A DNA stretch of 46,407 nt from Planctomycetota bacterium. Its GTDB lineage: Bacteria; Planctomycetota; Planctomycetia; Planctomycetales; Planctomycetaceae. The position numbers and the translations under genes are program-made. The stretch covers positions 1 to 46,407 of the forward strand of contig QWPB01000134.1 of NCBI GenBank assembly GCA_003671275.1, given 5' to 3'. This document shows, one piece after another, positions 1 through 46,407 of the stretch (position 1 is the first letter of the stretch; each line of letters opens with the position of its first letter). A model generated the notes under the pieces. That model was given only the letters and a program-made list of their open reading frames with translations, was not told the origin of the DNA and ran no database searches.

Positions 1-553
1 GCGGTCCGTTGTCGGAGATGATGCGGGGCTTTTCTCCGGGATGTTTTTCGAGGGCCTTTTGCTGGATGAATTCGACATCTTGTTCGGTCATCGACTCGCG
101 CAGTGCCCAATGCACGATGGTCCGGCAGCAGCCATCGAGCACGCTCGTCAAGTAGTAGAACGTCTCGTCGACATTAATGTAGGAGATGTCGATGTGCCAG
201 TGCTCATGCGGTTGCAATGGCTGGACAAAGCCGGTGCCTTTCTTCGAGGTGGTGATCCATTGACGGTCGAGTCGCCCGGCCGCCTTGAGCACGCGGTACA
301 CGCTGGCCGGGCTGACCGCCACCACGTCGTCGTCCAACATCATGAAGGTCAATCGGCGATAGCCTTCCAGCGGATGCCGGTCGTGGAAGTCGACGATCGC
401 CGCCTTCTCCCAGTCCTCCAGCCAGCGTTCGCGGGGGACGTTTCCGTTGTGCTCGTTGACCTTCTCATAGCGGTCCTTCCACGGGTGATACTTGCTCGGC
501 CCGAGTTCGAGCCAGGCCAGCAGCGTCTTGGCGGGCGTCTCGGCGCGGTCTGT
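1..553 (-). pseudogene. IS3-type transposase (OrfB/integrase core), 5'-truncated and cut by the window edge
   Basis: The minus strand is open for 184 codons from position 553 to the window start. It reads like the second ORF of an IS3-family transposase. There is an HTH-21-like stretch (EGYRRLTFMMLDDD, then SPASVYRVLKAAGR). An RNase-H-fold integrase core follows, with a first catalytic Asp in HWHIDISYI and a second in the SDNGP motif at the very edge. The catalytic Glu would lie outside the window. There is no start codon in frame: a TAG stop (554-556) directly precedes the open stretch and another stop lies just beyond it. The 5' part, or the OrfA frame, is therefore missing or frameshifted. 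The 131-bp repeat at 601-732 sits immediately on its 5' side. Whether the rest of the element is intact cannot be judged here. The family call is good; the exact IS is unknown. Confidence 0.75.
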
Positions 554-600
554 CTAATAGCGGACTTAGTCCACGATCTGATCCCGCACGGCATGGGGAA

Positions 601-732
601 CCGGTTGGCTGGCTTTGCAGCCTACCGATGTACCTTGGCACAAGAGGAATGCCAAGGTAAATTCCTTCAGGAATGACCTCTTTCGGCTCCGCCGCCCCGG
701 TAGCCCAAAGCGGCAACCGGGGCCACCCCGCG
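601..732 (+). repeat. 131-bp interspersed repeat, copy 1
   Basis: This stretch begins CCGGTTGGCTGGCTTTGCAG and ends near GGCCACCCCGCG. It matches the reverse complement of 46169-46299 over its whole length with about 10 mismatches in 131 by hand alignment (~92% identity). It is GC-rich with internal inverted segments (CCTTGGCACAAGAGG...CCAAGG; CCGCCCCGG...CCGGGG), so an RNA or ssDNA fold is plausible. It contains no credible ORF. It lies between the transposase remnant and the Abi gene. Confidence 0.8.
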
Positions 733-796
733 ACGCTGAAGTACCGGGCGGCGGGCGAACTGTCATGAGACGCCACGAGACAGATTGCTACTGAGC

Positions 797-1714
797 CTAT
801 TTCCAATAGGGATGATTATACCAATTGGCTGGCATTCCCATTTTTCCCAGTGCATCGGGTGCGGAAGGCGGGACTCGCAGAAGCTCGTTGACTCTTTTTC
901 GCCACTCTCTTGCGAACGGATCCTGAAGTGGGCACCGCTGCAAAATGCGGTAGATCAGGAGCAACGTCACAAAGACTCGATCACCGCCAAGGATAAACGG
1001 AGACTTCCAGTTTTGGTTGTGTGGTAGTATCGGCGTAATATCCCACTGACGATCCCAAACTCGACAGTGATGAGCGCACACGTTTCTGACGTATGACAGA
1101 TGATGGAGGATCGACGCCAAATCGGATTTCTGCAGGGCATAACGGCTAGAAATCGGTGATTGGCACTGATCCAGCATTCCGTCATACATGCGAGATAACG
1201 AGCCAAAGGACATGATCTCGGTGACGACCCAGCAGGGGAGATTCGGAAATCCCTGATACCGATCGCGAAAGTGAGTCACAAACAGTTCCTTCGACCGATC
1301 AGCTTCCTCCTGAATCTTCAAGGTCCAATCGTCGAAACGAAACGTCTTCCTGAAATTTAAGCGATTGGTGTGACCAAAAGCTCCGTATCGTTCTCCGAAA
1401 ATCAATGCAACATTGGCACGCACATCAATTTCGATGACCTCCAACGCCTCGGTCAGAAAGTCTCGCAACGCCACATCGAACCGATAGGCATCCTGGATCA
1501 TCGGGAACGAAACGCGATCGTATCTGAACGCCGCGTTCTGAAACGCCAGACAGTATCCACTCAATCGATAGTAGTTGACGTGTTTTAGAAATGAGACTGC
1601 GGACTTGCGGTCGGGGACGATCAGTCCGCGTGATTCCAAATGCTCGACTTGCTTTTCAACAGGCAGCCAAGGTTTGGAATATGGCTCTGGAGTTTTCACA
1701 CTGAGCAAATCCAT
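797..1714 (-). CDS. Abi_2 / AbiD-AbiF family protein with HEPN RNase motif
   Basis: This 305-residue protein has the hallmarks of the Abi_2 family (abortive-infection AbiD/AbiF-like, PF07751). Near residue 48 is the N-terminal YYRLSGY motif. At about residues 210-215 it has RNVCAHH, an R-x4-H signature of HEPN ribonuclease domains. Known relatives block phage growth by cleaving RNA, and HEPN proteins of this group are related to the nuclease domains of Cas13. The length matches the family. The ATG start at 1714 fits the usual N terminus, which begins a few residues before the conserved helix. Base composition is visibly more AT-rich than the flanking genes. It stands alone, with no recognisable antitoxin or methylase partner, between a transposase remnant plus repeat and metH. 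A defence role is inferred from family and context only. Confidence 0.85.
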   Translation of the reverse strand: MDLLSVKTPEPYSKPWLPVEKQVEHLESRGLIVPDRKSAVSFLKHVNYYRLSGYCLAFQNAAFRYDRVSFPMIQDAYRFDVALRDFLTEALEVIEIDVRANVALIFGERYGAFGHTNRLNFRKTFRFDDWTLKIQEEADRSKELFVTHFRDRYQGFPNLPCWVVTEIMSFGSLSRMYDGMLDQCQSPISSRYALQKSDLASILHHLSYVRNVCAHHCRVWDRQWDITPILPHNQNWKSPFILGGDRVFVTLLLIYRILQRCPLQDPFAREWRKRVNELLRVPPSAPDALGKMGMPANWYNHPYWK

Positions 1715-1902
1715 GGTGCGTAAAAAAACTCGCCATGATGCACGTCATCTTGAGGGGACTTGACCGTTCAAGAGAGAGGTGCGGCGAGCGTGTTGCATTC
1801 AGTATCGGCCAAAGTCTCGGTTGAGTCAAGCCCAATCAGTGCTGGAATCCATCGAAACCTTGATGTGCCTCAACCAGTGTCGACTAGGTGCGCGAACCGG
1901 AC
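1715..1902. other. Intergenic between the Abi gene and the metH 3' end
   Basis: There are 188 bases with no gene. The stretch must hold the promoter of the minus-strand Abi gene and any terminator of metH. A poly-A run lies near 1724 just upstream of the Abi ATG. No clear terminator hairpin was found. Confidence 0.4.
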
Positions 1903-4900
1903 TCAATACCCCAGGTTTGGCATCAGCCAGCGTTCGACTTCCGCCACGGTCTGACCGCTGCGGGCCGCGTAGCTTTCGACCTGGTCCTTCGTGATCCGGT
2001 CGACGCTGAAGTACCTGGCAGCGGGGTGCGCGAACAGCAGGCCGCTGACGCTGGCGGCGGGGTACATGGCGTAGCTTTCGGTCAGGGTGATGCCGGTCTG
2101 GTTCTCGGCGTCGAGCAGGTCGAACAGTTGGCGTTTGCGCGTGTGGTCGGGGCAGGCGGGGTAGCCGTAGGCCGGGCGGATGCCGCGGTACTTTTCCTCG
2201 ATCATGTCGGCACTCGTCAGCCATTCGGTCTGCCCGAAGCCCCAGGCTTTGCGGGCCTCGGCGTGGATGTACTCGGCGAACGCCTCAGCCAAGCGATCGG
2301 CGAGGGCTTTCGTCAGGATCGAGTTGTACTCATCGTGGTCAGCTTCGAAGACCTTAACCAGTTCATCACACCCGTGACCGGCTGTGACAGCGAAAGCTCC
2401 GATCGAGTCGACGCGACCGCTGTCCTGCGGAGCGATGTAGTCGGCGAGGGAGCGGAAGTCTTTTTGACCGGGGCGTTCCCATTGCTGGCGGAGCATGGGG
2501 ACGGTGAGTGGTGAGTGGTGAGTGGTGAGTGAAAGAGTCTTCTCTAAGTCGAGAGCGTCAGCACCAGAAGTAATCGCTGGGGTGTCGATGATGCGGTAGC
2601 GGACGCCGATTTTTTCGCTGGCGATTTGTTCCAGAATGCCCGCTTCGACCAGTTGAGCGAACGTCTTTTTGACGGTCGAGGGGAAGACCTTTTTGGCCTT
2701 CAGTGGCTCAGCGATACGTTCTTCACTGAAGGGGCCGGTCTGGACCTCGATAGCGTTGAGTACAAGCAGGGGATCACGCGTCAGGCCTTGCCGGATCGTG
2801 GCGAGGTAGGCGCGGAACCGAGCTGCCAGTGTGACCGTGGGGGGGGCTTTCACCTTCGTGGGAACCGGACGCGGAGCTGCCGCCAGCTCCGTGGGAACAA
2901 CTTGGTAACTCTTTTCCAGATGACCGTGGGGCCCCATCTGGCCAGGATCCTCGTTCAGCAACCCCGCGTCGACGAGTTGGCCGAGGACCTTGGAGACGGT
3001 GGATGCCGTAATGGCTCGCGAGGCGACCAGTTCAGTGATCACCGCCCGCGTGAACGGGCGACCGGTCTGGGCCTCGACGGCGTTGAGAATCAGCGAGGGC
3101 TCGCGGGTCAGGCCCAACTTAATCGTTGCCAGATAGGTTCGAAAACGCGGTGCCAGACGCGACGGATCGTGAGACAAGGCCGCGACCGAATCGCGGCGAT
3201 TGCGTCGCTTTTTCGGCGAACGCGAAGCATTCGAATTCTGGCTCTCCTCTCTCGGCTCTCCTCTCTCGGCTGTAATCAGAATGTCATCGCCGACCGAGTT
3301 CGCGGGCCAAAAACCGTACACGCCCTTGGCCGTAAACAGCTTCTCGGCCACGATCCGGTCGAGCAGCTGGTTGGCGTCATCGAACAGCTTCTTGGCCTCT
3401 TCTCCGACGACGGGGTCGGCGAAGATGGCCGGGTATTTCCCCTTGAGTTCCCACGTCTGGAAGAACGGGGACCAGTCGATGTACTGCCGCAGCACGCTGA
3501 GATCGGCCTCGATGGTCTTTGTGCCGAAGAACGCGGGCTGCGGGATGTCGACGGTGGCCCAATCGGTCTGGTGATGCCGCGTGAGGGCGACCTCGTACGA
3601 GACAAGGGACTGTTCTGAGCGGCGGGCAAAGCTGGCCCGATCGCGGTCTTGGTCGGCGCGGATTTCGGTGATGAAAGCATCCTTGGAATCGGGATCAAGC
3701 AGCTTCTCGACGGCCGGGACCGACAGCGAAGCATCGACCACATGCACGACCGGCTGGCCGTACTCGGGGGCGATCTTGACAGCTGTGTGTTTGGAGGAAG
3801 TGGTGGCCCCGCCGATGAGCAGCGGGATCGTGAACCCGCGGCGCTGCATCTCGCGCGCGACAGTCTGCATCTCTTCGAGTGAGGGCGTGATCAGCCCCGA
3901 CAGCCCGATGATGTCGACCCCTTCGGCGATGGCTGTCTCCAGAATCTTGTCGCAGGAGACCATCACCCCCAGGTCGATGACGTCAAAGCTGTTGCAGCGG
4001 AGGACGACGCCGACGATGTTCTTGCCGATATCGTGGACATCGCCTTTGACGGTGGCGAGGAGGATTTTGCCTCGGGAGGAGGGTTGAGAGTTTAGGGTTG
4101 AGGGTTGAGCGTCAGCAGCGGCCTGTGATTCGGCGGCTCTTTCGTTCAACGATAAACCCTCAACCCTCAACGCTTCCGCAGCTTCCTTCTCCGCCTCCAT
4201 AAACGGCTCAAGGTACGCCACCGCCTTCTTCATCACGCGGGCGGACTTGACCACTTGCGGCAGGAACATTTTCCCCTGCCCGAACAGGTCGCCGACGACG
4301 CTCATGCCGGCCATCAGGGGGCCCTGGATGACGTTCAGCGGGCGACCGTACTTCTGGCGGGCTTCCTCAGTGTCCTGATCAATGTGGTCGGCGATTCCCT
4401 TCAGCAGGGCGTGCTTGAGACGCTCCTCAACGGTGTCCTTCCGCCAGGCTTCAATCTGCTCGGCGGTCTCGGTCTTTCCGCTCGCGCGTGACTTGATGAC
4501 CTCGGCAAAGGCGATCAGCTTCTCGGTGGCATCGGGGTGCCGGTTGAGCAGTACATCCTCGATGTAGCCGAGCAATTCCTTATCGATCTCGTCGTAGACT
4601 TCGAGCTGGGTCGAATTGACGATCCCCATGTCGAGGCCGGCCTGGATCGCGTGATACAGGAAGGCTGCGTTCATCGCTTCGCGGACGACTTCGTTGCCGC
4701 GGAACGAGAACGAGACGTTGCTGACCCCGCCCGAGGTCAACGCGCCGGGGCACTCGATCTTGATCCGGCGAACCGCTTCGAAGAACTCGACGGCGTAATT
4801 CGCATGCTCTTCCATTCCGGTGCCGACGGTCAGGATGTTGGCGTCGAAGATAATGTCCGACGGAGCGAAGCCGACCTTCTGCGTGAGCAGGTCGTAGGCC

Positions 4901-6501
4901 CGCTTGCAGATGGCAACTTTGTGGTCAGCGGTGACAGCCTGGCCTGATTCGTCGAAGGCCATGCAGACGACGCCTGCTCCCAGGCTGCGCACGATGCGGG
5001 CCTGTTCCAGGAATTTGGCCTCGCCTTCTTTGAGCGAGATCGAGTTGACCACGCCCTTGCCCGCGAGGCACTTGAGCCCCGCTTCGATGACGCTGAACTT
5101 GGAGCTGTCGACCATGACCGGGACTTTGTTGACGTCCGGGTCGTCGGAGAGCAGGTGCAGGAAGTGGACCATCTCCTGCTCGCTGTCGAGCAGGCCCTCG
5201 TCCATGTTGACGTCGATCATGTTGGCCCCACCCTCGATCTGCTCGCGGGCGATTTTGAGGGCCTCGTCGTAGTTCTTCTCCTTAATCAGCCTCGCAAACT
5301 TGCGCGAACCGGTCACGTTGGTCCGCTCGCCGATCATGAGGAACGGCCGCTGCGCGGGTTGTGAGCCGGAAGCGTCAGCGCCCGGAGCGGCCTCGTTGAG
5401 AGTTGAGGGTTGAGAGTTGAGGGCCGGAGGGCTCAACTCAAACACATCCGTGCCACTGAAAACAGCCCCTCTACCCTTGGCACTTGTTCCCTTGTCCCTT
5501 GTCCCTTTCCTCGGCCCTAGGTCTTTGACCGCTTCCGCCGCACTCCGAATGTACGTGGGGTTCGTCCCGCAGCACCCGCCGACGATGTTGAGCCAGCCAT
5601 TCGCGGCCCACTCGCGCACGGTGGCGGTGAACTCAACCGGGTTCGAGTCGAAGCCGCCCATCCCGTCGGGCATCCCGGCGTTGGGGTAGCAGCAGATGTT
5701 CGTTCCGGCCAGGACGCGCTTGGCCAGGATCTCGACGTACTCGCGCATCTGCTTGGGGCCGATGCCGCAGTTCATCCCGATGCTGAACGCCGGGAAGTGC
5801 TCCACAGCAGCCAGGAACGCTTCGAGCGTCTGACCGGTCAGCGTGCGACCGCCCTGGAAGATCGTGGCGGAGATCATGACCGGAACGCGCCGCGCTCCCT
5901 CGTCGAAGACCTGCTGAATGGCCGACAGGCAGGCCTTCATGTTGAGCGTGTCAAAGCTCGTCTCGGGGAGCAGCAGATCGACGCCCCCTTCGATCAGACC
6001 GCGAACCTGCTCCGCGTAGCTGGACTGCATCTGGTCAAACGTCGTCGGACGGTAGCCAGGCTTGTCGGCATTGAACGACAGCTGGACCTTCGTGGGCCCG
6101 ATGCTGCCCGCCACGAACCGCGGCTTGTCGGGGGTCTTGCGCGTGTACTCATCCGCCCAGCGGCGGGCGATTCCCGCAGCTGCGATGTTGATCTCGCGCG
6201 TCAGGTCGGCCAGCTCGAACTCGGCCATCGAGAGCGGGTTGGCGTTGAAGCTGTTAGTTTCGACAATGTCGGCCCCGGCTTCGAGATACTCCTGATGCAC
6301 GCTGCCAATCAGATCGGGTTGGGTCAGACAGAGCACATCGGTCGAGTTCTTGAGATCGATCGCGTGAGCGGTAAACCGCGATCCGCGATAGTCCGGCTCC
6401 TGCAGCCCCTTGGAAAACAACAAGGCCCCCATCGACCCATCCAGAATCAGGATGCGCCGGGAGAGGAGGTCGGTCAGTTGGTCGAAAATCAAATTCGGCA
6501 C
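1903..6501 (-). CDS. metH: Cobalamin-dependent methionine synthase with a large insertion
   Basis: MetH transfers the methyl group of 5-methyl-THF to homocysteine through cobalamin. All four modules are visible. The homocysteine domain has zinc ligands in MNCGIGP and GGCCGTNP. The pterin domain has [11 protein letters not shown]. The B12 cap and binding domain has DVHDIGKN (about nt 4017-4043). The C-terminal AdoMet reactivation domain has [13 protein letters not shown] and ends [11 protein letters not shown]. The protein is about 1532 residues against about 1227 in E. coli. The excess lies mainly between SVGDDI and LRQQWERPG, splitting the reactivation domain with two winged-helix-like repeats (nt about 3159-2930 and 2828-2595). 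Five 7-bp tandem-repeat blocks fall in linkers. The start is uncertain: GTG at 6501 sits next to the first homologous residues, while a GTG at 6630 would add 43 residues unlike any MetH. It is divergent from ispG. Confidence 0.95.
2503..2530 (-). repeat. Heptamer repeat (GGTGAGT x4) inside metH
   Basis: Four perfect 7-bp units lie in tandem. On the coding strand they give a Thr/His/Ser/Pro/Leu stretch just before the reactivation domain resumes. The block marks the C-terminal edge of the large MetH insertion. The frame stays open. Confidence 0.85.
3240..3267 (-). repeat. Repeat (GGCTCTCCTCTCTC x2, built of 7-mers) inside metH
   Basis: Two perfect 14-bp units, themselves made of related 7-mers, encode an Arg/Glu-rich stretch right after the SVGDDI motif. 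The block marks the N-terminal edge of the large insertion. The frame stays open. Confidence 0.8.
4081..4169 (-). repeat. Inverted heptamer repeats (GGGTTGA units) in the metH cap/B12 linker
   Basis: Four 7-mers (GGGTTGA, GAGTTTA, GGGTTGA, GGGTTGA) occupy 4081-4108. Two inverted units (ACCCTCA x2) occupy 4156-4169. The pair could fold into a stem. It encodes a Ser/Pro/Leu/Asn-rich linker between the MetH cap helices and the DVHDIGKN cobalamin motif. Confidence 0.8.
5395..5422 (-). repeat. Heptamer repeat (GTTGAGA/GTTGAGG x4) inside metH
   Basis: Four alternating 7-mers encode a Leu-Asn-Ser-Gln-Pro-Ser-Thr-Leu type linker. It lies between the homocysteine and pterin domains of MetH. The neighbouring GCGTCAGCGCCCGGAG stretch also looks repeat-like. 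Confidence 0.8.
5474..5510 (-). repeat. Heptamer-like repeat (CTTGTCC units) inside metH
   Basis: Imperfect CTTGTTCC, CTTGTCC, CTTGTCC, CTTTCC units encode a Lys/Gly/Arg-rich linker between the first two MetH domains. It is about 50 bp from the GTTGAG block. Confidence 0.7.
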
Positions 6502-6854
6502 AGGCGATAGCTCACGATCACAGTCGACGAAACGCAGTTCGTACCGGGGGTGGGCACGGGCAGTCTTCGATCCCACGGGGTAGACATCACCATCCAGTGA
6601 TGATGATATCAATCCGTACGAATGAGACACCTTTTCAGGACAAAGGATCGTATTTTTCCGGAGTCAGAATTGCACGACCCAACCCGTTGAAAACATCGAT
6701 GCGAGGTGGTTTTGTGGCAAATAGGCCCTCGATGGGAGCGGAAAAACCACATCCATCTGTCCCGGCCAATGCACTCGCCGTCGAATCGGGTTCCGCTATG
6801 ATGCCAGTGGTTCGAATGAGTGTTCGAATCTTCGAAGCTGCAGGGAGTCTGAAC
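6502..6854. promoter_or_regulatory. Divergent metH/ispG intergenic region
   Basis: These 353 bases separate the preferred metH and ispG starts and must hold both promoters. Both genes stay open into the region, but the extra residues do not resemble either family. A small inverted repeat (ATCAC...GTGAT, about 6588-6603) is present. I could not match a cobalamin or SAM riboswitch consensus. Confidence 0.4.
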
Positions 6855-8006
6855 GTGGAATCACGAGCGTTGCCTCGCAATCCGACACGGGCTGTTGCGA
6901 TTGGTTCGATCACTATTGGCTGCGGCCATTCGATCGCGGTGCAGTCGATGACAGCCACGCATACGCAGGACATCGCCGCGACGGTCGGGCAGATACGCGA
7001 TCTGGTCGCAGCGGGAGCGGATGTGATCCGCGTGGCGGTCGACAGTCGCAAGGACGCCGACGCCCTGGCCGAGATCTCGAAGGAGGTCGAGGCCAACCTG
7101 GCCGTGGACCTGCAAGAGAACTACCGCATGGCCGAGGTCGTCGCGCCGTATGTCGCCAAGATTCGCTACAACCCCGGCCATCTGTATCACCACGAACGCG
7201 AGAAGCCGTGGCAGGACAAGGTCCGCTACCTCGCCGATATCGCGGGGCAACACGACTGTGCCATGCGAGTCGGTGTGAACTGCGGGTCGGTCGATCCGGA
7301 CAAGAAGGAAAAGTACGACGAACACGACTCGATCTCGCCGATGCTGGAGAGCGCCTTTGACCACTGTGCGTTCCTCGACTCGCTGGGATTCACGCGGTAC
7401 GCCGTGTCCCTGAAAGATTCCGATCCGAAGAACGTGATCGAGGTCAACAAACGGTTTGCCGCACAGCGCCCCGATGTGCCACTGCATCTGGGCGTGACTG
7501 AAGCGGGCATGCCGCCCGACGGGATCATCAAGACCCGCATCGCCTTCGAGCAACTCATCAGTCGCGGAATCGGCGACACGATCCGTGTCTCGCTCACGGT
7601 CCCGAACTCCCGCAAGTCGGAAGAGATCGCCGCCGGGCACAAGATCCTCGCAGACATCGCCGCCGGACGGGTCCGCAGCGTGGTGGATTACGGGCTGCAA
7701 CAACTCAACATTATCAGTTGTCCGAGCTGTTCGCGGGTCGAGAACGAAGCGTTCATCGATCTGGCCGCTTCGGTCAAAGAGATGACAGCCTATGCCAAAG
7801 ATCACAAGATCACGATCGCCGTGATGGGCTGCCGCGTGAACGGTCCGGGCGAGACGGACGACGCGGACCTGGGATTGTGGTGCGGGCCGAATTTCGTGAA
7901 CCTGAAGAAGGGACCGGTCGAGCTGGGGGCCTTTCCGTACGATGGAATCCTGCCAAAGCTGAAGGCGGAACTGGATGCGATCATCGCGATTAAAACGGTG
8001 AAGTAA
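6855..8006 (+). CDS. ispG: 4-hydroxy-3-methylbut-2-enyl diphosphate synthase (flavodoxin/ferredoxin)
   Basis: IspG (GcpE) catalyses the penultimate step of the MEP isoprenoid pathway, converting MEcPP to HMBPP with a [4Fe-4S] cluster. The protein is about 383 residues, the usual bacterial two-domain length. Cluster ligands are visible as SCPSCS (Cys289 and Cys292) and GCRVNGPGE (Cys326), with the conserved Glu following. The TIM-barrel start has [11 protein letters not shown] chose the GTG at 6855. It has a GGGAG Shine-Dalgarno 7 bases upstream and gives the family's N terminus. The open frame runs back to 6597, but that extension shows no similarity. The gene is divergent from metH and convergent with the PSCyt1 gene. 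Confidence 0.95.
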
Positions 8007-8030
8007 GGCTCGCGAAGGAGTCGGTGCTGC

Positions 8031-8062
8031 TCGCGATCCCTCCTCTTCGCGATCCCTCCTCT
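8031..8062. repeat. 16-bp perfect tandem duplication between convergent genes
   Basis: TCGCGATCCCTCCTCT occurs twice head to tail in the 69-bp gap between ispG and the PSCyt1 gene. An inverted relative (CGCGAAGGAG, about 8011-8020) lies just upstream, so a two-way terminator stem is possible. Confidence 0.6.
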
Positions 8063-8075
8063 GCCGCCGGGTCGA

Positions 8076-11000
8076 TCACTCCTTGGTCATGACCTCATCC
8101 AGATTCAGAACGGCTCGGGCCAGTACGGTCCACGCGGCCCGTTCCGGATCGGCTGTCCCCCCCGTGATCGCGGCGGGGTCGAGTGTTTTCGCCTCGATAC
8201 GGCCCCGTTGCTCCGCCAGGAATTCGGCCAGCGCGGTGGCCTCATCGGAGGATATTGTCCGCCCCGTCAGACGGCGGAACAGTTCCGCAACCCGTTGTTC
8301 CTGCTCGCCGGTCATTGCCGCAAACTCGCGTCCGAGGGCCTGGGCGGATTCGACGAACACCGTGTCGTTCATCAGGCTCAGGGACTGCAATGGCGAATTC
8401 GACACATCCCGTCGGGGAATGCAGGCTTCACCACTGCCTCCGTCGAATGTCAGGAACAGTGCATACGGAGCAGTCCGCTTGGCAAAGGTGTAAACGCTCC
8501 GCCGCCAGCGATCTTCCCCCGTACTCGTGGTCCAGGCCAGTTGTCCGTATGCCCCTTCGGTAGTCACCGAGGCGGGTTGCGGCGGAAAGACACTGGGACC
8601 ATACATCTTGTCCGAGAGCAACCCGGCCATCTGCAGAGCCTGATCCCGAAGCAGTTCCCCTTCCAGCCGATGACGGGGCCCGCGTGCCAGCAATCGGTTT
8701 TCCGGATCGGCTGCCAGCAGGAGAGGAGTCACTTCGGATGACTGGCGGTAGGTCGCACTGGTGACCATTAGCCGGTGCAGCTGTTTGATTGACCAACCGC
8801 TACGGATCGTCTCCAGGGCCAGCCAGTCCAGCAGCTCCTGATTGGAGGGCCAGGCCCCCTGATAGCCAAAATCCTCCAACGTGCGAACGATTCCCTGCCC
8901 AAAAAAAGCCTGCCACTGTCGATTGACGATGACACGGGCTGTCAAGGGGTTCTCCGGAGCCATTAACCACTTCGCATAATGCAGGCGATCGCGGGGCGCG
9001 TCTTCGGGAAATGGATGCAGGACCGACGGCGTTTGCGGCGTCACCATTTCCTTCGGCTGTAGATATTCCCCCCGATGATGCCGCCGGGTTGGTCGAGGGT
9101 TGTCCGCCGGACGTTCGAGAAATACCAGCGCCGTCGGATGCCTGGGCAGCTGAGTCCGGAGATCCGTAATCACTTTGCGAGCGGCCTCCAGCTCGGGAGC
9201 GACACTCAAGTAATACGTTCGCAAGGCAGCCCGCTCGGCATCGGTCCATGACGTGACGTCCCGGTGAAGGACCAGTCGCATTTCTTCGGGGACCGGCGAC
9301 GCCTTCACCGCCCCCGTCTGACGTGTCACTGCCAGCCGGAATCGCCCAAGAGCGGCGGGGTAATGCCGATCGAACATCATCTCCACACGAGCGGCCTGCC
9401 CCGCCTTCAGAGGTTCAGGCAGAGTAAAGACCGCCACATCGCGCTGGCCCTGATGCCCGTTACAGGCCCAGCCCGAGTGCCCTTCCCCGTCGAGGCACCC
9501 GGCAGCTCCCGCAGCCCCGCCACCAATGCCAAGCTTTCCGTAGGTCTCGGTCGCGCCGCTGAACTTCACCGGCTGGCCATCGACTTGCAATGTCAACTCG
9601 CTGACGAAGAAATCTCCTTCGGGCCCCTCATAGTCGGTACGTCCCGGTCCCCGGGCTGGCAGCGTATCGTGCGGCAACGCTTCCAGGCGGATCGCCGTCA
9701 CCCCGGTGAAATCCCCCTCGAAGTCGAGGGTGTACGTATCGAGCTTGGTCTTGTCTCCCGACGCCAGAATGCTGCCATCGTCCTGCAGCGAAAGTCGGGC
9801 CAGATTGGTGGTCATCCGGATCGGACGCCAGATCGACCAGTCAGTCGCCTCGGCCCGAACCACATCCAGCCATTGTGCCAGACTCCTGTCCAGATGTTGC
9901 TGCCGAAGTACAGCCTGTTCCTCGACCGTAGAGGGTGCCACCACCTCGGGAGCGGCTCCGTCAGCCGGAGGCGGGAGCGGGAATTGACTGGCGAGTTGCT
10001 GTTCCAGTTCCTCGATCCGCTGAAGCTGGGCCGTTCGACGGGCTTGGATCTCGGGATCAGGGACATCGATCTTGATCTCGTCCGCGTTATTGAGAAACGC
10101 CATCGTGCCATAAAAATCCTGGTGCGGGATCGGATCATATTTGTGAGTATGGCACTGGACGCAGGCCATCGTCAGTCCCAGCCAGGTGGTACTGGTGACA
10201 TGGACCCGATCCACCATCGCATAAAAGCGGAACTCATTGGGGTCGATGCCGCCCTCTTCATTCGTCATCGTGTTGCGATGCAACCCCGTGGCAATCTGTT
10301 GTTCGAGCGAGGACTCCGGCAGCAGGTCACCGGCCAGCTGCTCGATTGTAAACTGATCAAAGGGCATGTCATTATTAATCGCCCGCACTACCCAGTCGCG
10401 ATACGGCCAGACCGACCGCTGGCGGTCTTTTTCGTAGCCATTGGTGTCCGCATACCGAGCCAGATCGAGCCAGCGACGAGCCCAACGTTCGCCATACCGT
10501 GGTGAGGCCAGAAGCCGATCGACGACACGCTCTTCCGCTCCTGGAACCTGATCTAACCGATAGGCTTCGATCTCTTCAACCGATGGCGGCAGTCCGATCA
10601 AGTCGAGCGAAACACGCCGCAGCCACTTCTCTCGACTGGCCGGGGGAGAAGGAGCCAGCCCGGCGGCTTCAAGTCGTGCTAGAACGAACCGGTCGATGGG
10701 ATTTCGCGGCCAGTTTGTCTGTTGAACTACCGGCCATGCGGGAGTCCGGGGAGCGACAAAGGCCCAGTGCGGAGCATACTCGGCCCCCGCTTCAATCCAG
10801 CGGCGAAGGATCGCTTTTTCGGCCTCAGTCAGTGTTTTCTTCGTGGACGGCGGCGGCATCATCTCATCCGCATCATGACTGGTAATCCGCTTCCAGAGCT
10901 GGCTGGAATCAGGTCGTCCCGCCACGATCGCCTTCTCGCCGGAGTCCGCTGCCGCCGTGGCTCCCTCGTAGGTATCGAGCCGCAAGTGACCTTCCCGTTT

Positions 11001-11156
11001 GTCGGCGTCTGGTCCGTGGCACTTGAAACAGTACGACGAGAGAATGGGGCGGACTTCGCGGTTGAAGTCAACCGGGTCGGCTCCACGGGCGGACCGCACC
11101 GCATGAAAACAGGCCACGGCAACCAGAAACCACGGGAGGGTCTGCATTCGAGACAT
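8076..11156 (-). CDS. Planctomycete cytochrome-type protein (PSCyt1 - DUF1549 - DUF1553/PSD1)
   Basis: This 1026-residue protein has the domain order typical of planctomycete secreted giants. A signal peptide ends near ARG-A (residue ~25). A PSCyt1 c-type heme domain follows with CFKCH (Cys43, Cys46, His47). Then comes DUF1549, with a second CxxCH (CVQCHTHKYDP) near residue 330. A coiled, Gln/Glu-rich stretch and a beta-rich middle part (about residues 440-620) lead to the C-terminal DUF1553/PSD1 with NRQWQAFFGQG and RDVSNSPLQSL. The biochemical function is not established; such proteins are thought to act in the periplasm and are often linked to polysaccharide or sulfatase loci. The usual neighbour, a DUF1501 gene, is absent here. 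The ATG at 11156 begins a good signal peptide. Confidence 0.9.
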   Translation of the reverse strand: MSRMQTLPWFLVAVACFHAVRSARGADPVDFNREVRPILSSYCFKCHGPDADKREGHLRLDTYEGATAAADSGEKAIVAGRPDSSQLWKRITSHDADEMMPPPSTKKTLTEAEKAILRRWIEAGAEYAPHWAFVAPRTPAWPVVQQTNWPRNPIDRFVLARLEAAGLAPSPPASREKWLRRVSLDLIGLPPSVEEIEAYRLDQVPGAEERVVDRLLASPRYGERWARRWLDLARYADTNGYEKDRQRSVWPYRDWVVRAINNDMPFDQFTIEQLAGDLLPESSLEQQIATGLHRNTMTNEEGGIDPNEFRFYAMVDRVHVTSTTWLGLTMACVQCHTHKYDPIPHQDFYGTMAFLNNADEIKIDVPDPEIQARRTAQLQRIEELEQQLASQFPLPPPADGAAPEVVAPSTVEEQAVLRQQHLDRSLAQWLDVVRAEATDWSIWRPIRMTTNLARLSLQDDGSILASGDKTKLDTYTLDFEGDFTGVTAIRLEALPHDTLPARGPGRTDYEGPEGDFFVSELTLQVDGQPVKFSGATETYGKLGIGGGAAGAAGCLDGEGHSGWACNGHQGQRDVAVFTLPEPLKAGQAARVEMMFDRHYPAALGRFRLAVTRQTGAVKASPVPEEMRLVLHRDVTSWTDAERAALRTYYLSVAPELEAARKVITDLRTQLPRHPTALVFLERPADNPRPTRRHHRGEYLQPKEMVTPQTPSVLHPFPEDAPRDRLHYAKWLMAPENPLTARVIVNRQWQAFFGQGIVRTLEDFGYQGAWPSNQELLDWLALETIRSGWSIKQLHRLMVTSATYRQSSEVTPLLLAADPENRLLARGPRHRLEGELLRDQALQMAGLLSDKMYGPSVFPPQPASVTTEGAYGQLAWTTSTGEDRWRRSVYTFAKRTAPYALFLTFDGGSGEACIPRRDVSNSPLQSLSLMNDTVFVESAQALGREFAAMTGEQEQRVAELFRRLTGRTISSDEATALAEFLAEQRGRIEAKTLDPAAITGGTADPERAAWTVLARAVLNLDEVMTKE

Positions 11157-11359
11157 CGGACGACTCTCGCAAGTGCCGGACCGCTCCCAGGAGACAGATC
11201 CACGACAGTTCGCGGTCCGGTCGATGCAGTATGTCGAATCACCCGCCAGCGGTCACGTCCCGCGCGATCTGCGTTCGGAAGGGAGGGCGAGTTTGAGGAG
11301 TTGGCATGTCAGGCGGGACATCCTGCCTGCCGGACCGATTGACCCTTTGAAAAGCCGCC
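11157..11359. other. Intergenic between the PSCyt1 gene and arsR-type gene
   Basis: There are 203 bases with no gene. A short imperfect hairpin (CAGGCGGGA CA TCCTGCCTG, 11310-11329) could end the ArsR transcript, but no T-tract follows. The promoter of the PSCyt1 gene must lie here. Confidence 0.35.
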
Positions 11360-11683
11360 CTAACAACCGGGAATCTCCAGGCGGCAGCATCCGAGGTTCA
11401 GATGCCCACTGGCCCCGGACTGGCCTTCCTGTTGCAGAACCCTTTCCGGGAGTTCGTAAATCACCTGTTTCCCATTTCGCGAGGTCATTACCAGTCCGGC
11501 CCGACGCAGCACTCCCAGATGGTGTGACGCATTGGCCAATTCCAAATGCAATTCAGTGGCCAGATCAGAGACACACCGCGGCCCTGACCGCAATGCCTGA
11601 ATCAGGCGCAGGCGATCGGGATCGCCCAGAGCCTTGAGCAGTTGGGCACATTGTTCCACGGAAAGAGGATCGCGACGGGGCAT
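11360..11683 (-). CDS. ArsR/SmtB-family winged-helix regulator
   Basis: This is a regulator of about 107 residues. The family core is clear: QLLKALGDPDRLRLIQAL, then CVSDLATELHLELANASHHLGVLRRAGLV as the recognition helix-turn-helix, then a wing with NGKQVIYELP. A Cys precedes the HTH (CVSDL, the place of the arsenic-sensing Cys in ArsR). The tail is Cys-rich (GCCRLEIPGC), so a thiophilic metal or metalloid sensor is plausible. I chose the ATG at 11683, which has AAGG 7 bases upstream. The frame extends to an ATG at 11767 but the added residues are unlike the family. It is divergent from the aquaglyceroporin, which it may control. The ligand is not proven. Confidence 0.85.
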   Translation of the reverse strand: MPRRDPLSVEQCAQLLKALGDPDRLRLIQALRSGPRCVSDLATELHLELANASHHLGVLRRAGLVMTSRNGKQVIYELPERVLQQEGQSGASGHLNLGCCRLEIPGC

Positions 11684-11763
11684 CTGGAGACCTTGTTGGC
11701 GAACAACATACCGCACAACCCGGTCTGTGAAAACGAGATGAACACAGAACCCTTCGATTGCGT

Positions 11764-11775
11764 TCATTCCAATGA
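11764..11775. promoter_or_regulatory. Candidate operator palindrome between arsR-type gene and aquaglyceroporin
   Basis: TCATT-CC-AATGA is a perfect 12-bp palindrome in the divergent intergenic space, about 46 bases from the porin ATG and 81 from the regulator ATG. A second dyad (TTGTT GGCG AACAA, about 11692-11705) lies closer to the regulator. Either could be the ArsR site; this is inference from position and symmetry. Confidence 0.35.
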
Positions 11776-11820
11776 TTGTTAGAGTGATCGTGTCCCTGAG
11801 TCCGATTGCTGGAACTGCGC

Positions 11821-12681
11821 ATGGCCCCGACTCCTGAACCGCCCCTGCGACGGCAAGTGGTTGCCGAACTGATCGGGACTTACCTGCTGATCTTGTTCGG
11901 CTGTGGTGCGGTGCATGCCGCCGTGCTGACGGGGGCCCAGTCCGGGCTCTGGCAGGTTGCCATCGTGTGGGGCGTGGCCATCATGCTGGCCATCTACTCG
12001 ATCGGGTCGATCAGCGGGGCACATATTAACCCCGCCATGACAATCGCCCTGGCTGTCCATCGCGGATTTCCGTGGAAGAACGTCGGGCCGTACATCGCCG
12101 GCCAGCTGACCGGCGCGATTCTCGCTGCGGGAACATTGTTCATCCTGTTCAGCCCGCACCTAGCAGCCCTCGAAAAGTTGAAAGGGGTCGAGCGTGGACA
12201 GCCCGGCAGTGAGATGACGGCCATGTGTTACGGGGAATACTTCCCCGCCCCGGGCAGCCTGGGAAGTGGAACAGAACCGTACTCCGCCGAGAAGCACGCC
12301 GAACTCAAGGCCAAAGGCAACCCTGGGCAGGCGTTTCTGGCAGAACTGCTCGGCACGGCAGTGCTGGCGTTTGTGGTGTTTGCCGTCACGGATGATCGCA
12401 ACAGTGGGCGTCCCGCTGCGGGGCAGGCCCCCATCTTCATTGGCCTGACCGTGGCGGTCTTGATTTCGGTGATTGCTCCGCTGACGCAGGCATGCTTTAA
12501 CCCGGCCCGCGACCTGGGCCCACGGCTGTTTGCATACTTCGCGGGTTGGGGCGCGATCGCCCTGCCCGGCTTCACCGATCTCAGCTGGTTGACGGTTTAT
12601 ATTGTGGCTCCCATGGCAGGTTCTCTGGTGGGGGGCGCGGTGTATGACTTCGCGGTCCGTCCCGCTGCAGGGAAGAACTGA
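11821..12681 (+). CDS. MIP-family aquaglyceroporin (GlpF-like channel)
   Basis: This is an integral inner-membrane channel of about 286 residues with six predicted helices. It has the two NPA half-helices: SGAHINPAMT and QACFNPARDLGPRLF. The Asp after the second NPAR (NPARD) is the mark of glycerol-conducting GlpF-type channels rather than strict water channels. GlpF-type channels also pass As(OH)3, and some ars operons carry one. A loop of about 50 hydrophilic residues (SAEKHAELKAKGNPG region) separates the two halves. I chose ATG 11821 over TTG 11806. The transglutaminase gene begins 7 bases after its stop, so the two are probably co-transcribed. The divergent ArsR-type regulator makes metalloid transport a reasonable guess. 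No glycerol kinase is nearby. Confidence 0.9.
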   Translation: MAPTPEPPLRRQVVAELIGTYLLILFGCGAVHAAVLTGAQSGLWQVAIVWGVAIMLAIYSIGSISGAHINPAMTIALAVHRGFPWKNVGPYIAGQLTGAILAAGTLFILFSPHLAALEKLKGVERGQPGSEMTAMCYGEYFPAPGSLGSGTEPYSAEKHAELKAKGNPGQAFLAELLGTAVLAFVVFAVTDDRNSGRPAAGQAPIFIGLTVAVLISVIAPLTQACFNPARDLGPRLFAYFAGWGAIALPGFTDLSWLTVYIVAPMAGSLVGGAVYDFAVRPAAGKN

Positions 12682-12688
12682 GGATCGA

Positions 12689-13882
12689 ATGCCGCATCCC
12701 ATCTCCGATTCGCAACCGAGTGGTCTGACAACACGGGGCCGTTTTCGGAATCTCAGCCAAGCTCTGTTGTCCTGGGGTTTGGGGGTTCTGCTTCAGTCCG
12801 CAGGGGCCGCTGAGCCGCTCCACCCGGCCCAGCCCTATACCGCTGCCGCAGTGGACCCGGCGACCCACAATGTGGAACTGATGGTAACGGTGACGGCTCC
12901 GTACAAAACCAAGCAGCTGCGGGTCTGGATGCCGATCCCCCCCAGTGACACGGTCCAGCAGTTGGTGAGCTCGAACTTCTCGACGTTTCCTGACGAGGTC
13001 AAGCCCCAGATCGCCACCGAGCCCGTTTATGGAAACAAGTTCGCCTACTTCGAGTTCTCCCATCCGCAGGGGGCGATGGTCATTCGCCACACGCTGCAAG
13101 TGAAAGTCGCCGAACTCCACTGGAACCTCGATCCGGCGAAGGTGCAGACCACGACACAGTGGCCGGAGAACTTCGCTTCCTACTTGAGCAGCGAAAGTCA
13201 GGCCGTCGTGGCCGATGCCCGTTTCGAGAAGCTCCTCGCGGAGATCGTGTCGCAGCGTAAGAACCCGCTGCTCGACCTCGGTCGGGTGATGCACTACGCC
13301 GATCAGAACTTCCAGTACGACCACAAAAACGCCTCGCTCCAAGCCAGCTCACTCCATGCTTTGAATCAGAATGCGGGCCATTGCAGCGATTACCACGGCT
13401 TCTGTGCCGCCATGGGGCGACTGCTGCAACAGCCCACGCGAGTGACCTATGGAATCAATACTTTCCCCAAAGCGTCCCCCTCGCACTGCAAGTTAGAGGC
13501 ATTCCTGGCTCCGTACGGATGGGTCAGTTTCGATGTCTCCGAGACGCAAAAGATGGCGGCCCTGATTCGCGCGGATGCCCAACTCTCGGATGCGGAGAAG
13601 GACTCCCTGGTCACAGCTGCCCAAGCCCGCCTGACGAGCGGGTTCCGGGACAATACCTGGTTCAAGCAGACACAGGGCACCGACTACGACCTTGCGCCGC
13701 GAGCCTCGAAAAAGGTGGCCGTCGTGCGGACGATCTACGCGGAGGCCGATGGAGTGGCCCTGCCGGAACCCGACCCGTCCGCTCCCGGTAAAACTCAGTT
13801 CGCCTGGATGACATCCCACCGATTCCAGTCGACCCCCCCGGTCCAAAACCCGTTCACCAACCTCGACTCACTGCGAAAGTAG
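12689..13882 (+). CDS. Secreted transglutaminase-like cysteine protease-fold protein
   Basis: The protein has about 397 residues. Its N-terminal hydrophobic segment (residues ~20-40) looks like a signal peptide with a long n-region. A beta-rich domain follows (VTAPYKTKQLRVWMPIP), then a transglutaminase-like core. The catalytic triad is visible: Cys232 in GHCSDYHGF, His266 in SPSHCKLEAF and Asp282 in SFDVSE. Bacterial members are usually peptidases or peptide cross-linkers in the cell envelope; the substrate is unknown. ATG 12689 lies 7 bases after the aquaglyceroporin stop, suggesting one operon, though the frame itself extends further upstream inside that gene. It ends in the inverted repeat that begins the structured leader of the next gene. 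Confidence 0.85.
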   Translation: MPHPISDSQPSGLTTRGRFRNLSQALLSWGLGVLLQSAGAAEPLHPAQPYTAAAVDPATHNVELMVTVTAPYKTKQLRVWMPIPPSDTVQQLVSSNFSTFPDEVKPQIATEPVYGNKFAYFEFSHPQGAMVIRHTLQVKVAELHWNLDPAKVQTTTQWPENFASYLSSESQAVVADARFEKLLAEIVSQRKNPLLDLGRVMHYADQNFQYDHKNASLQASSLHALNQNAGHCSDYHGFCAAMGRLLQQPTRVTYGINTFPKASPSHCKLEAFLAPYGWVSFDVSETQKMAALIRADAQLSDAEKDSLVTAAQARLTSGFRDNTWFKQTQGTDYDLAPRASKKVAVVRTIYAEADGVALPEPDPSAPGKTQFAWMTSHRFQSTPPVQNPFTNLDSLRK

Positions 13883-14052
13883 GACGGGCCCGTTTGCCTA
13901 TCCACTCCGGCTGGCATTTGTGGAGTAGCGAAATTCGAAAGAATTCTGCCGTCATCGCGTGGCGGTGAAACTTACACCTCAACCTTCGCACGACGACGGC
14001 CTGGATAGGCCGTCCGACGACAACACGAGACGAGCTAATGGGCCCGTCCTAC
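13879..14052 (+). promoter_or_regulatory. Structured intergenic leader with nested and competing inverted repeats
   Basis: GTAGGACGGGCCC (13879-13891) is perfectly complementary to 14040-14052. Inside, GCCTATCCA (13896-13904) pairs with TGGATAGGC (14002-14010). The same 3' strand also forms a local hairpin GACGGCCT-GGAT-AGGCCGTC (13995-14014). The long-range and local pairings exclude each other, as in a switch or attenuator, and end 26 bases before the GTPase ATG. No known riboswitch consensus was recognised. It could also be a small palindromic mobile repeat. Confidence 0.5.
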
Positions 14053-14078
14053 CACACTCTTCCACCCCTTCTTCACAC

Positions 14079-15179
14079 ATGAACCCTCGATACATCATGA
14101 TCGGCGGCTTTCTCGGAGCCGGAAAAACCACCACGGTCGGACGCCTCGCCCGACATTACATGGCCCAGGGGAAGCGGGTCGGTATTGTCACCAACGACCA
14201 GACGACCGACCTCGTGGACACTCATTCACTGCGATCGCAGGGGTTCGATGTGGGCGAGGTCGCGGGCTCGTGCTTCTGCTGTAACTTCAATGCCCTGACC
14301 TCCACGGTCGAAGGGCTGGGAGTGAACGAACTTCCCGATGTGATCATCGCTGAGCCGGTCGGCAGTTGTACCGACCTGGTGGCCACGGTCATTCGCCCAC
14401 TAACGCAGGTCTACGGCAAGCCACTCGATGTGGCTCCCTACGGTGTGATCCTCAAACCGAGCCATGGGCTGAAAATCCTGAGAGGGGACAATCGGCGGGG
14501 CTTCTCCCCCAAAGCGGAATACATCTTCCGCAAGCAGTTGGAAGAGGCGGACTTCATCCTCATCAACCGCATCGATGAGATGTCCCCCGCCGAGGTCGAC
14601 GAACTGGAGGCACTACTGCGGGTAGAATTCCCCGAGCAACCGATCCTGCGTGTGTCAGCCAAGAGTGGTGTCGGGTTTGAAGCCTTCACAGAGATGCTCA
14701 ACCAGCGGGGACCGTTCGGCCAGCGTGTGATGGAGGTCGACTACGACATCTATGCGGAGGGCGAGGCCGAACTCGGCTGGCTCAACAGTCAGGTAAGCAT
14801 CGAATCGGACGATGCGTTCGATCTCGATGCCCTGCTGATCGACATCATCGGGCGTCTGCATCAGCGGTTCGTGGGGACCGGAGCCGAAGCGGCACACCTG
14901 AAGACGATTGGGCTGTGCGATGGCAGCTACGCCGTGGCCAATCTGGTCAGTAACTCGACGGGCCCGGAATTATCGTTGCCCTCGAAGACCATGACAAAAG
15001 CGGCAAATGTCGTCGTGAATGCCCGCGTGGCCACCGATCCCCTGCAGCTGGAAGCCTTCGTCCGAGCGGAGGTCGCAGCCGCCAGCCAGACGATCGGGGC
15101 GCGCCATGAAGTGATGACGCTGCAGTCATTTCAACCCGGACGCCCCGTGCCTACGCATCGGATCAATGATGCCGTCTAA
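14079..15179 (+). CDS. G3E-family GTPase (CobW/HypB/UreG-type, COG0523-like) with CxCC motif
   Basis: The 366-residue protein has a Walker A (GFLGAGKT, residues 10-17). The family metal-binding motif is CFCC at residues 65-68. A switch/Walker B-like stretch is ELPDVIIAEPVGSC, and the G4-like motif is INRID. COG0523 GTPases deliver or insert metals such as Zn, Co or Ni into partner proteins. The C-terminal half does not look like the usual CobW_C domain, and the partner is unknown. ATG 14079 gives the Walker A at the normal distance. The upstream in-frame 40 residues lie in the structured leader and are probably not translated. It is followed 55 bases later by an alpha/beta hydrolase. Confidence 0.85.
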   Translation: MNPRYIMIGGFLGAGKTTTVGRLARHYMAQGKRVGIVTNDQTTDLVDTHSLRSQGFDVGEVAGSCFCCNFNALTSTVEGLGVNELPDVIIAEPVGSCTDLVATVIRPLTQVYGKPLDVAPYGVILKPSHGLKILRGDNRRGFSPKAEYIFRKQLEEADFILINRIDEMSPAEVDELEALLRVEFPEQPILRVSAKSGVGFEAFTEMLNQRGPFGQRVMEVDYDIYAEGEAELGWLNSQVSIESDDAFDLDALLIDIIGRLHQRFVGTGAEAAHLKTIGLCDGSYAVANLVSNSTGPELSLPSKTMTKAANVVVNARVATDPLQLEAFVRAEVAAASQTIGARHEVMTLQSFQPGRPVPTHRINDAV

Positions 15180-15234
15180 GCGGTCCCCCATCGCCAGCGG
15201 TCGTTTCGGTAAGTCTCTTCGGTGAGAATGTCCC

Positions 15235-16116
15235 ATGCATTCCTGGCAAGTTCTTACTCTCGGGCTTCTGATGACGATGGTTGCCGCTCATGCTCTGGCC
15301 GAGGACGCGCCGCAGACCGATATCGAGTACGCTCGCATTGACAATCACCCGCTGCTGCTGGACCTGTATCCCGCCCCGCCCACGGATCAGCCAGCTCCCC
15401 TGGTGGTCTATGTGCATGGCGGCGCCTGGCGAGCCGGGTCCAAGACAGACATGCCATTGAAGGCGCTGGTCCACCGGGGATTCACGGTCGCCAGCGTCGA
15501 TTACCGGTTAACGCCGGTCGCTCGTTTCCCGGCACAGGTACACGATCTCAAGGCGGCCATCCGCTATCTGCGGGCGCAGGCCATCCCCTTGCACATTGAT
15601 CCGCGCCGAATCGCCATCGCCGGCTCATCCGCAGGAGGCCATCTGGCAGCCTTGGTCGGAGTCACCAACGGACACGCAGAACTGGAAGGCCCCCTCGGAT
15701 CGCACTGCGCCACATCCTCTGACGTACAGGCGATCATCTCACTGTACGGGGCGGCGAACCTGCATTCGATTCTGAAGCAGTCGACACCCCATGGGCTCAG
15801 CGTGCGCGTCCCCGCCTTGCAGCTTCTGCTGGGGGGCCAGCCCTCCGAGTATCCCGAACTCGCTCGACTGGCCAGCCCCGTCACGCATGTCGATGCCCAT
15901 GATCCCCCACTGCTACTGATCCACGGCGATGCGGACCCACAAATGCCGGTCGATCAATCACACGAACTCGAGAAGGCTTACGAGACCCTTAATCGGCCCT
16001 GCCAACTGGAAGTCATCCCAGGAGGAAAACATGGCGGCCCGGAGTTCTACGCCCCCCTGCGAATCGAACAGATGGAAAAGTTCCTTCGGGATTCGTGGCC
16101 AGTGCCCCAAGACTGA
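15235..16116 (+). CDS. Secreted alpha/beta hydrolase (BD-FAE/esterase-like)
   Basis: This 293-residue hydrolase has a signal peptide (residues 1-22, cleavage after ALA). The oxyanion motif is HGGAW (His61 onward) and the nucleophile elbow is GSSAGG with Ser132. The acid is probably in HGDADPQMP and the catalytic His in GGKHGG near the C terminus. The layout is that of the carboxylesterase/BD-FAE group, which in polysaccharide degraders removes acyl or feruloyl groups; the substrate is not shown. It follows the GTPase on the same strand and faces the ABC permease with only 17 bases between stops. Confidence 0.85.
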   Translation: MHSWQVLTLGLLMTMVAAHALAEDAPQTDIEYARIDNHPLLLDLYPAPPTDQPAPLVVYVHGGAWRAGSKTDMPLKALVHRGFTVASVDYRLTPVARFPAQVHDLKAAIRYLRAQAIPLHIDPRRIAIAGSSAGGHLAALVGVTNGHAELEGPLGSHCATSSDVQAIISLYGAANLHSILKQSTPHGLSVRVPALQLLLGGQPSEYPELARLASPVTHVDAHDPPLLLIHGDADPQMPVDQSHELEKAYETLNRPCQLEVIPGGKHGGPEFYAPLRIEQMEKFLRDSWPVPQD

Positions 16117-16133
16117 GGTTCAGACCGGGCACC

Positions 16134-17513
16134 TTATCGGGTGGCAGAACGTTGATCGATGCCCACCGCGATCAGGATGACCAGGCCCAGAACCACTTTT
16201 TGCAAGTACGGTTCGACCTGCAAAAGATTCATTCCATTTTCAATTACGGCGATCATCAGCGCACCGATCAGCGTGCCGATCATGGTTCCCCGCCCTCCCG
16301 AAAGACTGGTCCCGCCCACGACGACTGCGGCAATTACTTTGAGTTCATATGTCTGACCGAACATGGGCGAACCGCTTTTATACTGCGACGCCATGATGAC
16401 ACCGCCAAACCCCGCCAATAGTCCCGAAAGCAGGTACGCCGCGAGCAGCACCCGCTCGGTATGAATCCCCGACAGCCGTGCCGCCTCGCGATTCCCCCCC
16501 ACCGCATAGAGATAGCGGCCGCCGGGTGTCCGCAGCATGACGAAATGTGCAATGGCATACAGGACCGCCAGCAGCCACAACGACGCCGGCAACCCCATCA
16601 GCGTTCCCCGCCCCAACCAGGTAAACGTCGCCGGTATCTGATGGGCCGATTCCCCTCCCGTTAACATGTACGCCCCCCCGCTGACAGCCAGCATGGTGGC
16701 CAACGTCACAATGAACGGAGGCATCCTCAGCTGGGTAATCAGCAGCCCATTCATCAAGCCAAACAGGGTGCCGACGGTGATGCCCGCCAAGCTGCAAACC
16801 AGCATCATCCCGCGACCGGCACTCAGTCCACCTCCATAATCCTGAATCAACAGACAGCTCAACACTGCGGAAAAGGCGATCAAGCTACCCACTGATAGAT
16901 CAATTCCACCGGTAATGATGACCAGGGTCATCCCCACCGCCAGGACCGCAATCACCGTTATGCGATCCGCGATATTGAGCAAGTTGCCCACCTTAAAAAA
17001 AGTGGGCCAGTGATACGCCTGAGGGGACAACAGCGCAGGCGTTCCCAGGTCGGGAAAGTCTTCCACCAAATCTTCGAAAAGAGCCTGGCGCCCCACCTCA
17101 TGAGTCGTCAGGATCAGATCCAGTCGCTGCTTGTCGCGATTGAGCTGTTCCAAGACTTTGCGGATGGCCCGCGTGTCTCCCCGCGCCTCGTGAATTTTGA
17201 CCTGTGGATGAGCCGTTAGCAGCGTCGAACGCGCGGCATCCGCAAAGGCCACCAGTTGTGACTGGGTCAAATCCCCGGCACTGGGAGATGCGACAGCCCC
17301 TTCCGCGGACGCATCGACGGGAATCACAATGAGAACTCGCGTGGGGGCTCGTATCGCCGCATCCCGCCCCAACCGGCCCCCGGCTGCGGCATCCGCATCG
17401 TACTGCACGCGAATCGTCGCCAGTCCCAAGGCCGCACACAACACCACCAGTCCTCCAAATCGTACCAGTTCTGTCCGCGGAAGGATCGACAGCCACGAGC
17501 GAGACCGGGACAT
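16134..17513 (-). CDS. Sugar-type ABC transporter permease (RbsC-like) with an N-terminal extra-membrane insertion
   Basis: This is a 459-residue BPD_transp_2 permease. The core is canonical: ITGGIDLSVGSLIAFSAV, GLMNGLLITQLRMPPFIVTLAT and GGNREAARLSGI (the EAA-like loop), then VVVGGTSLSGGRGTMIGTLIGA. RbsC-type permeases are about 320 residues. Here about 130 residues are inserted between the first hydrophobic helix (residues ~15-35) and the core. The insert is hydrophilic, with alpha/beta character (TRVLIVIPVDA, VKIHEARGDTRAIRKVLEQL, DLILTTHEVG), and resembles part of a Rossmann-like or binding-protein lobe. No ATPase or substrate-binding protein gene is beside it. The ATG at 17513 is the first plausible start. 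Confidence 0.85.
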   Translation of the reverse strand: MSRSRSWLSILPRTELVRFGGLVVLCAALGLATIRVQYDADAAAGGRLGRDAAIRAPTRVLIVIPVDASAEGAVASPSAGDLTQSQLVAFADAARSTLLTAHPQVKIHEARGDTRAIRKVLEQLNRDKQRLDLILTTHEVGRQALFEDLVEDFPDLGTPALLSPQAYHWPTFFKVGNLLNIADRITVIAVLAVGMTLVIITGGIDLSVGSLIAFSAVLSCLLIQDYGGGLSAGRGMMLVCSLAGITVGTLFGLMNGLLITQLRMPPFIVTLATMLAVSGGAYMLTGGESAHQIPATFTWLGRGTLMGLPASLWLLAVLYAIAHFVMLRTPGGRYLYAVGGNREAARLSGIHTERVLLAAYLLSGLLAGFGGVIMASQYKSGSPMFGQTYELKVIAAVVVGGTSLSGGRGTMIGTLIGALMIAVIENGMNLLQVEPYLQKVVLGLVILIAVGIDQRSATR

Positions 17514-18029
17514 GTGTCACCTCAAGATTACAGGTACGGGGTGTGCGAGACGCTTCTCCCAGTGCCCATCGTAAGCCTCGGGCTGGGATCTGGGAAATCG
17601 GCCCACTCCCTGCTGGGACTTATCATGAAGAAGAAACAGTATCAGATTCCCTGTGGATGAGGGATCGGCAAGCAAAGTGTCGCATCAAAACCAGAGTCGT
17701 CCTGCGGCAATTGCGCAAATTCGATAAATGATTGTCAATACGTGATTTACGTTACAGAATGCGTCTTAACGAAACAAAAAGGCTGTGACGATGCGGCTCT
17801 GTTTTCCGAAAAATCGGGAACAATGCGACAGATTCCGCGAACCTTTTCAAGAGTTGCGGGGTCTATCTCACAAGTGATCCCATAAGCGGGAATTCGAGTC
17901 AGTGGCTAAACAATGGGTTTGGCAGTCGGATTTCTTTTGCGGGGTTGTTTCTGGATGCCCCCGAGTGAGTAGGGGCGGCGGTTCTGAGTTTCTCGTGGAC
18001 TGCGACCACTGGATCGCAGGAGGTGCGTC
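17514..18029. other. 516-bp divergent intergenic region
   Basis: No convincing gene is present. The middle (about 17700-17830) is distinctly AT-rich compared with the surroundings. The region must hold the permease promoter and, on the plus strand, a possible ECF-type promoter (17839-17865). The last bases carry a perfect AGGAGG for the small ORF at 18030. Confidence 0.5.
17839..17865 (+). promoter_or_regulatory. Candidate ECF-sigma promoter
   Basis: GAACC (17839-17843) and GTCTA (17861-17865) are separated by 17 bases, matching the common ECF pattern of a GGAAC-type -35 and a CGTC-type -10. It points toward the small ORF at 18030 and the ECF sigma gene at 18686, so autoregulation is possible. 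This rests on pattern matching only. Confidence 0.35.
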
Positions 18030-18326
18030 ATGGCGAATCTGAACAACATCAACGGCACGGTCAATTTTTCGGTAGCTGGCAATGTCCAGACCGGAACCGC
18101 AGTCGTCTGTCGTTCGCGTCGCCTCAAGATGCGCTCGCACACCGGGAAACCGCTGACACAACCGCATTATTTGCGTCTCGACTCGCTATCGAGTCGAGAG
18201 ACGCAGGAATGGGCCGAAGCTGCGGGTTTCTGTTCCGCAGCCGCCGCGTGGCAATGTTGTCCCGCCGCAGAGATTCCGCCGGCAGCCTGGGGCTCCCTGG
18301 TGATTTCGCGAGCCATCACGCTCTGA
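18030..18326 (+). CDS. Small hypothetical protein with strong ribosome binding site
   Basis: This is a 98-codon frame. It begins MANLNNINGTVNFSVAGN and has a perfect AGGAGG 7 bases before its ATG, the clearest Shine-Dalgarno in the window. I recognise no family. The first ~27 codons look coding. After that the composition changes (Arg-, then Ala- and Cys-rich) and a long perfect hairpin (18173-18203) lies within the frame, so the true 3' end or a frameshift is open to doubt. It could be the first gene of an operon with the ECF sigma factor 360 bases downstream. Confidence 0.45.
   Translation: MANLNNINGTVNFSVAGNVQTGTAVVCRSRRLKMRSHTGKPLTQPHYLRLDSLSSRETQEWAEAAGFCSAAAAWQCCPAAEIPPAAWGSLVISRAITL
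18173..18203. repeat. Strong hairpin inside/after the small ORF
   Basis: CGACTCG-CTAT-CGAGTCG forms a 7-bp stem extended outward by CGTCT/AGACG with a 2-base bulge. It has no T-tract, so it is not a standard terminator. It may be an mRNA-stability or regulatory structure. Confidence 0.5.
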
Positions 18327-18685
18327 AAACAATCGCCTCTTCAGGTCCAACCTCTGCCGGAGTCGCCGCTGAAGCGGTGCCACTCGTCTGATTTCGTTAA
18401 CCATCCCAATGGCCCTGCGTGGCCGGGACGCATTGGAACGATGAATCGAGTGGAACACACGCAGCGTTATCCGATTCCGGGCGGGAGTGGTTTCACTCCC
18501 GACAACTTGCAGACGGTTTGAATCTCGAATCAGCGATTGCTCGATCCCATCACTCTGGTCCAGCCGGCGGACTCCTTCAACGGGTTGCCTGGCACTTGAC
18601 CCGTTTCATTCCATCAAGCGGGGTCCATGGAGTTCCATGACCGCTCGATCCAGAAAACGACACCGCCCCAGGAAGGGGGCTGATC
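18327..18685. other. 359-bp intergenic region before the ECF sigma gene
   Basis: No credible ORF was found. A perfect hairpin CGGGAGTG-GTTT-CACTCCCG occupies 18482-18501. AGGAAGG at about 18670-18676 is the ribosome binding site of the sigma gene. No clear promoter was identified. Confidence 0.45.
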
Positions 18686-19237
18686 ATGAACGAAAACGAA
18701 ATCCTCCATACAGTTCTTCAGGCCCAGGCCGGTGACAATCGGGCTTTTGGCCAATTGGTGACCCATTTCGAGTCCAGCGTGTTCGCGGTCGTTTACCGTC
18801 GGCTGCGGAATTCCGCAGAAGCCGCCGAAGTGACCCAGGACGTGTTTCTGCGGGCTTTCCGCAAGCTCGATCAGTTGCGGGAACCTGAGCGGTTCGTCGG
18901 CTGGTTGAAGCGGATTGCCGTCCGGTTGTCGATCAACCGGGTAGTCCGCCGGCCTCCCGTGGCAATCTGTGCTCCGGAAACGCTGTCCGCCTTCGGTGAA
19001 GAGCAGGCGGCCCCGCATGACCCGCTGTTCGCCCAGGAACGGGCGACCCAGCTCCGGGCCGGCCTGAAGCAGTTGCGGCAGATGGACCGGGAAACGCTGG
19101 AAGCCTTCTACTTCGAGGGGCAGTCCCTGAAAGAGATGAGCGACCGCTTCGCCAGCCCTGTCGGAACGATCAAACGACGGCTGTTCACCGCCCGGGCGCG
19201 ATTGAAGGACGCCCTCTGCGACTTCCAACCTGCCTGA
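18686..19237 (+). CDS. ECF-type RNA polymerase sigma factor
   Basis: This 183-residue protein is of ECF length. The sigma-2 domain spans about residues 8-85: GDNRAFGQLVTHFESSVFAVVYRRL, then AAEVTQDVFLRAFRKLDQLREP as region 2.3/2.4. After a linker (residues ~95-115), sigma-4 (residues ~120-178) has DRETLEAFYFEGQSLKEMSDRF and GTIKRRLFTARARLKDAL. The family directs RNA polymerase to a small regulon in response to an envelope or other signal. There is no obvious adjacent anti-sigma gene; the next gene is an rRNA methyltransferase. An AGGAAGG site supports the ATG. The preceding intergenic region has unusual hairpins. Confidence 0.9.
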   Translation: MNENEILHTVLQAQAGDNRAFGQLVTHFESSVFAVVYRRLRNSAEAAEVTQDVFLRAFRKLDQLREPERFVGWLKRIAVRLSINRVVRRPPVAICAPETLSAFGEEQAAPHDPLFAQERATQLRAGLKQLRQMDRETLEAFYFEGQSLKEMSDRFASPVGTIKRRLFTARARLKDALCDFQPA

Positions 19238-19426
19238 TCGGTGACGACGACCAAACCCAACACCCGACATCGCCAGCGGTGAGTTCCATGGACTCACCGC
19301 TGTGCTCATTGACGGTGACGGCCTCGTCCGGCTGCGGTTCTCCAGGGCCGGACTCGGACTGTTCTCGTTTCGCAGCTATGATGCCCTGTCAGACACCGCT
19401 CACCCGATCGCTGGCAGACACGTCTC

Positions 19427-20287
19427 ATGATCCCTCCCCGTGATCCCCGCAAGCCGAAGCCCGGCCCTCGCCAGCGCCCCGCGGTCTCGCCCACGGGGAA
19501 ACGACGACCGGTTCCCGCCGCCCTGCGACAGCAGCAGGCCGATGAGCGGAAAGTCTGCGGATTACACGCCTGCCTGCAGCTGTTTGAGCGACGGCCCGAG
19601 GATATTATTCGCGTCTATCTGACCGAAGACCGCTCACGAAATGTCCCCGAACTACTCCGATGGTGTGCCCAGAACCGCCGCGCTTACAACGTGGTAGCGG
19701 CGGACAATCTGGAGCGACTGTCGGGGTCGAACCATCATGAAGGGATCATGCTCCTCGCCCGCCGGGGAGCCAGTTGGTCCGAGTCCGACTTTTTACAGGC
19801 ATTACAGGCGAACCAGCTGACGGGACCGCTGCTGTATCTCGACGGAGTCCAGAACCCGCACAATGTCGGGGCTCTTCTGCGAACGGCAGCGCACTTTGGC
19901 GTCGCGGCAATCCTCGGAGAAGCGGGCCATCTGCCTGAGATCTCCGCGGCGACGGCGCGTGTCGCGGAAGGCGGAGCGGAACATGTTCCCGTGGTAAGTC
20001 TGGAAGCTGCGGGCCAGACCCTGATGACCCTGCGGCAGTCAGGTTACACCCTGCTGGCCACGTCCAGCCACCAGGGGCGAACGATCTACGAGGAACCCCT
20101 GAGTCCGAAAACGGTGTTCATCCTCGGGGGAGAACTCAAAGGGGTCAGCAGCGACCTGCTACAAGGAGCGGACCGCTGTGTGCAGATCCCGGGGACCGGC
20201 CACGTCGAGAGCCTGAACGTCTCCGTGGCAGGGGCCATCCTGCTGAGCGAATGGCGGCGTCAAACGACCTCCAAACCCCGACCGTAG
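19427..20287 (+). CDS. TrmH/SpoU-family RNA 2'-O-methyltransferase (RlmB-like)
   Basis: This SPOUT enzyme of 286 residues is expected to 2'-O-methylate rRNA or tRNA with AdoMet. After a basic, Pro-rich tail (residues 1-35) comes the SpoU_sub_bind domain (VCGLHACLQLFERRPEDIIRVYL). The catalytic knot domain carries motif 1 (DGVQNPHNVGALLRTAAHFG, with the conserved Asn and Arg), motif 2 (FILGGELKGVS) and motif 3 (IPGTGHVESLNVSVAGAI). RlmB is the closest known type, but the exact target base cannot be read from sequence. It converges with nusB, 76 bases between stops. Confidence 0.88.
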   Translation: MIPPRDPRKPKPGPRQRPAVSPTGKRRPVPAALRQQQADERKVCGLHACLQLFERRPEDIIRVYLTEDRSRNVPELLRWCAQNRRAYNVVAADNLERLSGSNHHEGIMLLARRGASWSESDFLQALQANQLTGPLLYLDGVQNPHNVGALLRTAAHFGVAAILGEAGHLPEISAATARVAEGGAEHVPVVSLEAAGQTLMTLRQSGYTLLATSSHQGRTIYEEPLSPKTVFILGGELKGVSSDLLQGADRCVQIPGTGHVESLNVSVAGAILLSEWRRQTTSKPRP

Positions 20288-20363
20288 TCCCCCCCTCGAT
20301 CGTCAGGCGATTTCGAGAGGCAATTCACCCGCCAGCCCTGTATCCAAACGCCAGCCTATTGCC

Positions 20364-20777
20364 TCAAGCCTGTCCTTTGGACCGGCCCCCGATTTTGTCG
20401 AGAACCCCATTGATAAACGGTGGCGAGTCCTTGGCCCCGAACGTTTTCGATAACTCTACCGCTTCGTTGATCGCCACGGCGGGCGGCACATCCGTGTGCA
20501 TCAACTCATAGGCTCCCAGCCGCAGGACGTTGCGATCCGTGATCGCCATGCGGCTGATCGACCAGTTCGTGGCCACCGATTCGATCTTGGCGTCCAGCCC
20601 CGCGCGCTGTTCCACTGTGCCTGAAAACAGCTTCCAGGCGAACTCAAACATCTCCGGATCCTCCAGGAGGCGTTCACGAATCTGTTCGTGAATGACCGAG
20701 GACGGAACGTCCGCATTGGCGTCGACCTGGTAGAGCATCTGGACGACGAGTTCGCGGGCTTTGCTGCGACGAGACAT
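20364..20777 (-). CDS. nusB: Transcription antitermination protein NusB
   Basis: NusB binds boxA RNA with S10 (NusE) in rRNA antitermination. The 137-residue all-helical protein starts [17 protein letters not shown], the normal NusB N terminus. It contains [36 protein letters not shown] and ends with the family's [12 protein letters not shown]. It lies directly downstream of ribH on the same strand (65-base gap), the common ribH-nusB order. Confidence 0.95.
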
Positions 20778-20842
20778 TCAAGGTGCCGAAAAGGGAGAGA
20801 AATTGATCACTGTGGTTGAGACCGGCGGGGAAACCGGCCCAG

Positions 20843-21319
20843 TCAGGAAGACGTGCCGATCTGACGCAGCACCGAGACGGTTTCAATGGCGGCCAGAGCG
20901 GCTTCCGCCCCTTTGTTGCCCACCTTGCCCCCAGCCCGATCGAGTGCCTGTTCCATCGATTCACAGGTCAGCACACCAAACAGCACGGGAACCCCCGTGT
21001 CCTGGCCTGCCCGCATTAGTCCCTGAGCGGTGGCATGATTGATGTATTCGTGATGCGTGGTGTTCCCCTGAATTACCGCCCCCAAGGCGATCACGGCCGC
21101 GTACTTCTTCGTGGCTGCCAGACGCCCCGCGACCAGCGGCAGTTCAAACGCTCCGGGAACCCAGACGGCCGTAACCCGATCGACGCTGGCTCCGTGCCGC
21201 TTCAGAGTCGAGATCGCCCCCTCCAGCAAACGCCCGGTGACCAGGTCGTTGAACCGCGAGACGACAATCGCGAACGAATCCCCCGGTTGAGCCAACATTG
21301 GACCTTCGATCGTCTGCAT
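20843..21319 (-). CDS. ribH: 6,7-dimethyl-8-ribityllumazine synthase
   Basis: RibH condenses 5-amino-6-ribitylaminouracil with dihydroxybutanone phosphate in riboflavin synthesis. It forms pentamers or 60-mer shells. The 158 residues hold the family motifs: [49 protein letters not shown] (with the catalytic His region) and [24 protein letters not shown] chose ATG 21319 because a GGGGGA precedes it; the longer frame starts with a TTG 7 codons upstream. It is followed by nusB. Confidence 0.95.
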
Positions 21320-21484
21320 CTGATCCCCCGGGAGATTCAACCCGTCATCCGCCCGAAAGTGGGCAACCCGTGATTATAGCAAGGGACAACCCACCAGCAG
21401 AAGTGGTCACTCACTGGCATTTTCCCGCTGGGTGGGCGTCAAAAAATCGGTATGACCGTTAATCCTGCCTGGCGGAACCCGCCT

Positions 21485-22336
21485 TTACCCGAATGGCCAC
21501 CACGATTTTCGACAGACGTTCCTCCGCTGAATATCGATTACCTCGCTGATCGCATGTTTCTCGAACAGTGCGAGTAGCGAATCGGTCCCCGACACCAGTT
21601 TGTGCTGGGTCTCCTCGGGGTACAGGGGATACACACCCCAGAAATTGATCATCTTATTCTCGCTAATCACCAGCGACTGGAACTCCTTCGGCACATTCAA
21701 CATGGGCAAAATCAACGCGCAGCTGAGTTTGGTCCCCGAGGCGTACGGCTCAGCAGGATCGCCATTCGGGATGGTGTGGCCGAACCCGAGCCAGGTGTCG
21801 TACTCGTGCGGCAATCGGGCCAGCGTTTTGAGCAGACGAATCGGCCAATAGTGATTCTCGTTCTTGAAAGCCTTATCGGTCATCTTCCAATCTCGCGGCA
21901 GTCGCAACAGCAATTCCGCATACCGGTAATCCTCGCAACCATCTGGAACTGTCATCGGAGCATCGCTCATCCCGCTGGTGACGAGGGTATAAAACGGGTC
22001 ATCATTCGTTGGCAGAACCACATGGACATCAATATGCACCAAATCCGAAACGATCTCATGAAAGACCGAGTCGACCTTGCCTAAGTGCTGCTCGATATGC
22101 TCGGAAATGGCCTCTATCGATTCGCTGTCTCCCAAGGCCAATTCAAATGGAACGGTACGCTCCTGATGCCGCAGCAACTGGGAACCACCCGGTGAAATCT
22201 CGGGACCACCCGCTGCGGGAGGAGTTGGAACGAGAACCAGTGACTCACACTGTTTACAACGAAACTTCTTCCCGGCTTTATCTTCGTTGATCCGGTATTT
22301 CTTACCGCATTGGGCACAGGCGATTTCAATGGGCAT
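21485..22336 (-). CDS. Zinc-ribbon plus SUFU (suppressor-of-fused) domain protein
   Basis: The 283-residue protein starts with a CxxC...CxxC zinc ribbon (CAQC, CKQC; residues 8-30), followed by a Pro/Gly linker. A SUFU domain follows (residues ~80-275), with YRYAELLLRLPRDWK, NHYWPIRLLKTLARLPHEYDTWLGFGHTIPN and a C-terminal WGVYPLYPEE. In bacteria SUFU-domain proteins are known as candidate immunity proteins of polymorphic toxins, while in animals SUFU restrains Hedgehog signalling. No toxin gene is beside it here. Base composition is lower in GC than its neighbours. The ATG at 22336 places the ribbon at the N terminus. Function unknown. Confidence 0.75.
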   Translation of the reverse strand: MPIEIACAQCGKKYRINEDKAGKKFRCKQCESLVLVPTPPAAGGPEISPGGSQLLRHQERTVPFELALGDSESIEAISEHIEQHLGKVDSVFHEIVSDLVHIDVHVVLPTNDDPFYTLVTSGMSDAPMTVPDGCEDYRYAELLLRLPRDWKMTDKAFKNENHYWPIRLLKTLARLPHEYDTWLGFGHTIPNGDPAEPYASGTKLSCALILPMLNVPKEFQSLVISENKMINFWGVYPLYPEETQHKLVSGTDSLLALFEKHAISEVIDIQRRNVCRKSWWPFG

Positions 22337-22494
22337 GATGGCGCGACATCACAGGGCGATTCAACATCCACGAACTTCTCCGCAGCTTACACCGACCCGC
22401 ATGCCAGCGAAATCGTGAGAGCTGTTCGACCAGCGCAGCGGGAACGTTTTCTGTCGCAAGCCAGACCTACCTACGATCGAAAGCGTCTCACAAT

Positions 22495-22532
22495 GCAAAC
22501 CGGCGGGATCTCGCACGCGAGAACCCGCCGGT
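22495..22532 (-). terminator. Rho-independent-like terminator after the Gly/Tyr-rich protein gene
   Basis: ACCGGCGGG (22499-22507) pairs perfectly with CCCGCCGGT (22524-22532). An inner CTCGC/GCGAG stem makes a long near-continuous hairpin. On the minus strand a short T-rich tail (TTTGCATT) follows, 29 bases after the stop of the gene at 22561. Confidence 0.7.
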
Positions 22533-22560
22533 GGGACAAACACGCAGTGAGCCATCGGGA

Positions 22561-22878
22561 TTAACGCCAGTAACTGAAACTGACGCCTGGACGGACGATC
22601 GTCATACCAGTCCCATAGACCGGTCCTCCATAGCCATAGCCTCCCCCGCCGTAGTAGCCACTACCGTAGTAGCTACCGTACACCGGCGCTGGAGCATAAT
22701 AGCCCCCCCCGGACCATCCACTGTATCCACTGTATCCACCGCGGTAACTTCCACAGCCAGAGCCGTGATGATGATGCCCGCCCGAATAGACGGAGCGATA
22801 CCGCCCGTGGTCAGCCTGAACCGAAGCAGCGGTGAACCCCGCGACCAACAGGGCGGCGACAACCAGAAAGCGTTTCAT
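22561..22878 (-). CDS. Small secreted Gly/Tyr/Ser-rich protein
   Basis: The 105-residue protein has a clean signal peptide (MKRFLVVAALLVAGFTAASVQA). A low-complexity mature part follows: His-rich GGHHHHGSGCG, then GGY/SGY/YYG repeats, ending VRPGVSFSYWR. Similar short Gly/Tyr-rich exported proteins are frequent in planctomycetes, and their role is unknown. A structural envelope or metal-binding (His/Cys) part is possible but unproven. ATG 22878 is supported by a GGGAGAGA upstream. The frame extends 37 codons further up but that part lacks signal-peptide character. A strong terminator follows, so it is probably a single-gene transcript. Confidence 0.75.
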   Translation of the reverse strand: MKRFLVVAALLVAGFTAASVQADHGRYRSVYSGGHHHHGSGCGSYRGGYSGYSGWSGGGYYAPAPVYGSYYGSGYYGGGGYGYGGPVYGTGMTIVRPGVSFSYWR

Positions 22879-23119
22879 GAGATTCTCTCCCAGAAGATCG
22901 GGGACTGACTCGTTCCGCACACCCGTCGTCGGTCGATGGACGTCCCTCACGGGGGAGATGACATGCGATGAGCGTGCCCAACACGGCACAGAATACAGTC
23001 CATTCCACTACCTGTTTCACGACAAGCACTTACGACTCAAAAATCCTGAAGAACCGCCATGCCATCGTGAATCAGAACCGCGACAACATGTCGTCAAATA
23101 CACAGCAAACTACAGCCCA

Positions 23120-23989
23120 TCAGACCAGCTGGGGGTGAGGTCGCAGAGATTCCAGAGAGAACGGTACGGTCGATTGCGGTCGCACCAGCCCCAATTCAGC
23201 GGCCAGGCGATGGAACTGCGTCAGCCCCTGCCGCTCGCCATTGCCGAGATAAAAATGCAGGTTCTCCCGCAGGTACTTCTCGGCAACTGCTACGGAGAGA
23301 CCCAGCGGTTCGGCCTCCCGCTGAGCAATCTGAGGAATACTGGCCACTCCCAGATCACGGGCGGACGAAAACGCTTTCTCCAAACCTTGCAAATCGGTAT
23401 CACAGCGTGCGACCCACATCGCGAACACGAACGGCAGCCCTGTCCATTCGAGCCACTTCTGACCGAGATCCCAGACAGTATGAAATTTTTCCGATGGCTC
23501 CCGCATCGCGCGATCACCAATCAACAAAATGGCATCCGCGCGACTGGATGTGGTATCCCAGTCCATCGGCAGCGGCTCCAAGTGCGGCTGAACCCCGAAT
23601 TGATCGTGCAGGATGACCTTGGTCAAGCAGGCACTGGTCCGCGACCCTTCGTCGAGGGCCAGTGTGCGAATCTCCCCGGGATGACACCGGCTGTAAAGTT
23701 TGACACTCATCACCGGACCGCGCGTGGCCACACAGGCATCCGAGACAATCCGATAATCGGGATCAGATAACGACTCTACGGAAGGGATTAAGGCCACATC
23801 CAGACGTCCCCGCTGCAGTTCGTCCGCCAATCGACTGGGATAATCAAGGATCAGCTGGGCATCAGGGAGAGAGCGGGCTAACCCTTCAATCAACGGTTTG
23901 GAATTGAGGTAGCTGACCGCACCGATCCGCAATGGCCGTTTTCCAATGGTGTCGGGTCCGCAGATCATGTTTGCCTCGGCACTGTTCAT
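23120..23989 (-). CDS. mqnA: Chorismate dehydratase MqnA (futalosine pathway of menaquinone)
   Basis: MqnA dehydrates chorismate to 3-enolpyruvylbenzoate, the entry step of the futalosine menaquinone route. The 289-residue, periplasmic-binding-protein-like fold begins RIGAVSYLNSKPL. It has DVALIPSVES (the ligand-contact Ser), LDEGSRTSACLTKVIL and the family's AILLIGDRAM. An FVFAMWVAR helix follows. No other mqn gene is in the window. It is divergent from hom with 216 bases between starts. Confidence 0.92.
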   Translation of the reverse strand: MNSAEANMICGPDTIGKRPLRIGAVSYLNSKPLIEGLARSLPDAQLILDYPSRLADELQRGRLDVALIPSVESLSDPDYRIVSDACVATRGPVMSVKLYSRCHPGEIRTLALDEGSRTSACLTKVILHDQFGVQPHLEPLPMDWDTTSSRADAILLIGDRAMREPSEKFHTVWDLGQKWLEWTGLPFVFAMWVARCDTDLQGLEKAFSSARDLGVASIPQIAQREAEPLGLSVAVAEKYLRENLHFYLGNGERQGLTQFHRLAAELGLVRPQSTVPFSLESLRPHPQLV

Positions 23990-24205
23990 GGGGGGCGATT
24001 ATACGGCCCCCGCGACAGGTCGCAATTTCGCATTCTTCACGAATTGAGGTCTGAGTGGATCTCCGCCCAACAGGAGAACCGAGGAGGAGCTTTCCGAATA
24101 ACCGGTCTGTGAACTAGATTTCGCACACGCGATTGTTGGACTACGCCCTCCCCCCGAAGAAAACCGGGAGGATGGCGAGGGAAATGACGCACTTCTGAGG
24201 GATTC

Positions 24206-25528
24206 ATGGACGCACTGCGAGTCGGACTGATTGGACTGGGAACTGTCGGCGGGGGAGTCGCCCAGATTCTGACGCATCAGGCCGCCCGAATGGCTCACCG
24301 ATCGGGCCGACCGATTCAGCTGACGCGAGTCGCCGTCCGTGATCTGACCCGTTCCCGATCGATCGAATTACCCGGCACCCAGCTGACCACGGAGGCCCTG
24401 GCCGTTGCCACCGCTCCCGATGTGGATTTGGTCGTGGAATTGATCGGCGGACTGAAACCGGCTCGCGAATTGGTTTTGGCCGCATTGAATGCCGGAAAGG
24501 ATGTGGTCACAGCCAACAAGGCCCTGCTCTGTGAACATGGTCCCGAGTTGTTCCGAGCCGCCCGGGAACGGGGCCGGTGCATCGCGTTCGAGGCCGCTGT
24601 GGCGGGGGGGGTTCCGATCATCCACACCCTCGGCCAGGCAATGACCGCCAATCAGATTACATCGATCGAGGCCATTCTCAATGGAACCAGCAACTTCATT
24701 CTGACTCAGATGTTTCAGAAGGGGGCCGCTTACGCGGATGCCGTGGCCGAAGCGCAGGCACTGGGGTTTGCCGAAGCCGACCCGTCGATGGATGTGCAGG
24801 GAACCGACGCCGCCCAAAAGCTGGGCCTGCTGACGCTGCTGGCCTTTGGCACACGGGTCACACCGGACCAGTTTCTGGTTCAGGGAATCGACACGATCGA
24901 TCTGGATGACCTGCGTAATGCCGACGAACTGGGTTATGCCGTCAAGCTGCTGGCAACCGCCCGCCTGGTCGAAGGCCAGTTGGAAATGCACACGCAACCG
25001 ACCCTGATCCGCAAGGACCGCCCGATCGCTCGGACAGATGGACCATTCAACATCATTGGTCTGACCGGGGATGTCGTCGGGACGACCTGGTACTCGGGCC
25101 AGGGGGCAGGTGGGTTACCGACCGCTTCGGCAGTCGTTTCGGACATTGTGGATGTGGCCGCGGGGCGGGCGAAGACCAACTTTGATCTGCTCGATCTGTG
25201 GGGCAATCATCCACCGTTCTCCCTGCAGCCCGTCCACGAAATCAATCGTCGGTATTACATGCGGTTCCTGGTCGAAGACCGAGCCCATGTGATGGCTGAA
25301 ATCACGGATGTGCTGGGAAGAAACGACATCAGCCTGGCCAGTGTCATGCAGCGAGAAACGGCGGAACCGGAAGACGACACCATCCCCCGACAAAAGTATG
25401 TTCCGCTGGTCATCATGACCCATCGCACCACGGAGGGCCGACTTCGTGCCGCTGCGATCCAGCTGGAAAAACTGGGCTGCATTCGCACACCGTGGGTCTG
25501 CATGCCGATGGAGGGAATCCCTCTGTAA
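24206..25528 (+). CDS. hom: Homoserine dehydrogenase
   Basis: Hom reduces aspartate semialdehyde to homoserine for threonine and methionine synthesis. The 440 residues comprise an NAD(P)-binding Rossmann domain (GLIGLGTVGGGVAQIL, residues 7-22) and the catalytic domain with the family pattern. That pattern includes NGTSNFILTQM, the GFAEADPSMDVQGTDAAQKLG substrate loop (Asp and Lys catalytic) and GAGGLPTASAVVSDI. The C terminus (residues ~350-430, YYMRFLVEDRAHVMAEIT) is an ACT regulatory domain, so threonine feedback is likely. The stop is followed at once by a long palindromic element with a T-tract. Confidence 0.95.
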   Translation: MDALRVGLIGLGTVGGGVAQILTHQAARMAHRSGRPIQLTRVAVRDLTRSRSIELPGTQLTTEALAVATAPDVDLVVELIGGLKPARELVLAALNAGKDVVTANKALLCEHGPELFRAARERGRCIAFEAAVAGGVPIIHTLGQAMTANQITSIEAILNGTSNFILTQMFQKGAAYADAVAEAQALGFAEADPSMDVQGTDAAQKLGLLTLLAFGTRVTPDQFLVQGIDTIDLDDLRNADELGYAVKLLATARLVEGQLEMHTQPTLIRKDRPIARTDGPFNIIGLTGDVVGTTWYSGQGAGGLPTASAVVSDIVDVAAGRAKTNFDLLDLWGNHPPFSLQPVHEINRRYYMRFLVEDRAHVMAEITDVLGRNDISLASVMQRETAEPEDDTIPRQKYVPLVIMTHRTTEGRLRAAAIQLEKLGCIRTPWVCMPMEGIPL

Positions 25529-25628
25529 CAGCCTGTTGAAGAACGCCGTGGGATCGGCTTCCAGCCTGTCAATCCCTTCAGAATATCGACAGGCTGGAAG
25601 CCGATCCCACGTTTTTCAACGGACTGGT
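25529..25628. repeat. Long perfect palindrome, REP/MITE-like, doubling as hom terminator
   Basis: CGTGGGATCGGCTTCCAGCC.. (25547-25570) is perfectly complementary to 25588-25611, a 24-bp stem with a 17-base loop. Outside it, CAGCCTGTTGAAGAACG and its imperfect complement (CGTTTTTCAACGGACTG) extend the symmetry. TTTTT follows at 25612-25616, so it should also end hom transcription. The short peptide it would encode (GFQPV..GWKPIP) resembles ones I have seen in planctomycete hypothetical proteins, pointing to a dispersed family. Confidence 0.8.
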
Positions 25629-25770
25629 AAGCCAATCCGACGGGCGCTCTCGCCGCCGGTAGAGCGAATTTTGAGCGTCGGATTTCGGGTTTTCCTGCAG
25701 GGGCCTATACTGTCTCCTTCTCTTTCCGGCAGGTCCGGAGGTTCCCTCACACTGTGTTGGTGTGTTAGAC

Positions 25771-26376
25771 ATGCGGATCGTGTTGTTTCCCCACCCGGCC
25801 TTGCGGTTTCCGTCGGTGGACATCCAGCGGATTGACGATGCGCTCCGGGCGACAGTCCAGCGGATGTTCGAGCTGATGTACGAATCCAAGGGGGTGGGAC
25901 TGGCAGCCAATCAGGTGGGCCTGCCCTTCCGGTTCTTCGTGATTAACCCGAGCGGTGACCCCGCCCAGAAAGACCAGGAGCAGGTCTTCATTAATCCGAT
26001 CATCACCTCCAAACGCGGCTCAGACATTCACGAAGAAGGCTGCCTGAGCCTGCCCAAGATCTACTCCGATGTCGAGCGGCCTGCGGAAATCACCATCGAC
26101 GCGTTCGACCTGAATGGTCAGAGCAGCAAACGAAAGCTCAAGGGGTTCATCGCTCGCGTCATCCAGCACGAGTACGACCACATCGAAGGGTTCATTTTCA
26201 CCGACCGCCTCGATAGCGATGCGCACGATGAAATTTACGCGGAGATTCTCGACGTGGCTGAGCAGTTCCGCCGCCAGCAAGCCGAAGGGGTCTACCCTGA
26301 CGACGACACGCTGATCGCCCAGTTACAGGCCACCGCCGCAACCGGTCGGATTCCTGCGGATTTCGCAGCGACCTGA
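25771..26376 (+). CDS. def: Peptide deformylase
   Basis: Def removes the formyl group from N-terminal Met of new proteins. All three motifs are present: GVGLAANQVG, EGCLSLP (Cys91, metal ligand) and QHEYDHIEG (His133 and His137 metal ligands, Glu134 catalytic). The length of about 201 residues is slightly longer than usual because of a C-terminal tail (YPDDDTLIAQLQ). ATG 25771 is preferred over a GTG three codons upstream. It lies 240 bases after hom, past a palindromic element, so it probably has its own promoter. Confidence 0.95.
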   Translation: MRIVLFPHPALRFPSVDIQRIDDALRATVQRMFELMYESKGVGLAANQVGLPFRFFVINPSGDPAQKDQEQVFINPIITSKRGSDIHEEGCLSLPKIYSDVERPAEITIDAFDLNGQSSKRKLKGFIARVIQHEYDHIEGFIFTDRLDSDAHDEIYAEILDVAEQFRRQQAEGVYPDDDTLIAQLQATAATGRIPADFAAT

Positions 26377-26698
26377 CCAAGGGCGAATGGAGCTCACCCA
26401 GCCGTCTCATGAATCACGTTCTCCCCGGCCCGGGCGAGAGATGCCAGTTCAGACGGGGAACACCGGCGATCAAGCCGCCCGATCGCCGGAAATACGAGTA
26501 CATCAAACGCCGCACCCGGCCATTGCATCAGCCATCACTGATTAGAGAAGTTACAAATCACCACGGGAGGGGGCGAGACCCGACGATCTCCCGTTGACCA
26601 TTTTTTCTCAACTGGCATAAAACGCCGGTCGGAACTGCCCTCCGACTCCGAATGCGTCCCAACGGACGCAATCACCCTGGTTTTCCCCCATCAAACCC
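26377..26698. other. 322-bp intergenic between def and the DegT aminotransferase
   Basis: No gene was found. A hairpin ACGGGAG (26563-26569)/CTCCCGT (26589-26595) followed by TTTTTT (26601-26606) could end def transcription on the plus strand. The rest should carry the promoter of the aminotransferase operon. Confidence 0.45.
26563..26606 (+). terminator. Possible Rho-independent terminator
   Basis: There is a 7-bp perfect stem with a loop of about 19 bases, then TGACCA and six Ts. The loop is long and the T-run is offset by six bases, so the call is tentative. Confidence 0.4.
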
Positions 26699-27943
26699 AT
26701 GACATCACCCTCGCCACAAGGGATCGCTTCCGTTGCGCCCAACGGTGTCGCCCATCACGACTGGCCCGCCTGGCCCTATTTCGATGATGAGCAACTCGCG
26801 GCCGTTGAGGCGGTCCTGCGGTCTGGCAAAGTGAACTACTGGACCGGCGATGTCTGTCGGCAGTTCGAGGCCGAATACGCCCAGTCTCTCGGTGTACCGC
26901 ACGCCATCGCCGTGGCCAATGGGACCAATGCCCTGGAACTGGCGCTGGAAGCCTTCGACATCGGTCCCGGCGATGAGGTCATCGTCCCGTGCCGAACGTT
27001 TCTGGCGACGGCCAGCGGGGTCATCACGCGCGGAGCCCGGCCCCTTTTTGCGGACGTCGATCCACTCAGCCAGAACATTTCAGCTGCCACCATTGAGCCA
27101 CTGCTGACCGCACGCACCAAGGCCATCATTGTCGTCCATCTGGCGGGTTGGCCCTGCGACATGGACCCGATTCTCGCACTCGCCCGGCCGCGGGGCATTC
27201 GTGTGATCGAAGACTGTGCCCAGGCCCACGGAGCCAGCGACCGGGGACGGCCCGTCGGCTCGATCGGCGACGCGGGGTGTTTCTCGTTCTGTCAGGACAA
27301 GATCATCACCACCGGTGGCGAAGGGGGGCTGGTCACCTTTCAGGAGGAGTCCCTCTGGAAAAAAGCCTGGAGCTACAAGGACCACGGGAAGAGCTGGGAG
27401 GCGGTCTATCAGACCGAACACCCGGGCATCTTCCGCTGGCTGCATGATTCCATTGGCACCAACTGGCGACTCACCGAGATGCAGGCCGCTCTGGGCCGTA
27501 TTCAGCTGGCTCGGCTTCCCTGGTGGATTACCATTCGGCGTCGCAATGCCGACATTCTCACCGAAGCGATTGGCCAGTCTCCTCTGCTGTCGATCCCCCG
27601 CCCCAGTTCCGACCAATACCACAGCTACTACAAGTTCTACGCCTTCGTTCATCCCCGGCGACTAGCCGCTGGCTGGACCCGAGACCGGATTGTTCGTGAG
27701 TTGCACACCCAGCATGTGCCCTGCGGAGTCGGCAGTTGCTCCGAGATCTACCGGGAACGGGCCTTTCAGCGACTGGGGATTGCTCCGGAGCAGCCGTGCC
27801 AGGTGTCGCGCGACCTGGGCGAACGCAGCCTGATGTTCCTGGTCCACCCCACACTGGAACGGGAACAGATGCACGAGATGGGTCGCCGCATCCGCGAGAC
27901 ACTGGACCTGGCCACAGCCAATGCCGCTAAAGATGCCGCCTGA
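26699..27943 (+). CDS. DegT/DnrJ/EryC1/StrS-family sugar aminotransferase
   Basis: This PLP enzyme of 414 residues is expected to aminate a keto-nucleotide sugar for surface polysaccharide. Family features are present: WTGDVCRQFEAEYAQSLGVPHAIAVANGTNALELAL, then EDCAQAHGA and CFSFCQDKIITTGGEGG with the PLP Lys201. Some members of the family act as dehydratases, but the Lys makes aminotransfer likely. A CapD-like enzyme starts 48 bases downstream on the same strand. The two would supply an amino-dideoxy sugar precursor. Confidence 0.9.
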   Translation: MTSPSPQGIASVAPNGVAHHDWPAWPYFDDEQLAAVEAVLRSGKVNYWTGDVCRQFEAEYAQSLGVPHAIAVANGTNALELALEAFDIGPGDEVIVPCRTFLATASGVITRGARPLFADVDPLSQNISAATIEPLLTARTKAIIVVHLAGWPCDMDPILALARPRGIRVIEDCAQAHGASDRGRPVGSIGDAGCFSFCQDKIITTGGEGGLVTFQEESLWKKAWSYKDHGKSWEAVYQTEHPGIFRWLHDSIGTNWRLTEMQAALGRIQLARLPWWITIRRRNADILTEAIGQSPLLSIPRPSSDQYHSYYKFYAFVHPRRLAAGWTRDRIVRELHTQHVPCGVGSCSEIYRERAFQRLGIAPEQPCQVSRDLGERSLMFLVHPTLEREQMHEMGRRIRETLDLATANAAKDAA

Positions 27944-27991
27944 CCGATTGCCACACCGGGTTTTGGAAGTCGTTGATCAAGGAGTGATCTC

Positions 27992-30031
27992 GTGACTGCC
28001 GGACAGCTATATTCGCATGACCAGTACGGGGATCAGTCTCCCGCAACAATTCCCATGCGGGCTGCGTTTCCATCTCGACAGACCGACCGTTGTGAACCAC
28101 TGCCCCCTCCGGATGCCACGGAATTAGACACCCCGGTTTCGGTGATCAGCCCCTTGCCCCGCAGCGCCCGCTGGTTGCGTCACCGGATCGCGGCCATCCT
28201 GCCAATTTATCTGCTGACATTTTCAGCCTGTTACGCGGCGGCCATCGAACTGCGGTTTGATTTTGAGGTTCCCCAGGCGTTTCGAGAAGTTTTCTGGATC
28301 ACGCTCCCGTTGATTCTGATCGTGAAATTTGCCGCTTGCTGGCTGACGGCCGAGTGGCGTCGAACCTTTCGCCATGTGACGGTTCTGGATCTGGTTTTCA
28401 TTGGAGCGGGGACACTGGGAGCGGGGGTTTTTCTGGGTCTGCTGAACGGTCTGTTGCCTGCCGCGATCAAGATCCCACGATCCGTCCTGCTGGTGGATGG
28501 AGCCCTCAGTCTGTTGAGCCTGACCACGCTGCGATTTGCTTATCGCGTCTGGATGGAAATCCTGTCCCCGGTCCTGATGCGACGGAAATTGCGAAGCCGA
28601 ACACTGATCTACGGCGTCGACTCCCAGTCGATCGGGATCCTGCAGATGACTATTGCCATGCATTCCGCAGGGCTCCCATTTCGCGTGGTGGGATTTGTGT
28701 CGGATTCGGCCAGACGACACACCTCTCTGATCGCTGGCGTTCCTGTGCATCACCCCGAGCGGGGCTGGTCCGCCATTCGCGAGGCTTCCCACGCCCGGGA
28801 TCTGCTGATCCCCAGCAGTGTTCCCGGACGCGTTGTGCGGGCCATTCTGCGGGAGTGCTCCGAGGCCGACATCCAGGTCCACATCATCCCCACCGTCGAG
28901 GAAATGGTCGGCGGACGATTCAAGCTGGCCTCGCGGGATGTGACTGTTTCCGACCTGTTACGGCGTGATCCCAACCGCCTCGACATGGAGTCGATCCGGC
29001 ATTACGTCACGGGGCAACGGGTCATGGTTACCGGCGGGGCGGGTAGCATCGGCAGCGAGCTGTGCCGCCAGCTGCTGGCACTCGACCCCGAACTGCTGGT
29101 CATCTACGACCAGTCCGAGTTTGGCGTATTCACGATGGAGCAGGAGTTCGCCCGACACGAGGGGGACCGCGTCCGGTATTACGTCGCCGACATTCTCGAT
29201 GAACGAATGCTGGACCAGGTGATGTCGACCCATCAGCCGCAGATCGTCTTTCACGCCGCAGCCTACAAGCATGTCCCCCTGATGGAAGACAATCCTCAGG
29301 CGGCAATCACAAACAACATCCTGGGAACCAAGGCGATCGCGGATGCCGCCCACCGGCACCAGGTGCAGCGATTCGTACAGATCTCGACCGACAAGGCGGT
29401 GCGTCCCACCAGCGTGATGGGAGCCACCAAGCTGGTCGCTGAAAAATACATCCAGTCACTCTCCCGTCATGCCGGAACGCAGTTCATCACCGTCCGATTC
29501 GGAAACGTGCTCAATTCGATGGGCAGCGTGGTGCCCACCTTCCGAAAGCAGATCGAAGCGGGAGGCCCCATCACAGTGACGCACCCCGACATGCAACGAT
29601 TTTTTATGACCATCCCCGAAGCCGTTCAGCTGGTGCTGCAGGCCGGAGCGATCGGTTCGACGGGAGACGTACTGATTCTCGATATGGGCGATCCGGTCAG
29701 GATTGTCGATCTGGCCCGTGACATGATCATGCTCTCGGGACTGCGTTTCCCGGATGACATCGACATCGAATTCACGGGCCTGCGTCCCGGCGAAAAGCTG
29801 TATGAAGAGCTATTCTACGAATCGGAAACCGGGGCGGAAAAGATCCACGAGAAAATCTTTCGGGGCACCAGCGAACAGGCTCCGACGGTGTTGCAGATCA
29901 ATTCCCAGATCGTTCAATTGACCGAAGCGGCTCAAGGGAATCAGCAGTCGGCCTTACGGACACTCCAAAAAATCGTCATCGGCTACTCTGGCCAGGAATG
30001 GAAACCGGCCCGGTTGCGGGCTGCGGGCTGA
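27992..30031 (+). CDS. Membrane nucleotide-sugar 4,6-dehydratase (CapD/WbpM/FlaA1-like)
   Basis: The 679-residue protein has a membrane-anchored N-terminal half with four predicted helices (residues ~65-190). A CoA-binding-3/Rossmann-like segment follows (RSRTLIYGVDSQSIGILQM). The catalytic SDR domain begins VTGGAGSIGSELCRQLL (about residue 348). The active site reads STDKAVRPTSVMGATK: as in WbpM, Met stands where the usual Tyr would be (S-M-K). These enzymes convert UDP-GlcNAc to a 4-keto-6-deoxy sugar, which the upstream DegT enzyme could aminate. GTG 27992 has AAGGAG 7 bases upstream. The C terminus (TVLQINSQIVQLTEAAQ) is typical. Confidence 0.92.
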   Translation: MTAGQLYSHDQYGDQSPATIPMRAAFPSRQTDRCEPLPPPDATELDTPVSVISPLPRSARWLRHRIAAILPIYLLTFSACYAAAIELRFDFEVPQAFREVFWITLPLILIVKFAACWLTAEWRRTFRHVTVLDLVFIGAGTLGAGVFLGLLNGLLPAAIKIPRSVLLVDGALSLLSLTTLRFAYRVWMEILSPVLMRRKLRSRTLIYGVDSQSIGILQMTIAMHSAGLPFRVVGFVSDSARRHTSLIAGVPVHHPERGWSAIREASHARDLLIPSSVPGRVVRAILRECSEADIQVHIIPTVEEMVGGRFKLASRDVTVSDLLRRDPNRLDMESIRHYVTGQRVMVTGGAGSIGSELCRQLLALDPELLVIYDQSEFGVFTMEQEFARHEGDRVRYYVADILDERMLDQVMSTHQPQIVFHAAAYKHVPLMEDNPQAAITNNILGTKAIADAAHRHQVQRFVQISTDKAVRPTSVMGATKLVAEKYIQSLSRHAGTQFITVRFGNVLNSMGSVVPTFRKQIEAGGPITVTHPDMQRFFMTIPEAVQLVLQAGAIGSTGDVLILDMGDPVRIVDLARDMIMLSGLRFPDDIDIEFTGLRPGEKLYEELFYESETGAEKIHEKIFRGTSEQAPTVLQINSQIVQLTEAAQGNQQSALRTLQKIVIGYSGQEWKPARLRAAG

Positions 30032-30059
30032 GCCCGGCGGAAGACCGGCCTGCTGCGGG

Positions 30060-31112
30060 TCATCCGGCCATGGAGGCTCGCTTGCTGGCGATCAGCGCGA
30101 TTAACGCCTTTTGCGGGTCGGCAAACTTTCTGAGTCCTTCGTCCATCAGCACCTCTTCCATACGGGCGAAGTCCACCTGCTGATCGATCTCCGACTGGGT
30201 CGCCAAAGCGGGCGGTTGGTCGACCCGGCGGGCATAGACCAGTCCAAGCTGTTCGACGGCGGCATTGGTCGCAGGCGGGTTGGTCTGAATATCAGAACCC
30301 GCCAAGGCCGACACATACTTGTCCGGGGGCAATGCCGGATCCTTGGTCCCGGTGCTGGCAAAGACGATCTCCTGCTTCCGGGGCAGGCGATGTTGTCCCC
30401 ACCACTGGTGATTCTCCTGCCAGATCCGCTGTGCATTCACAATCCCCACCTGCCCCTGCGCTGCCGGAGATAATGCCTTCACGTGCGTCGCGGTGTAGAC
30501 ATCAATGCGGCTGACAAAGATCGAATACACTGATTTCAGACTTCGCGGATCGGACCGCCGCAAAGCCCCCCGCCACACAGCGTCGCGTGCCGCCTGATAC
30601 TGCCGCAACGAAAAGATCAATGTCACGTTCAACGTAATCCCAGCCGCCGCCAGTTCCTCCAGACACGCCAGCCCCGCGGGTGTCGCCGGAACTTTGATCA
30701 TCCGGTTCGCATGACCGGCTGCCCACTGCTTTCCCAGAGCCACATACTGTGCAGCGCGTTCCGAGAGGCTCAACGGACAGGTGGCGTCTTCCAGCAGCGG
30801 ATCGAGTTCAAAACTCACATAACCGTCATCCCCGTGCGTCTGGGTATGCACGGGGGCGAAGACCGCCTCGGCTCGCGAGACCAGCTGGTCGGTCACCCGC
30901 CAGGCCACCTGCTCATCGGACAATCCCTGCTTCAGAAGGGACTGGATCTCAGCATCAAACCGGCCCGTCTTGATCAGATCCGCCACGATGATCGGATTGG
31001 AAGTGGCCCCCGTGGCTCCGCGCCGTCGATTCTCTTCCACCAGGACGGGATCGATACTGTCGAGCCACAGCCGGGTACCACACTCAATCAGGGATTTCAG
31101 ACCGGTCGACAT
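30060..31112 (-). CDS. tal: Transaldolase
   Basis: Transaldolase moves a dihydroxyacetone unit between sugar phosphates in the pentose phosphate pathway. The 350 residues contain GATSNPIIV near the N terminus, IKVPATPAG with the Schiff-base Lys140, and [11 protein letters not shown]. The length and long insert fit the tal-type (class 2) family. The ATG at 31112 has AGGAG 6 bases upstream; the frame extends 37 codons further without similarity. It is transcribed leftward, and the terminator of the preceding gene (31251-31287) isolates it. Confidence 0.92.
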
Positions 31113-31250
31113 ACCATTCTCCTGCCAGGAACACGATCTCCTGATCATGATCCGTCCACGGCCAATCAGCAAGGCCCCGCAGACCGAAGCGTTTATCGAA
31201 CAAGCAGGACCACGTTCGTGCATTCACGAGAACGGCCGCCCCCTCACCCC

Positions 31251-31287
31251 AAAATACAAAAGCCCAGCGGCACACGCCGCTGGGCTC
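31251..31287 (-). terminator. Rho-independent terminator of the sialate O-acetylesterase gene
   Basis: AGCCCAGCGGC-ACAC-GCCGCTGGGCT (31261-31286) is an 11-bp perfect stem with a 4-base loop. On the minus strand it is followed by TTTTGTATTTT, and it lies 23 bases after the stop at 31310. Confidence 0.92.
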
Positions 31288-31309
31288 GAATCATCACATG
31301 ACTCACACA

Positions 31310-32857
31310 CTAGGGCACATTGACTGCATCGGTCCATGTATCGGTTCGGAACGGAGAGGCCGGCAGGCCAGCTCCGTTGAAGAAGTTGGGCTCCGCCAGC
31401 TGGTTCCATCCGAAACGCACAGCGACCGGTTCGGCGACCCCCTCGGCAGTGACCACGACCTTGTCCCCGTCGATTCGGGCGGTGGCTTTCACAAACTTCT
31501 TGTCGGCCCCGGCAACTGACCACCAGGTCAGTTCCTGTCCATCACGGGACTTGAGACCCGCCGCGTGTTCAAACGACACGATGGCCTTGTTCCCTTCCAC
31601 GGCCAGCGACTGATACAGCGGTCCGGAGTAGACCAGATCCGACTTGCCATAGGTATTCGCCAACGCCCACAGTGACAGTCGCCGACCGACTTCCTGCTTG
31701 TTGGGTGGATGAATGTCATTCACGGTGGCAATGTCGGTCAGGACAGCCATTCCCGTGTTCTTGACCTGCAACGTGGCCGTCTGGGCTTCCCAGATTCCAG
31801 GCAGGTCCGTCGCCCGGGGCGGTCCGTAGTTGTACGGAGCCAGTTGCGCAAACAGGAAGGGGAAGTCACGATTCCCTTCCTGATTCCAGACCGTGCGCCA
31901 CCCTTCGATCAGACCGCGTTTCATCTGGTAGTAGTGCATCCCCTGCCCGTTGTTGGATTCCCCCTGATACCAGAGGAATCCCTTGATGCCGAACGGCACG
32001 ATCGGATGAATCATCCCGTTGTAGAGGCCCGTATGGTTGTAGTTGCTATTCAGCGGATGCCCCGGCACCGTCACCGGTGGAGGAAGTTCTGCACCAGGCT
32101 GGGCAGCCTTGATCACTGCATTGCGAGCCTTGATCGCCTGAGCGGCATTGGCCAACGACTCGGAATAACCATCGAGCATCCCGAGCATCTGATCACGTTC
32201 CCCAGCCAGTTCCGGAATGGCGGTGAAGCCTTGTGGCGGAATCCAGGGCTGAATCCGCGTGCCCCCCCAGGCCGTGGTGATCAGACCGACCGGCGTGTCG
32301 AGTTTCTGATGAATCTCACGACCAAAAAAGTACAACACTGCGGAAGACCCCGCGACCGTCTGGGGCGAGCATTCGACCCACCGGGCATTGACACTGTCGG
32401 ATGGCGTTCCAGCGGAGATCAGCGGGATGATGAATAAGCGGATTTTCGGGAAGTTCGCATTCTTAACCTCTTCGCCCCCCTGAGTCGATTGAGCGACGTT
32501 CCATTGCATATTGGATTGACCGGACCCGGCCCAGACTTCCCCGACAAGGATGTTCGAGATCTTGATCTCGTTCTTCCCTTTCACGGTCATCTCGTGCGGA
32601 CCACCAGCCGTCGTGATGGCGGGCAGAGTCACCTTCCACTTGCCAGCCCCATTCGCCTTCGTCGTCTGTGTCGACTCTCCCAGCGTAACAGTGACCTCTT
32701 CTCCGGCATCCGCCCAACCCCAAATCGGGAGCGGAATGTCCTTTTGCAGGACCATATTATTGCTGATGATTTCCGGCAGGCGAACGTTCGCCCGCCCGAC
32801 CGCCGACGACAGCAGTACAGCTGTCACCGCCACAAGACACAACCGGACCAGCTTCAT
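31310..32857 (-). CDS. Secreted sialate O-acetylesterase-like protein (SASA family)
   Basis: The enzyme would remove O-acetyl groups from sialic or other acetylated sugars. It has 515 residues and a signal peptide (MKLVRLCLVAVTAVLLSSA). A beta-sandwich start (ISNNMVLQKDIPLPIWGWA) leads into an SGNH-type catalytic core. The core carries Ser115 in GSGQSNM, WYQGESN, and His in TVNDIHPPNK with its Asp. ATG 32857 begins the signal peptide; the frame extends 16 codons upstream. Planctomycetes carry many such enzymes for algal or mucin glycans. A strong terminator follows. Confidence 0.92.
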   Translation of the reverse strand: MKLVRLCLVAVTAVLLSSAVGRANVRLPEIISNNMVLQKDIPLPIWGWADAGEEVTVTLGESTQTTKANGAGKWKVTLPAITTAGGPHEMTVKGKNEIKISNILVGEVWAGSGQSNMQWNVAQSTQGGEEVKNANFPKIRLFIIPLISAGTPSDSVNARWVECSPQTVAGSSAVLYFFGREIHQKLDTPVGLITTAWGGTRIQPWIPPQGFTAIPELAGERDQMLGMLDGYSESLANAAQAIKARNAVIKAAQPGAELPPPVTVPGHPLNSNYNHTGLYNGMIHPIVPFGIKGFLWYQGESNNGQGMHYYQMKRGLIEGWRTVWNQEGNRDFPFLFAQLAPYNYGPPRATDLPGIWEAQTATLQVKNTGMAVLTDIATVNDIHPPNKQEVGRRLSLWALANTYGKSDLVYSGPLYQSLAVEGNKAIVSFEHAAGLKSRDGQELTWWSVAGADKKFVKATARIDGDKVVVTAEGVAEPVAVRFGWNQLAEPNFFNGAGLPASPFRTDTWTDAVNVP

Positions 32858-33069
32858 GAGAGTGCTTCCCTGAGAGGTACTTGAGAGCGAATGATGACCA
32901 CGCATCGCTCCGAGTTGATATTACCGAGGAACCACGGGAATGTCAGTCATCCGCACGGGTTCACGCGGAGGGGGGGATTCTGATCGATAATGGTTGGTAA
33001 CGACGATTCAACAGGGAAGCCAAACCCCAGCCAGTCGTATTTCGGCGATTCGCTTAGCCTCGGTCGCCG

Positions 33070-34272
33070 TTAATGTCCCGATCGTGCCTGGAGTGCCGCG
33101 TAAGCCTGATTGGCCGCGGGATGCAGCAGCGGGTCGATCAGCCTCGCCAGTTCGTCACCCGCCACATTCTTTCGCTGGTTAAACAGGATACACCAAGTCA
33201 TCCCATCCCACCGCCGAACGAGCAGCGTCGACGTTCCATCGAGAGCCCCCAGATGCCAGGTATTTCGGCCCTCTCCAGACCCGGCCCGACGCACATTCCA
33301 GCCACAGGCATACCACATATCGGGATCTTGTCGTGGGTAACTGACGGGCTCGGCCCACAGTGACGCGATACTGGCCGCGTTGAGCAGGAAGGGCCGTTTC
33401 GATGTGGGATTCACGGAACCGGCTTCCAACGGAAGATCGCACCCCATGGCAAATCGCACCATGTCCGGTGCCGACGAAATCCAGCCACCATGCGAGTCCA
33501 TCGTCTCCAGACACCAGGCCCCATAGGGGGGATTCACGGGCGTGCCGGGCGCAAAGACCGAATCCTCTCGCACGCGATCCCCAGTCATGGGCATGTAGTA
33601 CCGGACTTCATCGACTTGAGGAGTCAACGTCCGACCGATGCGCGGCGACAAGGCACCCACGGGAGTCAGGATCTGCTCTCGCACCAGTTGTTGGTAGCTC
33701 TTTCCCTGAGCACCGGGCAGGGATTCCAGAACCCGCCCCAGCAAACAGTACCCAAAATTCGAATAGGCATACTGCTTCCCCGGATCAAAATCGAGCGGAC
33801 GCCGAAGCATGGCCCGGATAATGGCGGACGGATCAGCGGGCGGTGGCGTTCCGGCTTCCGCGGCAAACTCCACGGAACGAAACATCGGATCGAAACTGGC
33901 CTTCCGATCCCATCCCCCGGTGTGCTGCAGCAGATGCCGTATCGTGACCTGCTTCCACCGGACATCGTGAGGCGTATCCAATTTGAGGAGTTCCCAGACG
34001 AGCCCCTCCAGAGACAACGCTCCACATTCCACCTGCTGCAGGATGGCGACGGCCGTCACAGGCTTGGACAGGCTGGCGATCCGAAACAGGGAATGCGGCT
34101 CAACAGGAATCTGTTGATCGATGTCAGCCCAGCCGATAGAGCGGGCATACTCGATAACCCCGGCCCGCCCGACAGCCAGCGCGGCCCCAGCTACGCCATG
34201 TTGAACGGTGAACGCCCGCAACAGGTCGTCAAAGGCCTCCCCACCTGGCACCGCGCTTCCGTGCAGTTCCAC
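33070..34272 (-). CDS. Serine beta-lactamase-like hydrolase (class C/DD-peptidase fold)
   Basis: The 400-residue protein has the three active-site elements of the beta-lactamase (PF00144) family: SLSK with nucleophile Ser67 and Lys70, YSN in QYAYSNFGY (about residue 172), and HLGALDG as the third-strand motif. The fold covers esterases, D-aminopeptidases and beta-lactamases; the substrate cannot be read. No signal peptide is evident, so it may be cytoplasmic or have a different start. It lies 30 bases upstream of the CysH-like gene's stop, on the same strand, but no functional link is obvious. Confidence 0.88.
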   Translation of the reverse strand: MELHGSAVPGGEAFDDLLRAFTVQHGVAGAALAVGRAGVIEYARSIGWADIDQQIPVEPHSLFRIASLSKPVTAVAILQQVECGALSLEGLVWELLKLDTPHDVRWKQVTIRHLLQHTGGWDRKASFDPMFRSVEFAAEAGTPPPADPSAIIRAMLRRPLDFDPGKQYAYSNFGYCLLGRVLESLPGAQGKSYQQLVREQILTPVGALSPRIGRTLTPQVDEVRYYMPMTGDRVREDSVFAPGTPVNPPYGAWCLETMDSHGGWISSAPDMVRFAMGCDLPLEAGSVNPTSKRPFLLNAASIASLWAEPVSYPRQDPDMWYACGWNVRRAGSGEGRNTWHLGALDGTSTLLVRRWDGMTWCILFNQRKNVAGDELARLIDPLLHPAANQAYAALQARSGH

Positions 34273-34302
34273 GCCACACCTCCTCCGGATGACTTCCGGC
34301 CA

Positions 34303-35094
34303 TCAGATCATGAAGTCGGTCTTAATCCCCAGAATCCGGTCGACCAGATCCTGTGGCAGATCGATGGACACCGAAGTGGCGTCGTCCATGTCGGTCGGGT
34401 TGATCCCGCAATATTGCGCGGCGGCCCCGAGATGGCGCCACCGTCCGGCCCGTTTCGGTTCGTGCGGCAGAACCGGCGTCGTACAGCGATTGCAACCGAT
34501 CGTGGTGTACCCCTGATCGTGCAACGGATTGATAATCACATTGTGCTGCTGAATATAGGCTTTCATCTGATCGTTGGTCAGATTGGCCAGAGGGTTCAAA
34601 CGGACCGTATTCATCTCCGGATCCACCGCCAGAATCGGACAAACCCCACGTTTGCCGCCATCCGCGCGGCGCAGGCTACCGATCATGCAGTCGTACTTCC
34701 CCTTCTGCGTCAGCAGCGGCTCGACCTTGCGCATGTGGCAGCATTGCTCCTGTCCCTCGGTGGTCAAATATAGAATGCCAAACTGGTTCGTCTGCTGCTC
34801 CATCGATAACTCGGGCAACAAGGTATGCACGGCCAGCCCATACTCGGCGGCAATCCGATCGCGTGTGGTCAGCGTCTCCTGAAAGTTGACGCCCGTGTCC
34901 ACAAACAACACGGGAATTCCCAGCTTCAGCTGCGCGACCATGTGGCACACGACACTGCCCGCCATCTGCATGGCGGAGATGACCGCTAACCGGCTGCCGA
35001 AAATATCCGCCGCCCACCGCAACAACTCTTCCGGCGTGCGGTCGTTGAGCGTGTGGTTCAGTTCCTGAAGACGAGCTTGAGACAGTCGCGCCAT
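34303..35094 (-). CDS. cysH: Phospho-/adenylyl-sulfate reductase, Fe-S type
   Basis: This enzyme reduces APS or PAPS to sulfite in sulfate assimilation. Of 263 residues, the key ones are visible: a Cys pair C118-C119 (EQCCHMRK), a second pair C201/C204 (GCNRC), and a catalytic Cys in QYCGIN. The paired cysteines mark [4Fe-4S] enzymes, which in most bacteria prefer APS over PAPS; classic E. coli CysH lacks them. The PP-loop-like N-terminal core has [12 protein letters not shown], where a usual SSFG-type loop is divergent. There are no cysD/N or cysI genes nearby. The ATG at 35094 fits. Confidence 0.88.
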
Positions 35095-35221
35095 CGTGAT
35101 GTAACTTCACGGAAAGGGAATCCCACAACGACCCGTCCAATAGGCCGCCAGTTGGGAATCATCGCGACAGGGCTGCTGTTTGGCAAACTCAATTTCCGCG
35201 GCCCGCCGAACGCGAGGCGGA

Positions 35222-35875
35222 CTACGCCGGAAGGCCGCGAACCTCGCGCATCTTGGCAACGTAGGCCTGAGCCAGCTTCTGCATCGCGGCGAAGTCGCTC
35301 TGTGCCAGATGCTCCCTGGTCACCAGCGAACTTCCCAGCCCGACGGCGGCGGCCCCGGCTTTGACGAATTCCGACATCGTGTTGAGATTCACCCCGCCCG
35401 TCGGCAACAGTCGAATCTGGGGAAACGGTCCCGCCAGGGCCTTCAGATGCGCGGGCCCACCGAGTTCCGCCGGGAAAACCTTGACGATGTCAGATCCACA
35501 TTCCCACGCGTGCAGAACCTCGGTGGGGGTATAGGCACCACTCATCACGACCTTGTCGTAGCGATTACAGATCTCGATCACTGCGGGGCGCACAGCGGGG
35601 GTCACGATGAATTCCGCTCCAGCCAGCATAGCGGCCCGGGCCGTTTCGGCATCCAGGACTGTCCCTGCTCCAAGCAGAATCTTCTTTCCCAGCCGCCGGC
35701 TCACCTCGGAAAGCACTTCCAGCGCCCGCGGAACGGTGAACGTAATCTCGATGACATCAATCCCCCCGGCATACAGCGCCTCAGCCACCTGCACCAGCTG
35801 ATCGCCACTGGGAGCCCGTATAATGGCCACCAGCCCCAGATCCAGGACACGCTGCAAATCAGAATGACGGCTCAT
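35222..35875 (-). CDS. eda: 2-keto-3-deoxy-6-phosphogluconate/4-hydroxy-2-oxoglutarate aldolase
   Basis: Eda splits KDPG (or KHG) to pyruvate and glyceraldehyde 3-phosphate. The 217-residue TIM barrel has the expected elements: LVAIIRA, IEITFTVPRA with the catalytic Glu, LGAGTVLD, FIVTPA, DIVKVFPAE with the Schiff-base Lys, and LLPTGGVNLNT. ATG 35875 is preferred; the frame runs 33 codons further up through a non-homologous stretch. The fuconate dehydratase at 41203 could feed a related keto-deoxy aldolase reaction, but the two are 5 kb apart. Confidence 0.9.
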   Translation of the reverse strand: MSRHSDLQRVLDLGLVAIIRAPSGDQLVQVAEALYAGGIDVIEITFTVPRALEVLSEVSRRLGKKILLGAGTVLDAETARAAMLAGAEFIVTPAVRPAVIEICNRYDKVVMSGAYTPTEVLHAWECGSDIVKVFPAELGGPAHLKALAGPFPQIRLLPTGGVNLNTMSEFVKAGAAAVGLGSSLVTREHLAQSDFAAMQKLAQAYVAKMREVRGLPA

Positions 35876-35946
35876 CGAGGGCCTTTGCGAAGGAGACGGT
35901 AGAGGAACAGGAATCGGAGTTCGACAGAAATCATAGTGCACCAAAT

Positions 35947-35981
35947 GAAAAACGACCCGTGACCTTGCGGACACGAGCCGT
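35947..35981 (-). terminator. Rho-independent terminator of the Cys-rich protein gene
   Basis: On the minus strand ACGGCTCGTG pairs with CACGGGTCGT (10 bp with two G-T pairs) and is followed by TTTTTC. It lies 27 bases past the stop of the gene at 36008. Confidence 0.85.
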
Positions 35982-36007
35982 TGATTTTCATCGCGGATCG
36001 CGAAGAA

Positions 36008-36295
36008 TTACATCTTCGGGGGTTCCGGAGCGTTCTGCGGTGCGGCAGCAGCGGCCGGAGCGGCGCAGCTGGTGCAAGCTGGTGCACAGGCCTTGCAAGC
36101 CGGTGCAGCGCAGGTCGGAGCGGCACAGCTGGCTTCGCAGCAGGTCGGCTTCGGAGCCTTGCACTTCGGGGCCTTCTCGCAACGAACCGGCTTAACGCGA
36201 GGTGCCTTGCAGCACTTGTTAGCAGCCGAAGCGTCGCCAGCGACCAGAACCAGCGCCAACAGAGCGCCGAACGTGAACATCATCTTACGAACCAT
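36008..36295 (-). CDS. Small secreted Cys/Ala/Pro-rich protein
   Basis: The 95 residues begin with a signal peptide (MVRKMMFTFGALLALVLVAGDASA). The mature part has 12 cysteines, at first in a Lys/Pro-rich context (KCCKAP, RCEKAP, KCKAPKPTCC). It then has CAAP/CxxC-like repeats (CAAPTCAAPACKACAPACTSC) and an Ala/Pro tail. No family is recognised. Many disulfides or soft-metal binding would suit the sequence. ATG 36295 has AGAGGAG upstream, and a strong terminator follows, so it is a one-gene unit and looks well expressed. Confidence 0.75.
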   Translation of the reverse strand: MVRKMMFTFGALLALVLVAGDASAANKCCKAPRVKPVRCEKAPKCKAPKPTCCEASCAAPTCAAPACKACAPACTSCAAPAAAAAPQNAPEPPKM

Positions 36296-36646
36296 GAGAG
36301 ACTCCTCTGCTCACTCTCGGAATGTCCTTGATCCACTGGGCGGCTCCGAGCTTGCCACAACATCCCAGTAGTGTTCGATGGTTGATCTGGCTGTGTTCAC
36401 AGTCAGTTCCGGTCGAACCAACGCACTTAAGGTAGCGGTTGAGGCAAATCTGTCAAATGAGGCAGCTTTGCGGAATATGCATTTCCGAGGAACAGGAGAA
36501 ACTTTTCCAGTCTGCCTGTTTTCCCATCAACACCGCTGGAAATATCAGCCGACTGTGAATATCGTTAGAAGAGCCTGGGAAGGCAGCGGGGGGACGTGAG
36601 TCCCCACAGTGAGGTGTCGAGGCCTTTCATCTTCCCGTGTGAATCA
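36296..36646. other. Intergenic upstream of the Cys-rich gene and the unknown plus-strand gene
   Basis: About 350 bases hold the two divergent promoters. The stretch 36400-36560 is AT-richer. A palindrome GGGGAC-GTGA-GTCCCC lies at 36593-36608. No other feature was seen. Confidence 0.4.
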
Positions 36647-37129
36647 ATGAACAGATCGCTCAAACCATTGATTGAGATGGGTGCGTATGAAGCTCATACT
36701 CACCGCTTCGTGGAGTCGAAAAAACGCCGCTACGACATGGGCGAAAACGGCTTTCTGGAGTATTTCTGTAAGCATTGGCCGACTTTTTCGAGATATCGCT
36801 GGATCGATCATCTGGAAGGCATCACCGAACACGGCTGCTTCAATCGACCACAGTCATTCGGGAAACTTCACCCGCAGGCTCATCGTCACTGTCCCCTCGC
36901 CTTGGACTTCGTCAAAAAGCTGTTTCTGGGCCAGGCGGCGGACGGGCTCCAATGGGAACTGCTCGATTTCGTCCAGCACCCGAAAGAGATTCAAGAGGCG
37001 GGCTTCGAGTACTACCACGATATTTTTCCGATTTTGTGTGATTTTGGTTTAAACGACTGGCGTCTGTCCTGGCAGCAGTATTACCGGATCGAGAACGGCC
37101 AGCTGGTGATTCTGGTGGATGTGGCCTAG
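36647..37129 (+). CDS. Hypothetical protein, Trp/Tyr/His-rich
   Basis: A frame of about 160 residues from ATG 36647 (a GTG at 36596 is also open). It begins MNRSLKPLIEMGAYEAHTHR and has a high content of Trp, Tyr, His and charged residues. It looks like a compact soluble protein: RRYDMGENGFLEYFCKHWPTFSRYRW, then a DFVQHPKEIQEAGFEYYHDIFP stretch. No family is recognised. Base composition is lower in GC than its neighbours, which may mean transfer. No good ribosome binding site decides the start. It precedes a GT39-like gene by 78 bases on the same strand. Confidence 0.6.
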   Translation: MNRSLKPLIEMGAYEAHTHRFVESKKRRYDMGENGFLEYFCKHWPTFSRYRWIDHLEGITEHGCFNRPQSFGKLHPQAHRHCPLALDFVKKLFLGQAADGLQWELLDFVQHPKEIQEAGFEYYHDIFPILCDFGLNDWRLSWQQYYRIENGQLVILVDVA

Positions 37130-37207
37130 GCCGTCACCGATCCGGATTGCTCCCAACCGTCCGGGTTCGTAGGATCGACCAGATCGCTCCCCACCCCACG
37201 GTGCCTT

Positions 37208-38455
37208 GTGAATCTCACCCCTCGCCGGTCGGTGATCTGGTTGTTTCTTACTGCTTGGGCTCTGCGCCTTCTGGCTGTGGGGGTTGTTCAGTTTTACCTG
37301 AATCAAACGGAACGGACCTGGGTCATTGCGGGTGACGCCGAAGGCTACTGGGAATTAGCCCAGCGGATCGTCGCCGGACAAAGTTACGAGATTTACACCC
37401 CGCCCCGCCAGGTCTTGCGGATGCCAGGCTTTCCGCTGTTGCTGGCCGGGTCCATCTCGCTCTTCGGTCCCAGCCTGCTGGCTGCCCGCCTGGTATTGGC
37501 CACGGTGGGGGCCATCGGATGCCTGGGGGTGTACTGGCTGGGGCTGCGACTGGTGAACCACCGTGTCGGACTGATCGCGGGGGGGCTCGCCGCCGGATCG
37601 CCGATTTTCATTGGATTCAGTGCCATCGAACTGACCGAAACGGCATTTGCCGTGGCCGCAGTGATGGGATTGATTCCCCTGGCAAGCCTGCTCCGCACCC
37701 CGCCGGAGAACAATACCCGGGGAATTCCGCACAGCCTGATGGCCGGACTGCTGGCAGGTGTCGGCTGCTATCTGCGGCCCAGCTGGCTGCTGTTTCCTCC
37801 GGCCCTGGTGGTCTGGCTGGGCGTCTCGTGGCGTAATCGACGTGGATTGGCGGTCGCCCTGATGGCCCCTCTGACGCTACTGGTCTGCTTGTTACCGTGG
37901 GGGCTGCGCAATCAGCAGAAGACCGGCCATTTCATCCTGACCACGTTATGGATGGGCCCCAGCCTGTATGACGGCTGGAATCCGGAGAACACAACCGGAG
38001 ACAGCGATATGCGATTCTTCGATCGCGAGAATGTGATGGCCTCGCTCTCTGAATACGAGATGGACCAGCATTACCGACAACGAGCGTGGGCCTTTGCCGG
38101 TTCTCATCCCCGTGAAGTCGCCCAGCTTGCCTGGAAAAAGTCTCTGCGTTACTGGAATCCTTTTCCCAATGCCGATCAGTTCAGCCGGTTTCCACTACTG
38201 AATGCCGTGTCCGCCTTGTGGTTCGCCGTGGTTTTCATCCCGGCTCTTGTTGGGGCCTGGGTTCTTCGGAGGGACTGGGGGCTGCTCGCAATCGCGGCGG
38301 GACCGATCGTGTATTTCGCGGCACTGCACCTGATTTTCGTCAGCTCGGTTCGCTATCGACTGCCGGGGGAATACCCGCTGCTCGTGCTGACCGCCGTGGG
38401 GCTGGATACCCTGATCGTCCGGTTCCTTTCCAAGACTTTACCGGCGACGAAATGA
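37208..38455 (+). CDS. GT39/ArnT-like membrane glycosyltransferase
   Basis: The 415-residue protein has about 9-11 hydrophobic helices. In the first external loop it has the acidic pair expected for PMT-2/ArnT-type lipid-linked sugar transferases (GDAEGYWELAQRI, with the Asp-Glu near residue 43). RMPGFPLLLAG and the ELTETAFA loop also fit. Such enzymes move a sugar or aminosugar from polyprenyl phosphate onto lipid A, protein or polymer. The acceptor is unknown. A GTG at 37208 is the only start that keeps the first helix. The ceramidase-like gene follows after 76 bases. Confidence 0.82.
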   Translation: MNLTPRRSVIWLFLTAWALRLLAVGVVQFYLNQTERTWVIAGDAEGYWELAQRIVAGQSYEIYTPPRQVLRMPGFPLLLAGSISLFGPSLLAARLVLATVGAIGCLGVYWLGLRLVNHRVGLIAGGLAAGSPIFIGFSAIELTETAFAVAAVMGLIPLASLLRTPPENNTRGIPHSLMAGLLAGVGCYLRPSWLLFPPALVVWLGVSWRNRRGLAVALMAPLTLLVCLLPWGLRNQQKTGHFILTTLWMGPSLYDGWNPENTTGDSDMRFFDRENVMASLSEYEMDQHYRQRAWAFAGSHPREVAQLAWKKSLRYWNPFPNADQFSRFPLLNAVSALWFAVVFIPALVGAWVLRRDWGLLAIAAGPIVYFAALHLIFVSSVRYRLPGEYPLLVLTAVGLDTLIVRFLSKTLPATK

Positions 38456-38531
38456 ACCGGACCACTACCGTTCGGACACTCACGTTCGTAGATTGTCAGC
38501 CATCATCCGAAGGCTTTGTGTGGAGCGGCCC

Positions 38532-39941
38532 ATGCGTGCTCGAATGCTGACCCTGATACTGCTCATCGTCGTCGTGGTGAAAGACGCTGGCCTCGTGCTC
38601 GCAGAAGCTCCCTTTCGAATGGCCGTCTTTCAGGCAGATGTCACACCACCACGAGGACATCGCCTGCTGACGGGACACCGCAAACCGGCTGAGGCCGTGG
38701 ACGAACCGCTCCAGACTCGAGGATTCGTCCTCCTGCCTGAGGGCCAGCAGCCTCTCGTGGTGGTCTCGGTCGACTGGGCCGAGATTCGTAACGCCGCATA
38801 TGACCGGTGGCGATCCACTTTGGCCGAGGCTGCGGGAACGACTCGCGAACGGGTCCTGCTTTCCTGCATTCATCAGCACGATACGCCGTTGGGTGATCTT
38901 GCCGCACAGCAGCTGATCACCGAGGCGCAGATTGACGGGCAGATTATTGACCCGGATTTTCACGAGACCTGTGTCCAGAAAGCCGCCCGGTCTCTGCGGG
39001 ACGCGCTGGCTCATGCGGTGCCGGTGACACATTGTGGCCAAGGGATGGGGCGAGTGACGGAACTGGCCTCGAATCGACGCTACCTGAAGCCCGATGGCAC
39101 TGCGACCTATGGTCGTTATAGCGGAGGCGGTTCCCCGGAAAGCCGGGCAGCAGAGGAAGGGATCATCGATCCGGACATCCGGGCTCTGAGCTTCTGGAAT
39201 GGCGATCAGGCCGTTGCCGTTCTGAATGTCTACGCCACGCACCCCATGAGTTATTACGGCACCGGTCGAGTCTCCATCGACTTTCCAGGAATCGCGAGAG
39301 AACGTCGCCAGGGCGATGATCCACTGGTCTTTCAGATCTATGCCTCGGGATGCAGTGGTAACGTGACCGTGGGCAAGTACAACAGCGGTGCCCATGAGTT
39401 GCGTCCAGTTTTCGCCGATCGCCTGTATCAGGGAATGAAAGAGGCTTACACAACCACCCGGCGAGCCCCCATCCAGCACGTCGAATTCCGTCACGTTCCG
39501 CTGGAATTGCCTCTCCGCACGGAAGGCCGCTTTGCTCGCTCCGCCCTCACGGCTGACCTGCGGAACACCCAGGATCCACGCCGGGCCGAACTGGCTGCGC
39601 TGGGGCTCAGCTGGGCCGATCGTGTCGAACGCGGACAGCCCATCGATGTTCCCGCCATCGATCTGGGCACCGCCGTGCTGGTTCTGCTTCCGGCGGAGAT
39701 CTATGTCGAGTACCAACTCCTGGCTCAGCGGCTGCGCCCCGACCAGTTCGTGGTGGTCATGGGGTATGGCGAGTGTGGCCCCGGCTATATCCCGATCGAG
39801 CGAGCCTGGGACGAAGGAGACGAGAACCTGGGGGACTGGTGCTGGGTCACCCGCGGGTGTGAAACCCGGATCAGTGAAGCCCTGCACCGGGTTCTGCGGG
39901 CTCCGCAGCGAGTGGAAATGTCACAAATCATCAACCGGTAA
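38532..39941 (+). CDS. Neutral ceramidase-like secreted protein
   Basis: The 469 residues begin with a signal peptide (MRARMLTLILLIVVVVKDAGLVLA). A neutral/alkaline non-lysosomal ceramidase-type N-terminal domain follows, with VFQADVTPPRGHRLLTG, SCIHQHDTP (His-x-His zinc ligands) and YATHPMSYYG. DFPG, then CSGNVTVGKYN, complete the metal-site pattern. Ceramidases cleave the amide of ceramide, but in planctomycetes these multi-copy relatives are of unknown substrate. The family Ser/Glu residues cannot be placed with certainty by eye. The ATG at 38532 begins the signal peptide. It converges with the class V aminotransferase. Confidence 0.85.
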   Translation: MRARMLTLILLIVVVVKDAGLVLAEAPFRMAVFQADVTPPRGHRLLTGHRKPAEAVDEPLQTRGFVLLPEGQQPLVVVSVDWAEIRNAAYDRWRSTLAEAAGTTRERVLLSCIHQHDTPLGDLAAQQLITEAQIDGQIIDPDFHETCVQKAARSLRDALAHAVPVTHCGQGMGRVTELASNRRYLKPDGTATYGRYSGGGSPESRAAEEGIIDPDIRALSFWNGDQAVAVLNVYATHPMSYYGTGRVSIDFPGIARERRQGDDPLVFQIYASGCSGNVTVGKYNSGAHELRPVFADRLYQGMKEAYTTTRRAPIQHVEFRHVPLELPLRTEGRFARSALTADLRNTQDPRRAELAALGLSWADRVERGQPIDVPAIDLGTAVLVLLPAEIYVEYQLLAQRLRPDQFVVVMGYGECGPGYIPIERAWDEGDENLGDWCWVTRGCETRISEALHRVLRAPQRVEMSQIINR

Positions 39942-40008
39942 CACCAGACCTGATTCGGTGAATCGGCTAGCGATCCACGATGATGCCGATTGATAGCCAG
40001 CCGGTGCG

Positions 40009-41130
40009 TTATAGCGACGCCCGCAGCGCGACTAACAGTTTGTCCACGTCTCCCGCAGTATTGTACCCGTGAATGGCGACCCGCAGACGACCGGCGTGCG
40101 ACATCAGATGGATATTCTGCTGTCGGAGAGCCTGGGCCACTTCTTCTGCACGCGGATGACGAAAGGCGATGATCCCCGCGACGTGTCGCAGATCGCGCGG
40201 TGTCAGCAATTCGACGGGGAGTTGGGCAATCTCCGACAATGCCTGCTGCACCAGCGGGCGCGTGGCTTCATCGATTGCCTGGACGCCGACTGATTGAATG
40301 TACTTGAGCCCCGCACGAATCGCGTAGATCGCCGGAAAATTCGGCATGCCGACTGCGAAGCTGGCTGCTCCGGGCTTGCTGATCGCCGTTTCAAAACGGT
40401 GCCCCCCGAAGGGATCGTGCAGGTTGAACCAGCCGCCCGCAGGTACCGTCCACTCACGGGCGCGGGCTGTGGGCACCCCGACCAGTCCGCCCCCGTGGCT
40501 GGACAGAATCCACTTATGCGTACTGCTGACAATCAAGTCGGCTCCCGCCAGATCCAGCGGAATGCGGCCCAAGGCCTGAGTCACATCGACCGACAAGAGG
40601 GCTTCTGAGCGTCTCGTGATGACATCGGCGACCTCGGGAACCGACAGACGAAACCCATTGAAGAAGCTGACCAATGACACGGCAACCAACCGCGTTCGAG
40701 CCGTGAGCAACGGTGCGAGGTCTTCCGGGTACAGCGCCCCCTCGCGAGAACGCCAGACCTGGACGGTCGCGGGACAACTCGGCTGTAACCAGGGCGTGGC
40801 CCCGGCGGGAAAATCCAGGTCGTTGATAATGACCTCATCCCCGTCCTGAAGAGACAGGGCCATCGCCGCTAAATTGTATGCTTCCGAGGAACAGGAGCAG
40901 ATCCCCACCTCTTCGGCACTCAGACCATAGAATGAACCCACGAGGGCCTGGGTTTCACTCAATGCGGCAAAGTGCGGACCGCGTCCATCCATCCCCTGCT
41001 GCTTGTCGCGAAAGTATTCGAGCAACGCTTCCCGCACCACCAGCGGAGGGATCCCCTCCGCAGCGGAGTTGAAGTAGACCATCTGCTCCAGCGATGGGAA
41101 TTGCGCCCGACGGGATTCCGCAGTGAGCAT
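40009..41130 (-). CDS. Class V aminotransferase (cysteine desulfurase/IPN-epimerase-like)
   Basis: This PLP enzyme of 373 residues of the SufS/NifS/isopenicillin-N-epimerase group starts VYFNSAAEGIPP. It has CSCSSEAYNLAAMAL, LLSVDVTQALG (the Asp that holds PLP) and SSTHKWILSSHGGG with Lys206. The usual SufS active-site Cys loop is not obvious, so a desulfurase role is doubtful; an aminotransferase or epimerase is likelier. It lies 72 bases downstream of L-fuconate dehydratase on the same strand, and the pair may share a transcript. Confidence 0.88.
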   Translation of the reverse strand: MLTAESRRAQFPSLEQMVYFNSAAEGIPPLVVREALLEYFRDKQQGMDGRGPHFAALSETQALVGSFYGLSAEEVGICSCSSEAYNLAAMALSLQDGDEVIINDLDFPAGATPWLQPSCPATVQVWRSREGALYPEDLAPLLTARTRLVAVSLVSFFNGFRLSVPEVADVITRRSEALLSVDVTQALGRIPLDLAGADLIVSSTHKWILSSHGGGLVGVPTARAREWTVPAGGWFNLHDPFGGHRFETAISKPGAASFAVGMPNFPAIYAIRAGLKYIQSVGVQAIDEATRPLVQQALSEIAQLPVELLTPRDLRHVAGIIAFRHPRAEEVAQALRQQNIHLMSHAGRLRVAIHGYNTAGDVDKLLVALRASL

Positions 41131-41202
41131 CCGTATGTTCCTGGTAAAACAGATTGTGGTTGGAGGCTCACAGCATCCGGAGCACCCGCAGTCAGTGAGG
41201 TC

Positions 41203-42540
41203 TCACGCCCGCCACTCGGCTCCGGCCGGGTAGCTGTACCGGGCGATCGATTCGGGCCACATCTCGATGCTGTAACCGGGCGCGGTCGGTGGCATGTAGT
41301 GACCGTTCCGCATTTGAATCGGGGCTTTGAAGTGCTCGTGCAGATGCCCCGCGTGTTCGGTCAGCCGATCCTCCATTGTTCCGCTCACGCTGACGTAATC
41401 GAACATCGACAGGTGCTGGACATACTCGCACAGGCCAACACCACCCGCATGCGGGCAGACTGGGATGCCGAACTTCGCCGCCATCAGGATCACAGCCAAA
41501 ATCTCGTTCACCCCGCCGATGCGACAGCTGTCGATCTGGAGGATGCCGATCGCTTCGGCTTGCAGGAACTGCTTGAACATCACGCGGTTCGCACAATGTT
41601 CACCGGTCGCGACCTTGATCGGGGCGACGGCTTTAGCAATGGCGGCGTGACCCAGGACATCATCCGGGCTGGTCGGCTCTTCAATGAACCACGGTTTGAA
41701 CGGGGCCAGGTGCTTCATCCACTCGATCGCCTGCGGCACGTCCCAGACCTGATTGGCGTCCACCATCATCCGGCGCTCCCAGCCGATCTCCTCGCGGATG
41801 ATCCGGCAGCGGCGGATGTCGTCCTGCAGGTCGCGACCGACCTTGATCTTGAAGCAGCTCCACCCCTCGGCCATCCCTCGACGACAGAGGTCCCGCAGCT
41901 TGTCGTCCGAGTATCCGAGCCACCCCGCCGATGTGGTGTAGGCCGGGTAGCCATCTTTTTCGAGCTGAGCCATCCTCTCGGCCTTTGAGGGCTGCCACTT
42001 GCGGAGGATCGCGAGGGCCTCGTCCGGCGTCAGCGCATCAGTGATATACCGGAAGTCGATGCACCGCACGAGTTCCTCGGGCGTCATATCCGCCAGCAGT
42101 CGCCATAGCGGCTTGCCGGACACCTTGGCCCACAGGTCCCAGACGGCGTTGACGACCGCAGCTGTGGCGAGATGGATCACGCCCTTTTCCGGCCCGACCC
42201 AGCGCAGCTGGCTATCCCCGGTGATATGCCGCCAGAACTTCCCCATGTCAGCGGTGATCGCGTCGAGCGACTGGCCAACGATGAGAGGCCGCAGAGCTTC
42301 GATCGCGCGGCAACAAAGATCGTTACCCCGTCCGATGGTGAAGGTCATCCCATGCCCCTCGGGCCGCCCTCTCTCCCCAGAAGAGGGACCGGGAGTGAGG
42401 TGGTTCTCCCCACTCGTATGCAGCACGCAATAAGCTGCCGAATAGTCCGGGTCAGGGTTCATCGCATCCGACCCGTCGAGGTGCTTCGAGGTCGGGAACC
42501 GGATGTCGTGAACGGTCAGGTCAGAAATCGTCAGCGGCAT
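41203..42540 (-). CDS. L-fuconate dehydratase (enolase superfamily) with an in-frame repeat insertion
   Basis: The enzyme dehydrates L-fuconate to 2-keto-3-deoxy-L-fuconate in the non-phosphorylating fucose pathway. The 445 residues align along the whole length with the characterised Xanthomonas enzyme: [15 protein letters not shown], then FKIKVG (Lys231, Lys233), [21 protein letters not shown] and [16 protein letters not shown] (His364). Residues about 43-63 are extra: the sequence between CVLHT and [11 protein letters not shown] is replaced by a Pro/Gly/Ser/Arg-rich stretch encoded by a repeat-like segment (42362-42408) in the capping-domain loop. All catalytic residues are kept, so activity is expected. 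It lies downstream of the helical hypothetical gene. Confidence 0.93.
42362..42408 (-). repeat. Repeat-like insertion within L-fuconate dehydratase
   Basis: About 47 bases (GGCCGCCCTCTCTCCCCAGA and on) encode [15 protein letters not shown], a peptide of a type produced by dispersed bacterial repeats. It lies exactly where the homologous enzymes have a short variable loop and keeps the frame. Its spread elsewhere in the genome was not checked. Confidence 0.6.
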
Positions 42541-42635
42541 GATGTCGTGCGAAGAGAACGGGGAGAACGGTTAACGCGGGGTTCGGGCAGATCCGCAGAC
42601 TACTCCACCCGGCAATCACAAGCCACCGTCGCCAC

Positions 42636-43388
42636 CTACCGCGCGAGGAACACCCGGCGGGCGGTGGTCAGCTGATCCGCAAAGAATTCACCATCGTCGC
42701 CCTGTTTCCGCAGTTCCGTCAGGGCCGCCTCGTACCGTCGCAGACCTTCCCCGGCCATGGTCCCCATCAATTGCAAAGCCAGTGCCAGATACCCTTCAGC
42801 CATCCAGACACAAGCCGGTTGTCCTGCCCGCTCAAACAAAGACTTAGCCGTTTCAAACTCATAATGGGCTGTCTGCTCCTGTCCCAGGGCCAGACGCAGG
42901 GCACCGATCAGCCAGCGGGCATTGGCCAGCAGGTCCGGGGCCCCCGACTCGGATTCGACGAGCCGCCGATGCACCCGGGCCAGATCGACCGCCGCCAGAA
43001 TGTCAGCTGTGGTGGGCTCCACGGCCTCGTCTCCCCACCCTGGCCAAAGATTTGACGCGATGTTGAATGCATACTTTCGGGCAAAGATCAGGTGTTCGAT
43101 CTGCAATGCCGGATCACTCGATGCCGCGGCAGCCGCTTGCCGGAGAGCGAACTCGACTCCCGCTCGACCAATCCACACCATTTCGGTCAGTTTGCGCTGG
43201 TTGAACAGCTCGCGACTGGCAAGGGAAAACCGGGCCTGGGCATCCCGAGGATCTCCTTGCAAGATGATTCCCACCGCGATGAATGAGTCTTTCGATTCCA
43301 TCGCATCCAACGCCTCGGCCACCACGGGATCGAGCGAATGGTCGTGGTGCAGATCATGCGGATCGGACGGGGTAGCGGACATCGTCAT
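42636..43388 (-). CDS. Helical hypothetical protein (TPR-like)
   Basis: About 250 residues (ATG 43388, or 43382), mainly Ala/Leu-rich helices. After an N-terminal His-rich stretch (DPHDLHHDHSLDP), the pairs of helices look TPR-like: IVWIGRAGVEFALRQAAAAA and EQTAHYEFETAKSLFERAGQP. No Pfam family is recognised with confidence, and no signal peptide or membrane helix is seen. The frame stays open to 43598 but would then overlap the divergent pxpB gene, so the shorter start is preferred. It is the first of three minus-strand genes ahead of L-fuconate dehydratase and the class V aminotransferase. Confidence 0.7.
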   Translation of the reverse strand: MTMSATPSDPHDLHHDHSLDPVVAEALDAMESKDSFIAVGIILQGDPRDAQARFSLASRELFNQRKLTEMVWIGRAGVEFALRQAAAAASSDPALQIEHLIFARKYAFNIASNLWPGWGDEAVEPTTADILAAVDLARVHRRLVESESGAPDLLANARWLIGALRLALGQEQTAHYEFETAKSLFERAGQPACVWMAEGYLALALQLMGTMAGEGLRRYEAALTELRKQGDDGEFFADQLTTARRVFLAR

Positions 43389-43543
43389 CTCACTTTGATT
43401 CAGAAGGACATTGCGAATCCCTGCGCAAGTGGGCGTCGACAGCTTATCCTGTCGAATGGCCGCGAGCATCCCCAGGATGCTGACGTCCGCTCCGTGGGGG
43501 TGATTACCGCCCCCTGTGACCATGTCCACCGACGAACCCAGCG

Positions 43544-44254
43544 ATGGTCGATCAACCACTTCCTGCAGTGTCCTTACTCGGTGAATTCGCGGTGACACTG
43601 CAAATCGCTCATGAAGTGAGTCACGAGGTCTTCGAGCAGATCACGCAGTGGGCAGCGGCCATCGATGCCGCACCGCCCGTCGGACTGCGAGAGATCGTGC
43701 CCGCGATGGTCTCGTTGACAGCCTATTTCGACCCCGAGAAAACCACGCTCACTCAAATTGCCAGCGCCGTCTTAAGACTGCTTCCCACGGAAAATCGTGT
43801 CACAGCCACGCGGAACCCGGTGATTGAGATTCCCGTCTGCTATGGCGGAACGCATGGGATCGACTTGAACGATGTCTCCCGGCATTGCGGGCTGTCTCCT
43901 GCCGAGGTGATCCACATTCATTCATCCGGAGAATACCGGGTCCACATGGTGGGATTCATGCCAGGGTTTCCGTACCTGGGGGGAATGTCCGAACGGATAG
44001 CTACTCCCCGACGCGAAACCCCTCGAACCTCGATTCCGCCGGGTTCCGTCGGAATCGGGGGACGCCAAACCGGGATCTATCCGCTGGAATCTCCGGGCGG
44101 ATGGCAGCTGATCGGGCGCACTCCGTGGATGTTGTTCGAACCCCAGCGTGTGCCTCCGACCTTGCTGGTCGCGGGTGATCGGGTCTGTTTTCGCCCCATC
44201 GCGGTTGAGGAGTTCGAACGTTTGGCACGGGAGGTCACATGTCCTTCCGTGTGA
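43544..44254 (+). CDS. pxpB: 5-oxoprolinase subunit B
   Basis: PxpB (KipI-type) works with PxpA and PxpC to open 5-oxoproline to glutamate with ATP, repairing cyclised Glu/Gln. The 236 residues contain LGEFAVTLQI at the N terminus, the ATHGIDLNDVSRHCGLSPAEVIHIHSS stretch and FMPGFPYLGGM. The family's C-terminal GIGGRQTGIYPLESPGGWQLIGRTP is also present. The ATG at 43544 is the first clear start. pxpC overlaps its end by 16 bases, and pxpA follows, so the three form one operon in the order B-C-A. Confidence 0.93.
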   Translation: MVDQPLPAVSLLGEFAVTLQIAHEVSHEVFEQITQWAAAIDAAPPVGLREIVPAMVSLTAYFDPEKTTLTQIASAVLRLLPTENRVTATRNPVIEIPVCYGGTHGIDLNDVSRHCGLSPAEVIHIHSSGEYRVHMVGFMPGFPYLGGMSERIATPRRETPRTSIPPGSVGIGGRQTGIYPLESPGGWQLIGRTPWMLFEPQRVPPTLLVAGDRVCFRPIAVEEFERLAREVTCPSV

Positions 44255-45246
44255 TTCGCGCGGGGCAATTGACGACGGTTCAGGATCTGGGCAGACAGGG
44301 AGCCCAGCGCTGGGGAGTCAGTGTCAGCGGGGCGATCGATCCCGTGGCCTTGCGGCTCGCCAACTGGCTCGTGGGGAATTCGGAATCTGCCGCGGCCCTG
44401 GAGATCACCTGGGTGGGCCCGGATCTGTTGTTTGAATCGGACGCCCTGGTCGCGTATTGCGGAGCCGAATGCGTGGCCCATGTCGCTGGCCAGCCCGTGC
44501 CGCGCGGCTGCCCCCTTTGGATTCGGGCTGGAGAGAGGCTTTCCATGGGGAGTGTTCACCGGGGCGCACGAACGGTGCTGGCAATCGCCGGCGGGATCGA
44601 TGTGCCGCCGGTCCTGGGAAGCCGTAGCACACATGTGCGTTCAAGATTGGGAGGCTTTCACGGACGCCGCTTAATGGGGGGCGATCACCTGACCGTGGGG
44701 GAGCTCTCGGAGGACTCCACTCGGTATATGACCCTCCTGCAATCCCGTGTGGGGACATCTTCGTTCCTGCGAGCAAACTGGTCCCTCCACGAACCCGAGG
44801 GGCCGCCCGTCCCTCTTCGAGTTCTGCGGGTGATTCGCGGAGCCCACTGGGATCAACTGAGCCCCCGAGCACAGCAGACATTTCGAGAAAGCTCGTTGAC
44901 CGTCTCCAGTCAATCTGACCGAACGGGAATTCGCCTGGAAGGAATCAAGTTGACTCTCGTGGAAGACTCGGACCGGTTCTCCGAAGCGGTCGTCTGCGGC
45001 ACGATCCAGCTGCCTCCCGGCGGGCAGCCGATCCTGCTGCTGGCGGATTGTGCCCCGACCGGAGGCTATGCCCGGATTGCTCATCTCATTGCTGCGGATC
45101 AGCCGCTGGTCGCCCAGCTGCGCCCCGGTGAAACCGTTCAGTTCGAAGTGGTCACGATGGACGTGGCCCGAGAACAGCTTCGACAACAAGCGGCGGAACT
45201 GCATCGACTGCGTCTGATGATCCGACTCAAGCAGGAGACCTCGTAA
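44239..45246 (+). CDS. pxpC: 5-oxoprolinase subunit C
   Basis: PxpC (KipA-type, allophanate-hydrolase subunit 2 fold) has 335 residues. The N-terminal part reads VIRAGQLTTVQDLGRQGAQRWGV, with GAIDPVALRLANWLVGN, then ALEITWVGPDL. A later segment has QSDRTGIRLEGI and the signature GTIQLPPGGQPILLLADCAPTGGYARI. It overlaps pxpB by 16 bases and ends 2 bases before pxpA, a sign of tight translational coupling. Confidence 0.93.
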   Translation: MSFRVIRAGQLTTVQDLGRQGAQRWGVSVSGAIDPVALRLANWLVGNSESAAALEITWVGPDLLFESDALVAYCGAECVAHVAGQPVPRGCPLWIRAGERLSMGSVHRGARTVLAIAGGIDVPPVLGSRSTHVRSRLGGFHGRRLMGGDHLTVGELSEDSTRYMTLLQSRVGTSSFLRANWSLHEPEGPPVPLRVLRVIRGAHWDQLSPRAQQTFRESSLTVSSQSDRTGIRLEGIKLTLVEDSDRFSEAVVCGTIQLPPGGQPILLLADCAPTGGYARIAHLIAADQPLVAQLRPGETVQFEVVTMDVAREQLRQQAAELHRLRLMIRLKQETS

Positions 45247-45248
45247 CG

Positions 45249-46034
45249 ATGTCCGCGGAACACCCGGTGAGGGCCACCATCGACCTCAACTGTGATCTGG
45301 GAGAGGGGCAAACCGCCGAGGCCCTGGCTGCGGAGGCCGCCATGATCCGACTGATCAGTTCGGCCAACATTGCCTGTGGTCAGCATGCGGGTGACCTGGC
45401 CACGATGCGGAACACTGTCCAGCTTTGCCGGGAACATCAGGTAGCCATCGGTGCCCATCCTGGATTTGCGGATCGCGAAGGGATGGGCCGCCGCGAAATC
45501 ACCCTGCCCTCCGCGACCGTACGGAAACTGGTCCTCGGCCAGCTACAGACTCTCGAAACAATCGTCGAGTCGGCGGGTGGGCGGATGACACATGTGAAGC
45601 CTCACGGGGCCCTCTACAACATGGCCGCGCGGGACCGTACTTTGGCCGATCTGATCGCTCAAACCATCGCGGCGTTTGACCCCACACTGCTCCTGTATGG
45701 ACTGGCAGGAAGTCATTTGATGACGGCGGGGACTGCGGCAGGATTAGTCACGGTCAGCGAAGTCTTTGCCGACCGGACGTACCAGGCCAACGGAACGTTG
45801 ACTCCCCGGTCTCAACCGGAAGGTGTGATTCTCCAACCGCAACGGGCGGCCCAGCAGGTGCTCGATATGGTTCAACAGGGAATGGTCCAGACGATGCAGG
45901 GAACGACTCTCGCCGTGTGCGCCGAAACGGTCTGCATTCACGGAGACTCTCCCGACGCCGTCACTCTGGCACGGATGGTTCGCCAGGCGCTGGAGGCGTC
46001 CGGAATCCAGATACTCCCTCGGGAGCGGCCATGA
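45249..46034 (+). CDS. pxpA: 5-oxoprolinase subunit A (LamB/YcsF)
   Basis: PxpA carries out the ATP-dependent opening in the PxpABC complex. The 261 residues contain IDLNCDLGEG, SANIACGQHAGD, AIGAHPGFADREGMGRR, HVKPHGALYNMAARD and the C-terminal CIHGDSPDAV, the complete YcsF pattern of Asp/His metal-site residues. A following short frame starts in its TGA (ATGA, 46031). Confidence 0.95.
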   Translation: MSAEHPVRATIDLNCDLGEGQTAEALAAEAAMIRLISSANIACGQHAGDLATMRNTVQLCREHQVAIGAHPGFADREGMGRREITLPSATVRKLVLGQLQTLETIVESAGGRMTHVKPHGALYNMAARDRTLADLIAQTIAAFDPTLLLYGLAGSHLMTAGTAAGLVTVSEVFADRTYQANGTLTPRSQPEGVILQPQRAAQQVLDMVQQGMVQTMQGTTLAVCAETVCIHGDSPDAVTLARMVRQALEASGIQILPRERP

Positions 46035-46102
46035 GGTCCGCCACGAACGCCCCCTCCCCGTACACAACCCCCGTTCGAACGCTCAGGCGCGAGCGCAAAT
46101 GA
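46031..46102 (+). pseudogene. Truncated or spurious 23-codon frame after pxpA
   Basis: The ATG overlaps the pxpA stop in an ATGA, the pattern of a fourth translationally coupled gene. The frame ends after 23 codons of basic, Pro/Arg-rich sequence. It may be the remnant of an operon gene interrupted by the repeat at 46169, or just chance. Confidence 0.3.
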
Positions 46103-46407
46103 CGGAAGTTGTTGAGAGGCAAACCTTTTTGCGTTTCGCGTGGGGCGCGATCGCGGGTTCACAGTCACGCGGGGTGGCCCCGGTTGCCGCATTGAGCTAC
46201 CGGGGCGGCGGAGCCGAAAGAGGTCGTTCCAGACGGAATCTACCTTGGAATCCCTCTTGTGCCAAGGCACACCGGTAGGCTGCAAAGCCAGCCAACCGGT
46301 GCCACCCAGCCATGAAGTGATCCTTTTGTGGCAGGTGCGGGAAATGTGTCCAACATCCATCGTGCTTGACCACGTGACCAAAGTCACGAACGTTTCCCGG
46401 CTCGACC
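46103..46407. other. Window end: no gene apart from the repeat
   Basis: About 305 bases after the short frame contain copy 2 of the repeat. The final 108 bases hold no recognisable gene start and no family match. Confidence 0.45.
46169..46299 (-). repeat. 131-bp interspersed repeat, copy 2 (inverted)
   Basis: The reverse complement matches 601-732 with about 10 mismatches. No target-site duplication was recognised at either end. It lies just after the pxp operon and holds no credible ORF. Confidence 0.8.

Follow-up and report, generated by a model that had tools for sequence, protein, structure and literature searches.

Two Fur-type winged helices predicted within the reactivation domain of a planctomycete methionine synthase, and related grafts in other enzymes of Planctomycetaceae

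The methionine synthase (MetH) encoded on contig QWPB01000134.1, from a bacterium of the family Planctomycetaceae, carries a long insert in its reactivation (AdoMet) domain, which raises the questions of what this insert is, how it arrived there and what it does for the enzyme. The DNA analysed here, referred to as the window, comprises 46,407 nt of this contig. Its metH gene was found as a single uninterrupted frame at positions 1903-6630 of the minus strand, coding for 1575 amino acids, and scored above cut-off for the NCBIfam metH equivalogs NF007024 and TIGR02082, in agreement with Pfam. Since homology to other MetHs begins near residue 50, the true start probably lies near residue 44-50. 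Pfam and NCBIfam place the homocysteine, folate, cobalamin and reactivation modules all in one chain, and with the motifs GGCCG and DVHDIG in its sequence the protein is predicted to be a methionine synthase. Directly downstream of metH lies an abortive-infection-like gene of the Abi_2 type (PF07751; 797-1714), and positions 2-352 hold an integrase-core (rve) transposase fragment that is truncated by the contig end.

The reactivation domain of the window protein is 52% identical to that of E. coli MetH (1MSK, PF02965), and all MetH modules are present; the difference is approximately 245 additional residues in a hairpin loop. By homology, the first part of the domain covers residues 1028-1116 (3283-3549; minus strand, like all metH features below), and the remainder runs uninterrupted from residue 1380 to 1575 (1906-2493). 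The motif SVGDDI spans residues 1112-1117 and LRQQWERPG begins at residue 1380, and the alignment assigns residues 1117-1379 (263 residues; 2494-3282) to the whole insert. The stretch from GDD to LRQQ thus counts 263 residues, versus 12-17 in E. coli and ~18 in most family members, a figure derived from their 28-residue FWPA-to-LRQQ spacing, and the net excess is therefore ~245 amino acids. The initial annotation had placed an insert of about 255 extra residues relative to E. coli at 2503-3267, inside the reactivation domain. This location falls within the borders given above, position 2503 being the exact edge of a heptamer array, and its size estimate and its description of two repeats also agree with our data: the repeats show 46% identity across 79 columns and share the start LA(P/A)RFR(T/A)YLATI.

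Read along the protein, the insert begins with a tether that contains a basic stretch and was predicted with a pLDDT mostly below 50 by AlphaFold2 (residues 1117-1158; 3157-3282); the heptamer-type tandem array of the N-terminal edge lies within it (3240-3271; 14-nt unit x 2.3, 7-nt unit x 4.6). This is followed by a first winged helix, wHTH1 (residues 1159-1234; 2929-3156), a Pro-rich tether (residues 1235-1267; 2830-2928), a second winged helix, wHTH2 (residues 1268-1347; 2590-2829), and a C-terminal tether (residues 1348-1379; 2494-2589); the two outer tethers are of low complexity. Within the latter lies the array of the other edge, GGTGAGT x 4.1, which codes for LTTHHSPLT (2503-2531). Profile and fold comparisons assign both winged helices to the type of the Fur DNA-binding domain, as detailed below.

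An assembly chimera, a frameshift or an intron-like removal of the region could in principle account for such a structure, and the genome to which the window belongs is a draft in 198 contigs. However, the insert lies in a single open frame, and in a genus-mate (G002) a contig that begins inside a winged helix of the same insert continues in frame into the MetH reactivation domain. Also, analogous inserts are present in other genomes, one of which is complete, and the inserts are under purifying selection (see below). We therefore give an artefact almost no credence.

On the insert, Pfam alone was vague, with HTH_20 and MarR_2 at or below cut-off. Clearer results came from structure prediction and profile searches, both of which had been proposed as checks on the winged helices when these were suspected from the sequence. 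A profile of the Fur DNA-binding domains of the family matched the two repeats with E-values of 7e-8 and 2.5e-7, compared to 0.4 for the best of 4000 shuffled decoys. A profile of the repeats from the window genus, built without Fur rows, first matched the MetH insert of genome G049 (4e-15) and then the Fur proteins of the family (6e-11 to 2e-5), and hhalign aligned the insert repeats with Fur at a probability of 98.4%. The AlphaFold2 model of residues 1028-1575, for which the alignment contained no Fur proteins, showed a pLDDT of ~85-90 for wHTH1, ~77-87 for wHTH2 and below 50 for the tethers. Against solved structures this model matched the MetH reactivation domain (Z 34), after which model residues 129-221 matched Fur, PerR and Zur chains. 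With MetH itself set aside, Fur-family structures were the best matches of both winged-helix models (Z 13-13.6); the best Fur-type match of modelled wHTH1 had a Z of 13.5 (9a4a), and the predicted fold superimposed on the Fur-DNA complex 4rb2 with 1.4 A over 81 residues. When wHTH2 was folded alone, again without Fur rows, the pLDDT was 89.5, and ranks 1-31 of the structure matches were all Fur-family, rank 28 being a designed fusion that includes a Fur DNA-binding domain.

Because the profile, hhalign and predicted-structure matches all point to Fur, the repeats can be described as Fur-type DNA-binding domains that lack the metal-binding and dimerisation half. The likeness to the N-terminal domain of the Fur family (PF01475) thus comprises both the winged-helix fold and sequence ancestry. 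The insert differs from Fur in that the C-terminal dimerisation and metal-binding domain is absent, each wing being followed by a disordered tether and then by wHTH2 or MetH, in the loss of the metal histidines, in its position inside an enzyme, and in the presence of two copies in tandem. We hold with high confidence that the insert is a tandem pair of Fur-family winged helices that was grafted in frame at a hairpin loop on the surface of the MetH reactivation domain and is held there by flexible tethers, which consist of heptamer repeats at their outer ends. The winged helices of the initial annotation have thereby gained a family name.

To see how widespread such inserts are, 170 genomes of the family were surveyed, and the reactivation domain was matched in 152 of them. 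The comparison of planctomycete MetHs, likewise proposed earlier, revealed folded inserts in at least nine genomes, the window's included; most family MetHs carry none. The Fur type occupies the reactivation loop (site C) in G000, G002, G013, G026, G102 and G103, and the cap-cobalamin linker (site B) in G049, a complete single-contig genome. At site C of two further MetHs (G028 and G099; loci L018 and L129) we found a helix-turn-helix of the LuxR/GerE type, and in several relatives the site C loop is filled by a heptamer array alone. On the MetH tree G049 is placed beside the genus of the window (support 99*), and the window-genus profile has its best match in the G049 insert; the same domain therefore occupies two different linkers in sister lineages. 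Parsimony on this tree required five changes of insert state, in which gains and losses are indistinguishable. Several insertion events are favoured by the existence of two domain types, Fur and LuxR, and of two positions, site B and site C. Trees of the DNA-binding domains were rejected as arbiters of single or multiple origin, or of donors, as ~80 residues provide too few columns. These MetH inserts were found without a domain profile and all are helix-turn-helix domains, which hints at a common function.

A scan with the family profile detected full Fur proteins, partial fur copies restricted to the DNA-binding domain, and DNA-binding domains inside unrelated large enzymes. MetH is the most frequent recipient of Fur-domain grafts seen. 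Fusions of the hydantoinase/5-oxoprolinase A and B subunits carry the domain at two different positions in different genera: in one loop in G049, and in the A-B linker in G154 and G157 (L197, 3089-7396; L213; L214). Other hosts are an isoleucyl-tRNA synthetase (IleRS; G160), a glycerate 2-kinase (G101), DUF3891 proteins, an uncharacterised family (G040 and G051), and a likewise uncharacterised protein of G188 and G190 in which Pfam names the FUR part only and which we call ATP-grasp-like by eye. Of seven host proteins compared with the Pfam FUR model, five scored above its cut-off. In addition, mini-ORFs of 83-132 amino acids (among them L176, L179, L167, L168, L211, L205-L208 and L210) contain only the Fur DNA-binding domain, and several of them adjoin fur, directly upstream of it. 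In 197 genomes drawn from the class, the hits in large frames among the matches listed belonged to this family, save for a few at Fur level in long open frames (G074 and G090), and no such insert was seen in other families among these matches; second hits in 37 genomes of other families resembled ordinary regulators, judged by frame length.

The IleRS of G160 (L212) also contains an acyl-carrier-protein domain (PF00550, NSLDVVE motif) at residues ~296-351, besides its Fur winged helix at residues ~1101-1171. We considered this domain as a second frequent module and dismissed it, as G160 was the only case among the matches listed from 166 genomes. In the IleRS of G166 (L222), the other full-length match, this first loop is occupied by an intergenic palindromic repeat.

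One conceivable origin, which would be compatible with any functional reading, is a selfish in-frame element that copies the module into coding loops in the manner of Rickettsia palindromic elements, which are palindromic repeats of 105-146 bp within protein-coding genes (PMC2229807). The Fur-domain grafts resemble these in being lineage-specific, in-frame insertions into unrelated conserved enzymes that are apparently tolerated (PMC2229807), and both the repeat arrays at the two edges of the window insert and the mini-ORFs, several of them beside fur, would suit such an element. The grafts differ in that the inserted unit is a folded domain from one of the cell's own regulators and its copies are diverged. 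Moreover, Rickettsia palindromic elements occur as many near-identical copies per genome, whereas the genome of the window has no second copy of the insert: its only other match is fur, the one PF01475 protein found there. With all copies old and diverged, and neither shared ends nor an adjacent transposase identified, we consider a mobile element of this kind unlikely.

The heptamer repeats themselves are rare elsewhere in the family DNA that was examined. All period-7 tandem arrays of the 46-kb window lie within metH (4079-5507 and 2503-3271): two in the homocysteine-folate linker (site A; 5395-5423 and 5474-5507), two in the cap-cobalamin linker (4079-4109 and 4155-4171), which is site B, where the sister lineage has its Fur winged helix, and one at each edge of the insert. 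Among the family's MetH genes, 15 of 37 have such arrays, never outside these three linker zones, versus none of 23 MetHs from elsewhere; the 81 kb of DNA surrounding fur genes of the family yielded none. They accompany the grafts in the window, G026, G102 and G103, and the arrays may have widened the loop ahead of the arrival of the graft. Several grafts lack arrays, so this idea is only a lead; as a general entry route the arrays were rejected, since neither G013 and G049 nor the LuxR cases nor the majority of the other hosts have them. A verrucomicrobial MetH (L119) has an intergenic-type repeat (LAPALSPGERE ... SLSPRPGGEGQGEG) translated in its homocysteine-folate linker, and the uptake of repeats at MetH linkers is therefore not confined to Planctomycetaceae.

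Whether the grafts are maintained was assessed from dN/dS values, calculated with a simple Nei-Gojobori script. In the pair G102/G103 the insert (0.080) was as constrained as the rest of MetH (0.081), compared to 0.25 and 0.36 for two disordered linkers of the same genes. Between the window and G002 the insert was 42% identical with a dN/dS of 0.32, versus 89% and 0.055 for the reactivation domain. The ATP-grasp-like pair gave 0.27 for the insert and 0.11 for the host, and the LuxR-type MetH pair 0.19 and 0.08, with dS near saturation. The inserts are thus under purifying selection, which equals that on the host in G102/G103 and is weaker than that on the host in the window lineage and the other pairs.

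The residues with which Fur contacts DNA, which we take to correspond to Tyr56, Arg57 and the minor-groove Lys15 of M. gryphiswaldense Fur, were then compared among 13 representative grafts. The residue aligned with the base-reading Arg57 was Arg or Lys in all 13, and the neighbouring Tyr position was aromatic or His in 9 of 13, while the minor-groove Arg/Lys and the Arg-Lys of the wing were mostly lost. The junction histidines (HEHF motif of the family Furs) were retained in 1/13 and 0/13; the window has T and P. In the window repeats, Ser-Lys and Lys-Lys replace the Tyr-Arg of Fur, Gly takes the place of the minor-groove residue, and the wing Arg-Lys is gone.

These data bear on the possibility that MetH acts as a trigger enzyme, in which the grafted winged helices would recognise specific DNA and be exposed or hidden as the reactivation domain swings (AdoMet or oxidised-cobalamin state). 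MetH would thereby signal methyl-group or B12 status at the level of transcription. Such a function would fit the fold and ancestry of a DNA-binding domain and the strong constraint in G102/G103, and the two copies could imitate a dimer. Its main support is that the base-reading Arg/Lys is kept in all grafts and that an unrelated DNA-binding type, LuxR/GerE, was gained at the same loop in another genus. However, IleRS, 5-oxoprolinase and glycerate kinase contain this domain too and have no regulatory logic in common, and the window copies have Ser/Lys at the DNA-contact Tyr, besides the minor-groove and wing losses. Also, no Fur box with 3 mismatches was found in the window, and the upstream metH/ispG gap contains a single weak inverted-repeat pair. 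No riboswitch or other known RNA was detected in the window at Rfam gathering scores. We regard the trigger-enzyme reading as possible though rather unlikely, and a sequence-specific regulatory role of the window insert as on balance improbable. Less probable still is a family-wide version, in which Planctomycetaceae repeatedly graft Fur domains into core enzymes (MetH, isoleucyl-tRNA synthetase, 5-oxoprolinase and glycerate kinase) and so tie them to shared DNA sites; these enzymes would then be convergent enzyme-regulators, each linked to a metabolite of its own.

The winged helices might instead tune reactivation by binding a protein partner, for example a cobalamin chaperone or the flavodoxin-type reductase. 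In favour of this, the reductase contacts the very domain in which the loop lies, protein binding is common among winged helices, and the tethers are long. Set against this, most family members lack the insert, the sister lineage carries its winged helix at the cap-cobalamin linker instead, and the domain is present in enzymes without such a partner, which makes a docking module doubtful at best.

The explanation to which we lean, with modest confidence, is a recurrent in-frame graft of Fur domains whose fold is maintained, which is blind to metal and which here has no specific DNA target. It is one instance of a recurring process in Planctomycetaceae, by which partial fur copies, and rarely another small module, come to lie in linkers and loops of large enzymes. 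The predicted fold, the Fur ancestry, the recurrence, the unbroken frame and the purifying selection are results, and from them we infer the route of insertion and the present absence of a specific target. MetH has flexible linkers that allow its modules to trade places over cobalamin (PMC10567725), and with such flexible modules and disordered tethers in a surface hairpin, the insert need not disturb the cycle. The normal MetH cycle would thus continue, as the loop is not part of the core and the extra domains would swing freely on their tethers. Selection would keep the winged helices folded after metal sensing was lost, and the window lineage most likely has no sequence-specific DNA target, the basic tether and the second helix making at most weak contacts with nucleic acid or protein. 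This reading as a tolerated graft rests on hosts without common regulation, on the other linker used in the sister lineage, and on the DNA-contact losses and fast evolution observed here. For the same reasons, and because the module recurs in unrelated enzymes, the coupling of MetH to regulation that the initial annotation had suggested has lost ground. As an account of how the insert works, we consider a tolerated, fold-maintained graft without specific DNA target an even call. Against it speak the Arg/Lys in 13/13 grafts and the aromatic or His residue in 9/13, which exceed what the fold alone would need, the helix-turn-helix nature of all the MetH inserts, and the tandem duplication in the window, which could replace the Fur dimer.

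The individual ingredients have precedent in Fur domains, Rickettsia insertions, RNA polymerase inserts and trigger enzymes. In the trigger enzymes PutA, BirA and NadR, an enzyme and a DNA-binding domain are combined in one chain, as is the case for a DNA-binding-type domain in the window MetH. The latter differs in that the insertion lies inside a catalytic module and is not an end fusion, and in that its DNA binding would be hypothetical. The BEAN/HABAS domains of RNA polymerase are polyphyletic small domains inserted repeatedly and independently into a housekeeping enzyme, the host being the difference (PMC11515920). In the open-access literature searched, we found no description of a MetH with a DNA-binding-type domain, no earlier description of recurrent grafting of one regulator's DNA-binding domain into unrelated housekeeping enzymes, and thus not this combination.

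In one bacterial family, the same transcription-factor domain has been re-used, in frame, within several conserved enzymes that are unrelated to each other, and the same MetH loop has been taken by two different helix-turn-helix types. The family thereby offers a natural series of an empty loop, a repeat-filled loop, one winged helix and two, suited to asking what gives rise to inserted domains and at what point these come to be of use. Should the grafts bind DNA, they would tie methyl-group metabolism, and the other enzymes concerned, directly to transcription.
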